Below, piece by piece: positions 1-46,268 of a DNA stretch of 46,268 bases. The notes beneath the pieces are model-generated. The model was not told the DNA's origin. It worked only from the letters and a program-made list of their open reading frames with translations, and did not search any database. Position numbers and translations under genes: made by a program. The DNA lies in assembly GCA_027491785.1 (NCBI GenBank), contig JAOZGJ010000060.1:1-46268 (forward strand). The letters run 5' to 3'. This stretch comes from Thermoproteota archaeon. GTDB lineage: Archaea > Korarchaeota > Korarchaeia > Korarchaeales > Korarchaeaceae. Numbering within the stretch: position 1 is the stretch's first letter; every line of letters begins with the position of its first letter.

Positions 1-377
1 ATCTCCGCTAGGAGAGATTCAGCTTCTTTAGCGCTCCAGACAGCTAAGGCCTTTAATACACTTTCATCTCTTTTAACCAAGCTCTTAAATCCAAGTAAAA
101 TCAGGATATCTGGACTCACTGGAGCTAGGCATCTTACCATCTTCCTAATATCATCTAAGGTCTCTGGGACATATGTAGTGGAGAGCATGATCCTTCTCGC
201 AGAATGGGCTACGATCATTCCAGCTCCCGCTTCAGCTAGTTCTCTCATCTCTCTTATCATGTTGACCTTCTTCAGCTGGGTAACAGCAGCAATCCTATAT
301 CCGGAGCTGGCAAGGGTATTTGCCAATGACTTATAAAGCAGTTCCTTCTTACCTCCCAAAAGGGCTACGACCATCAT
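1..377 (-). CDS. MobB-like P-loop-family protein, 3' part beyond window edge
   Basis: The reading frame is open from ATG at 377 (or 374) to the window edge, giving about 125 N-terminal residues. The protein starts with a hydrophobic beta strand and a glycine-rich turn (VVALLGGKKELLYKSL), then GYRIAAVTQLKK. This arrangement is that of MobB-type nucleotide-binding proteins of molybdopterin-guanine dinucleotide synthesis. The P-loop is degenerate: LLGGKKEL stands where GxxGxGKT is expected, so GTP binding is doubtful. Later DILILLGFKSLVKRD resembles the MobB region in which the protein names its own G-loop. The gene lies 4 bp downstream of the YjjX-type gene on the same strand and is probably cotranscribed with it. 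The family call is moderate because the C-terminus is missing. Confidence 0.5.
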   Translation of the reverse strand, partial: MMVVALLGGKKELLYKSLANTLASSGYRIAAVTQLKKVNMIREMRELAEAGAGMIVAHSARRIMLSTTYVPETLDDIRKMVRCLAPVSPDILILLGFKSLVKRDESVLKALAVWSAKEAESLLAE

Positions 378-381
378 CCTA

Positions 382-909
382 TCACCCAGGCCACCTCTCG
401 GCAGATACGAACCTGGCCAGGGCCATTAGTATTCCATGAGTGTACAGATCTGTTCTACTTACTGCTCCTCTCGTGAAAAAGCCTATAGCTCCCTCCTCCC
501 TCCTTATGTTTTCCTTACCACTCAATTCAGCCATGAGATCTCCCAGCTCTTTTCCCTTGAGCAATTTTGGGAGGAATTTCTTGGGACACTCAAACCAGCC
601 GCTGGTCCCAGTTCCATATACTCCGTCTCTCCTCTCTATCCAGACGAAGCCCGTGCAGTAGTATCGATTGGCGAGGTAAAATATACCTCCCTCTACTCCA
701 ACCCCGAAGTCTGCCCCTGTCTTCATTAGAGAGGCCTTAGCCCTGTTCTTAGCTCCCTCCACCACCGAAGGGCCAATAGGCTCTAGTGGAACGCCGCTAT
801 CCACTTTAATCCCCCTAACCTCCACGGACCAAAACCTAGAGAAGGCTCTCTTAGCAGCCTCTATCTTAACAGGATTCGTGGAACCTACTGCAACTAGCAA
901 CCTCTTCAT
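382..909 (-). CDS. YjjX/DUF84-type inosine/xanthosine triphosphatase
   Basis: This 175-residue protein matches the house-cleaning NTPase family that hydrolyses non-canonical ITP and XTP. The nucleotide-binding N-terminus reads [15 protein letters not shown] (residues 7-20), followed by [11 protein letters not shown] (51-61) and the family's GVEGG motif (71-75), with STNP and EGG as expected key residues. A frame open further upstream would add 24 residues from a TTG at 981, but those residues are unlike the family, so ATG 909 is preferred. A TATA-like element (AGTATAAGTG) lies about 25-40 bp upstream on the minus strand. The neighbouring MobB-like gene follows after 4 bp. The gene is divergent from the YbjN-like gene. 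Confidence 0.85.
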
Positions 910-974
910 CTTGGATCTTATTTCGTATACACTTATACTTATTACTGCGCACCTCATCAACTTCTGGTGATCAT

Positions 975-1376
975 CTGACAAGTGAGATAGAGGCCCAAGT
1001 CGAGGGGTACCTTAATAGGATGGGTGTTAAATATCAGAAGGAGGAAGGCGTCATCACCTCCCTCTGGAAAGTCGGAGATAAGGAATATTGGGTTCTCGTA
1101 TTCATAGGAGATGATTGGATTGCGGTAAGGACTACCATCTTAGGAAAGGACAAGGTGCCTCAGAGCGTAGATTTCTTTAAAGAACTGCTTAGATCTCATT
1201 ATAGTCTTGCAGAGGTGAGGTATGATATAGATGAGAATGGAAATGTCGGCTCAAGCAAAACAATGCCTGCTAAGGGTCTTAATCAGGACATATTCTCGAG
1301 CGAATTCAATTCTGTCGTCTTCGCCATAGACTACTTCAGGCAGGAGATAGCCCCCAAGTTCGGTATAGAGCTCTAG
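975..1376 (+). CDS. YbjN-like (type III secretion chaperone-fold) protein with apparent CTG start
   Basis: The C-terminal two thirds show the pattern of the YbjN/CesT-like chaperone fold: [16 protein letters not shown], then [19 protein letters not shown], then [15 protein letters not shown]. The biochemical role is unknown. The first ATG (1020) would remove the conserved first helix. In frame upstream, residues reading [15 protein letters not shown] form that helix, and no ATG, GTG or TTG precedes them. A GGTGAT Shine-Dalgarno at 966-971 stands 3 nt before CTG 975, the same spacing as before ATG in rpl24e, rps6e and the aIF2-gamma gene in this window. CTG is therefore the preferred start, giving 133 residues. 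T-rich sequence just after the stop could serve termination. If CTG is wrong, the protein is 118 residues from 1020. Confidence 0.65.
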
Positions 1377-1460
1377 ATTAATTGTTTTAGTTTTTAATCC
1401 TAAAACCGCTGGAAACCATTATTCATCGATATTAGGGATCCATACTCGTCCTGCTGATGG

Positions 1461-2474
1461 CTATCTCTCATCCACAAACTCTTCTACGGGAATTCCAAAA
1501 TGCCTAGCTTTACTTTCCTCAATATAAGTGAGTACTTTATCTCCCACCTTAGCTTCGGTAACTGGAAGGGGAGTTCCATCGGGTTTCATCAAGGGAACAG
1601 TCTCAGCAAGCTGGAGGATTACCCATCCCTCGTTTTCTTTGGTCTTAGCTCTAATTAGGACGAGAGGTCTCTTCTCCACTTTTGCCCTTCCGGTACTTAC
1701 GACCCTCTTCTTCCCGCTCTTGTCGACAGCGAGAACCTCGACTCCCGACCTTACTTCCGATAGATACTTAGTCTTTCCATCTGGTACCAGTATGTAATTA
1801 GAAACAGCACCAGCATTAACTCTGAATTCTCTAGGCGATGTGAAAGGCGATTCTAGGTTCTCACTATGAACCAAGAAGAAGAATGAAGCTGAGCCACCAA
1901 CAAGCATTCCCTCTCCCTTGGATAGGATCGATGCTGTATCTACACATACCCTATCCCCCATTCCTATCTCCTTAACCTCAGTGACCTCAGCAATAGCTAG
2001 GTGCAGAGGAGTAGCTTCCTCAATCAATCTCTTAGCTTCGTTTAATTCATTTAGGTCATGCAAGGGGACTACTACTCCCTTTATTCCCCTTTCTAATACA
2101 CCTAATAGGGATCTAGCCTCTTCTATATTATCAGCGATCGCATAGATTCTATCACCACTACCTAGGGCCGCGATTAGGTTCTCTAAGGGGATTATCTTCC
2201 ATCCATCGCTATCTATTAGCACGTTCCCAGAGGAGGCAACTTCCTCTATTACAGGAATGTCCTCGGAACCCTTAATCTCAACTAGGGTGAGTTCTCCCTT
2301 GGATGGCCATTCCCCTACCCTGATTAAGTGAGATGGATCAATAAACTTAGTCACTTTCTCCCTTGCCTCCTGACTTAAAGCCAGAACTCTGAAACCCATT
2401 TTAACGGCCTTCTCCATAACATGATCGGGAGAGCTGTCGGCTAGAACTATTAACTCCTTAGAGTTCGTGGACAT
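1461..2474 (-). CDS. 3-dehydroquinate synthase II (archaeal type)
   Basis: A 337-residue protein of the archaeal 3-dehydroquinate synthase II family (MJ1249 type). It converts 2-amino-3,7-dideoxy-D-threo-hept-6-ulosonate to 3-dehydroquinate, replacing the DAHP-based AroB step. Diagnostic blocks include GDRVCVDTASILSKGEGML, FFLVHSENLESP, RVNAGAVSNYILVPDGKT, YLSEVRSG and the C-terminal VTLQ-like block that here reads GWVILQLAETVPLM. Length is close to that of family members. ATG 2474 gives the expected N-terminus. The shikimate genes aroE and aroK lie about 4 kb away on the other strand, so the pathway genes are clustered loosely rather than in one operon. Confidence 0.9.
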   Translation of the reverse strand: MSTNSKELIVLADSSPDHVMEKAVKMGFRVLALSQEAREKVTKFIDPSHLIRVGEWPSKGELTLVEIKGSEDIPVIEEVASSGNVLIDSDGWKIIPLENLIAALGSGDRIYAIADNIEEARSLLGVLERGIKGVVVPLHDLNELNEAKRLIEEATPLHLAIAEVTEVKEIGMGDRVCVDTASILSKGEGMLVGGSASFFFLVHSENLESPFTSPREFRVNAGAVSNYILVPDGKTKYLSEVRSGVEVLAVDKSGKKRVVSTGRAKVEKRPLVLIRAKTKENEGWVILQLAETVPLMKPDGTPLPVTEAKVGDKVLTYIEESKARHFGIPVEEFVDER

Positions 2475-2545
2475 CTATCCAGCTATGGGAATGAAGTAAT
2501 TTAAGTTGAAGTGCGGCCTATTTCGCATACCATGAAGCTACCGTG

Positions 2546-3556
2546 TTATAGCCTCAATGCGGCTTTCTCGTAAACGGGATCCAAGAATTTATAGTCCTTA
2601 ATCAGATTTAACTTTTCTAACCTTCTAATAGTTCTGGATAGGGAAGATTTTGCTATCACGGTTCCCTCTCTGTCTTCTATGAACTCCTTCACACGGCCCC
2701 AGCTTCTCGCCCCTCTAGCAATGGCCTTAAGTACCAGCTTCTCCCTAGCTCCCAGTTTCACAAGTTCGTTAGCTGCCATCCTGATGGCCATCTCAGCTAC
2801 AGCTTCGAAGTCTCCCCTCCCATCTACATAGGACTTACCGAACATCACGAGCCAGCCCACTATCCCATCGAAGAATCCTACGGCCTTCTCCACCTCTTCC
2901 ATTGGAGGCTCCTTCCCTACTTCCCTGAATCCCTCTACCAAGAATTCCTTAGATTGGGCCTCAGTGAACCTCCTTACCTCTACCTCGTAGGCGTATCTTC
3001 CGTATAGAGGTGAGGATGGATCATCTAACTTGAGGAATGCCTTGAGCATGCCGACCTCGGAACCAGTCAGGATGAGGGTTATGTTATCCAAGTTATCGTA
3101 GGTGTACGCTATCATCTCCCTCACCTCCGACAGTAGGGGCTGTCTCAAGTACTGGACCTCATCTAAGATTACAATGAACCTACCCAGCTTATTCAATTCT
3201 GTTAAGAGTCCTGAGAAGCTCAAGGAATCCGTTCCCCTCCACTTGATCTCTACCTCAGTACCTGCTATTTTGATGCCCCTTATGCCTTTTAGAAATCTCC
3301 TCATCTTACCAAGTGATTCTTCAAGCCCTCTAGATACTCTTTCATAGAGGTCTGCTCTCCGGGCGACTCCCCTTATATCGACTAGGAATCCCCTCCTTCC
3401 CTCTAGGAAGCACCAAGCCACACTAGTCTTCCCTATCCTCCTGATACCCAGCAGTAGGATAAGAGGGTATCTAGATGCTCTCTCTAGTTCCTCGAGTTCC
3501 CATTCCCTATCAAAGAGGTCCTTCTTGGACTTCTTGGGTCTGAGGTCGAATAGCAT
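2546..3556 (-). CDS. Archaeal STAND/AAA ATPase with C-terminal winged helix
   Basis: A 336-residue ATPase of the archaeal ATPase_2 (STAND/MNS) type. It has Walker A GIRRIGKT (37-44), Walker B FIVILDE (127-133) followed by VQYL, and a sensor-like LILTGSE. The last 70 residues form a probable winged helix containing RTIRRLEKLNLI. Such proteins are widespread in archaea and often poorly characterised, so target and partner are unknown. The start codon touches two tandem copies of a perfect palindrome (3556-3591), which would cover the transcription start, so the protein may regulate its own gene. It stands alone between shikimate and methionine genes, which suggests an accessory insertion rather than a metabolic role. 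Confidence 0.75.
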   Translation of the reverse strand: MLFDLRPKKSKKDLFDREWELEELERASRYPLILLLGIRRIGKTSVAWCFLEGRRGFLVDIRGVARRADLYERVSRGLEESLGKMRRFLKGIRGIKIAGTEVEIKWRGTDSLSFSGLLTELNKLGRFIVILDEVQYLRQPLLSEVREMIAYTYDNLDNITLILTGSEVGMLKAFLKLDDPSSPLYGRYAYEVEVRRFTEAQSKEFLVEGFREVGKEPPMEEVEKAVGFFDGIVGWLVMFGKSYVDGRGDFEAVAEMAIRMAANELVKLGAREKLVLKAIARGARSWGRVKEFIEDREGTVIAKSSLSRTIRRLEKLNLIKDYKFLDPVYEKAALRL

Positions 3557-3591
3557 TAGTTCCGACCCGGAACTTAGTTCCGACCCGGAAC
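3556..3591 (-). promoter_or_regulatory. Two tandem 18-bp units each carrying a palindrome, at the STAND ATPase start
   Basis: Two identical 18-bp units lie head to tail, each holding the perfect inverted repeat GTTCCG-ACC-CGGAAC. The near copy ends one or two bases from the ATG at 3556. A TATA-like ATTTAAG lies just upstream on the minus strand (about 3592-3598), so the palindromes would overlap the transcription start. This layout fits an operator bound by a dimeric repressor, possibly the ATPase's own winged helix. That role is inference. Confidence 0.7.
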
Positions 3592-3614
3592 TTAAATGTG
3601 ACTACATGGGTGAA

Positions 3615-5225
3615 TCAAAAGGGGTACCTCCTCCTTAAGTAAGTCCCCTCTATGAAGGCCTCGCTGAATTCCGGATCCCTAGCCAGATCAACGTACACTA
3701 CTGTTGAATACAGTTTGTTGAACCTGTTAAATACATCTTCACTTAATATTAAGAGTTTAGCTCCTGATAACGCCATGTTGCCTAGGGAAACCACGATCTC
3801 CGGCTCAACTGGTGGGATGAGGCCCACTTCAATAGCATCCATCGGATCCACATGGCTTCCAAAAGTACCAGCGAGGTAGACTCCCTTCAGGTCATTATAC
3901 CTCAGATTCTTCCTTCTCATGAGGATATTCCACGCCGAGTAAACAGCAGCCACTGCCTTCTGAACCTCTCTCACATCCCTCCGAGTCACCTCTATCTTAG
4001 GCGAGTCTACCAGCCTGAGCCTCCCCTCTAATTCCCTAGACATTCTCCCATTCTCAGAAAGGAGACCTCTTCTCAACATTTCAGCCACGGTCGAGATCAG
4101 TCCCGAGCCACTCAGGCCTAAGGGCCTCCCTTCTACTTCCACCTTAATTTCCCCATCTCTGATCTTCACCTTGTTTATCGCCCCACGAACACCGCCCACT
4201 CCGGATGGGACGTTCGATTCGAAGGCTGAACCGGCTGGAGCGCTAGTTACCAGCATATCGTTGGCAACGAGTATCACTTCGGTGTTGGTTCCCAAGTCGA
4301 TCAGGAGGTAGGGTCTCTCCAGACCGAGCATTTCGGCCACGATCAAGTCAGATAAGGCATCGGAACCGACGAAACCTGCCAAGGGTGGGGGAATTAATAG
4401 CCAGCTTTCAGTCAGCTTCTTAAATCCAGCCTCTTCTGCGGGCCCAGAAACCCACATCCTGAGGGGAGGTTCGAACGGCGCTGCAGATAGAGGCTCGACA
4501 GGTAATCCGAGGAGGAGCGCGTGCATCACTGAGTTTCCTACCACCGAGATCATGGATATATCTTCTTCCCTGATTCCAGAAGCCCTGCACAGCTTTAGGG
4601 CCAGATCTTCTATGCCCTGAATTGCCAGATCCTTAAGTTCCTCTCCCCTACCCTCCAAGGCCTTCTCCATTCTAGTGACTACGTCAGCTCCTCTCGACAC
4701 TTGGGGGTTCCTTATGAATCCTTCCATTAAGGGTCTCCCGCTCCTCAAGTCGAGCAGTGATCCTGATATGTTAGTGGTTCCAAGGTCCACCGCTAGCCCC
4801 ACCTCCCCATCTCCATCACCGGATCGGAAAGCTATTCCCCTGAAACTGAGTGATGGTTTGGGAAGAGATCTGGGGAGGGCCATATCCCATGAGTTCGATC
4901 TTCTGATCAATGGTTTCAACTCAAATCGGGGCATCATTCCCGAGACCGTAGCCACTGGGGCGATACTAGGAACCTCAATTACTGCATCTCCCAGAACCCT
5001 AGTCCTGCAGGCCAGCCTCAATCCCCTATCCATAATTCCAATCAGTTGCTCCTCCCTGCTCGGGGGGGTCACCTTCCCCTCTATTACCCTCACAGCGCAG
5101 CCACCGCAGTATCCCGCTCCTCCGCAGGGTAGTGGAAGGACCATTACCCTGTTCACAACAGCGGAGAGTAGCTCTCCTTCCTCAGCTTCGACCTCTACAT
5201 CGGCGGGTAATATTCTAACCTTCAC
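3615..5225 (-). CDS. RACo-like reductive activator of corrinoid proteins (2Fe-2S + ASKHA/DUF4445)
   Basis: A 536-residue protein with an N-terminal plant-type 2Fe-2S ferredoxin domain (C34, C40, C43, C73), a linker, and an ASKHA ATPase domain with phosphate motifs DLGTTN (147-152) and DLGTNTE (310-316). The GNSVMHALLLG block (230-240) is typical of RACo/DUF4445 proteins. These proteins use ATP to drive electron transfer that returns inactive Co(II) corrinoid to Co(I). The GTG start at 5225 overlaps the TGA of the upstream core-MetE gene as GTGA, implying translational coupling. The pairing suggests that this activator serves the corrinoid protein that supplies methyl groups to methionine synthase. 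No corrinoid protein gene is visible in the window. Confidence 0.85.
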   Translation of the reverse strand: MKVRILPADVEVEAEEGELLSAVVNRVMVLPLPCGGAGYCGGCAVRVIEGKVTPPSREEQLIGIMDRGLRLACRTRVLGDAVIEVPSIAPVATVSGMMPRFELKPLIRRSNSWDMALPRSLPKPSLSFRGIAFRSGDGDGEVGLAVDLGTTNISGSLLDLRSGRPLMEGFIRNPQVSRGADVVTRMEKALEGRGEELKDLAIQGIEDLALKLCRASGIREEDISMISVVGNSVMHALLLGLPVEPLSAAPFEPPLRMWVSGPAEEAGFKKLTESWLLIPPPLAGFVGSDALSDLIVAEMLGLERPYLLIDLGTNTEVILVANDMLVTSAPAGSAFESNVPSGVGGVRGAINKVKIRDGEIKVEVEGRPLGLSGSGLISTVAEMLRRGLLSENGRMSRELEGRLRLVDSPKIEVTRRDVREVQKAVAAVYSAWNILMRRKNLRYNDLKGVYLAGTFGSHVDPMDAIEVGLIPPVEPEIVVSLGNMALSGAKLLILSEDVFNRFNKLYSTVVYVDLARDPEFSEAFIEGTYLRRRYPF

Positions 5226-6184
5226 TTTGGATCTTCTTGAAATGATCTAACCACCTCCGCGATCACTTTCAGTTTTCCTATTGCAGATTCGTAAGCTTTC
5301 GGACCAGCTGATTTAAGACCGCCAAATCCGCAGTCTCCACTCACAAGATCTACCCTCTCCTCACCGAATTTCTCAATTATATCTCCTAAAAGAAGGATAA
5401 CTTCCTCTCTCCCTTCTACCCTTAAGTTTTGAGCACTAACAACACCGGGTGAGATTATCTTGTCACCTTCCTCCAATCCCTCCCTTGAGAACCTTTCCAG
5501 ATTAGATCTGGAGTCATAGAACTCGTGACTGAGGTACGTGAGAGGTAAGTTCATCAGCAAGGATGTCAATCTAGGGGAGAGCTTGCCGCATATATGAGTA
5601 CCCCTCCTAGCCGTCACATCGGAGAATATTACCTCATAGGATTCCACTATGTCTTCCTCTGTGTAGCTGAAAAGTATCCTCTTCCCGACCAAAAGGCCCA
5701 TTACTGGCTCATCAACAAATATGTAGCCAAATCCCTTCGAATCCATTTCCCTAGATATGTTGGCTACGTACGGTACGAAGAAATCGAATAGCATCCTCTT
5801 ATTGGCCAGCAAGGAGTTGAATATTCCTCCTTCGCCTATTTCAACCCTGCTGGCTAGGGTAAAAGGCCCTGTTATTGGAAGTCTAACTTTAGAGAGGTTG
5901 AAGCCAGCTTCTTTGGCTACCTCTAGGAACCATTCGACTTCTTCTATTCTAATCCGAGGTTCTCCCCTCAGATCAATTGGCCTATACTTGCCGCCTCCTA
6001 TGGGCTCCAGGTATCCCATCTCAGCAAGGGGCTCGAGATACATATCTGTGAAGGGCCTGAGTTGAGGTACAGGGGGTACCGATATTCCCGCATCTAATGT
6101 ATCTAGGAAGGCCCTCTTCAGATTGTCGAAGGAGTGATCTAGGGGATAGCTGCCCACATGGGATGTATCCATTTCGATACCCAT
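5222..6184 (-). CDS. Core-MetE, folate-independent methionine synthase (Mes-type)
   Basis: A 320-residue protein equal to the C-terminal catalytic half of MetE, without the N-terminal folate-binding repeat. Predicted zinc ligands are H197 and C199 (THICGKL), E221 (SHEF) and C285 (SGDCGFGGL). The FVDEP motif is at 157-161 and the homocysteine-side DTSHVGSYP at 6-14. Short archaeal MetE homologues of this kind are known to take methyl groups from methylcorrinoids rather than methyl-folate. The overlapping downstream RACo-like gene supports that donor. I cannot place it in a specific Mes family without alignment. The start ATG 6184 puts the SYP motif at the usual distance. Confidence 0.85.
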   Translation of the reverse strand: MGIEMDTSHVGSYPLDHSFDNLKRAFLDTLDAGISVPPVPQLRPFTDMYLEPLAEMGYLEPIGGGKYRPIDLRGEPRIRIEEVEWFLEVAKEAGFNLSKVRLPITGPFTLASRVEIGEGGIFNSLLANKRMLFDFFVPYVANISREMDSKGFGYIFVDEPVMGLLVGKRILFSYTEEDIVESYEVIFSDVTARRGTHICGKLSPRLTSLLMNLPLTYLSHEFYDSRSNLERFSREGLEEGDKIISPGVVSAQNLRVEGREEVILLLGDIIEKFGEERVDLVSGDCGFGGLKSAGPKAYESAIGKLKVIAEVVRSFQEDPK

Positions 6185-6347
6185 TCTAGAAGACCCTCGG
6201 AGAAATAAGCATTAGCGCTGATCCAAAGGATATTCAAGAGAATAGTCAGCTCAGTCGTCAGACTGGAGAATATGCAGTGTTATGCTTAGGGCTATTTTAC
6301 CTAGAATGCACTCAAAGCTCTTAATTATTATGCTCCAGCAACTGCAG

Positions 6348-7199
6348 ATGATGGTAGATTCAGAAACAAAGCTAACATGCCTCATAGGCCATCCAGTTTC
6401 CCATTCCATTTCTCCAATAATACACAACGCTTCCTACAGAAGCTTGGGATTGAATTACATCTACCTGGCTTTTGATGTAACTGACCTGCTAAAGGCAATT
6501 AACGGTCTAAAAGAGCTAGGTGCTGTTGGTTGCAATGTAACCATACCTCACAAGGAAGCGGCTTACACCTTAATGGAATGGCTGAGTGATAGCGCTAAGC
6601 AGACAGGTGCAGTAAATACTGTGAAGTTCGATAACGGCTTCCTAGGATACAACACCGATGTAAGTGGTGTACTCTATAGCTTGGAACTACTTGGCGAAGG
6701 ACATTTCGATAGGGCCCTCCTCCTAGGTGCCGGAGGGGCAGCGAGATCGGTTCTAGTTGGTATTGCAGGGAGGGTTGGGAAGGTATATGTGACTTCTAGG
6801 AGAATTGAGAGGGCTAGGAACATCTTAAACTTGGGCAGGAGGATGGGTTTGGATGTCGAGGCTATCAGCTGGGAGGAGAGAGGCAAGTATCTTGTGAAAT
6901 CGGATCTTCTAATTAATGCGACACCGCTTGGAACTCTGAATGAGGGCATTCCGGTCGATCCAAAATTACTTGAACCTGATTGCTATGTTCTTGACTTAGT
7001 ATATAATCCTCCTGAAACGAGATTGGTTAGGGAAGCTATTGAGAGGGGATGTAGAGCCATAGGAGGAATTCCTATGCTAATTAAACAGGCCTCCGAGGCT
7101 GAGAGGATATGGTTCGGTGTCAATCCAAATGAGGAGGTTATGTTGAGAGCTGCAATGAACTACTTCGGTGAGATAAGTGAGGGTGAGGGTCAGGGTTAA
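6348..7199 (+). CDS. aroE: Shikimate 5-dehydrogenase
   Basis: A 283-residue AroE that reduces 3-dehydroshikimate to shikimate with NADPH. Visible motifs are the shikimate-binding SHSISP (18-23), NVTIPHKE with catalytic K69, NTD (102-104), the glycine-rich GAGGAA of the NADP fold (127-132), and C-terminal GGIPMLIKQA. The frame is open from 6282, but those 22 extra residues are not family-like, so ATG 6348 (or 6351) is used. The 3' end overlaps aroK by 23 bp, so the two are cotranscribed and probably coupled. Confidence 0.93.
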   Translation: MMVDSETKLTCLIGHPVSHSISPIIHNASYRSLGLNYIYLAFDVTDLLKAINGLKELGAVGCNVTIPHKEAAYTLMEWLSDSAKQTGAVNTVKFDNGFLGYNTDVSGVLYSLELLGEGHFDRALLLGAGGAARSVLVGIAGRVGKVYVTSRRIERARNILNLGRRMGLDVEAISWEERGKYLVKSDLLINATPLGTLNEGIPVDPKLLEPDCYVLDLVYNPPETRLVREAIERGCRAIGGIPMLIKQASEAERIWFGVNPNEEVMLRAAMNYFGEISEGEGQG

Positions 7200-7998
7200 T
7201 GGTGGGATCACGATAGTCAATGCAATAGCTAGCTGGAAGGGAGCTGCTCTTGGAATAGACTACGAGGTTTCAGCGGTGGCAGAGATGTCGAGCGGCCTCT
7301 ATGTGAAGCCAGATGATCCTCTAGTTAGGGAGGCTGCCTTACTGGCCCTCAAGGCCGTCGGGGGTAGAGGAGCTCATGTAGAGGTCGCTTCCGAGATACC
7401 GGTAGGTTGGGGCCTGAAGAGCAGCAGCGCTGTGGCTAACGCTACGACCCTGGCGGTCATGTCCCTTTATGGAGAAGCAGATCTAATTAAGGCCCTGAAG
7501 ATCTCTGTAAGGGCTGCTAGGATATCTGGGGTTACCATAACAGGAGCCCTAGATGATGCCGCTGCTTCCATGCTCGGGGGCTTCGTTATGACGGATAACT
7601 CGAGGGATGAGATCCTCATGAGGGCACCGCTAGAGGAGAGAAACGTTGTTATATTGCTGCCCGATAGAGAGGAAGCTATGTTAACGAAAGAAGTTGATTT
7701 AAGTGCAATAAAGCCCTTAAGCAGGGTTATTGAGTCCATATTCGACATTCTGCCTAGGAGGATGTGGGAGGTCATGACCATCAACGGGATCCTCTACTCC
7801 TTGATGTTGGGATATGATCCGAGCCCTGCTCTGGATGCTGTGAGGCTAGGTGCTTTAGGGGCAGGTCTCTCCGGTACTGGTCCCGCAATAGCTGCCGTCT
7901 GCGACGATTGTAAGGATATAATGGCAGAGTGGTCTTCTCTAGGCCGTGTTACGGTAAAGAAAATAACAAATGCTCATGCTCATGTGGAGATCGAATAG
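7177..7998 (+). CDS. aroK: Archaeal GHMP-type shikimate kinase
   Basis: A 273-residue member of the GHMP kinase superfamily, the archaeal non-orthologous replacement of bacterial AroK. It phosphorylates shikimate to shikimate-3-phosphate. The ATP-binding motif reads PVGWGLKSSSAVANA (75-89), and the C-terminal GHMP motif GLSGTGPAIAAV is present. The GTG start at 7177 is preceded by GGTGAG with 4-nt spacing, fixing the start inside aroE. The related homoserine kinase in this window lacks the shikimate-kinase-like N-terminus, and the position after aroE settles the call. Confidence 0.92.
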   Translation: MRVRVRVNGGITIVNAIASWKGAALGIDYEVSAVAEMSSGLYVKPDDPLVREAALLALKAVGGRGAHVEVASEIPVGWGLKSSSAVANATTLAVMSLYGEADLIKALKISVRAARISGVTITGALDDAAASMLGGFVMTDNSRDEILMRAPLEERNVVILLPDREEAMLTKEVDLSAIKPLSRVIESIFDILPRRMWEVMTINGILYSLMLGYDPSPALDAVRLGALGAGLSGTGPAIAAVCDDCKDIMAEWSSLGRVTVKKITNAHAHVEIE

Positions 7999-8067
7999 TT
8001 GAGCTTCCTTTACAGCCTAAAAACTGCTGGTTGATCCTCTGAATAATCTTAAGTAGGATACATCAAA

Positions 8068-9903
8068 TCAATATTGAGGCTTTAGATCATCCCATCTCAT
8101 TAGATTAACCGTTTGTTTTACGAAATCCGGAAGGAGTTTAAAATACGTACGCTTAGCGTATCTCTCATCTGCAAGAAGAAATATTCCCTCGTCTTCCTCT
8201 GATCTTATAACTCTTCCAAGGGCCTGCGAAGCTCTCCTTAATGCTGGAACCGTGTAGGCTAGATACCTTCCCCTCCTCCTCCCGTAAATTCTCTGGTTAT
8301 ATTCTATGAAGAGCCTGGTTTTCGTCGTGAGGCGATCAAATGGTATACCTAGTAGCATGACTCCCTCCAATTCCTCGCCTGGGAAATCGGCTCCTTCTGC
8401 AAACCTACCGCTGGATGTAGCTACTAGTAATCCCGTCTTACTTCGCTTAGGTAATGACTTAAACTCATTAAGCATCCTGCTGGCTTCATCTCCGGGCATA
8501 TCCTTCCTTTCGATGAAGAGGTAGCGGTCATGCTTCTCTGCAAGTTCCTCTATTCCGGGTAAAACCTCGTCTTGAATTCGATAGCTTGCGGTGAATATTG
8601 CTAGATTCCTAGGGAGAGATAAAAAGGCATCGATGACCCTGAGGTACCTCCTTACCATCTCCTGTGATAGCATCTCTCCCTTCGTGCTTACTCCCTCTAC
8701 TATTATGCTCCTAATTCTCTCTGGATCTGCCATTGATGGGACACTCATCTTAGCGCAATTCTCAACGCCCGCTGTCTCGGCAAAGGCATCTATGGGCTCA
8801 AGGGTTCCTGACATGAATACGACGGAGTAGAAATCCTCCCAGATGGAGGCCAATAGATCCCTAGTACGCATGTCCCATACTTCAAGCTTCACACTTCTCT
8901 CTTCTCTAGAGTAGAGATATGCTACTCCTTCCTCTTCCTTCTTCTCCAAAGCAGCTACTAAGAAATCACCTAGGGAATTCAAGTATGAACGTGGCTCCTT
9001 ACCTCTAGCAATTTGATCCCTGTAGATGTCATTAGCAAGCTTGTAAATGGATCTTATATCCTCTGGGATAAAGCCCGTAGTAGATAAAAGCTCGTCTAAA
9101 TCGAAGGTGCCATCTTCCGATGTGGCTATCCTCAGCATGAAGCTAGATAACTGGCTTATCTTTTCCCTTAGCCCATACTCGTCATCCGGATCATATTTCT
9201 CCGCTTCTTTAAGTGACCTATCAACCGTGACGGAGGTGATCGATTTACTGTTCATTTCCATTGCCGCTTTATTGATATTATGGGCCTCATCGACGACTAG
9301 AATAGATTCCCGAAAGGGAACTTTTCTCCTCACAACCCATCCAAGTGGCGAGAGTATGTAGTTATAACTCAAGGAAATGACATGAGAATACTCTAGTAGG
9401 GCTATTTGAAGGAAGTATGGGCAAACCTTCATCTTTCTCGCGGCTTCAAATATTTCTGAGAAGGTAAATGGCTTTGGGGGGATTGGTAGATCCTTCATTC
9501 TCTTCAGGTTACGATAATAGGGACACTTATCTCTCCTCATCCTGCAGAGGGTCCCGACTCCCTCATAGCTGGTGATCCCCATTTCCCTAGCGAGGGGACA
9601 CATATCCCTCTTCCCCCTGAAAGAGAGACCGAAAACTGGTTTAGTCTCTCTAATTAGTTTAAGTTCTTCTATTGGCCTATCCGTTTCATTTCCAGTCCTG
9701 ACAGCCCATATAATAGCCCCATCCATCTCCTCTATTATCGGGAGTAGGGCAGCAAGGATTACGGGCGTCTTCCCGAATCCGGTTGGGGCATGGAGGCAGA
9801 ACCTCCTGCCCTCCTCCACAGCTGTCCTTATGGAGTCTATGGTTTCTCTCTGGAATCTACGCGGCTCATAGGGGAAATACTCTAAAGTATCTTCACGAGG
9901 CAT
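8068..9903 (-). CDS. XPD/Rad3-like superfamily 2 DNA helicase with FeS cluster
   Basis: A helicase of about 611 residues. From ATG 9903 it has Walker A APTGFGKT (39-46), four cysteines C102, C120, C127 and C161 for the 4Fe-4S cluster, and DEAH box VVDEAHNI (DEAH 205-208). Motif VI is QALGRVIRSEEDEG near the C-terminus. XPD is a 5'-3' helicase linked to nucleotide excision repair, though its role in archaea is unsettled. An ATG at 9918 is also in frame, but GGAGGT stands 7 nt before 9903, which favours the shorter form. Flanking genes are not related in function. Confidence 0.92.
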   Translation of the reverse strand: MPREDTLEYFPYEPRRFQRETIDSIRTAVEEGRRFCLHAPTGFGKTPVILAALLPIIEEMDGAIIWAVRTGNETDRPIEELKLIRETKPVFGLSFRGKRDMCPLAREMGITSYEGVGTLCRMRRDKCPYYRNLKRMKDLPIPPKPFTFSEIFEAARKMKVCPYFLQIALLEYSHVISLSYNYILSPLGWVVRRKVPFRESILVVDEAHNINKAAMEMNSKSITSVTVDRSLKEAEKYDPDDEYGLREKISQLSSFMLRIATSEDGTFDLDELLSTTGFIPEDIRSIYKLANDIYRDQIARGKEPRSYLNSLGDFLVAALEKKEEEGVAYLYSREERSVKLEVWDMRTRDLLASIWEDFYSVVFMSGTLEPIDAFAETAGVENCAKMSVPSMADPERIRSIIVEGVSTKGEMLSQEMVRRYLRVIDAFLSLPRNLAIFTASYRIQDEVLPGIEELAEKHDRYLFIERKDMPGDEASRMLNEFKSLPKRSKTGLLVATSSGRFAEGADFPGEELEGVMLLGIPFDRLTTKTRLFIEYNQRIYGRRRGRYLAYTVPALRRASQALGRVIRSEEDEGIFLLADERYAKRTYFKLLPDFVKQTVNLMRWDDLKPQY

Positions 9904-9967
9904 TAGTTTTACCTCCATTTCTTAGGTGAGAGGACTTTATATCTTATCTGTACACAGCTTAGGCGTC

Positions 9968-10144
9968 TTAGGGATCAGTAGCAGCATTCTTGAAGTCTCT
10001 TGCTATTCCCCTGAGATCCCCCACTTCCTTCATCTAGGCCTCAAAAACGCTATTTGGATCTATTGAGACGTGTGCGTGGACTAGAATTTTTCGGATACCT
10101 ATTCTCCTGTAAGTGTTTACTCTCTCGGGAGGTATGCGCGCCAT
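9968..10144 (-). pseudogene. Remnant of a HepT-like (HEPN/DUF86) toxin
   Basis: Minus-strand translation shows residues RIPPERVNTYRRIGIRK, then ILVHAHVSIDPNSVFEA, an in-frame TAG at 10034-10036, then MKEVGDLRGIARDFKNA to a TAA. This is the C-terminal pattern of HepT proteins, with the RX4H RNase-like motif (R-KILV-H) followed by an IDP..V segment. Family members have HxY where this reads HAH. The first half of the gene and any MNT antitoxin partner are absent, and upstream sequence is AT-rich with no coding character. The identification rests on a short motif, so confidence is moderate. Confidence 0.5.
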
Positions 10145-10556
10145 CGGAAGGCTCGTGGACCCTGGAGGATTGAACATTATCAGTAAAAGAATGAAAAGGA
10201 AGTAAAGAATATTAAAATTGTTATAATATTTCTTGGATTTATGAATCGTTAATCCACCGAATATCGCCATACTCCTCTAAGGTTTATTGGTTTTTGAGGA
10301 ACGTCGGGAAGTTCTATTAGATAAGGAATAAGTCAGTCGTATTTCCATCAAGAGCAATATCTAAAGTAATTCATTTATACTAAGAAGTCCTAGGATCCCC
10401 ACACTACCTAATGCTCAGTTTTGAGTCTCTACGATATGGCTAATGGTGCGATAGAGGGGGAACATTTCTGCATCTTCCTTCATTGTAGAGATCTAAAGGG
10501 AGTTCAAGCATCCCCTATCTGGTTAGAACTTATTAACAAGTCTTCTTGGATTATCC
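10145..10556. other. Gene-poor AT-rich stretch
   Basis: No convincing gene is present between the HepT remnant and the phosphoesterase. Open frames here are low-complexity or overlap the following gene out of frame. The last 80 bases should contain the phosphoesterase promoter; I see no clear TATA element. Confidence 0.4.
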
Positions 10557-11312
10557 GTGATGAGGAAATACCTGATCACAAAGGGCATCGAAGTGTTCCC
10601 CTATGGCGTCATGGTGAATCGCACTCTGGTAGTGGCGGATCTGCACTTAGGTTATGAGGACGCACTGAGGGAGAGGGGAGTTGAGCTTCCCTACGAGCAA
10701 TATCCATGGATAAAGAGGGAGATCTTGAGCTACATTGAGGAGAGGGATCCGGAAACTGTGGTTCTTAACGGCGATATAAAACATGAGTTCGGGGGAGCCC
10801 TCAGTCAAGAGTGGAGGGAAGTCTTAGATCTGATAAGGACATTGAGGGAGGAAGGTGTGAGGATTGAGGTAGTTAGGGGGAACCACGATAATTACCTCAT
10901 TCCCATCCTGCTCAAGGAAGGAATTAGGATAAGAGATCCCTACTTCATTTCAGAGGGGGTTATGTACTTTCATGGCCATAAGGATCTCCTATCAGTTCCC
11001 AAAGATATAGAACTCATTATAATGGGCCATGAGCATCCGGCAATTAGTTTGAGGGATGATATCGGTGGATCGCATAAGTTCAAGGTCTTTCTAGAGGGAG
11101 AATATTTAGGAACTAAAGTCCTTGTGCTTCCCTCTCTCTCACCCCTTGCCCCTGGCACGGACATTATTATGGCTAGGAAGGAGGACCTACTTTCCCCCCT
11201 CTTAAGGAGTGCAGATTTAGACAAGTTTATCGTTTATATCGCAGATGAGGAGGTTGGAATAGAGAAGCTGGGACCACTGGGTATAGTCAAGAGAGCTGCA
11301 AAGGTGCTTTAA
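10557..11312 (+). CDS. Metallophosphoesterase (COG1407-like, ICC/SbcD relative)
   Basis: A 251-residue calcineurin-like phosphoesterase with the full metal-binding set: DLH (28-30), NGD (71-73), GNHD (108-111), HGH (139-141) and GHEH (157-160). This archaeal group contains predicted phosphoesterases often linked to DNA repair helicases, but the substrate is unknown. GTG 10557 or ATG 10560 can start it, and no Shine-Dalgarno is visible, which suggests a leaderless transcript. The next gene starts on the base after its TAA, so the two form an operon. Confidence 0.85.
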   Translation: MMRKYLITKGIEVFPYGVMVNRTLVVADLHLGYEDALRERGVELPYEQYPWIKREILSYIEERDPETVVLNGDIKHEFGGALSQEWREVLDLIRTLREEGVRIEVVRGNHDNYLIPILLKEGIRIRDPYFISEGVMYFHGHKDLLSVPKDIELIIMGHEHPAISLRDDIGGSHKFKVFLEGEYLGTKVLVLPSLSPLAPGTDIIMARKEDLLSPLLRSADLDKFIVYIADEEVGIEKLGPLGIVKRAAKVL

Positions 11313-11813
11313 ATGGATAAATGTGCGATTTTCGATATAGATAATACAATTTTTGATGCTAGGGAGAGGTATTGGGTAACCATAAGGAAGTTTGGTGTTC
11401 TTTCTCCTAAAGAGCTCCCCTATGAGCTGCAGAAAGAGTTTTGGAAGAGTTTCATGGATCCTTCTTTGTTTCCCTTGGATAAGCCAGTTTCGAGAGCAAT
11501 AGAGATGGTGTTAGATGCGAAGAGGAGAGGTCTGAGGATCATTCTAGTAACTGGAAGATATGAGTGGCTGAGGAGGGAGACTGCTTCGCAGTTAATGTCA
11601 GCGGGAGTTCCCTTCGATGAACTATTGATGAGACCCAGTGATAATTATCAGGAGGATAGAGATCTGAAGCCCTTTCTGGTGAGAGGTCTGAGGTGCGAGG
11701 TGGTAGAATACCATGATGACAACCTAGATACCCTGCTCGAAGTAAGGAAGATATTCCCTAAGGCGATATTGTTCCTGCATAGACCTGATGGAACCTTTGA
11801 CATAATCTCCTAA
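11313..11813 (+). CDS. HAD-superfamily phosphatase
   Basis: A 166-residue HAD hydrolase. Motif I is FDIDNT with D8 and D10, motif II is ILVTGR with T80, and the acidic motif IV is YHDDN around 134-137. The small inserted cap (residues about 20-60) and overall size resemble polynucleotide 3'-phosphatase and acid phosphatase-like HADs. The exact substrate cannot be read from sequence. ATG 11313 follows the phosphoesterase stop directly (TAAATG). Pairing of two phosphatases suggests nucleotide or nucleic acid end processing, which is inference. Confidence 0.8.
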   Translation: MDKCAIFDIDNTIFDARERYWVTIRKFGVLSPKELPYELQKEFWKSFMDPSLFPLDKPVSRAIEMVLDAKRRGLRIILVTGRYEWLRRETASQLMSAGVPFDELLMRPSDNYQEDRDLKPFLVRGLRCEVVEYHDDNLDTLLEVRKIFPKAILFLHRPDGTFDIIS

Positions 11814-12002
11814 CTAACCTATCGGCCTAGCCGAGCTGACCTACCCGATCCAGCTATATTAATAGACCAAATAGGAATTAAACTTCATTAAGTTTACTAA
11901 GCCCTTAGTAGAGGATGGGAGAGCTCTGGCCATACCTCTCCTATCTTTCTTATCCTATCGCTTCAGGTAAAAATTTAGATCTAACACTGCCATTTACAGG
12001 TT

Positions 12003-12566
12003 ATGAAAGTATTTAGGACAAGGTCCATCCTATGGATCGCCTTTCTATCAGTAGCTGCTTTATCTCTAGTGGCCTGTCCAGTTAAATTATAGGAGGGGAT
12101 CTCCTATGCTTCCAGCTGGGGATTGCCGATTACTTTCGGAATATCTGCCTTCCTAATATCACTCAGGCTTAGATCTGCTAATGTAGATACGTTGAAGCCG
12201 CTTGCCGTGTTTATAGTGACTTTCAGCTCTCCTTGGGCCATTATCCTGACAGCATTTACCTCGATTACAGGCAGTTTAAAATCGTATTACGAATTTATGG
12301 GAAATAATTATCTTATAATGCCCTTTTCTTGGATTTTTTATTTAATTTTATCTTCCTATGCGATAGCATTCAGGCCTACTAGCAACAGGGACTTTTTCCC
12401 CTCGCTCTACATGACCATATCGGCTGGGATCCTATCCCTGCTCCCCATTAGTTCCATGGAATGCTTACTTTGTATAATACCAGCTGTCTTAATCTCAACT
12501 GGCTGGCTTGGACTTGTAATAGATTTGAAAGGGATTAATCGGATGAGCCATGCTTTAGATAATTAA
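12003..12566 (+). pseudogene. Membrane protein interrupted by in-frame TAG
   Basis: From ATG 12003 the frame codes a charged start and one membrane segment (SILWIAFLSVAALSLVA), reaches TAG at 12090-12092, and continues in the same frame into a protein with about four further membrane segments. The distal part has a TTG at 12123 as its only early start. Reading through the stop gives 187 codons. The first segment and the distal part read as one protein, so a nonsense mutation or sequencing error is likely. TAG is an ordinary stop elsewhere in this window. Family not recognised. A short independent gene from TTG 12123 remains possible. Confidence 0.5.
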
Positions 12567-12633
12567 TTGGTTCTCCGCTCTGCCCGCATTTTAGAGGTGA
12601 CATCAAGATTTTCAGTCGATCATCTTATGCTTC

Positions 12634-15282
12634 ATGGTTGACATGATAGCAAGGGCCCTCAGAGAGTATACGAAAGAGGAAGTGCTAGAGGTCCTCCATC
12701 CAGCAGTAGCCATGTGGTTTGACTCGAAGTTCTCCACTCTCAGTCCTCCTCAGAGATATGCTATCATACCCATACATGAGGGAAGGAACGTACTCGTTAC
12801 GAGCCCTACTGGCACGGGTAAGACCCTAACGGCATTTCTCTCCATAATAAGCGAATTGCTCGAGATGGGTGAGAGGGGCGATCTGGAGGACTCGATCTAT
12901 GCCCTCTATGTATCTCCTCTGAGGGCCCTTAACAATGATATATACAGAAATTTGGAAGTTCCCTTGAGGGAAATAAGGGAATTTTCACCTGATTTGCCGG
13001 AAATAAGGCATTCTGTTAGAACAGGGGATACTCCAACTAGTGAAAGAGCTAAGCAGCTAAAGAAGCCGCCTCACATACTAATAACTACCCCTGAGACTTT
13101 AGGTATAATACTCACGGCACCTAAGTTTAAAGAAAAGCTGAGAACAGTTAAATGGGTTATAGTAGACGAGATACATAGCTTGGTGGAAAATAAGCGTGGT
13201 ACCCACCTTTCTATCTCGCTGGAGAGACTGAGGTGGTTGGTTGGAAGGGACTTCATCAGGATCGGACTATCTGCTACGATCAATCCGCTAGACGAAGTCG
13301 CTAAATTCCTCGTCGGGTTTGAGGGAGGAAGACCTAGGGATTGCCTAATAGTCGAGACCAACTGGGCTAAGTCTTTAGATTTAGCCCTTTTATCCCCTGT
13401 AGAGGACCTTGTGAATACGCCAAGCGAGGTAGTTTCGGAGAAGATGTATGAGCTTATCTCAGAGCTGATAAGGAAGCATACAACGACTCTCATATTCACT
13501 AATACAAGAAGCGGGACCGAGAGGGTCGTCTTTCACCTGAAGAAAGTATTAAAAGACAGTGTGGAAGGAGTAGATGAGAAGATAGCCGCTCATCACAGCT
13601 CCCTCTCGAGATTAGTCAGAAAGGATGTGGAGGAAAGGCTGAAGAGAGGAGAGCTAAAGGCGATAGTGAGCTCAACTAGTTTAGAGCTTGGCATAGATAT
13701 AGGTTACATAGATCTGGTCATACAAATAGGGAGCCCCAAGTCAGTGACTAGAGCACTTCAGAGGATAGGAAGGGCGGGGCACAGGCTTCATGATGTATCT
13801 AAGGGTAGATTCATAGTAGTTGACAGAGATGATTCCGTGGAAGTGGCTGTCATGCTAAGGGAGGCTTTACACGGTAGATTGGATAAGGTTCATATCCCGA
13901 GGAATCCCCTCGATGTTCTAGCCCAGCACATAGTTGGAATGGCTGTAGAGAGAAAATGGAAAGTTAAAGATGCTTATAAGTTGATTACTTCCGCCTACCC
14001 TTACGCAGATCTAAGCCTAGAAGACTTCAAATCAGTCCTCCGCTATCTCTCCGGTGAATATACGCAGTTAGAGGGCAGAAAAGTTTATGGAAAGATCTGG
14101 TACGATCCCAGTGATGAGACGTTCGGAAGGCGGGGGAAGTATGCCCGTGTAATATATGCTACTAATATAGGAACGATACCAGATGAAGTAGCAGTGAGGG
14201 TATATACTAAGGATGGGAAATACGTAGGGAATCTGGAGGAGGACTTCCTAGAGAGATTGATGCCCGGAGATAGGTTCATTTTAGGCGGCAAGGTATACGA
14301 GTTCATTTCAAGCAGGGGACTGAAGGTCAAGGTTAAACCGGCTTTCGATCAAAAGCCCACTGTCCCGGCATGGTTCTCTGAGATGCTCCCCCTGAGCTAC
14401 GAGTTAGCTATTGAGATAGGCATGTTCAGGAGGAAAGTCTTCCAGATGCTTGAGGAAGGGATCGAAGGAGAGGATCTTGTGAAAACCATTATGGAGATGA
14501 GCAATGCTAATGAAATGGCTGCAACCGCGATATATAACTATCTGAGACAGCAATACCTCTATCTCAAATCACTAGGCGTTGATTTAGAGGATATGCCATC
14601 GCATCGGGTTATATTGGTAGAAAGCTATAAGGACGAGAATGGGCGAATTTACCAGATAACCCATTCTCTCTATGGAAGAAGGACGAACGATGCTCTTTCA
14701 AGGGCTTTAGCTTATATATCAGGTAAAAAGGTCAGGAGAAACTTAGGAATAGTTGTAAAGGATACAGGTTTCGCGATAATTTATCCGAGAGGGATAAAGC
14801 CTGCAGCGATTTTAAGCGATTTAGTCGGACTAGACCTTAAAAGTACTTTAAGAGAGGCATTGGCGAAGACAGAACTCCTCAGAAGGAGGTTCAGGCATGT
14901 GGCTGCCAGAGGGTTAATGATCCTTAGGAACTATAAGGGACACGAGATTAGCGTTAATAAGCAGCAGATAAGCGCTCAGAGTCTCCTAAAGATAGTGGAG
15001 AAGATTGAGGGATTTCCTCTCCTTAAGGAAGCCTATAGGGAGATTATGGAGGACTATATGGATGTGAAGAGGGCTGAGGAGGTAATCAGGGGCATTAGTA
15101 TGGGAGAGATCAGGGTGGTGGATATAGGCTTAGTTAGGGTACCTACTCCCTTCGCCCACAACATTGTCTTAGAGGGATTAAGCGACCTAATATTCATGGA
15201 GGATAAAATGAGTGCATTAAGAAGGTTTCAAGGAGAAATAGAGAAGATAATAAGCCAAATGAGAGAAAACAATTCTAGCTAG
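12634..15282 (+). CDS. Lhr-like ATP-dependent DNA helicase
   Basis: An 882-residue superfamily 2 helicase of the Lhr type. It has Walker A SPTGTGKT (57-64), DEIH (177-180), motif III LSATINP and motif VI QRIGRAGHR. The Lhr-specific winged-helix and beta-sheet core follows, with VPAWFSEMLPL in the family's expected place, and about 300 residues of DUF1998-like C-terminal region after it. Archaeal Lhr proteins unwind DNA-RNA and DNA duplexes and are linked to repair. ATG 12634 is used; ATG 12643 is also possible. The gene is monocistronic. Confidence 0.92.
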   Translation: MVDMIARALREYTKEEVLEVLHPAVAMWFDSKFSTLSPPQRYAIIPIHEGRNVLVTSPTGTGKTLTAFLSIISELLEMGERGDLEDSIYALYVSPLRALNNDIYRNLEVPLREIREFSPDLPEIRHSVRTGDTPTSERAKQLKKPPHILITTPETLGIILTAPKFKEKLRTVKWVIVDEIHSLVENKRGTHLSISLERLRWLVGRDFIRIGLSATINPLDEVAKFLVGFEGGRPRDCLIVETNWAKSLDLALLSPVEDLVNTPSEVVSEKMYELISELIRKHTTTLIFTNTRSGTERVVFHLKKVLKDSVEGVDEKIAAHHSSLSRLVRKDVEERLKRGELKAIVSSTSLELGIDIGYIDLVIQIGSPKSVTRALQRIGRAGHRLHDVSKGRFIVVDRDDSVEVAVMLREALHGRLDKVHIPRNPLDVLAQHIVGMAVERKWKVKDAYKLITSAYPYADLSLEDFKSVLRYLSGEYTQLEGRKVYGKIWYDPSDETFGRRGKYARVIYATNIGTIPDEVAVRVYTKDGKYVGNLEEDFLERLMPGDRFILGGKVYEFISSRGLKVKVKPAFDQKPTVPAWFSEMLPLSYELAIEIGMFRRKVFQMLEEGIEGEDLVKTIMEMSNANEMAATAIYNYLRQQYLYLKSLGVDLEDMPSHRVILVESYKDENGRIYQITHSLYGRRTNDALSRALAYISGKKVRRNLGIVVKDTGFAIIYPRGIKPAAILSDLVGLDLKSTLREALAKTELLRRRFRHVAARGLMILRNYKGHEISVNKQQISAQSLLKIVEKIEGFPLLKEAYREIMEDYMDVKRAEEVIRGISMGEIRVVDIGLVRVPTPFAHNIVLEGLSDLIFMEDKMSALRRFQGEIEKIISQMRENNSS

Positions 15283-15364
15283 TATTCACTTAATGAATCT
15301 TGATGCTTAGATTTTCACAGCCCGTGAAAGCCTCAGGTAATGGTAATCATTGTATCAAGTATTG

Positions 15365-15426
15365 GAGTAAGAGAACTCCTAAGAGGAGGGAATGCCCCTT
15401 ATGAAGGGATCTATCGGGTCTTACTC
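15365..15426 (+). other. Possible structured RNA: three-way junction
   Basis: The sequence folds as a perfect 8-bp outer stem (GAGTAAGA 15365-15372 with TCTTACTC 15419-15426). It encloses two perfect 5-bp hairpins: CTCCT-AAG-AGGAG (15376-15388) and CCCTT-ATG-AAGGG (15396-15408). It lies in a 279-bp gap with no gene. Nothing identifies a known RNA family, and both hairpin loops are only 3 nt. The same symmetry exists on the minus strand. It could be a leader of the following membrane protein gene or chance. Confidence 0.3.
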
Positions 15427-15561
15427 AGATTGCATTGAATTTTATATAATTAACCCTTTGCCTATTTCTCTTTCATCTCATACAGGCTAATGTATTATTA
15501 GATTAGATATGATGGACGAACGAATGTTTTTATCATTCCAGCTAGGTAATGCGAGGTACTT

Positions 15562-15906
15562 ATGTTCTTAGGAGCTATAGGTAGATTCCTCATAACGATA
15601 ATAGTAAGCGCTATTGTAATATGGATAGCCCAGAAGGTTGTTTTACCTGCCAGCAAGGAAAAGTCCTTCCTTTCAGTAACGGCATTGGCCTTAATATGGG
15701 CTATAGTAGATAGTATCCTAAGTGCAATATTCTCCTTTATTCATTTTGGCATTCTAGGGACCCTAATAACGTTACTCTCTTGGATCTGGATACTTAAAGT
15801 ATGGTTTGATATAGGATGGATTAAAGCGATCCTCGTATCTTTCATAGCGTGGGTAATATCAATTATATTGGGCCTACTATGGGGCTTGGTGAGGCTGATC
15901 GCTTGA
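15562..15906 (+). CDS. Small integral membrane protein
   Basis: A 114-residue, very hydrophobic protein with about four predicted membrane segments (roughly residues 5-25, 35-55, 58-78 and 85-112) and few charges. I do not recognise the family. A TATA-like TTTATATAAT lies about 110 bp upstream. The gene ends converging on the eIF2B-like gene, and the two 3' ends overlap by 30 bp, so antisense interference is possible. Function unknown. Confidence 0.65.
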   Translation: MFLGAIGRFLITIIVSAIVIWIAQKVVLPASKEKSFLSVTALALIWAIVDSILSAIFSFIHFGILGTLITLLSWIWILKVWFDIGWIKAILVSFIAWVISIILGLLWGLVRLIA

Positions 15907-16665
15907 TAGTCTAAGCAAGCTCTCTAGCATCTCAAAAGCTTTATCTATCTCTCTGGGAGCTATGGAGAATCCTTCAAAAACTATGCTCTTCAGATCATCC
16001 AAGGGTGTCTCATCGAAGTATATGTTCGCTATCTCTACCCCCTTGAGATCCACTACCTCTCTGGGATCCCTCTTTTCAATTGTATATTCTCCTTCATGAA
16101 GTTTTAATATTCCGGGAACAGCAATTACGCTTACTGATTTAGCTAGCGGATATGTCCCGGCTTTGTTTATCAGATAGCTGCGTGTTACCATATCAGCACC
16201 TACAAGTCCAACTGCCCCGTGCTTCCTCGCGTACCAAGGAAGTAGCGCGTCTATTACTAAAGTAACGGAAAATCCTTCATCTCTGAGCATCTTAGCTGTT
16301 TCTATGCCCTCTAATCCTGGACGTGATTCGCTCACAACGACCTCACTAACATCGGATCTCCTCAGACAGTTGATTACGGAAGAACTCCTGCTTAAAGTTG
16401 CAATTCTCTCTACCCCCATATCAGATAGGAGATCGGAGCACGTCTTGGCCAGTTCCTCCTTGGATCTCTTATAAAAGTTCCTTAGTTTACCTAAGGAACC
16501 GGAGCATGCGGCCTTCTTCAGATGCTCGAGAACTGACATCTCTGGATGGGCTCTCAGCAGCTTGCTGGCATCTAAACATGGATCACTGCTCCTAATCAGG
16601 ATGTCTAGAGCGTCCTCGAATATTTCAAGCGAGCCCCTACTTTTATCCTTTATGAGGGAGTCAAT
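15877..16665 (-). CDS. eIF2B-alpha/beta/delta-like protein (IF-2B superfamily), non-canonical start
   Basis: The family includes eIF2B regulatory subunits, methylthioribose-1-phosphate isomerase and ribose-1,5-bisphosphate isomerase. The Rossmann half shows VERIATLSRSS, then VVVSESRPGLEGIETAKML, VTLVIDALLPWYA and the VGADMVTRSYLINKAGTYPLA block with GAD. The role here is undetermined. The first ATG (16539) would delete about 42 conserved helical residues, among them SLIKDKSRGSLEIFEDALDI and LLRAHPEM. No ATG, GTG or TTG precedes them in frame. ATT at 16665 overlaps the glyA stop (ATTGA) and is the best candidate start, giving 262 residues. Convergent 3' overlap with the membrane protein gene. 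Confidence 0.75.
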   Translation of the reverse strand: MDSLIKDKSRGSLEIFEDALDILIRSSDPCLDASKLLRAHPEMSVLEHLKKAACSGSLGKLRNFYKRSKEELAKTCSDLLSDMGVERIATLSRSSSVINCLRRSDVSEVVVSESRPGLEGIETAKMLRDEGFSVTLVIDALLPWYARKHGAVGLVGADMVTRSYLINKAGTYPLAKSVSVIAVPGILKLHEGEYTIEKRDPREVVDLKGVEIANIYFDETPLDDLKSIVFEGFSIAPREIDKAFEMLESLLRLSSDQPHQAP

Positions 16666-17974
16666 GCTCGTAGGCTGGGCCCTCCTCGAATGTATACTTA
16701 ACAGTTCTGAAATTCTTCCTGAGGTCCTCGACCTCCTTCGCCACCTTGCTAGGATCTTCTCTATCCAATAAAACCTTCCTATATAGCTTAGCTACGAGTC
16801 TCATCTCTTCCTCTTTCATTCCCAGCCTAGTGAGTTCCGATACACCCAGTCTAAGTCCACCTGGATCCTTAAAGCTCCTTCCTCTCTTTATATCCCACGG
16901 CAAGAGATTTCTGTTCACGATGATATTGGCCTGTTCAAGTAATTTTTCGCATTTATATCCTCCACCTATCCCATCGACATCAAGTAGGACCTGATGGCTT
17001 TCGGTGAAGCCCAAATGCTCGGCCACTACCTTAAAGCCTTCATCATGCAGGGCATAAGCTAGGGCCTTTGCATTGTTCACCACATCTCTAGCATACTCTT
17101 TGCCAAAGTTAAGGACTTCGGATGCTGCTATAGCTAGGGCAGCTACAGCGTGTAGATGATGATTGCTAAGAAGTCCCGGGAAGTTGGCTTTCTTTATCAA
17201 TTCAAATCTCTCCTCATCATTTGTCACGACGGCACCATGTTGAGGACCGAAGAACGTCTTATGCGTGCTGAAGGTCATTGTATCAGCCCCCTCTTCCAAG
17301 GGATGCTGGAACTGGCCTCCTGCGATGAGACCAGCCACGTGCGCTGCATCATAATTAACGAGAGCTCCAATAGATCTTGCAGCCTCAACTATTTCCTTAA
17401 CGGGCTGTGGAAAGAGTATTACGCTGCCGCCAAGCATTATCAGCTTGGGATTGTATTTCTCCATTCTCTTAACGGTTTTGTCCACATCCACATTCATGTT
17501 CTCGTCGTCAAACGCTATATACTTGACATCGAGTCCTCTAACCGCTCCAGCCGTTCCTCCGATGAATTGGCCCTTTGACCCTGTTAGGGGCCCCATACTT
17601 ATGTGTCCTCCCTTGGTTATTGGAAGAGCCATTACAACATCTCCTGGCTGAGTTAAGGCCGTGTAAACGGATAGATTAGCCACTACACCGCTGATAGGTC
17701 TAACATCAGCGAATCTCACGTGATATATCTCCTTTATGAGATCCATGGCTAGGGACTCAACCTTATCTATATACTTGGTTCCAGCGTATACCCTCTCTCC
17801 CACCCATCCTTCCGCATATCTGTGACCGAAATCACTTGCCATAGCCCTCCTAACAGCTGGACTAGAGACATTCTCGCTGGCTATCATAGGGAGAGACGAA
17901 TCAAACCACCTATGATGCTCCTCTATCGAGGAGAGAACCTCGTTGTAAGCGCTCCGGGGATCCAAAATACACAC
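16661..17974 (-). CDS. glyA: Serine hydroxymethyltransferase
   Basis: A PLP enzyme of 437 residues that interconverts serine and glycine and transfers the C1 unit to a pterin carrier. Motifs are MIASENVSSPAVR, FGHRYAEGWVGERVYAG, VNYDAAHVAGLIAGG and the PLP-lysine block STHKTFFGPQHG. Open frame extends to 18058, but GTG 17974 gives the family N-terminus ahead of EHHRWF. A TATA element centred on 18000 is 26 bp upstream of this GTG, so the mRNA should be leaderless. The divergent thrC shares that element. The eIF2B-like gene follows with overlap. Confidence 0.93.
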   Translation of the reverse strand: MCILDPRSAYNEVLSSIEEHHRWFDSSLPMIASENVSSPAVRRAMASDFGHRYAEGWVGERVYAGTKYIDKVESLAMDLIKEIYHVRFADVRPISGVVANLSVYTALTQPGDVVMALPITKGGHISMGPLTGSKGQFIGGTAGAVRGLDVKYIAFDDENMNVDVDKTVKRMEKYNPKLIMLGGSVILFPQPVKEIVEAARSIGALVNYDAAHVAGLIAGGQFQHPLEEGADTMTFSTHKTFFGPQHGAVVTNDEERFELIKKANFPGLLSNHHLHAVAALAIAASEVLNFGKEYARDVVNNAKALAYALHDEGFKVVAEHLGFTESHQVLLDVDGIGGGYKCEKLLEQANIIVNRNLLPWDIKRGRSFKDPGGLRLGVSELTRLGMKEEEMRLVAKLYRKVLLDREDPSKVAKEVEDLRKNFRTVKYTFEEGPAYEH

Positions 17975-17995
17975 CCAATGAGGGATGAAGGGAGA

Positions 17996-18005
17996 AGTTA
18001 TAACT
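17996..18005. promoter_or_regulatory. Palindromic TATA element shared by glyA and thrC
   Basis: AGTTATAACT is a perfect 10-bp palindrome. Its centre is about 26.5 bp from the glyA GTG (17974) and 25.5 bp from the thrC ATG (18026), the normal archaeal distance from TATA to transcription start on both sides. Both mRNAs would then be leaderless. This suggests one TBP site driving divergent transcription, with direction set by flanking BRE sequence. Confidence 0.65.
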
Positions 18006-18025
18006 GTAAGCGAACTTGAGTTACG

Positions 18026-19219
18026 ATGCTCGAGGAATATATGCTCAAGTGCATCCAATGTGGTTATGAGCTTGAAGCCGATCCTTGGGTGATCTCTTGT
18101 CCCAAATGTGGTGGCCTCCTATCTTCAGAAATAAAAAGGAGACCTTTAGCGATTTCATGGTCCCTCTTTCGAACTAGGAGATTGGGTGTATGGAGATATA
18201 GGGAGCTCTTACCTCGAGTGAGAGAGGTAGTTACCCTAGGGGAAGGTGGTACTCCTTTAGTGAAGATCGGTGAGAGATTATGGGTCAAGTTCGAGGGAGC
18301 CAATCCTACAGGCAGTTTTAAGGATAGGGGTATGACCGTTGCCATCTCAGTAGCCAAGGGAAGTGGCGTTAAGAACGTCATATGCGCTTCCACCGGGAAT
18401 ACTGCTGCATCGATGTCTGCTTACGCGTCAAGAGCGGGAATGAGGAGCTTCGTTGTGCTTCCAAAGGGAAATGTTGCGAGGGGGAAGCTCGCACAGGCAG
18501 CCCTTCATGGTGCTATAATAATAGAGATAGATGGTCCATTTGATTTGGCCTTAGATGCCGTTAAGGAGATAGCTGGCCCTGAAACTGGGCTATACCTATT
18601 GAACTCACTTAATCCTTGGAGAATAGAGGGGCAGAAGACCCTAGCCTACGAAATTATAGATGAGATAGGCGTACCAGACTGGGTCGTACTTCCTGTAGGG
18701 AATGCTGGTAACATATCAGCTATATGGAAGGGCTTCTCAGAGATGAAGAGATTCGGGTTATCTAAGAGGTTGCCTAGGCTCGCTGGCATACAAGCGGAAG
18801 GAGCCTCTCCAATAGCAAAGGCATTCAAGGAGGGAAGAGATGTTCCTCTATTCACGGATGATCCTGAAACAGTTGCAACTGCAATAAGGATAGGGAGACC
18901 AGTTAACTGGGCTAAGGCATTTAGGGCATTGAAGGAGAGCAGTGGGGTTACCGAAATAGTAAGCGATCAGGAGATAATTGATGCACAGAGGAAATTGGGT
19001 AGGATGGGATTGGGTGTAGAACCAGCCTCTGCTTCGTCTTACGCTGGTTACCTCCGGTTACTGGAGGATGGTGTAATAGAGAGGGAGGATAGGGTAGTTT
19101 TAGTTGCTACTGGTCATGCTCTGAAGGATCCTGATTCTTCACCCTCAGTGAGACCCATAAGTGCCCTAAACCCAAGAGATGCTATAGATAAGATAAGGAG
19201 GATCCTTAATGAAGGTTAG
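18026..19219 (+). CDS. thrC: Threonine synthase
   Basis: A 397-residue PLP enzyme that converts O-phosphohomoserine to threonine. It starts with a zinc-ribbon-like segment CIQCG...CPKCG (near residues 9-30), as in archaeal long ThrC, then GEGGTPLVK, the PLP-lysine motif PTGSFKDRGM, CASTGNTAAS and the phosphate loop PVGNAGNISA. The start may be ATG 18026 or 18041; the first agrees with a leaderless transcript from the shared TATA element. It overlaps thrB by 11 bp. Confidence 0.93.
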   Translation: MLEEYMLKCIQCGYELEADPWVISCPKCGGLLSSEIKRRPLAISWSLFRTRRLGVWRYRELLPRVREVVTLGEGGTPLVKIGERLWVKFEGANPTGSFKDRGMTVAISVAKGSGVKNVICASTGNTAASMSAYASRAGMRSFVVLPKGNVARGKLAQAALHGAIIIEIDGPFDLALDAVKEIAGPETGLYLLNSLNPWRIEGQKTLAYEIIDEIGVPDWVVLPVGNAGNISAIWKGFSEMKRFGLSKRLPRLAGIQAEGASPIAKAFKEGRDVPLFTDDPETVATAIRIGRPVNWAKAFRALKESSGVTEIVSDQEIIDAQRKLGRMGLGVEPASASSYAGYLRLLEDGVIEREDRVVLVATGHALKDPDSSPSVRPISALNPRDAIDKIRRILNEG

Positions 19220-20111
19220 AGCTTGGAGCACAAGTGCCAATCTGGGTCCCGGCTTCGATGTAATGGGAATAGCCCTCAAGGCCTTTAAAGATGTAGTAGA
19301 GGTGGAGCTAGGAGGGGGAGGTCCCGATGCCCTAGTTACAAGGGTTAATGGGCCATACTCATCCTCAGTACCCATAGGTAGGGATAATGTCGCTGCTTTC
19401 GCAGCGAAAGCTGCGTTAATGATGGCGGAACAGAAATTAACAGCTAAAATAAAACTATGGAAGGGAGTCCCACCGAGGAGGGGATTGGGAAGCAGTGGTG
19501 CTTCTTCGGCAGCCGTTGTTAAGGCGATAAATCTGATACTTGGAGATGTGCTAAGCGAGGAGGAGATGATAAAAGCTGCTGCTGAGGGAGAGAGAGCAGC
19601 AGCCGGTCATCCTCACCCAGATAATGTTGCTCCCTCCCTATTAGGTGGTCTTGTCATAATAGGAGAAAGGATTGTAAAGATAGAGCCTTCGGTCAAATTC
19701 GTACTTGCAATTCCTTGGATAGATATTCCAGATAGGAAAACTGAGGCCATGAGATCTATTCTCCCGAGAAAGGTGGGGATGGGGGATTTTGTAGCTAATT
19801 CGGCTGCTCTTGCAATGCTGGTTTTAGGAATGACAACTGGTGATTTGGAGATAGCCGGTAAGGGTATGTCATCTTCTATGGTAGATAAACTGAGATCTAA
19901 GATGATTCCTGGTTTCAAAGAGGTTAAAGAAGCAGCACTAAGAGCTGGAGCCCTAGGTTCGTCTATAAGTGGAGCTGGACCCAGTATGCTCTTCCTATGT
20001 GACGAGTGTGAACCTGCTTTAGCTGCTATTAGAAGGGCTTATATCTCGATAGGTATACCAGCTAGTGTGATGGTCGTAGAGCCTGCAGAAGGAGCTGCAG
20101 GGGAGAGGTGA
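19209..20111 (+). CDS. thrB: Homoserine kinase
   Basis: A 300-residue GHMP kinase that phosphorylates homoserine, supplying the ThrC substrate. It has the N-terminal STSANLGPGFDVMG, the ATP loop PPRRGLGSSGASSAAVV, AAAGHPHPDNVAPSLLGG and the C-terminal GSSISGAGPSMLFL. These match ThrB rather than shikimate or mevalonate kinases. It overlaps thrC by 11 bp and is followed after 19 bp by the PLD-like gene, which may be cotranscribed. Confidence 0.93.
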   Translation: MKVRAWSTSANLGPGFDVMGIALKAFKDVVEVELGGGGPDALVTRVNGPYSSSVPIGRDNVAAFAAKAALMMAEQKLTAKIKLWKGVPPRRGLGSSGASSAAVVKAINLILGDVLSEEEMIKAAAEGERAAAGHPHPDNVAPSLLGGLVIIGERIVKIEPSVKFVLAIPWIDIPDRKTEAMRSILPRKVGMGDFVANSAALAMLVLGMTTGDLEIAGKGMSSSMVDKLRSKMIPGFKEVKEAALRAGALGSSISGAGPSMLFLCDECEPALAAIRRAYISIGIPASVMVVEPAEGAAGER

Positions 20112-20130
20112 AAGGGAAGGTGCATAGATA

Positions 20131-20850
20131 ATGGAAGAGTTTATAGGACTGGCCCTGCTGCTAGTTGACTTGACCCTTCTCATAGCAACCATAATCCTCC
20201 TCTATCTCAGTAGACATGAGGTAGAGGGCAGGAGGAAACTAGTCGAGCATCTCATAGAAGCTACTAGGGTTCTAACTAGAACCCAGTACTTTCACTTCGT
20301 ATTAGAGGCTATGAGAAGTGCTAGAAAGAGTATATTCGGTTCCATCACTGGAGCCAAGCCAAGGGGATCTCTGGAGTTCTTCGAGAAGATAGTCGATGAG
20401 ATAAGGCATGCTGCATCTAGAGGTGTTAAGATTAGGTATCTAATACCTGAGGGGAGGGGGCGCCTTTACGTCGGTTACAGATATACTGAAGCAGGAGCGG
20501 AAGTCAGATATCATGGAGGTCTAGTCGTTTACGACCTAAGGCACATGGTCGTGGATGATAGGGTTGTGGTGATGGGATTCCCCGAGAAGATAGGTGCTGA
20601 GCAGCCTACTAGAACGGGGATAAGGATAGAGTCGGAAAGCCTAGCCAAGATCTTTAAGGAGAGGTTTGAGAAGCTCTGGAAAGAAGCTATACCATATGAG
20701 GAATATCTAGAAGGGATTATTTCCGGCATAAAGAGGGCAAATCCGGAAATATCTCCTGATTTAGTGGCTAAGCAGCTTGATCTTCCTATTGACGAGGTAA
20801 ATAGAGCTTGGAATTCCCAAAAGATGGGAAGCGTCGTTAGAGGGAATTGA
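20131..20850 (+). CDS. Membrane-anchored PLD-like domain protein
   Basis: A 239-residue protein with one N-terminal membrane segment (about 5-26), a helix, and a phospholipase D-like domain of the type found in the C-terminus of TrmB regulators (SRGVKIRYLIPEG, LRHMVVDDRVVVMG, FKERFEKLWKEA). The HKD motif is incomplete: H138 and D142 or D143 are present but the lysine is replaced, so it is probably not an active hydrolase. The last 35 residues (PDLVAKQLDLPIDEVNRAW) look like a small helix-turn-helix. A membrane-bound sensor or regulator is possible; the ligand is unknown. Confidence 0.6.
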   Translation: MEEFIGLALLLVDLTLLIATIILLYLSRHEVEGRRKLVEHLIEATRVLTRTQYFHFVLEAMRSARKSIFGSITGAKPRGSLEFFEKIVDEIRHAASRGVKIRYLIPEGRGRLYVGYRYTEAGAEVRYHGGLVVYDLRHMVVDDRVVVMGFPEKIGAEQPTRTGIRIESESLAKIFKERFEKLWKEAIPYEEYLEGIISGIKRANPEISPDLVAKQLDLPIDEVNRAWNSQKMGSVVRGN

Positions 20851-20886
20851 CCTCCTCATATCACTTCTCTCTAATACTTGGTTGCC

Positions 20887-22128
20887 TCATTCCAGCTTCA
20901 TTTCTCCCTTCTCGCAAATCTTATGGTCGTTTTCGCTTTCCTCCCTTATAAGCAAGGCGAATAGAAAGTCATAGGTTGAGTAAAGGAGGACGAAGGCGGA
21001 GATGGGATACTCTAGATATATATCTAGGAGCGCACCTCCCGCTAATGAGGAAAAGGCTCTTGGTCCAATAAGAGAGATGTTGTAAAGGGAATTAGCTGTT
21101 CCTCTCTCGTCTATCGGTGCGTTTTCCATAAACAAAGCCCATATGAGAGGAGCTGGCGCATAGGATCCAATAGCTTGGAGAATTAGTATAACAGATGCCA
21201 CTAAGAAATTTCCAGTAAAGGGAAGGAGGGCCATTAATACAGCGGTCATCCCTTGAGATATAACTATGAATCTCACCGTTCCAATTAGCTTAGATAGGGG
21301 CGGAGCTATTAAGTAGCTAAATGAGGATATTAGATATATTAAAGTAAGGACGGTCCCTACCGGACCTGACTCAACTCCGTACTTCCTTCCTAGGTAATAG
21401 CTAGTTAGTGGGTAGAAGAAACCCGTTGCGAGGCTTGATATGGATAAGAGTATCGTTAGGTTCCTCACTACCGGATTCTTGAGCGGTCTAGCTACTTCCT
21501 TCCACCCGACATGGCCGACTTCAGTAGTTCCTTCCCTCTTTCTCTCCCTTATTAATAAGAAGAGAGGAATCGCTAATAGCGTAGCTAGGAAGGAGAGGGT
21601 AATCATGAATCTATAAGCCTGCGGATATCCCATTCTGGGGGAGTACGTTACCATGAGTTCAGGTATCCAGCCCATCAGGCTGCCAGTAGAGAAGCTAATG
21701 CTATACAGGAACATTTGAATACTAGAGGCTTCCTTTATTCTGCTCTCAGCAAGGTCTGCTAGCCATGACTGGAATGCTGGAAGAGCTAAAGATGAGAATC
21801 CACCTAGAATCCCGCTCAGAATTATAGATACGATATTAAGGCCCCAGAATACGACTATTCCAATGGAGAGAGCAGAGAGCGTATATCCCAGGAGCACTGG
21901 CCTCTTCCTGCCTATCCTATCTGCTAACATTCCGGCTGGCAGGAAAACTAGTGTCATTATAATTCCTTCCAAGCAGCTATAAAGCCCTAAATAGCTACTT
22001 TGAATTCTTTTTACTTCAAAATAAAGCCCCCATACAGAGTAGAAGAGACCTCCAGATAATCCTGTAGGTATGCTTGTGATTAGCAAGAGCTTCAAGTCCT
22101 TCTCTAGGCCTCTCATTCCGTCAATCAT
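20887..22128 (-). CDS. Major facilitator superfamily transporter
   Basis: A 413-residue protein with about 12 membrane segments and a central cytoplasmic loop (RERKREGTTEVGH) dividing two halves. The MFS signature between segments 2 and 3 reads GMLADRIGRKRPVLLG. Substrate cannot be inferred. ATG 22128 or the internal ATG four codons later may start it. The C-terminal tail is acidic and lysine-rich. The upstream 200 bp to the tRNA are AT-rich and should hold its promoter. No neighbour suggests a pathway. Confidence 0.85.
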   Translation of the reverse strand: MIDGMRGLEKDLKLLLITSIPTGLSGGLFYSVWGLYFEVKRIQSSYLGLYSCLEGIIMTLVFLPAGMLADRIGRKRPVLLGYTLSALSIGIVVFWGLNIVSIILSGILGGFSSLALPAFQSWLADLAESRIKEASSIQMFLYSISFSTGSLMGWIPELMVTYSPRMGYPQAYRFMITLSFLATLLAIPLFLLIRERKREGTTEVGHVGWKEVARPLKNPVVRNLTILLSISSLATGFFYPLTSYYLGRKYGVESGPVGTVLTLIYLISSFSYLIAPPLSKLIGTVRFIVISQGMTAVLMALLPFTGNFLVASVILILQAIGSYAPAPLIWALFMENAPIDERGTANSLYNISLIGPRAFSSLAGGALLDIYLEYPISAFVLLYSTYDFLFALLIREESENDHKICEKGEMKLE

Positions 22129-22299
22129 TTCAGATAATGGTAAGATTTAAGTTTAATTAAAAATAGTTTCCCTTCTTCTTTATCATGATATCATATAAAT
22201 TGAAAAAAACGAATTTTGTAGATATAAAAGATTATGGCGGATATATTATAGGTAGCATTATCACCTGAAAAATTAGAGGAATTTTGCTAGACTGCTCCA

Positions 22300-22310
22300 C
22301 AAAGGTTAAA
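22300..22310 (+). promoter_or_regulatory. Promoter of tRNA-Val(CAC)
   Basis: AAAGGTTAAAT centred about 26 bp before the first tRNA base resembles a BRE/TATA element at the archaeal distance. Confidence 0.45.
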
Positions 22311-22332
22311 TCGCTGGCATCCCCCCTAACTC

Positions 22333-22405
22333 GGGCCGGTAGTCTAGAGGCTATGACGCCGCCCTCACACGGCGGAGGTCGGGGGTTCGATTCCCCCCCG
22401 GCCCA
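22333..22405 (+). tRNA. tRNA-Val(CAC)
   Basis: A complete 73-base cloverleaf. The acceptor GGGCCGG pairs with CCGGCCC, the D arm is GTC/GAC, and the anticodon stem CCGCC/GGCGG carries loop CTCACAC with anticodon CAC. The T stem GGGGG/CCCCC has loop TTCGATT, and discriminator A is at 22405. CCA is not encoded and no intron is seen. The stop of rbkR on the other strand begins at the next base. It is almost identical to the tRNA-Val(GAC) at 30244-30316 outside the anticodon loop. Confidence 0.95.
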
Positions 22406-23083
22406 TTACCACGTTTCTAACGTAACTGCTACTATATCTCCATCCTTCAAGTTTAGTTTAACTCTTAGGCTTTCAGGGTGTATTACCTCAAGCACATCGT
22501 CGCCGTAATGCCTCCTGAGGGGAAAGATAGCATGGGCCCTTATTGAACCATTGAGCTCTATTGGAAGCACTTCCACATCTCCAAAGGTTCTTCCTGCTTC
22601 CACAAATCCTGGCACTACCTTTGGCCTTACCTTCCTCCTCCATTCCTTGACCTTGATAATGTCTTCTTCTTTCATTTTCAGATTCAGTGTCCCGGGAAAT
22701 GGCACGTATCCCACTGTTTCCTTAAAGCCCATCACATACCCTGGACGAGACATGTAGTACGCCCCCTCTCTCATGCCTGAGAATACCTCAGCCATTAGAA
22801 TCTCCTTATCCCATCTAACTCCCTCGGTCATCTCATATATTGTCCTGATTAATTCCAGAGACTTATGGGTAACCATTACATATTGAACTCTCTTAGCTAT
22901 TATTGATTTTAGAAAGCCGAGATCTTCAGCTTTTGATATCCATCTAGAGATCGTGGCCCTAGAAGTATTAAGGTACTCGCATAGGTCAGAAGCTCTAACA
23001 GGTTTTCTAGATCCTCCGAGGAGGATTATAGCTAGTATAAGGTGAGAAGTGTAAGGATCCAATTCTTTAAACTCCCTACTCAT
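22406..23083 (-). CDS. rbkR: RbkR: helix-turn-helix plus CTP-dependent riboflavin kinase
   Basis: A 225-residue two-domain protein. Residues about 10-85 form a winged helix (ASDLCEYLNTSRATISRWI). Residues about 95-225 are the archaeal riboflavin kinase domain, DUF120, with YYMSRPGYV, PFPGTLNLKM, RTFGDVEVLPIEL and HAIFPLRRHYGDDVLEVI. The kinase makes FMN using CTP. Fusions of this kind are known as bifunctional regulators of riboflavin genes in archaea. No operator could be recognised here. It overlaps the translin gene by 8 bp, and its stop abuts the opposing tRNA-Val. Confidence 0.9.
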   Translation of the reverse strand: MSREFKELDPYTSHLILAIILLGGSRKPVRASDLCEYLNTSRATISRWISKAEDLGFLKSIIAKRVQYVMVTHKSLELIRTIYEMTEGVRWDKEILMAEVFSGMREGAYYMSRPGYVMGFKETVGYVPFPGTLNLKMKEEDIIKVKEWRRKVRPKVVPGFVEAGRTFGDVEVLPIELNGSIRAHAIFPLRRHYGDDVLEVIHPESLRVKLNLKDGDIVAVTLETW

Positions 23084-23699
23084 TTCTTCTTACCTCTATA
23101 GACGCTTTCATCATGATAATCTCTGAGAGAGTCTTCTCTATGAGAGATCTAGATATATCCGCCTTTCTCCTCACAGGTAGGAAAGAATCAGGAAACACCA
23201 TAGAGTTAAGGTTCTCATATATTTCGCTCATGTATGATGCTAATTCCTCCGCGTCTTTAACTCTCCTCTCTAGTAGGAGATGAAGTGCAACTCTCCTAAG
23301 TTCTCCCACTACATCTCCTATCCCTAGCACATATTCCTTAGGATGGACATCGAGCTCCTCATGACCAGGTATCTCCATTCCTCTCAGAAGCCTCGATAAG
23401 GCTATACCCTCTACAGCCTCCTGAAGGGGATCTGAGACTAGGGACCTTATAGAGCTATCTAGGTAGCCCAGTTGCTCTGAGCATCTCCTAAGGAAGTCGT
23501 TGATTTCTTCTATCACGGACTTCAGCTTCTTTTCTACATCACTTAATTCCTTCCCCTTCCTGGCTTTCGAGATCAAATCCCTACAAAGAGAGAGCCATTT
23601 TCTTGATAGCTTCATAGCCTCCTCTCTCATTGAGTTTAGACGTTCTAGCTCATCAAGAGCCTCATCCAACTGCTTACTTACCATTACGGGGGGAACCAT
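23076..23699 (-). CDS. Translin family protein
   Basis: A 207-residue all-helical protein with the translin/TRAX pattern: long N-terminal helices with charged heptads (RKWLSLCRDLISKARKGKE), EYVLGIGDVVGELRRVALH in the conserved central helix, and YENLNSMVFPDSFLPVRRKAD near the end. Translins bind single-stranded nucleic acid, and TRAX relatives are endoribonucleases; archaeal roles are poorly known. ATG 23699 or ATG 23684 may be the start. It lies upstream of rbkR on the same strand with overlap, so the two are one operon, and it is divergent from taw1. Confidence 0.85.
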   Translation of the reverse strand: MVPPVMVSKQLDEALDELERLNSMREEAMKLSRKWLSLCRDLISKARKGKELSDVEKKLKSVIEEINDFLRRCSEQLGYLDSSIRSLVSDPLQEAVEGIALSRLLRGMEIPGHEELDVHPKEYVLGIGDVVGELRRVALHLLLERRVKDAEELASYMSEIYENLNSMVFPDSFLPVRRKADISRSLIEKTLSEIIMMKASIEVRRNE

Positions 23700-23712
23700 T
23701 ATTATCTAGAAC

Positions 23713-24720
23713 ATGGACTCAGAATTGATAAAGATGTTATCTACTGGGATCGTTAAGGTACCAGATCATGTGAGGAGGCTCATGGAGAAACAAGGCTATA
23801 AGATCGTCTTGAATCATTCAGCCATAAAACCGTGTCATTGGTTTAGAAAAGCCCTAATGGAGGGAAAGACTTGCTATAAGCACAAATTTTACGGAATACC
23901 ATCATGGAGATGCCTCCAGATGACTCCAACGGCATCCTTCTGTAACCTACAATGCCTCTACTGTTGGAGGTTAAATGTAAGCGATGTTCCCCCTGAAGAT
24001 AGATGGAAGGAGGTACCAGATGAGTCAGATAAGTGGGATGACCCTGAGGACATAGCTGAGGAGAGTATAAGGCTCCATAGGATGATGGTCCAAGGATACA
24101 GAGGGGTGAAGGTATTCAGAAGGGAATGGGTTTATGAAGCGGAAGAGCCGAAGCATGCGGCCATATCACTCACAGGAGAGCCTACTCTCTATCCATATAT
24201 AGGCGGATTGGTGGACGCCTACTCTAAGAGGGGAATGACCACGTTCATAGTCACCAACGGAACTCTACCGGAGAGGTTGGAGAATATCGAGAGGGAACCC
24301 ACACAGCTTTACGTTACTTTACCAGCTCCGAATGAGAAGCTATATATGGAGATAACTAGACCCCTATGGCCAGATGCATGGAGTAGAGTTAATAGGACTT
24401 TAGGTATCCTTCAATCTTTCTCATGTCCTACGGTAATGAGAATTCCCCTCATAAAGGGATTTAATATGAGCGATGAGATCATCAAGGAGTTCTCTTATAT
24501 AGTGAGAAGGTCCATGCCGACTTATGTCGAGCCTAAGGCTTACATGTGGGTGGGATATTCAAGGAGGAGATTGAGGAGAGAAAACATGCCGAGTCATGAA
24601 GAAGTTAGGGAGTTCGCCCGCAAATTAGCTGACCTTACAGGATATAACATCATAGATGAGGCTCCTGAAAGCAGGATTGTACTTCTATCTAGGCTAGAAA
24701 AGGCCATAAGGTTCTATTAG
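23713..24720 (+). CDS. taw1: 4-demethylwyosine synthase (TYW1/Taw1)
   Basis: A 335-residue radical SAM enzyme that builds the tricyclic base imG-14 from N1-methylguanosine-37 of tRNA-Phe and pyruvate. The radical SAM cluster is C77, C81 and C84 (CNLQCLYC). The second cluster is C41 (KPCHWF), C54 (KTCYKH) and C67 (WRCLQMTP). SLTGEPTLYP and VTNGTLPE are the expected SAM-binding blocks. Length matches archaeal Taw1 without the flavodoxin domain of yeast TYW1. The pyrH gene follows 26 bp downstream. Confidence 0.95.
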   Translation: MDSELIKMLSTGIVKVPDHVRRLMEKQGYKIVLNHSAIKPCHWFRKALMEGKTCYKHKFYGIPSWRCLQMTPTASFCNLQCLYCWRLNVSDVPPEDRWKEVPDESDKWDDPEDIAEESIRLHRMMVQGYRGVKVFRREWVYEAEEPKHAAISLTGEPTLYPYIGGLVDAYSKRGMTTFIVTNGTLPERLENIEREPTQLYVTLPAPNEKLYMEITRPLWPDAWSRVNRTLGILQSFSCPTVMRIPLIKGFNMSDEIIKEFSYIVRRSMPTYVEPKAYMWVGYSRRRLRRENMPSHEEVREFARKLADLTGYNIIDEAPESRIVLLSRLEKAIRFY

Positions 24721-24746
24721 GATGATTAGAGGGAAGAGGTGATTCT

Positions 24747-25442
24747 TTGAAGGTAAAGGACTTGATCATCCTGTTAGGGGGTCATGTGTTCAAGGGCATA
24801 CTGAGTAGGGATTACTCCACGATATTGAGGATATCCAGTGTACTGAGAAAATTGAGAGATTTAGACATAAAAATGGCGATAGTGACTGGCGGTAGCGATA
24901 CAGCGAGGATCTACATAGATGCCATTAGGAGCATGGGGGGAGATAACTACACTCAGGACTATGCTGGCATATTAGCTACTAGGCTGCACGCTATGGTGAT
25001 CATGTCATCTCTCGGCTCTCTAGCCTACCCTAAGGTAGTTGAGAGCTATGAGGATGCAGCTATTGCTATAGCAATGAATAAGATACCTGTGGCTGGGGGG
25101 ATGCAGCCAGGTCAGTCTACTGATGCTGTTGCTGCTCTTATGGCCGAGAAGTTGGGATTCTATTTCATCGCTAAGATGACAGGAGTAGACGGTGTATATG
25201 ATAAGGACCCTAGGTTATATCCGGACGCTAAAAAGCTGGAAAATTTAACCTATGATGAGCTAGAAAAAATAGTAGCAAGTAAGCCTTATCATCCGGGTAC
25301 CTATGAGCTTCTCGACGCATTGTCAATTAAAATCCTGAGAAGATCGTCTATTTCAACGATAATTTTAAGTGGAGATAAACCAGAGGCTTTACTCGATCTG
25401 ATAGAAGGGAAGGATGTGGGAAGCGTTATAAGACCAGGGTGA
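24747..25442 (+). CDS. pyrH: UMP kinase
   Basis: A 231-residue amino acid kinase-fold UMP kinase of archaeal type, forming UDP from UMP. It shows KMAIVTGGSDTARIYIDA, the AGGMQPGQSTDAVAAL block typical of archaeal PyrH, MTGVDGVYDKDP and the terminal KDVGSVIRPG. The first phosphate motif is atypical: ILLGGHVF lacks the usual lysine and has H where a serine is expected. The TTG start at 24747 is set by GGTGAT followed by three bases. Spacing suggests an operon with taw1 and the membrane protein gene 25447. Confidence 0.85.
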   Translation: MKVKDLIILLGGHVFKGILSRDYSTILRISSVLRKLRDLDIKMAIVTGGSDTARIYIDAIRSMGGDNYTQDYAGILATRLHAMVIMSSLGSLAYPKVVESYEDAAIAIAMNKIPVAGGMQPGQSTDAVAALMAEKLGFYFIAKMTGVDGVYDKDPRLYPDAKKLENLTYDELEKIVASKPYHPGTYELLDALSIKILRRSSISTIILSGDKPEALLDLIEGKDVGSVIRPG

Positions 25443-25446
25443 TCCT

Positions 25447-25833
25447 ATGCTGAGATCGTCTAGGAGTTGGAGGAGAAAGGCTCCTTCCGTTAGAAGGAGG
25501 AGAAGAGGGCTACCTCCCGCTGTAAAGAGGGTACTTGTGGAGACAGTTTATGGGACGTTATTTGCTGTCTTTACATTTCCAGTGGCTCTATTCATAGCGG
25601 AGTTAGGAGTCTGGGTTATGATAGTATGGATGCAGCCTCAAGGTGTGATCTTAAATAACTTTTACTTAGTACTGGTTATGATACAGGCTCTATTTCTCTT
25701 GATACCCGCCTATAATAAGAAACCAGTTCGCCTTATAGTAGCAGCTTTGGTAGCATACATACTGTGGTCGGCTTTAGTTGGAATTGCGAATTTCCATCCA
25801 ATTACCTCTCTCTTTGGAGAACTCCCGTACTAG
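25447..25833 (+). CDS. Basic-tailed membrane protein
   Basis: A 128-residue protein. The first 27 residues are strongly basic (RSWRRKAPSVRRRRRG) and probably cytoplasmic or RNA-binding, followed by three or four membrane segments (about 33-58, 62-84, 90-115). I do not recognise a family. GGTGAT followed by three bases precedes ATG 25447, and the gene begins 4 bp after pyrH, so it belongs to the same operon. It ends 13 bp before the opposing tRNA-Glu. Confidence 0.65.
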   Translation: MLRSSRSWRRKAPSVRRRRRGLPPAVKRVLVETVYGTLFAVFTFPVALFIAELGVWVMIVWMQPQGVILNNFYLVLVMIQALFLLIPAYNKKPVRLIVAALVAYILWSALVGIANFHPITSLFGELPY

Positions 25834-25846
25834 GGGAATAGATAGA

Positions 25847-25924
25847 TGGTGCTCCGGCCGGGATTTGAACCCGGGTCTGGGGCTCGAGAGGCCCCTATGC
25901 TTAACCGGGCTACACCACCGGAGC
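25847..25924 (-). tRNA. tRNA-Glu(CUC), with encoded CCA
   Basis: On the minus strand the acceptor GCTCCGG pairs with CCGGAGC. The anticodon stem GGGGC/GCCCC carries loop CTCTCGA with anticodon CUC, and the T arm is CCGGG/CCCGG around TTCAAAT. Discriminator A is followed by an encoded CCA, ending at 25847. The body is 75 bases. The sequence agrees closely with archaeal tRNA-Glu. The two tRNA-Val genes in this window do not encode CCA. Confidence 0.93.
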
Positions 25925-25947
25925 CCAATTCATGGGATGTATCTGAG

Positions 25948-25957
25948 GAATATAAAC
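25948..25957 (-). promoter_or_regulatory. Promoter of tRNA-Glu
   Basis: GTTTATATTC on the minus strand is centred about 28 bp upstream of the tRNA 5' end, the archaeal TATA distance. It lies inside the stretch upstream of the AK6-like gene on the other strand. Confidence 0.6.
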
Positions 25958-25986
25958 GTTTCCCGGAGAGAGGACATCTTGGTGGT

Positions 25987-26550
25987 ATAGTCGTTGTAAT
26001 AGGGGCTCCTGGTTCTGGCAAGACCACGATAGCTAGGAAACTGGCATCGAATATCGGATGCAGCTATCTAAATGTTGGGTCGCTAGCTAGAGAGAGGGGA
26101 TACATTTTAGGAATTGATAGGGAGAGAGATTCCCTCATTCTAGATGAGGAATTGATTGTAGATGAAATAAGGAGATTAGCCCATGAAAAGTGCCTGGTCG
26201 TCGAAACTATCGCCCCAAATACAATACCAAGAGAATTAGTGAGGGCTGTTATAGTAGTTAGATGCAGACCCTCAGTTCTTTTAGAGAGATTGAAATCGAG
26301 AAAGTATTCCCTAAGTAAGATAAGGGAGAACATAGAGTATGAAGCTATAGATGGACCCGTTTATGATGCTTTATTGATAGCCGATAGGGAGAGAATAGTG
26401 GAGGTAGATGGCTGCGATAAGGAGGTAGAAAATGAAATTGAGGTTATTTTAGATCTTTTAAGGGGGAAAATTACTGGGAGAATAGGGAAGTTCAATTGGT
26501 CCAAGGATTTCATGGAGATACTTGACGCTCTGTCTCAAGATGGCCAATAG
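25987..26550 (+). CDS. AK6/Fap7-like P-loop nucleotide kinase, no standard start codon
   Basis: About 187 residues with Walker A GAPGSGKTT near the N-terminus, CSYLNVGSLARERG, a DEEL acidic region, VVETIAPNTIP and VVRCRPSVLLERLKSRKYS, as in adenylate kinase-like Fap7/AK6 proteins. Those are ATPases/adenylate kinases involved in small-subunit ribosome maturation. Between the tRNA-Glu and the P-loop there is no in-frame ATG, GTG or TTG. The nearest upstream ATG (25846) would translate antisense through the tRNA and is rejected. ATA 25987, giving (M)VVVIGAPGSGKT, or GTC 25990 downstream of GGTG, is the probable start. The 3' end overlaps the convergent HerA-like gene by 16 bp. Confidence 0.7.
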   Translation: MVVVIGAPGSGKTTIARKLASNIGCSYLNVGSLARERGYILGIDRERDSLILDEELIVDEIRRLAHEKCLVVETIAPNTIPRELVRAVIVVRCRPSVLLERLKSRKYSLSKIRENIEYEAIDGPVYDALLIADRERIVEVDGCDKEVENEIEVILDLLRGKITGRIGKFNWSKDFMEILDALSQDGQ

Positions 26551-28277
26551 AATGGGGTATATCTTAAGATCCTCTCCATGGCCTTCGTATCAATAGATCT
26601 TTCCTCAACAGGAGATACCATCGCCCTATATACTGAGTTTGGAGTTATCATCAGGCATTCCCCTTGAGAAAGCGAGGTTACAGTATTAAGGAGTTTCTTC
26701 TCTCCTATAATGGATCTAAGTGCCCTCAAATCAGAAGGCGATTCCACCCTGTGGAATATTTTCGTTCCTGTATTCCTCACTACACCTTCCGGTATATCTG
26801 CCAGGCTCTGTGCTATTAGTATGAGAGAAACTCCGAACTTTCTGAGTTCCGAGAACAGCCTATCTACTATGTCCATTCCAGTAATATCGTTATAGTGAGG
26901 TATAAGCTTCTCAGCCTCCTCTATTATTATAAGGATCCTTGGATAGAGAGTTTTCCCTTCTTCCCTTACAAAGCGATCCTTTACTCTCTTTAGAATGAAG
27001 AACACTATTAACTGCTTCAATATATCGCTCCTTACGTCCCCGATATCTATAAGGGAGAGAGAATTACCTAGCTTCTCTATGCTTAAATCACCGCAATTGA
27101 ATATCTCGGATCCTTCCGACGTGAGTATGGGATCAAGCTTCCTGATCAATGAAGCTCTACTCTCTTCCTCTGCCTGTGATGCTAAACTCATACTCCTGAG
27201 CTCGGACAGCAGATCCCTCATCGAAGGAGCGCTCTCCCCTAGTGATTGATCCCTAACCCTTTTGAGGCCCTTCATCAGGAGATAAAACTGAGAAGGGGTT
27301 AGATCTAAGATACTAGATAGAGTCTCAGCGAGCAGGAAGATCTCCTTCTCATCCTCATTCTCATTTCCCCCATGCATCCATGCGAGAGGGTTTATGCAGA
27401 TAGAGGGTAGTCCCTCTTTTGCGGTGAATATTCTGCCTCCGAGCTGAAATATCAGGGACTTATATTCCCAATGTATATCTAGGACTAGAGATGGTATTCC
27501 CAGATTCCATGCCTCGTACAATATCCTCTTAGACGTCGTGGTCTTGCCAGAACCAGTCTGGCCCACAATTAAGACATGCCTTGACATGTCCGCCAATGGA
27601 ATACCTACACTCCTCTCCCTATACTCGCCTATCTGTAGAGCAGGTATCTCGTTTTTCTCTTCCCTCCCGAAAATCAAACCTTTAAGTTCCTCGGATTCCC
27701 TATTCAAGCCTAAGTTCAAGAGTTCAGATAAGACCTCCGGATGCAATGAAAAACTTTCATCTACTCTAAGCTTAATCCCATCAATGGAACTATTGAGAGC
27801 TGAGAGAGTGGCTTTAAGGCTATTTTCTACCTCGCTAGGATTTCCCAGAGGGGACCATAGTAGTAGCTTAGTACTCGTTCCCCCTCCTATTCTCTGATTG
27901 AAGAACTTCCTGCTAGACCACTTAGTTATCAGTAAGGACATCCCGACTCCCATGTCTTCTAGGATATCTTTCATCTTATCTAGGTCCAATTGGGAATTCT
28001 GGTCTTCAACCCGTAATTCTACTGGGAGAATCAGGTACCTTCTCCCCTTAGACTCTACGATCAACTTATTTTGCAATGAAATAGGGCTGTAGATCTTCCT
28101 CCTATTATTAAAGAACATGATAAGCGAGAAAATTATTACAATGAGCGAGAGGACGTCTAAAGTGAGCTGGTATTTACTGATTAATGAGGAGATTGTATCT
28201 AGCCTCTTGTATATATAGATAGCGGCTAGCGCAATCGCTGCTAGGGATATAGATCTGCTTTCCCTATCTAGCTTCAA
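26535..28277 (-). CDS. Membrane-anchored HerA-like ATPase
   Basis: A 580-residue FtsK/HerA-superfamily ATPase. Two membrane segments (about 11-24 and 39-56) precede a beta-rich region and the ATPase core with Walker A GQTGSGKTT (from residue 239), LDIHWEYKSL, Walker B LIIIEEAEKLIP and the HerA-type ending SLILIAQSLADIPEGVVRNTGTKIF. HerA normally pairs with NurA nuclease in end resection, but no nurA is near and membrane anchoring is unlike it. AAGAGG 7 nt before TTG 28277 favours that start; TTG 28295 is an alternative. The start lies inside the coiled-coil gene, which in turn overlaps tfb. A membrane-tethered DNA or protein pump is inferred. Confidence 0.8.
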   Translation of the reverse strand: MKLDRESRSISLAAIALAAIYIYKRLDTISSLISKYQLTLDVLSLIVIIFSLIMFFNNRRKIYSPISLQNKLIVESKGRRYLILPVELRVEDQNSQLDLDKMKDILEDMGVGMSLLITKWSSRKFFNQRIGGGTSTKLLLWSPLGNPSEVENSLKATLSALNSSIDGIKLRVDESFSLHPEVLSELLNLGLNRESEELKGLIFGREEKNEIPALQIGEYRERSVGIPLADMSRHVLIVGQTGSGKTTTSKRILYEAWNLGIPSLVLDIHWEYKSLIFQLGGRIFTAKEGLPSICINPLAWMHGGNENEDEKEIFLLAETLSSILDLTPSQFYLLMKGLKRVRDQSLGESAPSMRDLLSELRSMSLASQAEEESRASLIRKLDPILTSEGSEIFNCGDLSIEKLGNSLSLIDIGDVRSDILKQLIVFFILKRVKDRFVREEGKTLYPRILIIIEEAEKLIPHYNDITGMDIVDRLFSELRKFGVSLILIAQSLADIPEGVVRNTGTKIFHRVESPSDLRALRSIIGEKKLLNTVTSLSQGECLMITPNSVYRAMVSPVEERSIDTKAMERILRYTPFYWPS

Positions 28278-28416
28278 GGTCCATCCTCTTCTCAACTATG
28301 TCAAGCCTATTTTCAATATCGCTTATTCTCTTCATTAACTCATCAAGTTTAAAGAAGAGGAATTCTATTTGGTTAGAAATAGATTCTATCTCGAATTTAA
28401 CTTCCTCGTAGCTCAA
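28264..28416 (-). CDS. 50-residue coiled-coil protein
   Basis: A TTG-initiated frame of 50 codons lies between the TFB and HerA-like genes and overlaps both, by 20 bp with tfb and 14 bp with the ATPase gene. The peptide is a near-continuous heptad coiled coil rich in E, K, I and L (KFEIESISNQIEFLFFKLDE, then IENRLDIVEKRMDLEAR). No family is recognised. Overlaps on both sides and strong coding character argue that it is real and that all three products are made together. It may bridge TFB or the ATPase to a partner or drive oligomerisation. Confidence 0.6.
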   Translation of the reverse strand: MSYEEVKFEIESISNQIEFLFFKLDELMKRISDIENRLDIVEKRMDLEAR

Positions 28417-29155
28417 CTTTTCCTCCCCTTACCACGGATAATGCCTTAGAAATTGTCGATCTGTTCGCACCTAAAGCGTCAGCCAGCAGGCCTTGAGATA
28501 GCCTTCTTATCCCAATTTTCTTGCTGACTATGTAGATCACTGCAGCGGCAATGTATATGGGGTTCCTGCCGGCTATGCGAGATCTCTTACTTCTCCTCAC
28601 TTTGTTTATTTCCTTTATGGAATTTATCCTGAGTCTTTCTATTATCATGTGATGAGGTACTTTCCCTGAGGTTTGCTTAAGGCATTCTATAATTCTCTCA
28701 TCCTTAGATAATTTACCAATGAGATAATTAATGTAACCTTCCCATGATATGCCCCTCCTCGGAAGGACATCCTCTAGGATGCCTATTGTCAGAACCAAGC
28801 GAGAGGGAGATATCCTAGGGTACTTCTTACAGACTTCTTTAATTGGTATGGATATGCCATATGATCTAGCTGCGATTATCACGGAAGCAACTAGTATGGA
28901 TGGGGTAGCTCTTTTACCTGTATTGACTTCATAATTAGAGACTATTTCCTCAGCTATCTTAGAAACCTCATCAGGTAGATCCAGCCTTAAAGCTATGTTA
29001 TCTATCGACCTAAATCTATTTTTAGCGTAGTGATCTCCGTCGAACACGCTAGGTAACAGCTCCTCATCAACAATGTAACCGCAATTGCTGCAGACAAGCA
29101 AGCCATTCTCCCTAATTAGGGGGGAACCGCAGAGAGGACATACTCTCTTATACAT
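28397..29155 (-). CDS. tfb: Divergent transcription factor B (TFB) paralogue
   Basis: A 252-residue TFIIB-like factor with an N-terminal zinc ribbon (C6, C9, C22, C25) and two cyclin repeats (about 60-145 and 160-245), including GISIPIKEVCKKYPRISPSRL and the DNA-recognition RLSQGLLADALGANRSTISKAL. Canonical archaeal TFB is about 300 residues; here the B-reader and linker between ribbon and first cyclin fold are short (FDGDHYAKNRFRSIDN). An upstream open frame adds AT-rich residues, so ATG 29155 (or GTG 29158) is taken, with TATA-like sequences just before. It overlaps the coiled-coil gene. It is probably a specialised paralogue rather than the general factor. Confidence 0.85.
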   Translation of the reverse strand: MYKRVCPLCGSPLIRENGLLVCSNCGYIVDEELLPSVFDGDHYAKNRFRSIDNIALRLDLPDEVSKIAEEIVSNYEVNTGKRATPSILVASVIIAARSYGISIPIKEVCKKYPRISPSRLVLTIGILEDVLPRRGISWEGYINYLIGKLSKDERIIECLKQTSGKVPHHMIIERLRINSIKEINKVRRSKRSRIAGRNPIYIAAAVIYIVSKKIGIRRLSQGLLADALGANRSTISKALSVVRGGKVELRGS

Positions 29156-29255
29156 CACTATGATTAATATTTCAATAATATTAATATTTCTCACGCGAAA
29201 TAAAAATAAAAATTTCATTAATGAGTCTGATATATAATTTAATTAATTAAATGGA

Positions 29256-29591
29256 TTATTTGGAGAATTTCATAACGAGATATACCTCCTGATCCTCATC
29301 CAGCTTAAAGGGAATTGGACCCTTGTAAGTCATCCTAAGCCAGAGTCCATGAAAAGATATCTCTATTCGTTTTGAATCATTATCTACCTTATAGACGTGG
29401 CCTTTCATCACGAGATCTCCATCTTCCTCCTCACCTATATTTAAAAGGGCCTTAGATCCTTTTTTAAGCTTTAAGAGCCCTTTTGGAACCTCTAGGGTGA
29501 ACTTTAATGACTCATTCTCTGAGGAAAATTTCAGGATATCTAGCTCAAATGCTGGATCTTGCCTAATGGATTTGAGAGTGACTTCTATCAT
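29256..29591 (-). CDS. rpoG: RNA polymerase subunit RpoG (Rpb8 homologue)
   Basis: A 111-residue protein with the Rpb8 signature near the C-terminus: LVMKGHVYKVD, then IEISFHGLWLRMTY and FKLDEDQEVYLVMKF, which align with the VMYGKVY, SYGGLLMRL and VDSRVYLLMKK blocks of eukaryotic Rpb8. The N-terminal half has alternating beta strands (FTLEVPKGLLKLKKGSKALL), as in the family's OB-like fold. Archaeal Rpb8 is known from Crenarchaeota and Korarchaeota. ATG 29591 is preceded by GGTGAA with 6-nt spacing; a longer frame to 29645 lacks family similarity. It lies just downstream of the divergent helical gene's start. Confidence 0.75.
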   Translation of the reverse strand: MIEVTLKSIRQDPAFELDILKFSSENESLKFTLEVPKGLLKLKKGSKALLNIGEEEDGDLVMKGHVYKVDNDSKRIEISFHGLWLRMTYKGPIPFKLDEDQEVYLVMKFSK

Positions 29592-29653
29592 TAAACTTTC
29601 ACCGGCTGATTGCGAGATCTTATAGGTAAAAAACATACGCCACAAATAGATTG

Positions 29654-29923
29654 ATGTCCTTGAGTCATATACTGGAGCTTAATGAGGAGCTCAGACAGAG
29701 AGTAAGGGTAAATCTTATGTTAGACGAGAGAATAGATATGAACGAGGTTCTAGATTACTTAGAAGAGATATATGAAATGCTTAGACTGACAGATCGTCTC
29801 ATATCAATGAGGAGCATCTTAGAGGAGGAAGCCCCTACCATAGTTAAGGTGAAACTTCTATTGGCAGGACTATCGGAGGATTTAGCTGATTATTTAGAAA
29901 GGGAATCGAGGAAAACGATATAA
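29654..29923 (+). CDS. Small helical protein of unknown function
   Basis: An 89-residue, wholly helical, acidic protein (for example NEVLDYLEEIYEMLRLTDRL) without cysteines or membrane segments. I do not recognise the family. ATG 29654 is preferred over TTG 29651. It is divergent from rpoG with about 60 bp between starts and converges on the PRC-barrel gene. A helical bundle or dimer is likely from the pattern. Confidence 0.55.
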   Translation: MSLSHILELNEELRQRVRVNLMLDERIDMNEVLDYLEEIYEMLRLTDRLISMRSILEEEAPTIVKVKLLLAGLSEDLADYLERESRKTI

Positions 29924-29936
29924 TCTGATATGATAA

Positions 29937-30218
29937 CTATCCCTTAGTTGCTATATACACTTTAAGAAGTCTCTCATCTACTACGATCATCTCTCTTATG
30001 TACTTAACTGTTGAGTAGGGGATCAAGATATTCCCCTTTCTATCTCTCCTCAGCTTCTGAAGCAGAGCATCAGCAGCTCCTCTACTGCTCCTGATAACTA
30101 GGGAAATCATCTTTCCCGTTATCTCATCGACTACTAAGTCTGTGACTTCGCCTAACATAAGGCCTTTATCCGTTATTATGGGTTTCCCAGCCAGTCTAGA
30201 CACAGAATATCGAGCCAT
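29937..30218 (-). CDS. PRC-barrel domain protein
   Basis: A 93-residue single PRC-barrel: ARYSVSRLAGKPIITDKG, LGEVTDLVVDEITGKMISLVI, NILIPYSTVKYIREMIVVDE. Such small archaeal PRC-barrels (COG1873) occur near translation and cell-division genes; RimM has the same fold. Role unknown. ATG 30218 gives the family's usual N-terminus; TTG 30236 is possible. It ends the minus-strand block and starts 26 bp downstream of the tRNA-Val. Confidence 0.8.
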   Translation of the reverse strand: MARYSVSRLAGKPIITDKGLMLGEVTDLVVDEITGKMISLVIRSSRGAADALLQKLRRDRKGNILIPYSTVKYIREMIVVDERLLKVYIATKG

Positions 30219-30243
30219 CCTCCATTCCCTCTCCAATAATACA

Positions 30244-30316
30244 TGGGCCGGGGGGGAATCGAACCCCCGACCTCCGCCTCGTCAAGGCGGCGTCATAGCC
30301 TCTAGACCACCGGCCC
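30244..30316 (-). tRNA. tRNA-Val(GAC)
   Basis: On the minus strand a 73-base cloverleaf with acceptor GGGCCGG/CCGGCCC, anticodon stem CCGCC/GGCGG, loop TTGACGA with anticodon GAC, T arm GGGGG/CCCCC and discriminator A at 30244. No encoded CCA and no intron. Apart from the anticodon loop it differs from tRNA-Val(CAC) at 22333 only at position 9 (G for A). Confidence 0.95.
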
Positions 30317-30336
30317 CTCTGACCCAGGGAAGAAGT

Positions 30337-30347
30337 CCTTAAATAAG
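30337..30347 (-). promoter_or_regulatory. Promoter of tRNA-Val(GAC)
   Basis: CTTATTTAAGG is centred about 26 bp upstream of the tRNA 5' end, as expected of an archaeal TATA element. T-rich sequence precedes it. Confidence 0.55.
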
Positions 30348-30560
30348 TTTTTTAAAGGGAACGTCACCCCTTATTCTTAATTATTATTACACTTTGCATC
30401 ATTTATATAATTATTTAATTGGAAAATCGTAGATTATTTTTAATAATTTGCTAGTATATACCCATTTTTAAATAATTGAGAGAGGATCTCATAGGATGAG
30501 AAGGGAGAGGGACTCCTTACCTAAAAATTTCAAATAAAAAGTAGCTCTTATTCGCGTATT

Positions 30561-30623
30561 TGGGTCAGGACTCAAGATCTTCTTCATTCCGCGAAGTCCG
30601 CGGGCCCTTTACATCATCCCCCA
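30561..30623 (-). ncRNA. Candidate C/D box sRNA
   Basis: On the minus strand, in order: a GGG terminal stem, C box ATGATGT, 10 nt, D' box CGGA, 9 nt, C' box ATGAAGA, 12 nt, D box CTGA, then CCC closing the stem. The 12-nt C'-D spacer is the archaeal optimum, and boxes C and C' each differ from RTGATGA at one base. The GC-rich block stands out in an AT-rich gap of about 360 bp. The guide before D is AGATCTTGAGTC; I have not identified its rRNA or tRNA target. Confidence 0.4.
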
Positions 30624-30674
30624 TATTTCTCATTAATTCTTAAATAAAGGTCTCTATAACAGAGGGTGATATCT

Positions 30675-31058
30675 ATGGATGAGGATTCAGCGCGTTTAGG
30701 TTATATGGCAGACTTACTACATAATACCATAATTAAAATTAGGACAGGTAATAAAGTAGAGGAAAAAGATTTGAATTCTTTATTATCATTAACATCACAG
30801 TTAAATGATGAGCTTTTGAAATACCATTTGAGCGCCATAATCAAGAGTATAAGGAATGGAAGCTTCGATGAGAGGAGTATGCTAGGCAAGAGTATCAGGC
30901 TAGATAGGGATGAACTTAAGCTTATTTTGGATTCTATCGATGAGTTTGTAAAAAATGAACCATTTAAGGAATTGAGTTCTAAGAACATAATGCTCATATG
31001 GAGAGATATCTTAGTTTCCTTGATCGAAGAATTGCCAGTGGAAGCTGAGCAGAAGTAA
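30675..31058 (+). CDS. Helical protein of unknown function
   Basis: A 127-residue acidic, helical protein (LGYMADLLHNTIIKIRTGN and LDRDELKLILDSIDEFVKN). I see no recognised domain, cysteine motif or membrane segment. ATG 30675 follows GGTGAT with 4-nt spacing; GTG 30666 lies within that site and is unlikely as start. A TATA-like TTAAATAAAGG lies about 25-35 bp upstream. It converges with the AAA+ gene, with only 6 bp between stops. Confidence 0.6.
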   Translation: MDEDSARLGYMADLLHNTIIKIRTGNKVEEKDLNSLLSLTSQLNDELLKYHLSAIIKSIRNGSFDERSMLGKSIRLDRDELKLILDSIDEFVKNEPFKELSSKNIMLIWRDILVSLIEELPVEAEQK

Positions 31059-31064
31059 CCTAAT

Positions 31065-32192
31065 CTATTCTTTTACAAAGAAGCGCCCTCCAGAGGATTT
31101 TTCAATGTATCCTTCGTCAATAAGCTCGTTCAATAACTCTCTAGCGAGACTCAACCTGATACCCAAGAGCTTCGATGCATCGATTAAGGAGAAGGTAGTT
31201 CCGGGGGGATAATTCTTCCTTAGAATCGCTAATTCCGGCCTCGTATTCTCTGGAAGTATTTCATTCTCTTCTATCTCCTCCTCAGGTTCTTTTTCTTCAT
31301 TGGCCTTTGAGACAAGCTTAAGTATCTTCTCTTGACTCAGTTTGCCGCTTTCCTTGAGCTCGCTAGTGAGCATGGCCAATACGTTCCTTGCTAACTTCAT
31401 CAGCTTCCTTGGATTTCCTCCCGCTAATTCATTCATTTTTCTAACTAAGTCCTCCGTAAATGGTTCACCAAGATCTAAACTCCTAGCCTCTCTATTCAGT
31501 ATGTTTCTGTAGTGATGGAGCCTTTTCTTTAGAATCTTACTTGCTTCATCTGGTTTTATGCTTCTCATGCTTATCTTATGATGCTTTACATTACCTATGA
31601 GCTTCTTCATCAGGTCATAGGCGGGAGGAATGCATGCTATTATCAGAATTTTACCAAGCTCCAGATCTTTGTAGAGCCTGCTTATGAAGTGCGTGAATAA
31701 TTCGGCATCCTTCCTAGTACCTGATATCACTATATTTTCAACCTCATCAAGCATTAATATCGAAATATCATTTTTATTTAACTCATTTTTAATAATTTCA
31801 TATAACTCATCAGGGTCTTTAGGTAATTTCTTTTTTATAGGAGGGAACGCCTTCCTCCTGATGGAGGAAGCTATCCTAGATAGAGATGCGAGATAGTCAT
31901 CAACATCTATCTTAACATAATAGGTTGATATATCTGGAAGTATTTCACCGATTAACCTGAGTCTATGGGTTTTTCCTGTACCGAATTCACCAACTAGAAA
32001 AATTAAATATTTTTTCTTTCCTTTTATAGCATCATCTATTAATCTAGCCAGTTTCTCATCTATATCCGTATCTACGTGGAGAGTTCTAACTTCCTCCAAA
32101 CTTTCACTGCTGAGATAGGCGAAGGGATTGGCTCTGAGCATCCATCTCATGTAGCCAGCTTCTACAACCCTGACATCGCTTTCATCTGGCAT
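31065..32192 (-). CDS. AAA+ ATPase with C-terminal winged helix, Orc1/Cdc6-like fold
   Basis: A 375-residue AAA+ ATPase. The N-terminal segment has RANPFAYLSSE, then Walker A GEFGTGKTH, Walker B ISILMLDEVENI, sensor ILIIACIPPAYD and arginine-rich lid helices AGGNPRKLMKLARN. Residues about 290-310 are an acidic linker (NEEKEPEEEIEENE), and the last 60 residues form a winged helix (SLIDASKLLGIRLSLARELL). The order is like Orc1/Cdc6, yet it is not a canonical initiator. Role unknown. It is divergent from the sequon-rich surface protein gene, and a CTACGTTTA repeat (32217 and 32234) marks the shared promoter region. Confidence 0.7.
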   Translation of the reverse strand: MPDESDVRVVEAGYMRWMLRANPFAYLSSESLEEVRTLHVDTDIDEKLARLIDDAIKGKKKYLIFLVGEFGTGKTHRLRLIGEILPDISTYYVKIDVDDYLASLSRIASSIRRKAFPPIKKKLPKDPDELYEIIKNELNKNDISILMLDEVENIVISGTRKDAELFTHFISRLYKDLELGKILIIACIPPAYDLMKKLIGNVKHHKISMRSIKPDEASKILKKRLHHYRNILNREARSLDLGEPFTEDLVRKMNELAGGNPRKLMKLARNVLAMLTSELKESGKLSQEKILKLVSKANEEKEPEEEIEENEILPENTRPELAILRKNYPPGTTFSLIDASKLLGIRLSLARELLNELIDEGYIEKSSGGRFFVKE

Positions 32193-32296
32193 TCAAAGAA
32201 CCCTCTCCTTTTGAAGCTACGTTTAAGTTCCAACTACGTTTATATAATCTAGCCCAATGAAAAAGTGTTGCATACCTCTAGACTAAGGTGTCTTCG

Positions 32297-33304
32297 ATGA
32301 ATGGTTCAAGGATCAATAGTATCATACTAATTACCGTCTTTATCATGCTCCTGCTATCCACTACAACGCTCTCTAATGCAGATATATTATCGGAGAAGCC
32401 TCATTACGTCAGTACTCAGGTAACTTTCTTCTTTAAGACGGAATACTCTGCTGAGTTAAAAGTTAACTATTCATGGTACGGGCTTTGGGCTAACGATTTA
32501 GAGCACCTATTGAACAGAACTGGTGAGAAGAATTATACTAAGGGCTTCCTGAGCTACGTAAATAAGACTGTTAAGGGTCCCTTCATAGGAGGCGATATGG
32601 AGTTCTATCCTACAAGCATTAAGGCGAAAATTGTGAAAAGTACGTATAAGAATATATCTAAGAGGATAGATCTCATATTAACAGCGGAATTAGAGGCTAG
32701 GAAGGGATCTCCTAGGGTATCTGATGGAAGGAAGGGTGTGGTCTACTCAACTCGAGAGGATTACAGTAATGTCTCTAAGTTATTTGTAAAGGAGCTCGAT
32801 CTTCTCAATATGACTGTAATACTCCCTAAGGGCTATGTCGTAAGCATAGCTAGACCATCGCCCAATCTAATATATCCCATCAACATATCAAAGGAGATGA
32901 GAATAGCAGTGTCATGGCTGCTGAAAAGTCCGACGGTCGATACAAGGGAATCGTCAGGGTACAGTGGTTGGTTCTTCTTGGGAGTTGTTAACCATACGAA
33001 AAGTGAAATCGATGCACTCAACAGACTGAGGAATAAGATAGCGCAGATAAGGAAGTCTAGATCGCTTTCTATGGATGAAAGGACTGCTAATAGAACCAAG
33101 GAACTTTTCGAGTTGTACTATGAATTATCTACTCTGGCACCGGAAAGGGTGCATGGTAATCTAAGTTATGCTCTTAAGTTGGCAGACGAGATACCAGTTT
33201 CTCCTATTAGCTCAGGAATATTGATAGCTAGTATATCCCTTATCATCACGGTATTGGAAATAGCAGGCTACTTTATCTATAGGAGGCGACTCAAGAGGAA
33301 ATAG
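32297..33304 (+). CDS. Surface-exposed, sequon-rich membrane protein
   Basis: A 335-residue protein with an N-terminal signal or anchor segment (about 7-26), roughly 270 extracellular residues, and a C-terminal membrane helix ending in a basic tail (YRRRLKRK). The outer part has about eleven N-x-S/T sequons (NYS, NRT, NYT, NKT, NIS, NVS, NMT, NIS, NHT, NRT, NLS) and no cysteines, so it is probably a glycosylated cell-surface protein. No family recognised. GGTG with 6-nt spacing supports ATG 32297; GTG 32288 is less likely. It lies upstream of the Orc1/Cdc6 gene. Confidence 0.65.
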   Translation: MNGSRINSIILITVFIMLLLSTTTLSNADILSEKPHYVSTQVTFFFKTEYSAELKVNYSWYGLWANDLEHLLNRTGEKNYTKGFLSYVNKTVKGPFIGGDMEFYPTSIKAKIVKSTYKNISKRIDLILTAELEARKGSPRVSDGRKGVVYSTREDYSNVSKLFVKELDLLNMTVILPKGYVVSIARPSPNLIYPINISKEMRIAVSWLLKSPTVDTRESSGYSGWFFLGVVNHTKSEIDALNRLRNKIAQIRKSRSLSMDERTANRTKELFELYYELSTLAPERVHGNLSYALKLADEIPVSPISSGILIASISLIITVLEIAGYFIYRRRLKRK

Positions 33305-33388
33305 AGAATACTTTCACCCAACCCCCTACTCTTTATAGTACCATAATGAAATTATTATCTCTGCCTACCCGATATATAGGTGATTGGT

Positions 33389-34533
33389 ATAATAATTAAA
33401 GACCCTAGTAAATTTTCCGAGTCTTATCCCCACCTAGGCTCCCTTACAGAGAGAATGAGGTTAATCTGCTTGTTCAAACACTAGCTTCGGGGTCAAACTT
33501 AATGGAAGGGCTGATCATAATGAAGGGCGAGCCTGGCATAGGAAAGACTTCTGTAGCGAGGCTTTCATCCAGGAGATTAGCCGCCTTGCTTGGAAACATA
33601 GTCGTCGTGCATATAAATTGTAGAACATATAGAACCCCTACATCAGTCATCCAGAGGATAGCGTCCTCCTTAATGCCAGAGCTTCCGGATAGAGGACTTT
33701 CCTATGAGGAAATGGTTCTAATACTTGAAAAAATCCTCTCTAAAAAGAAAGAAGATCTCTTAGTTATACTTGATGAAGTGGAATACCTGAGAGATGGGGA
33801 TTCCCTCGTTTACACCCTACTGAGACTCCACGAAGGAGAAGCCCCAAAATCCCCTACATTAGTGACAATAGCTAGGTGGGATCCTCCTTATCTGATGGAT
33901 GATGCAATAAAATCGTTTGTGATTACTAAGCTACTTCTCGATAAATATACTCCAGAACAGTTGAAAACGATCGTTAGGTATAGAGCAGAAGAGGCCCTCG
34001 TGGAAGGCAGTTATGATGACGATACTATAGGTAAAGTAGTGGAGCTATCCGAGCATACGGGAAACGCAAGGGTATCCCTTAAGATACTTTACCTAGCAGC
34101 TAAGCTCTCAGAGGAAGCGGGTCTATCTAAGATAACTTTGGATATGGTAAGCGAAGCCGCCTCCAGGATAGGTGTTATAGGGATTACTGAGGATGCGTTA
34201 ATGCCTTTAGATCTTCATGATAAGCTCTTACTGCTGGCAGCCGCTAAGAGGCTCTCATCCATGGATAAGTCTTGGATGAAAATGGGGGATCTATTGGAGG
34301 AATATAGGCTTCTATGTGAGGAAGTTGGCGTCTTACCCTATAAATACACTGCTGTATGGAAAAGAGTCAGGGGACTAAAGAACATAGGTTTCCTTGAAAC
34401 AAAGAAATCTGGAGAAGGAATGAAGGGACAAACTACTCTAATATCGCTAGGATCTATACCGGCAGATAAGCTCAGAACTAAGCTTAAGGAGATACTGGAA
34501 GAGGAGCTTAGCCCCTTACCATCCAGCCTTTGA
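33389..34533 (+). CDS. Orc1/Cdc6-type replication initiator with apparent frameshift
   Basis: The main frame from ATG 33502 has Walker A GEPGIGKTS, Walker B LLVILDEVEYL, a lid and a C-terminal winged helix (YKYTAVWKRVRGLKNIGF), typical of archaeal Orc1/Cdc6. The conserved N-terminus is split. One frame gives IIKDPSKFSESYP and the other, shifted by one, gives PPRLPYRENEVNLLVQTL. Joined at CCCC (33428-33431), they recreate the family's KD-x-S-x-FS..Y-x-P..LPHRE motif. This may be a frameshift mutation, sequencing error or -1 slippage. GGTGAT at 33379-33384 stands 4 nt before ATA 33389, the likely start; GTG 33380 is an alternative. It overlaps rfcL convergently by 18 bp. Confidence 0.7.
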
Positions 34534-35760
34534 CTTGTAATGTTCTTCTAGATCCTTCAGAATCTCTCTTATCTCTTCTTCTCTGATCCCCATCTCCCTC
34601 TCCAATCCTTTTATTATCTTGCCATCCTTCTTGCTATCCGCAATAAGTATGGGGGCTATCTCCATCCTAACGACCCTCATAGGTACGTGTAATTCTCTAG
34701 CTAGACTAGCTAGGAACTCCCTAGTCCTCGCCCTGAGCTCCTTTGTTCTAGATAACTTCTTTATTATCTCAGGGAACCTAAGCCTAGCTCCCTTGGGCTT
34801 GAACTCTTTAGCTGCACATACAGCGAATGTCATCAGTTGGACGTAATAGGTCATTAGCTTCCAGTTGTTTGTTCTTATAATCCTAGACCTCACTATGTCA
34901 GCGATCGACAGGTAGTCGTATGCTTTAGAGAGGGATTTACCAGTGTAAACCAGTGGGGTGTTTTCTTCTACCCATCTGAATAGCATATCAGGATCTACAT
35001 CCGTGTTCATTGAGGTCAAATAGGCTGAATAGCAATTTTCTCCATATAAAACAGCTGATAACACCTTGAAGACATCTGCCTCTACATCTCTCTTTCCGAA
35101 TTTACTTCCCATAACCTTAGCTAGGTCCTTACTTCCCTTAGCTAGGCTCTCTAGATCATTTATTGCCGCCCTGAGATCTCCTCCCGAGTTACGTGCTATC
35201 TGCTTCAATATGCTTTCTGGAATGGATACTCCCTCCTTCCTGCATATCTCCCTTAGTACAGAAAGGACAGTGGGCCATCTTAGCCTGTAAAATTTGACCA
35301 TCTCGGAGAGAGATCTCACCTCATATAAGTGCCTTTCATAGGGATCGTTGGCTGTCATTACTACCGGAATTCCCTCCTTAGTTATTAGCTCCTTCACTAG
35401 AGAGGCTAGAGATCCACCCTCGGCGGGCAGGGCATCTATTTCATCTAATATTATCAGCCTTCTACTTAGGGTTACCAAGCTTATTGCATGGGCGCTCTCT
35501 ACGATATAGCGTAGATGCTCTCTGTCCCTTAAATCGCTGGCATTAACCTCTATTGGATCATATCCCAACTCATTTGCTATAGCATATGCTGCTGATGTCT
35601 TACCGGATCCTGGTGGTCCAACGATCAGAAGGGCTTTCCTTACCTTACTAGATCTGACGCTTTCTATCCATTTTCTAATCTCCTCTATTGCCTTATTCTG
35701 CCCTTTTATCTCACTAAGCTTTTTAGGTCTGTATTTTTCAGTCCAAGGAAGGTCTGCCAT
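34516..35760 (-). CDS. rfcL: Replication factor C large subunit
   Basis: A 414-residue clamp-loader subunit with LPWTEKYRPKKLSEIKGQ, Walker A GPPGSGKTS, Walker B RLIILDEIDAL and the usual GGDLRAAINDLE sensor region. It loads PCNA together with RfcS. ATG 35760 follows GGTGAA with 4-nt spacing, so it overlaps rfcS by 23 bp. The C-terminus ends EEHYKSKAGW with no visible PIP box, although many archaeal RfcL proteins carry one, and the protein is shorter than usual. Confidence 0.93.
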   Translation of the reverse strand: MADLPWTEKYRPKKLSEIKGQNKAIEEIRKWIESVRSSKVRKALLIVGPPGSGKTSAAYAIANELGYDPIEVNASDLRDREHLRYIVESAHAISLVTLSRRLIILDEIDALPAEGGSLASLVKELITKEGIPVVMTANDPYERHLYEVRSLSEMVKFYRLRWPTVLSVLREICRKEGVSIPESILKQIARNSGGDLRAAINDLESLAKGSKDLAKVMGSKFGKRDVEADVFKVLSAVLYGENCYSAYLTSMNTDVDPDMLFRWVEENTPLVYTGKSLSKAYDYLSIADIVRSRIIRTNNWKLMTYYVQLMTFAVCAAKEFKPKGARLRFPEIIKKLSRTKELRARTREFLASLARELHVPMRVVRMEIAPILIADSKKDGKIIKGLEREMGIREEEIREILKDLEEHYKSKAGW

Positions 35761-36724
35761 GAGATTCACCTAGCTCAACGAGCTTCGCCAGCATAGCAGC
35801 CAGCTGGACATCTCCATGAGCCCCTTCTGTAACTCTAAAGTCCACTTCGCTCAAAAATATCATGAGTTGAGCTTTCACTTCATCAGAAATAGATTTACTT
35901 GCCATTATCTCTCTATTAAGCTGCCTAATCACGTCCTGAGCTGACATTCCATAATTTATCATCAGGTTCCTAAGTATATCCCTTGCTGAGACGAATTTGC
36001 CCTTCATTGCAGCATTTATCATCCCCTTAACTTCTTCGGGATGAGCTAAACCAGCAACCCTGTAAACTACCTTTGCATCCACCACACTCGCCATTGCTGA
36101 CGCTGTCTGAAGTAAATTTATTGCCCTCCTAAGATCTCCCTCAGCTACATAGACTATGGCAGATATTCCCTCCTCCGTGTACTTGACTTTTTCTTTCTCA
36201 GCTATCATTACGAGGCGCTCCTTAACGGACTCGTCCGGTATCGGTCCGAATCTGAAAACAGCACATCTGGACTGAATTGGTTCTATTATCTTAGAGGAGT
36301 AATTACAGGCCAGGATGAATCTAGTCGTAGAGGAATACATTTCCATTATCCTTCTAAGTGCATGTTGAGCATCAGCTGTGAGACTATCGGCTTCGTCGAG
36401 ATGAATTATCTTGAAAGGGACCTCTCCAAAGGGAGCAGTCTTTGCAAAGTCCTTTATCTTAGTTCTTATTGTATCTATTCCTCTCTCGTCACTCGCATTG
36501 AGCTCCATATAGTTAGCGCGTAATAAATCCTCCGATTTGTATATGTCATGAGCCAACGCCAACGCGGTCGTCGTTTTACCAGTACCAGCTGGCCCTGCGA
36601 AGAGGAGGTGAGGCATCGATCTCTTCTCTACAAATCCTTTAAGGGCTTGGATGGCATCTTCCTGGTCTACTATATCATCTAAGGTTCTGGGCCTATATTT
36701 CTCTATCCATAACTCGAATGCCAT
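35738..36724 (-). CDS. rfcS: Replication factor C small subunit
   Basis: A 328-residue RfcS with LWIEKYRPRTLDDIVDQ, Walker A GPAGTGKTT, the NASDERGID motif, Walker B HLDEADSLT, the sensor 1 region ILACNYSSKI and the arginine finger in QSRCAVFRF (SRC). Full length for the family and no intein. It is the first gene of the rfcS-rfcL operon, which is back to back with the rpoN operon; 93 bp between the starts hold both promoters. Confidence 0.95.
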   Translation of the reverse strand: MAFELWIEKYRPRTLDDIVDQEDAIQALKGFVEKRSMPHLLFAGPAGTGKTTTALALAHDIYKSEDLLRANYMELNASDERGIDTIRTKIKDFAKTAPFGEVPFKIIHLDEADSLTADAQHALRRIMEMYSSTTRFILACNYSSKIIEPIQSRCAVFRFGPIPDESVKERLVMIAEKEKVKYTEEGISAIVYVAEGDLRRAINLLQTASAMASVVDAKVVYRVAGLAHPEEVKGMINAAMKGKFVSARDILRNLMINYGMSAQDVIRQLNREIMASKSISDEVKAQLMIFLSEVDFRVTEGAHGDVQLAAMLAKLVELGESHGRPSLD

Positions 36725-36817
36725 CTTCCATCAACCTCTTAGAAACATCTCTTCCAGGATCCTAGGAATGGCATAATTTAATAACCTCGATAGGTCATAC
36801 CCAGCCGAGGTTAGGAT

Positions 36818-37021
36818 ATGTTCCCAGTGAGATGCTTCACATGCGGTAGTGTTATAGGGGATAAATGGGAGGAGTTCTCCCGGAGAGTTATGGCCGGAGA
36901 GGATCCTGGAAAGGTCTTGGACTCTCTAGGGGTTACTAGGTACTGTTGCAGGAGAATGTTCATCAGTCATATAGATCTAGCGGAACTTGAGCTATCGTTC
37001 ACACCAGTTATGGAGAGGTGA
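36818..37021 (+). CDS. rpoN: RNA polymerase subunit N (Rpb10)
   Basis: A 67-residue Rpb10 homologue with zinc ligands CFTCG near the N-terminus and RYCCRRM in the middle, plus the family's [10 protein letters not shown] start and VIGDKWEEF. It stabilises assembly of the polymerase core. It overlaps the first possible start of rps2 and begins the ribosomal and isoprenoid operon, as in many archaea. Confidence 0.95.
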
Positions 37022-37026
37022 ATCCC

Positions 37027-37680
37027 ATGAGATATGATGATATGAGCCTCTCAAATGTACCTCCTGTCGAGGATAAAGATCTGCTAATACCCAAGCAGAA
37101 GTACTTATCAGCTGGAGTGCACGTTGGAACTAGGATCAGAACTAAGGACATGGAGAAGTTCATTTATAAAGTTAGGCCAGATGGCCTCTGCATGATAGAT
37201 ATAAAGAAACTAGACGAGAGAATAAGGATTGCAGGGAAATTCTTATCAAGATTTGAGCCTGATAGGATACTCGCTGTTTCTGCTAGGATATATGGTTTCA
37301 AACCAGTGAGGAAGTTTGCTGAATATACAGGAGCTTCCTATATAACCGGAAGAATTCTTCCAGGTACTCTAACTAACCCTCATGCGCCCCTCCATCTAGA
37401 GCCGGATGTAGTGCTTCTATCAGATCCTAGAGTGGACAGGCAAATACATGTGGAATCAGCGAAGGTCGGTATACCCGTTGTGGCTCTAGTGGATGCAGAT
37501 AATACATTGGAGTATATAGACCTCGCCATTCCCGCTAATAACAAGGGAAGAAGATCTCTAGCCCTAGTTTACTGGCTTCTCACAAGAGAGGTACTAAGAA
37601 ACAGGGGGGATATTCCTCCAGATGGAGACCTAGAGGAAGGATACGAGGAATTTGCCACAAGGATTATGGGCCTCAGGTGA
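37027..37680 (+). CDS. rps2: Ribosomal protein uS2
   Basis: A 217-residue small-subunit protein, archaeal S2 type: [57 protein letters not shown] and [23 protein letters not shown] 37027 follows GGTGAA with 4-nt spacing, so it is preferred to GTG 37018. It starts just after rpoN and is followed by the MEMO gene, a normal archaeal order. Confidence 0.95.
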
Positions 37681-37686
37681 AAAGAT

Positions 37687-38538
37687 TTGGACGTAAGGAG
37701 GCCTGCAGTCGCTGGCTCCTTTTATCCCGGAAATAAAACCGAGCTGTTAAACCTTCTAGATTATCTATTTAGTTCCCTAGGGATAAACGGGATACCAACT
37801 CCAAACGAAGATGGGGAAAGGAGGGTGAAGTCTCTCCTTTCCCCCCATGCTGGCTACATATACTCCGGTAGAACAGCTGCTGCCGGTTATTCCAAGCTAG
37901 CTGAGGACGGAGTCCCAGAGACCTTTGTCGTAATTGGCCCGAACCATACGGGATTAGGTTCGGCCTTCTCTGTTTCTAGCGCAAATATATGGGAAACTCC
38001 TTTAGGTAGGATAGAGCTAGATAAAGAGCTTATCCTTGCTATACAGGAGCATTTTAGTGACTTGTCTTTTGATGACATGGCGCATATGTCAGAACATTCC
38101 GTTGAGGTTCAACTGCCGTTCCTTCAAGCTATATTCGGGAACAGATTCAAGATAGTTCCAATAGTCATGGGAATACAGGTTCCTGAATCTTCCATTTTAT
38201 TGGGAAAGGCGATAAGTATGGCCTCGGAGGAGCTAGGTAGGGACATAGTAGTGGTAGCGTCTTCCGATATGTCTCATTACATACCCGAGGAAGAGGCAAG
38301 GAAGAAGGATTCCGCTGTCCTGGAATCCATATTAGCCTTGGATGTTCAGGGATTGTTCAGTACCATATACGAATTAGACGTGACCATGTGCGGCCCTGGC
38401 CCCGCATCTGTCGCGATGACCCACGCTAAGATGAAGGGCGTGAGGAGAGGCGAGCTTGTGCGATACTCAACAAGTGCTGAGGCTAGCGGCGATAAGTCAA
38501 TGGTAGTAGGATACGCATCTGTGGTGTTCAGGAAATGA
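37687..38538 (+). CDS. MEMO family protein (AmmeMemoRadiSam system B type)
   Basis: A 283-residue MEMO1 homologue: RRPAVAGSFYPGN, SPHAGYIYSGRTAA, GPNHTGLGSAFS, HSVEVQLPFLQ and SDMSHYIPE. The fold is related to non-haem iron dioxygenases and the conserved histidines are present, but its biochemical role is uncertain. It often sits beside mevalonate-pathway genes in archaea and here overlaps the isomerase gene by 4 bp (ATGA). TTG 37687 is the start, after GGTGA at the rps2 stop. No radical SAM or AMMECR1 partner is visible in the window. Confidence 0.9.
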   Translation: MDVRRPAVAGSFYPGNKTELLNLLDYLFSSLGINGIPTPNEDGERRVKSLLSPHAGYIYSGRTAAAGYSKLAEDGVPETFVVIGPNHTGLGSAFSVSSANIWETPLGRIELDKELILAIQEHFSDLSFDDMAHMSEHSVEVQLPFLQAIFGNRFKIVPIVMGIQVPESSILLGKAISMASEELGRDIVVVASSDMSHYIPEEEARKKDSAVLESILALDVQGLFSTIYELDVTMCGPGPASVAMTHAKMKGVRRGELVRYSTSAEASGDKSMVVGYASVVFRK

Positions 38539-39623
38539 GCAAGGAGGAGAGAAGTGATATAACCTCTCAGAGAAAAATGGAACATCTAATGATCGCTAAG
38601 GATGATAGCATTGACCTTAGTAACTCTACAAAATGGTTCAGTTATGTCAGATTATTGCATAATCCATTGCCCGACTATTCCCTCGATGATGTAGATACGA
38701 CATGGAAGTTCCTAGGTTACGAATTAAATGCCCCCTTAGTAATAGAGGGAATGACTGGAGGCCATAAAGCAACTATGCGTATAAATGAATCGCTAGCAGA
38801 AGCTGCCCAGTCTACAAGGATAGCCATAGGAGTAGGAAGTCAAAGAGCTGGTTTAAGTGATAGATCCGTGATTAGTAGCTATTCTATAGTTAGAAAGAAA
38901 GCCGCAGATGTACCGGTAATAGCTAACTTGGGGATTTCTCATATTTTAGGGGAAGAAGGGCCAGATAATGCCAAGAAAGCGGTAGAGATGATAGACGCGG
39001 ATGCACTGGCTATTCACTTAAATCCTTTGCAGGAAATTCTTCAGCCAGAAGGATCCACGGATTTTTCAAATTCCCTTGTTTCGATAAGAGATGTTATTAA
39101 TGAATTGGATGTACCGGTAATAGTGAAAGAAGTAGGATCTGGTATATCCTACGACGTAGCAGTTTTACTGAAGGAGATAGGCGTTAGCATAATAGATGTG
39201 GCTGGCTCTGGAGGGACTAGCTGGTCCCTTATAGAGGGAAGGAGGTCCCCTGAAGGATCTATAAAGAGAAAAGCTTCTATCAGCTTCGCGGACTGGGGAA
39301 TACCAACACCTCTAGCGATACTTGAGGTGTCTAGCTTGAACTTAACCGTTATAGGGTCTGGTGGCGTTAGATCCGGGCTAGATGCCGCTAAATGCATAGC
39401 CTTGGGAGCCAATGCTGCCGGAGCTGCGAGGCCTTTCTTCATTAGAGCAATTGAGGAAGGTTCAAAAGGAGTTGAAGAAGAGATAAGAAGCTTTATCTTT
39501 GAGATGAAGTCTGCTATATTTCTTACTGGCTCCTTGACCCCAGATCAATTGAGGTTAACCCGTAAGTACCTTCTTATAGATCCTCTGAAGTCCCTTATTG
39601 ATGAGAGACATATTTTTATATGA
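38535..39623 (+). CDS. fni: Isopentenyl-diphosphate delta-isomerase type 2
   Basis: A 362-residue FMN-dependent isomerase interconverting IPP and DMAPP for ether-lipid synthesis. Motifs: SQRKMEHL, VIEGMTGGH, IGVGSQRA, DALAIHLNPLQEILQPEG, VIVKEVGSGIS and VIGSGGVRSGLDAAK. Long N-terminal segment normal for the type. ATG overlaps the MEMO stop by 4 bp. No other mevalonate genes are in the window. Confidence 0.93.
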   Translation: MSKEERSDITSQRKMEHLMIAKDDSIDLSNSTKWFSYVRLLHNPLPDYSLDDVDTTWKFLGYELNAPLVIEGMTGGHKATMRINESLAEAAQSTRIAIGVGSQRAGLSDRSVISSYSIVRKKAADVPVIANLGISHILGEEGPDNAKKAVEMIDADALAIHLNPLQEILQPEGSTDFSNSLVSIRDVINELDVPVIVKEVGSGISYDVAVLLKEIGVSIIDVAGSGGTSWSLIEGRRSPEGSIKRKASISFADWGIPTPLAILEVSSLNLTVIGSGGVRSGLDAAKCIALGANAAGAARPFFIRAIEEGSKGVEEEIRSFIFEMKSAIFLTGSLTPDQLRLTRKYLLIDPLKSLIDERHIFI

Positions 39624-39652
39624 TCATCCCAGCTCCTACGGGGGAATGAAGG

Positions 39653-40051
39653 ATGACAGCTAAGGACAAACCCTTCTATGTGAAGTTCGAGGTTCCCGAG
39701 GATCTAGTTCCTAAGATACTCGAGCTTGTTCAGACCGCTAGAGATACTGGAGGTAAGGTAAGGAAAGGAGTCAATGAAACTACCAAGGCTATAGAGAGGG
39801 GAGAGGCTCTCTTCGTAGTGATAGCTGAGGATGTGAACCCACCTGAGATAGTAGCCCATCTACCCTTACTTTGCGACGATAAGAAGGTACCCTTTGCCTA
39901 TGTACCTAGCAAAGAGGAGCTCGGAAAAGCAGCAGGTATAGAAGTTCCAGCTTCCTCCGTAGCTATAGTAGACGCTGGTCAGGCTAAGAGCCTACTTGAG
40001 GCGTTAGTAGACAAGATAAATGAGTTAAGAGGCGTTGAGGGAACAGAGTAG
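39653..40051 (+). CDS. rpl7ae: Ribosomal protein L7Ae
   Basis: A 132-residue kink-turn-binding protein that serves in the large subunit and in C/D and H/ACA sRNPs and RNase P in archaea. [55 protein letters not shown] and [14 protein letters not shown] are diagnostic. It heads the rpl7ae-rps28e-rpl24e-aIF5B run found in many archaea. If the C/D sRNA candidate is real, this protein would bind its box motifs. Confidence 0.95.
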
Positions 40052-40093
40052 TTTAAAAACCTCTAAGTATTCCTTTTTCTGAAGGTGATTGTT

Positions 40094-40312
40094 ATGTCCC
40101 AACAGGAGGATAGAGGGTATCCAGCCGAGGTAGTAGAGCTAATAGGCAGGACAGGAGTCGCTGGAGATGTTATGCAGGTCAGAGCTAAAATTCTGGTTGG
40201 CAAGGATAGGGGAAGGGTGCTTACGAGAAACGTCAAGGGACCTGTAAGGGTAGGTGACATACTTATACTCAGAGAGACGGAGATGGAAGCTAGGAAGCTA
40301 AAGCCAAGGTGA
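40094..40312 (+). CDS. rps28e: Ribosomal protein S28e
   Basis: A 72-residue small-subunit protein: [37 protein letters not shown] and the terminal [13 protein letters not shown] with LRETEREA-like consensus. ATG 40094 is 4 nt after GGTGAT; GTG 40085 lies in that site. Neighbours rpl7ae and rpl24e support the call. Confidence 0.95.
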
Positions 40313-40316
40313 TTGT

Positions 40317-40514
40317 ATGTCTATACTGTTGAAGAAATGTGCCTTCTGTGGAAAAGACTTAGAACCAGGTTATGGCTGGATGTACGTGAAATCAGATGGA
40401 ACTATCCTCTATTTCTGTTCATCCAAGTGCGCTAAGAACTATCTAAAGCTGGGTAGGAATCCTAAGAGAGTTAAGTGGGTCAGAAAAGAGAAAAAGCTTA
40501 AAGAGGTTCGGTGA
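40317..40514 (+). CDS. rpl24e: Ribosomal protein L24e
   Basis: A 65-residue zinc-ribbon ribosomal protein with [17 protein letters not shown], then [20 protein letters not shown]. The four zinc cysteines are present. GGTGAT covering the rps28e stop lies 3 nt before ATG 40317, coupling the two genes. Confidence 0.95.
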
Positions 40515-40534
40515 AGCTTGAACGGTGAACGTAT

Positions 40535-42340
40535 TTGCCTAAATATGGGGATAAAACTGTAAAAAGGTACAGACAGCCACTAGTTTCAGTACTAGGCCAC
40601 GTTGACTCTGGGAAGACTACGCTCCTCGACTACATCAGGAGCACAAGGGTCGCAGCTAAAGAGCCCGGTTCTATAACGCAGCATGTCGGAGCTTCTGAGA
40701 TACCCACTGGCATTATATACGAGCTATGTAAGCCTGTTATGGAAGCTATGAACTTAAAGTTTGAAATAAAGACAGGAGGATTGTTATTTATAGATCTGCC
40801 GGGTCATGAAGTTTTCTCGAATTTGAGAAGGAGAGGTGGTTCCGTCGCTGACATAGCGATCCTAGTGATAGATATCAATGGAGGGGTGCAGCCCCAAACT
40901 ATAGAGTCAATAAATATACTGAGGGAGAGGAGGGTTCCCTTCGTTATAGCCCTCAATAAAATTGACACGATATATGGTTGGAAGCCTGTAGAGGGTAGGC
41001 CTTTCATCTTAGCTGAGAGAGATCAGCCTCCTTCGGTCATAGCTGAGTTGGAGAAGAGGCTCTATCGGGTAGTGGACCAGTTAGCTGCCATTGGTATTTA
41101 TGCGGATAGATACGATAGGGTGAGGGATTACACGAAAACGTTCGCCATAGTACCAACCAGCGCGATCACAGGGGAGGGAGTGCCAGATCTCCTGACAATG
41201 CTAATAGGTCTAGTACAGAAGTTTATGCTCGATAGACTGGAGATAACAACTGACGAGGGGAAAGGGACGGTTCTGGAGGTAAAGCAGCAACAAGGCCTTG
41301 GAACAGTATTAACTGCCATTATATACGATGGCGTATTAAGGAAGGACGATACCATAGTAGTAGCTGGAATAAATGAACCTATAGTAACGAAGGTAAGGGC
41401 TTTGCTCATTCCAGAGCCCCTTCAGGAGATGAGAGCGACTAAGAGATTCAGGAGAGTTAATGAAGTGTCTGCTGCGGCCGGTGTGATGATATCTGCCCCT
41501 AACCTAGATAATGTACTGGCAGGATCTCCCCTCTACGTCGTCAGGAAAAAAGACTTAATAGAGGACGTAAAGAGAGAGATCCAGGAGGAGGTAGAACGCA
41601 TTATAATAAAGACAGACAGGATTGGCGTGATAGTTAAAGCAGATACGCTAGGAACTCTAGAGGCTCTTACCTCTCAGCTCAGGAAGGAGGAAATACCCCT
41701 TAGAAGAGCTGATATAGGGGATGTATCGAAGGTAGACGTGTTTGAGGCCGCAGTAATAAAATCAAAGGAGGAGAAATACGCTGTAATATTAGCGTTTAAT
41801 GTAAAAATAAAGGAAGATGCCAAGAGAGAGGCTCAATCAAGAGGAATACCTATATTCAGCGATGTTATAATATATAGACTCATAGAAAAGTTTAAGGACT
41901 ATTTAGAGGAGCTCAAGAGGAAGGAAGAAGAGGAGGTTCTCTCTCAATCAGTCTTCCCTGCTGAGATACTCGTACTACCTGATTTCGTGTTTAGAAGAAG
42001 TGATCCAGCTATAGTTGGTGTCGAGGTCCTCGCTGGAAGGATATTGCCTGGTTATCCACTAATGAATGAGAATGGAAAGCTAGTAGGAACCATTTTAGAT
42101 ATACAATATGAGGGAAACAAAATATCCGAGGCAAGAGCTGGCCAGAAGGTTGCCATCTCAATAAAGGGAGGGGTCGTCGGAAGGAATATCAGAGAAGGTA
42201 AAAAACTATACACAATTGTATCCGAATTCGAGGACGATAGAGCTAGATCTATTTACTTTAGTAAGATGACGGATGATGAAAAGGCGCTCTATAGGAGGAT
42301 CTTATGGATAAGATACTCAAAAGGATCCGGTCAGACCTGA
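40535..42340 (+). CDS. infB: Translation initiation factor aIF5B
   Basis: A 601-residue GTPase homologous to IF2/eIF5B that promotes subunit joining and initiator tRNA positioning. G1 is GHVDSGKT (21-28), switch II DLPGHE (87-92) and G4 NKID near 145. The EF-Tu-like domain II and the long helix (LEELKRKEEEEV) leading to the C-terminal beta barrel follow. No intein is inserted. TTG 40535 starts it, with GGTGAA 4 nt upstream. It is the largest gene of the translation cluster. Confidence 0.95.
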   Translation: MPKYGDKTVKRYRQPLVSVLGHVDSGKTTLLDYIRSTRVAAKEPGSITQHVGASEIPTGIIYELCKPVMEAMNLKFEIKTGGLLFIDLPGHEVFSNLRRRGGSVADIAILVIDINGGVQPQTIESINILRERRVPFVIALNKIDTIYGWKPVEGRPFILAERDQPPSVIAELEKRLYRVVDQLAAIGIYADRYDRVRDYTKTFAIVPTSAITGEGVPDLLTMLIGLVQKFMLDRLEITTDEGKGTVLEVKQQQGLGTVLTAIIYDGVLRKDDTIVVAGINEPIVTKVRALLIPEPLQEMRATKRFRRVNEVSAAAGVMISAPNLDNVLAGSPLYVVRKKDLIEDVKREIQEEVERIIIKTDRIGVIVKADTLGTLEALTSQLRKEEIPLRRADIGDVSKVDVFEAAVIKSKEEKYAVILAFNVKIKEDAKREAQSRGIPIFSDVIIYRLIEKFKDYLEELKRKEEEEVLSQSVFPAEILVLPDFVFRRSDPAIVGVEVLAGRILPGYPLMNENGKLVGTILDIQYEGNKISEARAGQKVAISIKGGVVGRNIREGKKLYTIVSEFEDDRARSIYFSKMTDDEKALYRRILWIRYSKGSGQT

Positions 42341-42406
42341 TCAGATATTATATTAGTTCAGCTTAGCTTAAATAACTTCAATGGTCAATCCCGAGAAGGT
42401 GATCCT

Positions 42407-42835
42407 ATGGCAACGAGAAGAAGGAGGAGAATGGAAGAGGAATTTCTCGTGCTAGACATTGGGGATCCAAGTACAGGAAAGACTTATCATTTTAAGTTAG
42501 CTAAAGAGAACATCCGTTTCTTCTTAGGTAGGAAGATTGGTGAGGAGATTCCTGGAGATCCCTTTGGAATGGAGGGATATACGTTCAAGATAACTGGAGG
42601 AACTGATAAGGATGGTTTCCCCATGCATCCATCTATTCAAATCCCAGGAAAAAAGAAGGCTCTCCTATCGTCTCCACCTGGCTTCCATCCAAGAAAAGAG
42701 GGTGAGAGGAGGGCTAAGACTGTTAGGGGCGCCATAATATCTGATGCAATAAAACAAATAAATTTGAGAGTTGTAAAGGCCGGAAGTAAGCCCCTTGATG
42801 ATTTCCTGAAGAAGGAGGAGTCGGGAGCCTCCTAA
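42407..42835 (+). CDS. rps6e: Ribosomal protein S6e
   Basis: A 142-residue archaeal S6e: LDIGDPSTGKTYHFKL, FFLGRKIGEEIPGDPFG, YTFKITGGTDKDGFPMHPSI and RAKTVRGAIISDAIKQINLRV. It has an N-terminal run of arginines. GGTGAT with 3-nt spacing precedes ATG. It adjoins the aIF2-gamma gene, a common archaeal pair. Confidence 0.95.
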   Translation: MATRRRRRMEEEFLVLDIGDPSTGKTYHFKLAKENIRFFLGRKIGEEIPGDPFGMEGYTFKITGGTDKDGFPMHPSIQIPGKKKALLSSPPGFHPRKEGERRAKTVRGAIISDAIKQINLRVVKAGSKPLDDFLKKEESGAS

Positions 42836-42845
42836 AGGTGATGAA

Positions 42846-44111
42846 ATGGATAAGGGAAGGAAGATTTTACAGCCTGAGATGAACATAGGAACTGCTGGTC
42901 ATGTCGATCACGGCAAATCAACTTTAGTACAGGCCCTAACAGGGGTGTGGCCTGAGAGGCATAGCGAGGAGTTAAGGAGAGGTATAACGATCAAGTTGGG
43001 ATATGCTAATGCCGATCTCAGGAAATGCGCCTCCTGTCAAAACGATGATGCTAAATGTTACACTACAATGGAGAAATGTCCCTTAGATGGCGGGGAGACT
43101 ATTCTCCTGAGAAAGGTATCCTTCGTAGACTGTCCCGGTCACGATACCCTCATGGCGACCATGCTTGCTGGATCAACTCTTATGGATGCGGCTCTCCTAG
43201 TTATTGCTGCCAATGAACCAGCTCCCCAGCCTCAAACGAGGGAACACTTAGTAGCCTTGAAGATAATGGATGTGAAGCAGATTATCGTAGTTCAGACCAA
43301 AATAGAGCTTGTAAGCGATGAGAAGGCCGTGGAGAACTATGACCAGATAGTGGAGTTTCTAAAGAGTTACTTGGATGAGGTTCCTCCGATAATACCCGTT
43401 TCAGCATTACATGGCGTAAATATAGACTTTTTGATAAGAGAGATGGCCAGGAGATTCACTCCCCCTCCAAGGGACCCTAGTAAGACGCCTAGAATGTATG
43501 TAGCCAGATCTTTCGATGTAAATAAGCCAGGAACTAGGCCTAGCAATCTTGTAGGTGGCGTATTGGGAGGAACGATAATTCAAGGCAGATTCAGAGTAGG
43601 AGATGAGATAGAGATAAGACCCGGAGCCTATAGATCTAAAAAGTTCATTCCCCTGAAAACTAAGATAGTGAGCCTGAGAAGCGAGAACACGCCGTTAGAG
43701 GAAGCCTACCCCGGTGGACTTATAGGTGTCGGTACACTTCTCGATCCAGCTCTGACAAAGGCAGATAATATGGTAGGTAATGTTGTAGGAATGCCTGGAG
43801 ATTTACCACCGACCTGGGTAGAGCTAGATGTAGAAGCAAGGTTCTTTGAGAAGATCGTTGGTACAAAGGAGGAGATGAACGTTGTCAAACCAAAAAAAGG
43901 CGATTTCATACAGCTGAATATAGGTACAGCGACCGTACCAGCAATATTGAGGGATATCTCCCAAGAAGATGAAATGAAGCTATTACTGAGGATCCCAGCA
44001 ACAGCAGAGTTAAATCAGAGAATAGCCATATCCTCTAGGATAGGAAGTAGATGGAGGCTCATAGGATACGGCCATGTCAAAGGAGGGAGGGAATACATCG
44101 TTCCCTCCTAG
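42846..44111 (+). CDS. Translation initiation factor aIF2 gamma subunit
   Basis: A 421-residue GTPase that carries initiator Met-tRNA as part of aIF2. G1 is GHVDHGKS (18-25), a zinc knuckle uses C61, C64, C71 and C78, and switch II DCPGHD is at 95-100. Domains II and III (VGGVLGGTIIQGRF, RLIGYGHVKGG) complete it. GGTGAT with 3-nt spacing gives ATG 42846 just after rps6e. It ends the translation cluster. Confidence 0.96.
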   Translation: MDKGRKILQPEMNIGTAGHVDHGKSTLVQALTGVWPERHSEELRRGITIKLGYANADLRKCASCQNDDAKCYTTMEKCPLDGGETILLRKVSFVDCPGHDTLMATMLAGSTLMDAALLVIAANEPAPQPQTREHLVALKIMDVKQIIVVQTKIELVSDEKAVENYDQIVEFLKSYLDEVPPIIPVSALHGVNIDFLIREMARRFTPPPRDPSKTPRMYVARSFDVNKPGTRPSNLVGGVLGGTIIQGRFRVGDEIEIRPGAYRSKKFIPLKTKIVSLRSENTPLEEAYPGGLIGVGTLLDPALTKADNMVGNVVGMPGDLPPTWVELDVEARFFEKIVGTKEEMNVVKPKKGDFIQLNIGTATVPAILRDISQEDEMKLLLRIPATAELNQRIAISSRIGSRWRLIGYGHVKGGREYIVPS

Positions 44112-44240
44112 ATTCAAGCAGATCAATAATTAAGTAGGCAAGTCGAGTTATATATGAATAAGTTAATAATTCCTACAAATATACAGGAATCCGAAACTCT
44201 TCCTTCCAACAAAGATGAGAAATAGGAATCTTATTAACTT

Positions 44241-44403
44241 TCTGCTATCCTTCACGGGTTAAACAAAGTTTCAGCCACCTCCTCAGGTTCTCAGGACTGA
44301 ATCTCCCTAACCTACCTTCCCTCCCAGGCTTGACCCATATCCAAGCCGGGACTACTTTATTAGGTCTTCTTGCTGGGCTTACAATTACATCAGGAGACAC
44401 CTC
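44241..44403 (-). pseudogene. Possible gene fragment
   Basis: The minus strand is open for about 54 codons (GTG near 44393 to TAG about 44241) with a coding-like composition: ARRPNKVVPAWIWVKPGREG, then LGRFSPENLRRWLKLC. I do not recognise the family and there is no good upstream start, so it may be the 3' end of a lost gene. It overlaps the opposing frame at 44330; at most one of them is likely real over the shared part. Confidence 0.3.
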
Positions 44404-44756
44404 TACATTTATAATTAAAAACAGTCATATACTACCAAGAATATCGAATTTCTGGAAAATATTAGAGGAATTCGATATACAAGATGCATTGGTATCCTCT
44501 CTGAGAGACGCTTTAGAGAATTATATTGAGGATAGTATTGATAAACCCGAAGAACTTGCTAAATTGAAAACCGATGAGGGTTACATCTTAGAGGAATTCG
44601 TAAAGCAAGTAATTTTAGACCAGGTATTCTATGATTGTATTCTTAAGTGAGTCTGAGCGCTTCAAAATCTTCACTAAATTCATGAAAGCATTGAAGGAGA
44701 GCGAATACAGAGATATATTTATGGAGAAAATTAGAGAAATATTAGAAATAGCTTAA
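44330..44756 (+). pseudogene. Frameshifted gene of unknown family
   Basis: A 106-residue frame (44330-44650, TTG start) reads as soluble acidic protein after about residue 30 (ISNFWKILEEFDIQDALVSS, LEEFVKQVILDQVF). The next frame, ATG 44631 to TAA 44754-44756, continues a matching charged helix (SERFKIFTKFMKALKESEYR, DIFMEKIREILEIA). Joined by a one-base shift near 44631-44646, they would make one protein of about 140 residues. A decayed gene is the simplest view. The first 30 residues are uncertain. Confidence 0.4.
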
Positions 44757-44908
44757 AAAAGAGCTTGATAAGGTTAGGAGCATGCTTATATGAAGTGATC
44801 ACTCGCATCAAAGAATAGGTGTTTGATCGTTATAACTGTTGATTTCTATTAACTGGTTAGTAGTAAAGGAGACATTAAAGTTATTTCTCAAAGGGGGGAT
44901 AAGACTTG

Positions 44909-44995
44909 ATGAAGGTCTTTAAAGCCAAGTATGAGAAAGGAGTGCTGAAGCCAGAGAGACCCTTGGATCTGGAGGAGGGAGAGGTGGCACTTTAA
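44909..44995 (+). pseudogene. Truncated DUF104-like (AF2212-type) antitoxin
   Basis: A 28-residue frame, KVFKAKYEKGVLKPERPLD then LEEGE, matches the start of small archaeal antitoxins of the AF2212/DUF104 type, which are paired with PIN toxins. It stops at TAA just where the last strand should follow, and no PIN toxin gene is found downstream. Further codons in another frame (RKLKENLRGFEIIVTY) may be the remainder. Probably a decayed toxin-antitoxin locus. Confidence 0.45.
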
Positions 44996-45107
44996 TCATA
45001 AATCATAAAATCACACGTAAGTTGAAAGAGAATCTTAGAGGGTTCGAAATTATAGTCACTTACGAGTACAGGGAATTTCGTCCTTCTATAAGCTTTCTTC
45101 CCTCATT

Positions 45108-45488
45108 TTACTCTTTATGAAATCTTAAAGCTAGTTCAGCCTTTCTAACAGCTTCTCCTGCCTCATCCATGGTTACTTCAATTCCTGTATCTGGATAACG
45201 AGCCTCTATTGCTAATGGATAAAGCTCTTCTATGCCAATCTCGTAGAGCTGGTTAAAATCTCGGTCTACCTCTGCGCATAAGTCTATGAGTCTCGCTATG
45301 TTATGTACCTTGCCAAAGTGCTTATTGTGGAATACCAAGTAGGCTTTCAACGCTTTCTCGACAGCTTGTTGTGCGTGGAAGGCTATGACCCATGGTTCCT
45401 CACCGATCCTAAGGAGCTTCTCAGCAATCCTTAGGTCTGTTTGGGCCTTCCTTAACCGCTTTCCAGAGGCCTTCTCTTCCTCACCCAA
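45108..45488 (-). CDS. HEPN domain protein of a HEPN/MNT pair
   Basis: A 126-residue HEPN protein with FHAQQAVEKALKAYLVFH, GKVHNIARLIDL and IEARYPD, the pattern of COG1895 proteins. HEPN partners of MNT nucleotidyltransferases form toxin-antitoxin or nucleotide-binding modules. It starts with TTG 45488 inside the MNT gene (8-bp overlap), so the two are coexpressed. This subgroup often lacks the RNase motif, so toxicity is not assured. Confidence 0.8.
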   Translation of the reverse strand: MGEEEKASGKRLRKAQTDLRIAEKLLRIGEEPWVIAFHAQQAVEKALKAYLVFHNKHFGKVHNIARLIDLCAEVDRDFNQLYEIGIEELYPLAIEARYPDTGIEVTMDEAGEAVRKAELALRFHKE

Positions 45489-45822
45489 TGGACCTTCCCT
45501 CTAGGTGAGCATAGTATGCTATCGACCCAACGACGTTTTTATGCTCTGTATAGTATTTCTCATTAACCACTATTACATCACAGTACACCTTGTTTTGTGC
45601 AAGCTTTCTATATAATTTATGCTGAAGCTTTCTAATGATTCTCCTATCCGGGAGGTCGCTTACGATAATTAGTAAATCCCAGTCGCTATCTTCTCTGTAG
45701 TCACCTCTTGCACGTGAGCCGAAAAGAATAATTCTCTTGACTTCGACTCCCTCACTTCTAGCTACATTAACGATTATGTCCTTAATTATTTGCGATAAAT
45801 ATTTGATCTCAGTGCCTAACAT
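45481..45822 (-). CDS. Minimal nucleotidyltransferase (MNT)
   Basis: A 113-residue Pol-beta-fold nucleotidyltransferase with the catalytic GSRARGDYREDSDWDLLI, where GS and the two aspartates of DSDWD are the metal site, and a third acidic residue in VYCDVIVV. The family modifies HEPN toxins by adding AMP. ATG 45822 is chosen over GTG 45831. It is transcribed before the HEPN gene, as usual. Confidence 0.85.
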   Translation of the reverse strand: MLGTEIKYLSQIIKDIIVNVARSEGVEVKRIILFGSRARGDYREDSDWDLLIIVSDLPDRRIIRKLQHKLYRKLAQNKVYCDVIVVNEKYYTEHKNVVGSIAYYAHLEGRSIG

Positions 45823-45992
45823 TATATTCACTTATAGCCATCCCCTTAATAATCTCTACCCTCTTAACTCCCATTCACCACCTAGTGTAGCAGTATCTTA
45901 CGTCTCCAGTTTTGACTATGAGAACGCTTTTCTGGCAAAGATTACAGATAACGGAAACTCAGCTACCCTTATCACCATATCCATACCTTCCA

Positions 45993-46160
45993 TTTGGGCA
46001 CTGCCCTAATGAAGGGTTTGATATGTTTGGGCTATTGCCCAAACCATCACATAGCAGGTCATGTTTGGGCAAGTGCCCTAACTATCGAATGTAAGTACGT
46101 ATATGCTCAGTTTGGGCATTTGCCCAAAAAGTTTATATTATAGTTTGGGCATGCCCTAAC
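45993..46160 (+). repeat. Array of five GGGC/GCCC palindromes around a promoter
   Basis: Five copies of an inverted repeat with core TTTGGGC-N(2-4)-GCCC(A/T)AA lie at about 45993-46009, 46025-46044, 46063-46082, 46110-46128 and 46143-46160. The central spacer is 2, 3 or 4 nt, and start-to-start distances are roughly 32 to 47 bp. The AT-rich TTTATATTATAG between copies four and five is a TATA element for the gene at 46165. The copies are too short and unevenly spaced for CRISPR. They may be operator sites or RNA hairpins. Confidence 0.75.
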
Positions 46161-46164
46161 AGTG

Positions 46165-46268
46165 ATGTCATTGAGCAATGATCTTGAAGCTCTATTGAGG
46201 AACCCACCCAAGGGCGCTTGGGTCGAGAGAGTGGTTGTGAAAGGTCGTACCTACTTCTACCTCAGATG
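46165..46268 (+). CDS. Start of a gene running off the window
   Basis: ATG 46165 (or GTG 46162) opens about 34 codons to the edge, reading LEALLRNPPKGAWVERVVVK, then GRTYFYLR. Similar short N-termini occur in small DNA-associated proteins of mobile regions, but I cannot name a family. The TATA element about 27-30 bp upstream suggests a leaderless mRNA, and palindromes on both sides of that promoter suggest tight control. Confidence 0.5.
   Translation, partial: MSLSNDLEALLRNPPKGAWVERVVVKGRTYFYLR

Follow-up and report, generated by a model that had tools for sequence, protein, structure and literature searches.

The window analysed here, a 46,268-nucleotide stretch of korarchaeal DNA, contains three minus-strand genes that overlap in series and encode, in this order, a paralogue of the transcription factor TFB, a coiled-coil microprotein and a putatively membrane-anchored ATPase (Table 1). 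All three open reading frames had been proposed in an earlier note and are indeed present. The TFB and coiled-coil genes share 20 nt. The coiled-coil and ATPase genes share 32 nt, a figure that falls to 14 nt should the ATPase gene start at the TTG at 28277. The rpoG gene that precedes them was absent from the earlier note. The true start of the convergent AAA_18 gene probably lies downstream of a tRNA-Glu that overlaps it.

Table 1. Genes and promoter features at the korarchaeal locus (positions in the window).
Feature	Position	Strand	Description
TFB paralogue	28397..29155	-	252 aa, ATG start; Zn ribbon, shortened B-reader/linker, two cyclin repeats, C-terminal HTH, non-canonical recognition helix
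Coiled-coil microprotein	28264..28416	-	50 aa, TTG start; overlaps both flanking genes
CedD-like FtsK/HerA-superfamily ATPase	26535..28295	-	586 aa, TTG start; two N-terminal helices, NTD, P-loop at residues 245-252
rpoG/rpb8 (RNA polymerase subunit G)	29256..29645	-	Immediately upstream of TFB; conserved neighbour
AAA_18 (CMP/adenylate-kinase-like) gene	25846..26550	+	Convergent to the trio; same-locus marker in other archaea, no functional part
Candidate own promoter of TFB operon	29156..29255	-	Probable; alignment read by eye
Conserved upstream element TGAAATTTTTATTT	29204-29217	-	TFB promoter; read by eye from alignment
BRE/TATA-like AGAAATATTAATAT			Some tens of nt ahead of the TFB ATG; read by eye from alignment
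TFB-operon promoter element GAAAATTTT			

The TFB paralogue has the predicted Zn ribbon (CPLCG..CSNCG) and two cyclin repeats; Pfam TFIIB matches it in two stretches (E 2.9e-9). Only 36 residues separate the Zn ribbon from repeat 1, compared with 92 in the canonical TFB that the same genome encodes separately (on C75) and a median of 103 in 21 other TFBs. TFB3 sequences show no such short gap by this measure (58-88 residues), which is unsure for them, the TFB3 core being shortened or degenerate. The window protein thus lacks most of the B-reader/linker of canonical TFBs, and their TEVTVRNRYK-type recognition helix is replaced in the korarchaeal paralogue. Its loss of the B-finger region resembles that of TFB3, the Sulfolobales TFB paralogue that responds to DNA damage, likewise shortened and encoded near cedD, which the available part of PMC2246294 describes as lacking the B-finger and the HTH while keeping the Zn ribbon. 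The window TFB, however, retains both repeats and the HTH, as well as its Zn ribbon, and 8 of 21 korarchaeal copies (a count made without L039, L040 and L058) have lost the Zn ribbon, at about four places on the TFB tree, and kept the HTH. This pattern is the reverse of that in TFB3 and, as read from the sequences, argues against a simple TFB3 copy. The TFB tree, which left out the Sulfolobales TFB3s as too short, neither supports nor contradicts a single clade of korarchaeal and pilus-cluster TFBs.

The 50-residue coiled coil has likewise withstood closer inspection. Its a/d heptad positions are 86% hydrophobic, a level reached by none of 2000 shuffles (mean 57%), and 23 of the 35 substitutions that separate it from its nearest relative fall in third codon positions. 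Heptad pattern and substitution bias together make a genuine gene very probable.

The two membrane helices postulated at the N-terminus of the ATPase were borne out in part. An AlphaFold2 model (first residue left out) places two helices at model residues 10-37 and 42-63, followed by the core, but a hydropathy scan gives only one clear membrane segment; among 15 korarchaeal copies, hydropathy detects two segments in nine and at least one in 14. In the model, membrane helices, NTD and a HerA/VirB4-type ATPase core (TMt 0.72 to VirB4 4ag6) follow the layout of CedD, the membrane-anchored HerA/VirB4-type motor of Ced (PMC11868833). The profile comparison with HerA suggested in the earlier note also favoured this family, with CedD (NF053655) as the top NCBIfam match at 2e-47, against 1.6e-13 for HerA and 1.3e-13 for CedB. 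A CedD-family match at E <= 1e-20 occurs in all 29 korarchaeal genomes and none of these reaches the NCBI cut-off of 600 bits; the window protein scores 162.1 bits, far under it, and is therefore filed as CedD-like rather than as a CedD equivalog. A CedB-like identity is rejected, since a search of 28 genomes, including 23 from korarchaea, yielded no CedB over its cut-off; the strongest CedB-profile matches in these genomes were the same CedD-like motor.

A quick tree of 53 domains, from which six ATPases missing the P-loop pattern used were left out (L224, L226, L227, L229, L273 and L275), placed the motor in one group with CedD and the motors of the pilus clusters (SH-aLRT 88), separate from the HerA and CedB groups (100 each), although bacterial long ATPases also joined the CedD side and the program issued a long-branch warning. 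When the N-terminal domains were compared by hhalign, the korarchaeal motors gave a match probability of 74.3% with over-cut-off CedDs (E 2.7e-5; 95 columns, among them those of the helices); the probabilities were 11% for pilus-cluster motors, no clear match, and 0.1% for the other Sulfolobales-order CedDs, no match.

Conservation of the trio in relatives had been named beforehand as a test. A TFB gene lies directly upstream of the motor gene in 24 of 29 korarchaeal genomes, mostly overlapping it or closely spaced, a recurrence that places the arrangement far beyond chance. The pair is retained in L044 and L045 despite a rearrangement that altered the downstream flank. The coiled coil was found in at least 17 of the 24 loci, and rpoG precedes TFB in 23 of them; in L054, TFB and motor stand together and rpoG was not found there.

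The closest parallel is provided by the Sulfolobales, where CedD shares the architecture of the korarchaeal motor and likewise has a TFB paralogue and rpoG nearby. TFB3 is reported, in the accessible portions of three studies, as an activator or co-regulator of the Ced DNA-import and Ups pilus genes (PMC9905601, PMC6934391, PMC10470591), a link that renders outdated the earlier note's view that a TFB paralogue combined with such a motor is undescribed. In S. islandicus, cedD (SiRe_1715) and tfb3 (SiRe_1717) carry locus tags two apart. We found no description of TFB3 and CedD as one locus in the literature. The CedD cut-off was passed by 15 of 117 Sulfolobales-order genomes sampled. From the 88 CedD-positive genomes we examined 20 loci, 11 drawn from the 15 above the cut-off and 9 from the 73 below it. 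TFB3 lies 1.7-5.5 kb from cedD in all 11 over-cut-off loci, where cedD converges on a thermosome gene; below the cut-off, a TFB was near cedD in one of nine, 77 nt upstream. No TFB was found near cedD in eight of the 20 loci, four of which (L222, L226, L228 and L229) showed no rpoG either. The korarchaeal motor thus differs from CedD not only in its score (162 of 600 bits) and in the lack of an over-cut-off CedB but also in residing in an overlapping operon with TFB and the coiled coil.

A locus for DNA exchange of some antiquity is suggested by comparable neighbourhoods outside the korarchaea. Of 11 genomes chosen from distant loci in other TACK groups, 10 have a cluster that unites a TFB, a CedD-like motor and the gene for a pilus ATPase; six of the 11 had shown a TFB match at the locus edge beforehand, and four of the remaining five were positive. 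rpoG was not found in the ten pilus clusters, whose pilus genes, possibly true Ups genes, gave NCBIfam matches to archaellum, TadA and BasE-type ATPases, each below its cut-off. Kinase, thermosome, Lsm and TGT genes serve as markers of the same locus across groups, and the sharing of these flanks argues for a single ancestral locus; among 25 korarchaeal loci, a thermosome or TGT gene was found in none and Lsm in one. Related associations appear in the available text of PMC4858521. Archaeal type IV pilus loci contain the TFIIB homologue arCOG01981, as the TACK clusters contain a TFB, but a CedD-like motor at the cluster end is not mentioned there. A Thermoproteales operon joins rpoG and a TFB variant (TFIIB, arCOG05559) to a secretion-type machine comprising a pilus ATPase and a membrane protein; its ATPase is, however, of the VirB11 type rather than CedD, and the authors proposed a transcription-related pathway.

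The TFB operon probably has a promoter of its own, with sequence elements that are conserved among korarchaea (Table 1). Exact matches to the promoter element numbered ten in 15 genomes, seven of them at the TFB promoter from which the pattern itself was derived, compared with two for a reversed control pattern. The other three matches lie at a tRNA gene (G000:C47 and G003:C35) and before a pilin-like cluster in G003. Among 13 loci with the two-helix gene of that cluster, the element is exact in G003, carries two mismatches in the window genome and L344, and is missing from the other ten; a regulon shared through this element is therefore a lead at most. The one 99-aa two-helix protein tested gave no homology to CedA1, TedC or VirB2 in Pfam, NCBIfam or PDB sequences, leaving such an identity unsupported.

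We consider it somewhat better than even (roughly 0.57) that this trio represents the TFB3/CedD DNA-exchange locus in its korarchaeal form, with TFB as its regulator. The best-matching family and the parallel with the TFB3/Ced neighbourhood both support the DNA-transfer module raised as an option in the earlier note; a CedD-family match without an adjacent TFB in G026 counts against this interpretation. In Sulfolobales, DNA import serves recombination repair. By analogy with CedD, the ATPase would be a membrane-anchored translocase and power the passage of DNA through the membrane; its oligomeric state, import as the direction of transport and induction by damage are likewise predicted. Without most of the B-reader/linker, the TFB paralogue could probably not replace canonical TFB. 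It may instead act together with TBP and the canonical factor, or at a promoter of altered type, turning the operon on from its own promoter and probably also switching on other exchange genes as targets. Translational coupling would tie the amount of TFB to that of the motor, and the coiled coil may be a small assembly or regulatory partner of either protein.

A distinctly less probable but serious alternative is that the TFB-fold protein no longer functions as a transcription factor and has become part of the translocase, as its loader or DNA-binding subunit, linked to it by the coiled coil. Its HTH and cyclin core would then grip or select DNA and pass it on to the motor in the membrane. 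Its position directly before the motor gene, the shortened B-reader/linker and the replaced recognition helix would all fit this idea, as would the repeated loss of the Zn ribbon, the element that docks TFB to RNA polymerase according to the part of PMC2246294 available. In copies without it, the gap to rpoG measures 64-79 nt or is negative and therefore leaves no room for a Zn ribbon. Conversely, the promoter with its conserved elements and the TFB3 precedent, as far as the published accounts cited above describe it, favour a regulator, and the TFBs of the other TACK clusters have a Zn ribbon (10/10) and a long linker. A little more tentatively still, one may speculate that a general transcription factor was recruited into a DNA-transfer machine, where the TFB-fold protein binds DNA, perhaps at selected sites resembling promoters, and supplies it to the membrane motor, the whole deriving from an ancestral TACK island in which a TFB and a CedD-like motor stood together with a type IV pilus.

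It is rather improbable that TFB and motor are merely co-expressed with rpoG in a growth- or transcription-linked operon without working together. The near-constant presence of rpoG upstream is in line with this notion, and a TFB-type gene beside rpoG was noted in a korarchaeote as early as 2007 (PMC2234397, in the part available). Yet a conserved promoter of its own seems to serve TFB, TFB and motor also occur together where rpoG was not found (L054 and the ten pilus clusters), and the studies of Sulfolobales cited above, in their accessible portions, link TFB3 and Ced functionally. Even less credible is an anti-phage or plasmid-linked HerA-type module, the defence option of the earlier note: a PADLOC scan of the ATPase and TFB returned, for the ATPase, only HerA (5.5e-22), mads (mads_8, 1.6e-21) and DndH matches, which fall on the common ATPase core, a Pfam scan found no partner effector among nine neighbours, and the gene neighbourhood stays the same throughout the phylum. 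Finally, the motor is hardly a plain end-resection helicase of the HerA type, despite the shared superfamily and a best PDB fold match to HerA 4d2i, given that it differs in clade, that its NTD does not match that of HerA (probability 0.2%), that none of eight HerAs has an N-terminal membrane segment and that the genome's own HerA, which falls inside the HerA group of the tree, adjoins NurA (Pfam) and genes reading as Mre11 and Rad50 on another contig, with no nurA among the neighbours scanned here, as the earlier note had observed.

Taken as the korarchaeal form of the TFB3/CedD locus, the trio provides a genomic setting for the TFB3-Ced link of Sulfolobus, with regulator and motor genes in one neighbourhood in several TACK groups, and suggests that regulator, pilus and motor once formed a single island. 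DNA exchange would thus be predicted in korarchaea and in the cluster-carrying Nitrososphaeria, Brockarchaeota and Methanomethylicia, with candidate genes now named. Moreover, it becomes possible to test why unusual TFB paralogues persist in some archaea.

The three minus-strand genes, encoding a TFB paralogue, a 50-aa coiled-coil microprotein and a 586-aa ATPase (the motor), most likely form a DNA-translocation locus of the CedD type, in which the TFB would act as dedicated regulator. The genes are real and overlap in series as described in the earlier note, the first two by 20 nt and the last two by 32 nt, or by 14 nt if the second TTG serves as start. Within the genus, a conserved element (approximately TTATGAAAATTTTATTT) precedes the TFB start, and a BRE/TATA-like sequence, AGAAATGATTAAAA, lies a few tens of nucleotides ahead of the ATG, making it probable that the TFB-motor operon has its own promoter and is perhaps leaderless. 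The exact pattern TGAAAWTTTTATYT, which was derived from the TFB promoters themselves, occurs 10 times in 15 genomes, including seven times at the TFB promoter, as compared to two occurrences of its reversed control pattern. The reverse complement of its GAAAAT is ATTTTC, the ups motif of Sulfolobus, which likewise sits just upstream of the BRE according to the available text of PMC5817253; this likeness may be due to chance, the motif being short and AT-rich. A longer TFB reading frame starting at 29218 is unlikely, because the promoter element occupies positions 29204-29217.

Features at the TFB-motor locus of the window
Feature	Position	Strand	Remarks
TFB paralogue	29155-28397	minus	
Coiled coil	28416-28264	minus	
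ATPase	28295-26535	minus	
RNA polymerase subunit G/Rpb8 (rpoG)	29256-29645	same as trio	100 nt upstream; PF16992, 3.6e-6
90-aa gene	29651-29923	plus	close upstream of rpoG; no Pfam match
PRC-barrel gene	29937-30236	minus	close upstream of rpoG; recurs in 13 korarchaeal loci
tRNA-Glu(CTC)	25847-25924	minus	

The ATPase had been considered HerA-like. Its AlphaFold2 model (pLDDT 78, pTM 0.62), which bears out the two N-terminal helices proposed previously and places them next to a P-loop ATPase core, indeed retrieves HerA proteins as top Foldseek matches (4d2i, 2e-18) and also aligns with VirB4 (4ag6, TMt 0.72). However, its top NCBIfam family is CedD of the Sulfolobales DNA-import system Ced (2e-47; 162 bits against the curated cut-off of 600), with CedB and HerA scoring near 1e-13 each. 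Moreover, in a quick maximum-likelihood tree of 53 domains, for which the program warned of long branches, HerA (support 100) and CedB (100) stand apart from a group (88) that unites a korarchaeal subgroup, CedD and the motors of pilus gene clusters from other TACK groups, with four bacterial long ATPases also inside. This subgroup (89) holds the window ATPase and 13 other korarchaeal copies; the fifteenth (L057) falls outside. The HerA of the same genome is encoded by a separate gene, which adjoins nurA and genes reading as mre11 and rad50. All 29 korarchaeal genomes searched at phylum level contain a CedD match at E ≤ 1e-20, none of which passes the cut-off, and CedB was above its cut-off in none of the 28 genomes searched, 23 of them korarchaeal. 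In the order Sulfolobales, 88 of 117 sampled genomes have a match at E ≤ 1e-45, 15 of them above the cut-off. In profile comparisons, the N-terminal part of the korarchaeal motors matched that of the over-cut-off CedDs with 74% probability across 95 columns, as opposed to 11% for the pilus-cluster motors, 0.2% for HerA and 0.1% for the other Sulfolobales-order CedDs. CedD N-termini are fast-evolving: the two sets of CedDs matched each other with a probability of only 4%.

Synteny of the trio in korarchaea holds for the TFB-motor pair and only in part for the microprotein. In 24 of the 29 genomes, including the window, a codirectional TFB gene immediately precedes the motor, and rpoG in turn precedes the TFB gene in all of these loci except L054. 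In two further genomes (G005, G011), the motor is located at a contig end; in two others (G027, G028), the TFBs lie on contigs other than the CedD matches, the best of which are on contigs of 4-10 kb, and in G026 no TFB-like gene was found within 16 kb around the CedD match. The unit is still intact in G010 and G013, where the downstream genes are displaced. The coiled-coil gene appears to be coding, with an excess of third-position substitutions, and its heptad pattern is significant in the six copies tested. All 14 members of the genus whose junction is intact, including the window, carry it; it was also recognised by eye in three additional loci (L052, L054, L058), and thus occurs in at least 17 of the 24 loci. 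It is absent from five (L050, L051, L055-L057), where the TFB gene itself overlaps the motor gene, by 4-11 nt; L049 was placed in neither class, and the motor start is uncertain in L053.

Related arrangements exist beyond the korarchaea. Among 11 hand-picked distant loci (by record title, four from Thaumarchaeota/Nitrososphaerota/Nitrososphaeria, two each from Brockarchaeota, Methanomethylicota/Methanosuratincola and further archaea, and one from Bathyarchaeota), all but the bathyarchaeotal one hold three genes within about 10 kb that encode a TFB of 311-338 aa, a VirB11-type pilus ATPase and a CedD-like motor. The TFB gene is situated 4.7-7.0 kb before the motor, with the pilus ATPase gene between them in all ten clusters, and lies on the motor strand in nine; in L262, it is on the opposite strand, with one unrelated gene intervening. 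Three motors scanned gave CedD E-values of 1e-54 to 3e-61, and clusters read gene by gene contain pilin-like genes and TadC-like membrane proteins.

A two-helix protein of 95-115 aa (e.g. L313:9538-9837; G000:C87:32819-33112 in the same genome as the window) is present in 25 of the 29 korarchaeal genomes. It has two membrane helices with a basic connecting loop (SDIFSYKGKR) and, in most copies, a signal-peptide-like start, and in several loci its gene closes a row of pilin-like genes. Its shape is like that of a VirB2/CedA1/TedC-type pilin, an identity that found no support in any library searched.

Twenty loci were read from the 88 CedD-positive genomes of the order Sulfolobales, and a TFB gene is close to cedD in 12 of them. 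All 11 over-cut-off loci among them, inferred to be from Sulfolobaceae, carry the gene for the TFB paralogue TFB3 at a distance of 1.7-5.5 kb from cedD, which in these loci converges on a thermosome gene. This proximity agrees with the locus tags SiRe_1715 for cedD and SiRe_1717 for tfb3 in the available text of PMC11868833 and PMC10470591, respectively. In L223, a codirectional TFB gene precedes cedD by 77 nt. In L221, L224, L225 and L227, as well as in a Pyrodictiaceae record (L147), rpoG is immediately upstream of cedD without a TFB gene, and neither gene was found near cedD in L222, L226, L228 and L229. The CedD reading frames of L224, L225 and L227 comprise only 340-351 aa, with nearly no N-terminal domain before the P-loop.

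The flanking genes point to the same genomic place in all three sets of loci. A convergent AAA_18 kinase gene lies downstream of the motor in 19/25 korarchaeal, 10/10 pilus-cluster and 4/21 Sulfolobales-order loci; the corresponding values are 0/25, 4/10 and 16/21 for both the thermosome and TGT genes, and 1/25 (L054), 7/10 and 16/21 for an Lsm gene. In the window, the longest kinase ORF shares its start region with the tRNA-Glu(CTC) gene, and the true kinase start is therefore probably further in.

The identification of the first gene as a divergent TFB is borne out by Pfam (2.9e-9), a PDB sequence search (TFIIB 5wh1, 2e-5) and its predicted fold (pLDDT 80, pTM 0.49), whose top match is a chain of the human pre-initiation complex 7eg8 (3.7e-7), followed by TFIIB 1vol (8e-5) and archaeal TFB 1d3u (TMt 0.52). 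Only 36 residues separate its Zn ribbon from the first repeat, as against 92 in the canonical TFB of the same genome (contig C75); the median for 21 other TFBs is 103. Also unlike in this canonical TFB, the TEVTVRNRYK pattern of the HTH recognition helix is lost. In the TFB tree, 19 of 21 korarchaeal copies form one group (96), and 20 of 22 other TFBs form another with the canonical TFB (96); a single clade joining the korarchaeal TFBs with those of the pilus clusters could not be rejected (p 0.36), yet is not demonstrated by the tree. The Zn ribbon spans 20 residues from CxxC to CxxC in all 13 ribbon-bearing korarchaeal copies, 20-21 in all ten pilus-cluster TFBs, 22-23 in 19 of 21 other TFBs, and 23 in the canonical TFB and in eight of eight TFB3s.

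The TFB-CedD locus as such was not found in the literature searched. The available parts of PMC2234397 (2007) note rpoG as a codirectional neighbour of a TFB-type gene ('TFIIIB') in a korarchaeote, and those of PMC4858521 (2016) describe a Thermoproteales operon of rpoG, TFIIB and pilus ATPase and report that many pilus loci contain TFIIB genes. PMC11868833 is the only searched paper naming both TFB3 and CedD, with TFB3 appearing once in its available text, in a reference title (supplements aside).

The Zn ribbon has been lost in 8 of 21 korarchaeal TFB copies, at about four places on the TFB tree, and the space before rpoG is too small for it in these copies. The reduction of Sulfolobus TFB3 is the reverse, with the Zn ribbon retained and the B-finger and HTH missing, according to the available text of PMC2246294. 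Loss of the Zn ribbon would remove the known RNA polymerase contact. This is the weak point of the regulator reading and keeps alive the bolder view that the TFB is one of the machine's parts and binds DNA. The trio still most likely represents a DNA-translocation locus of CedD type with its own TFB regulator.
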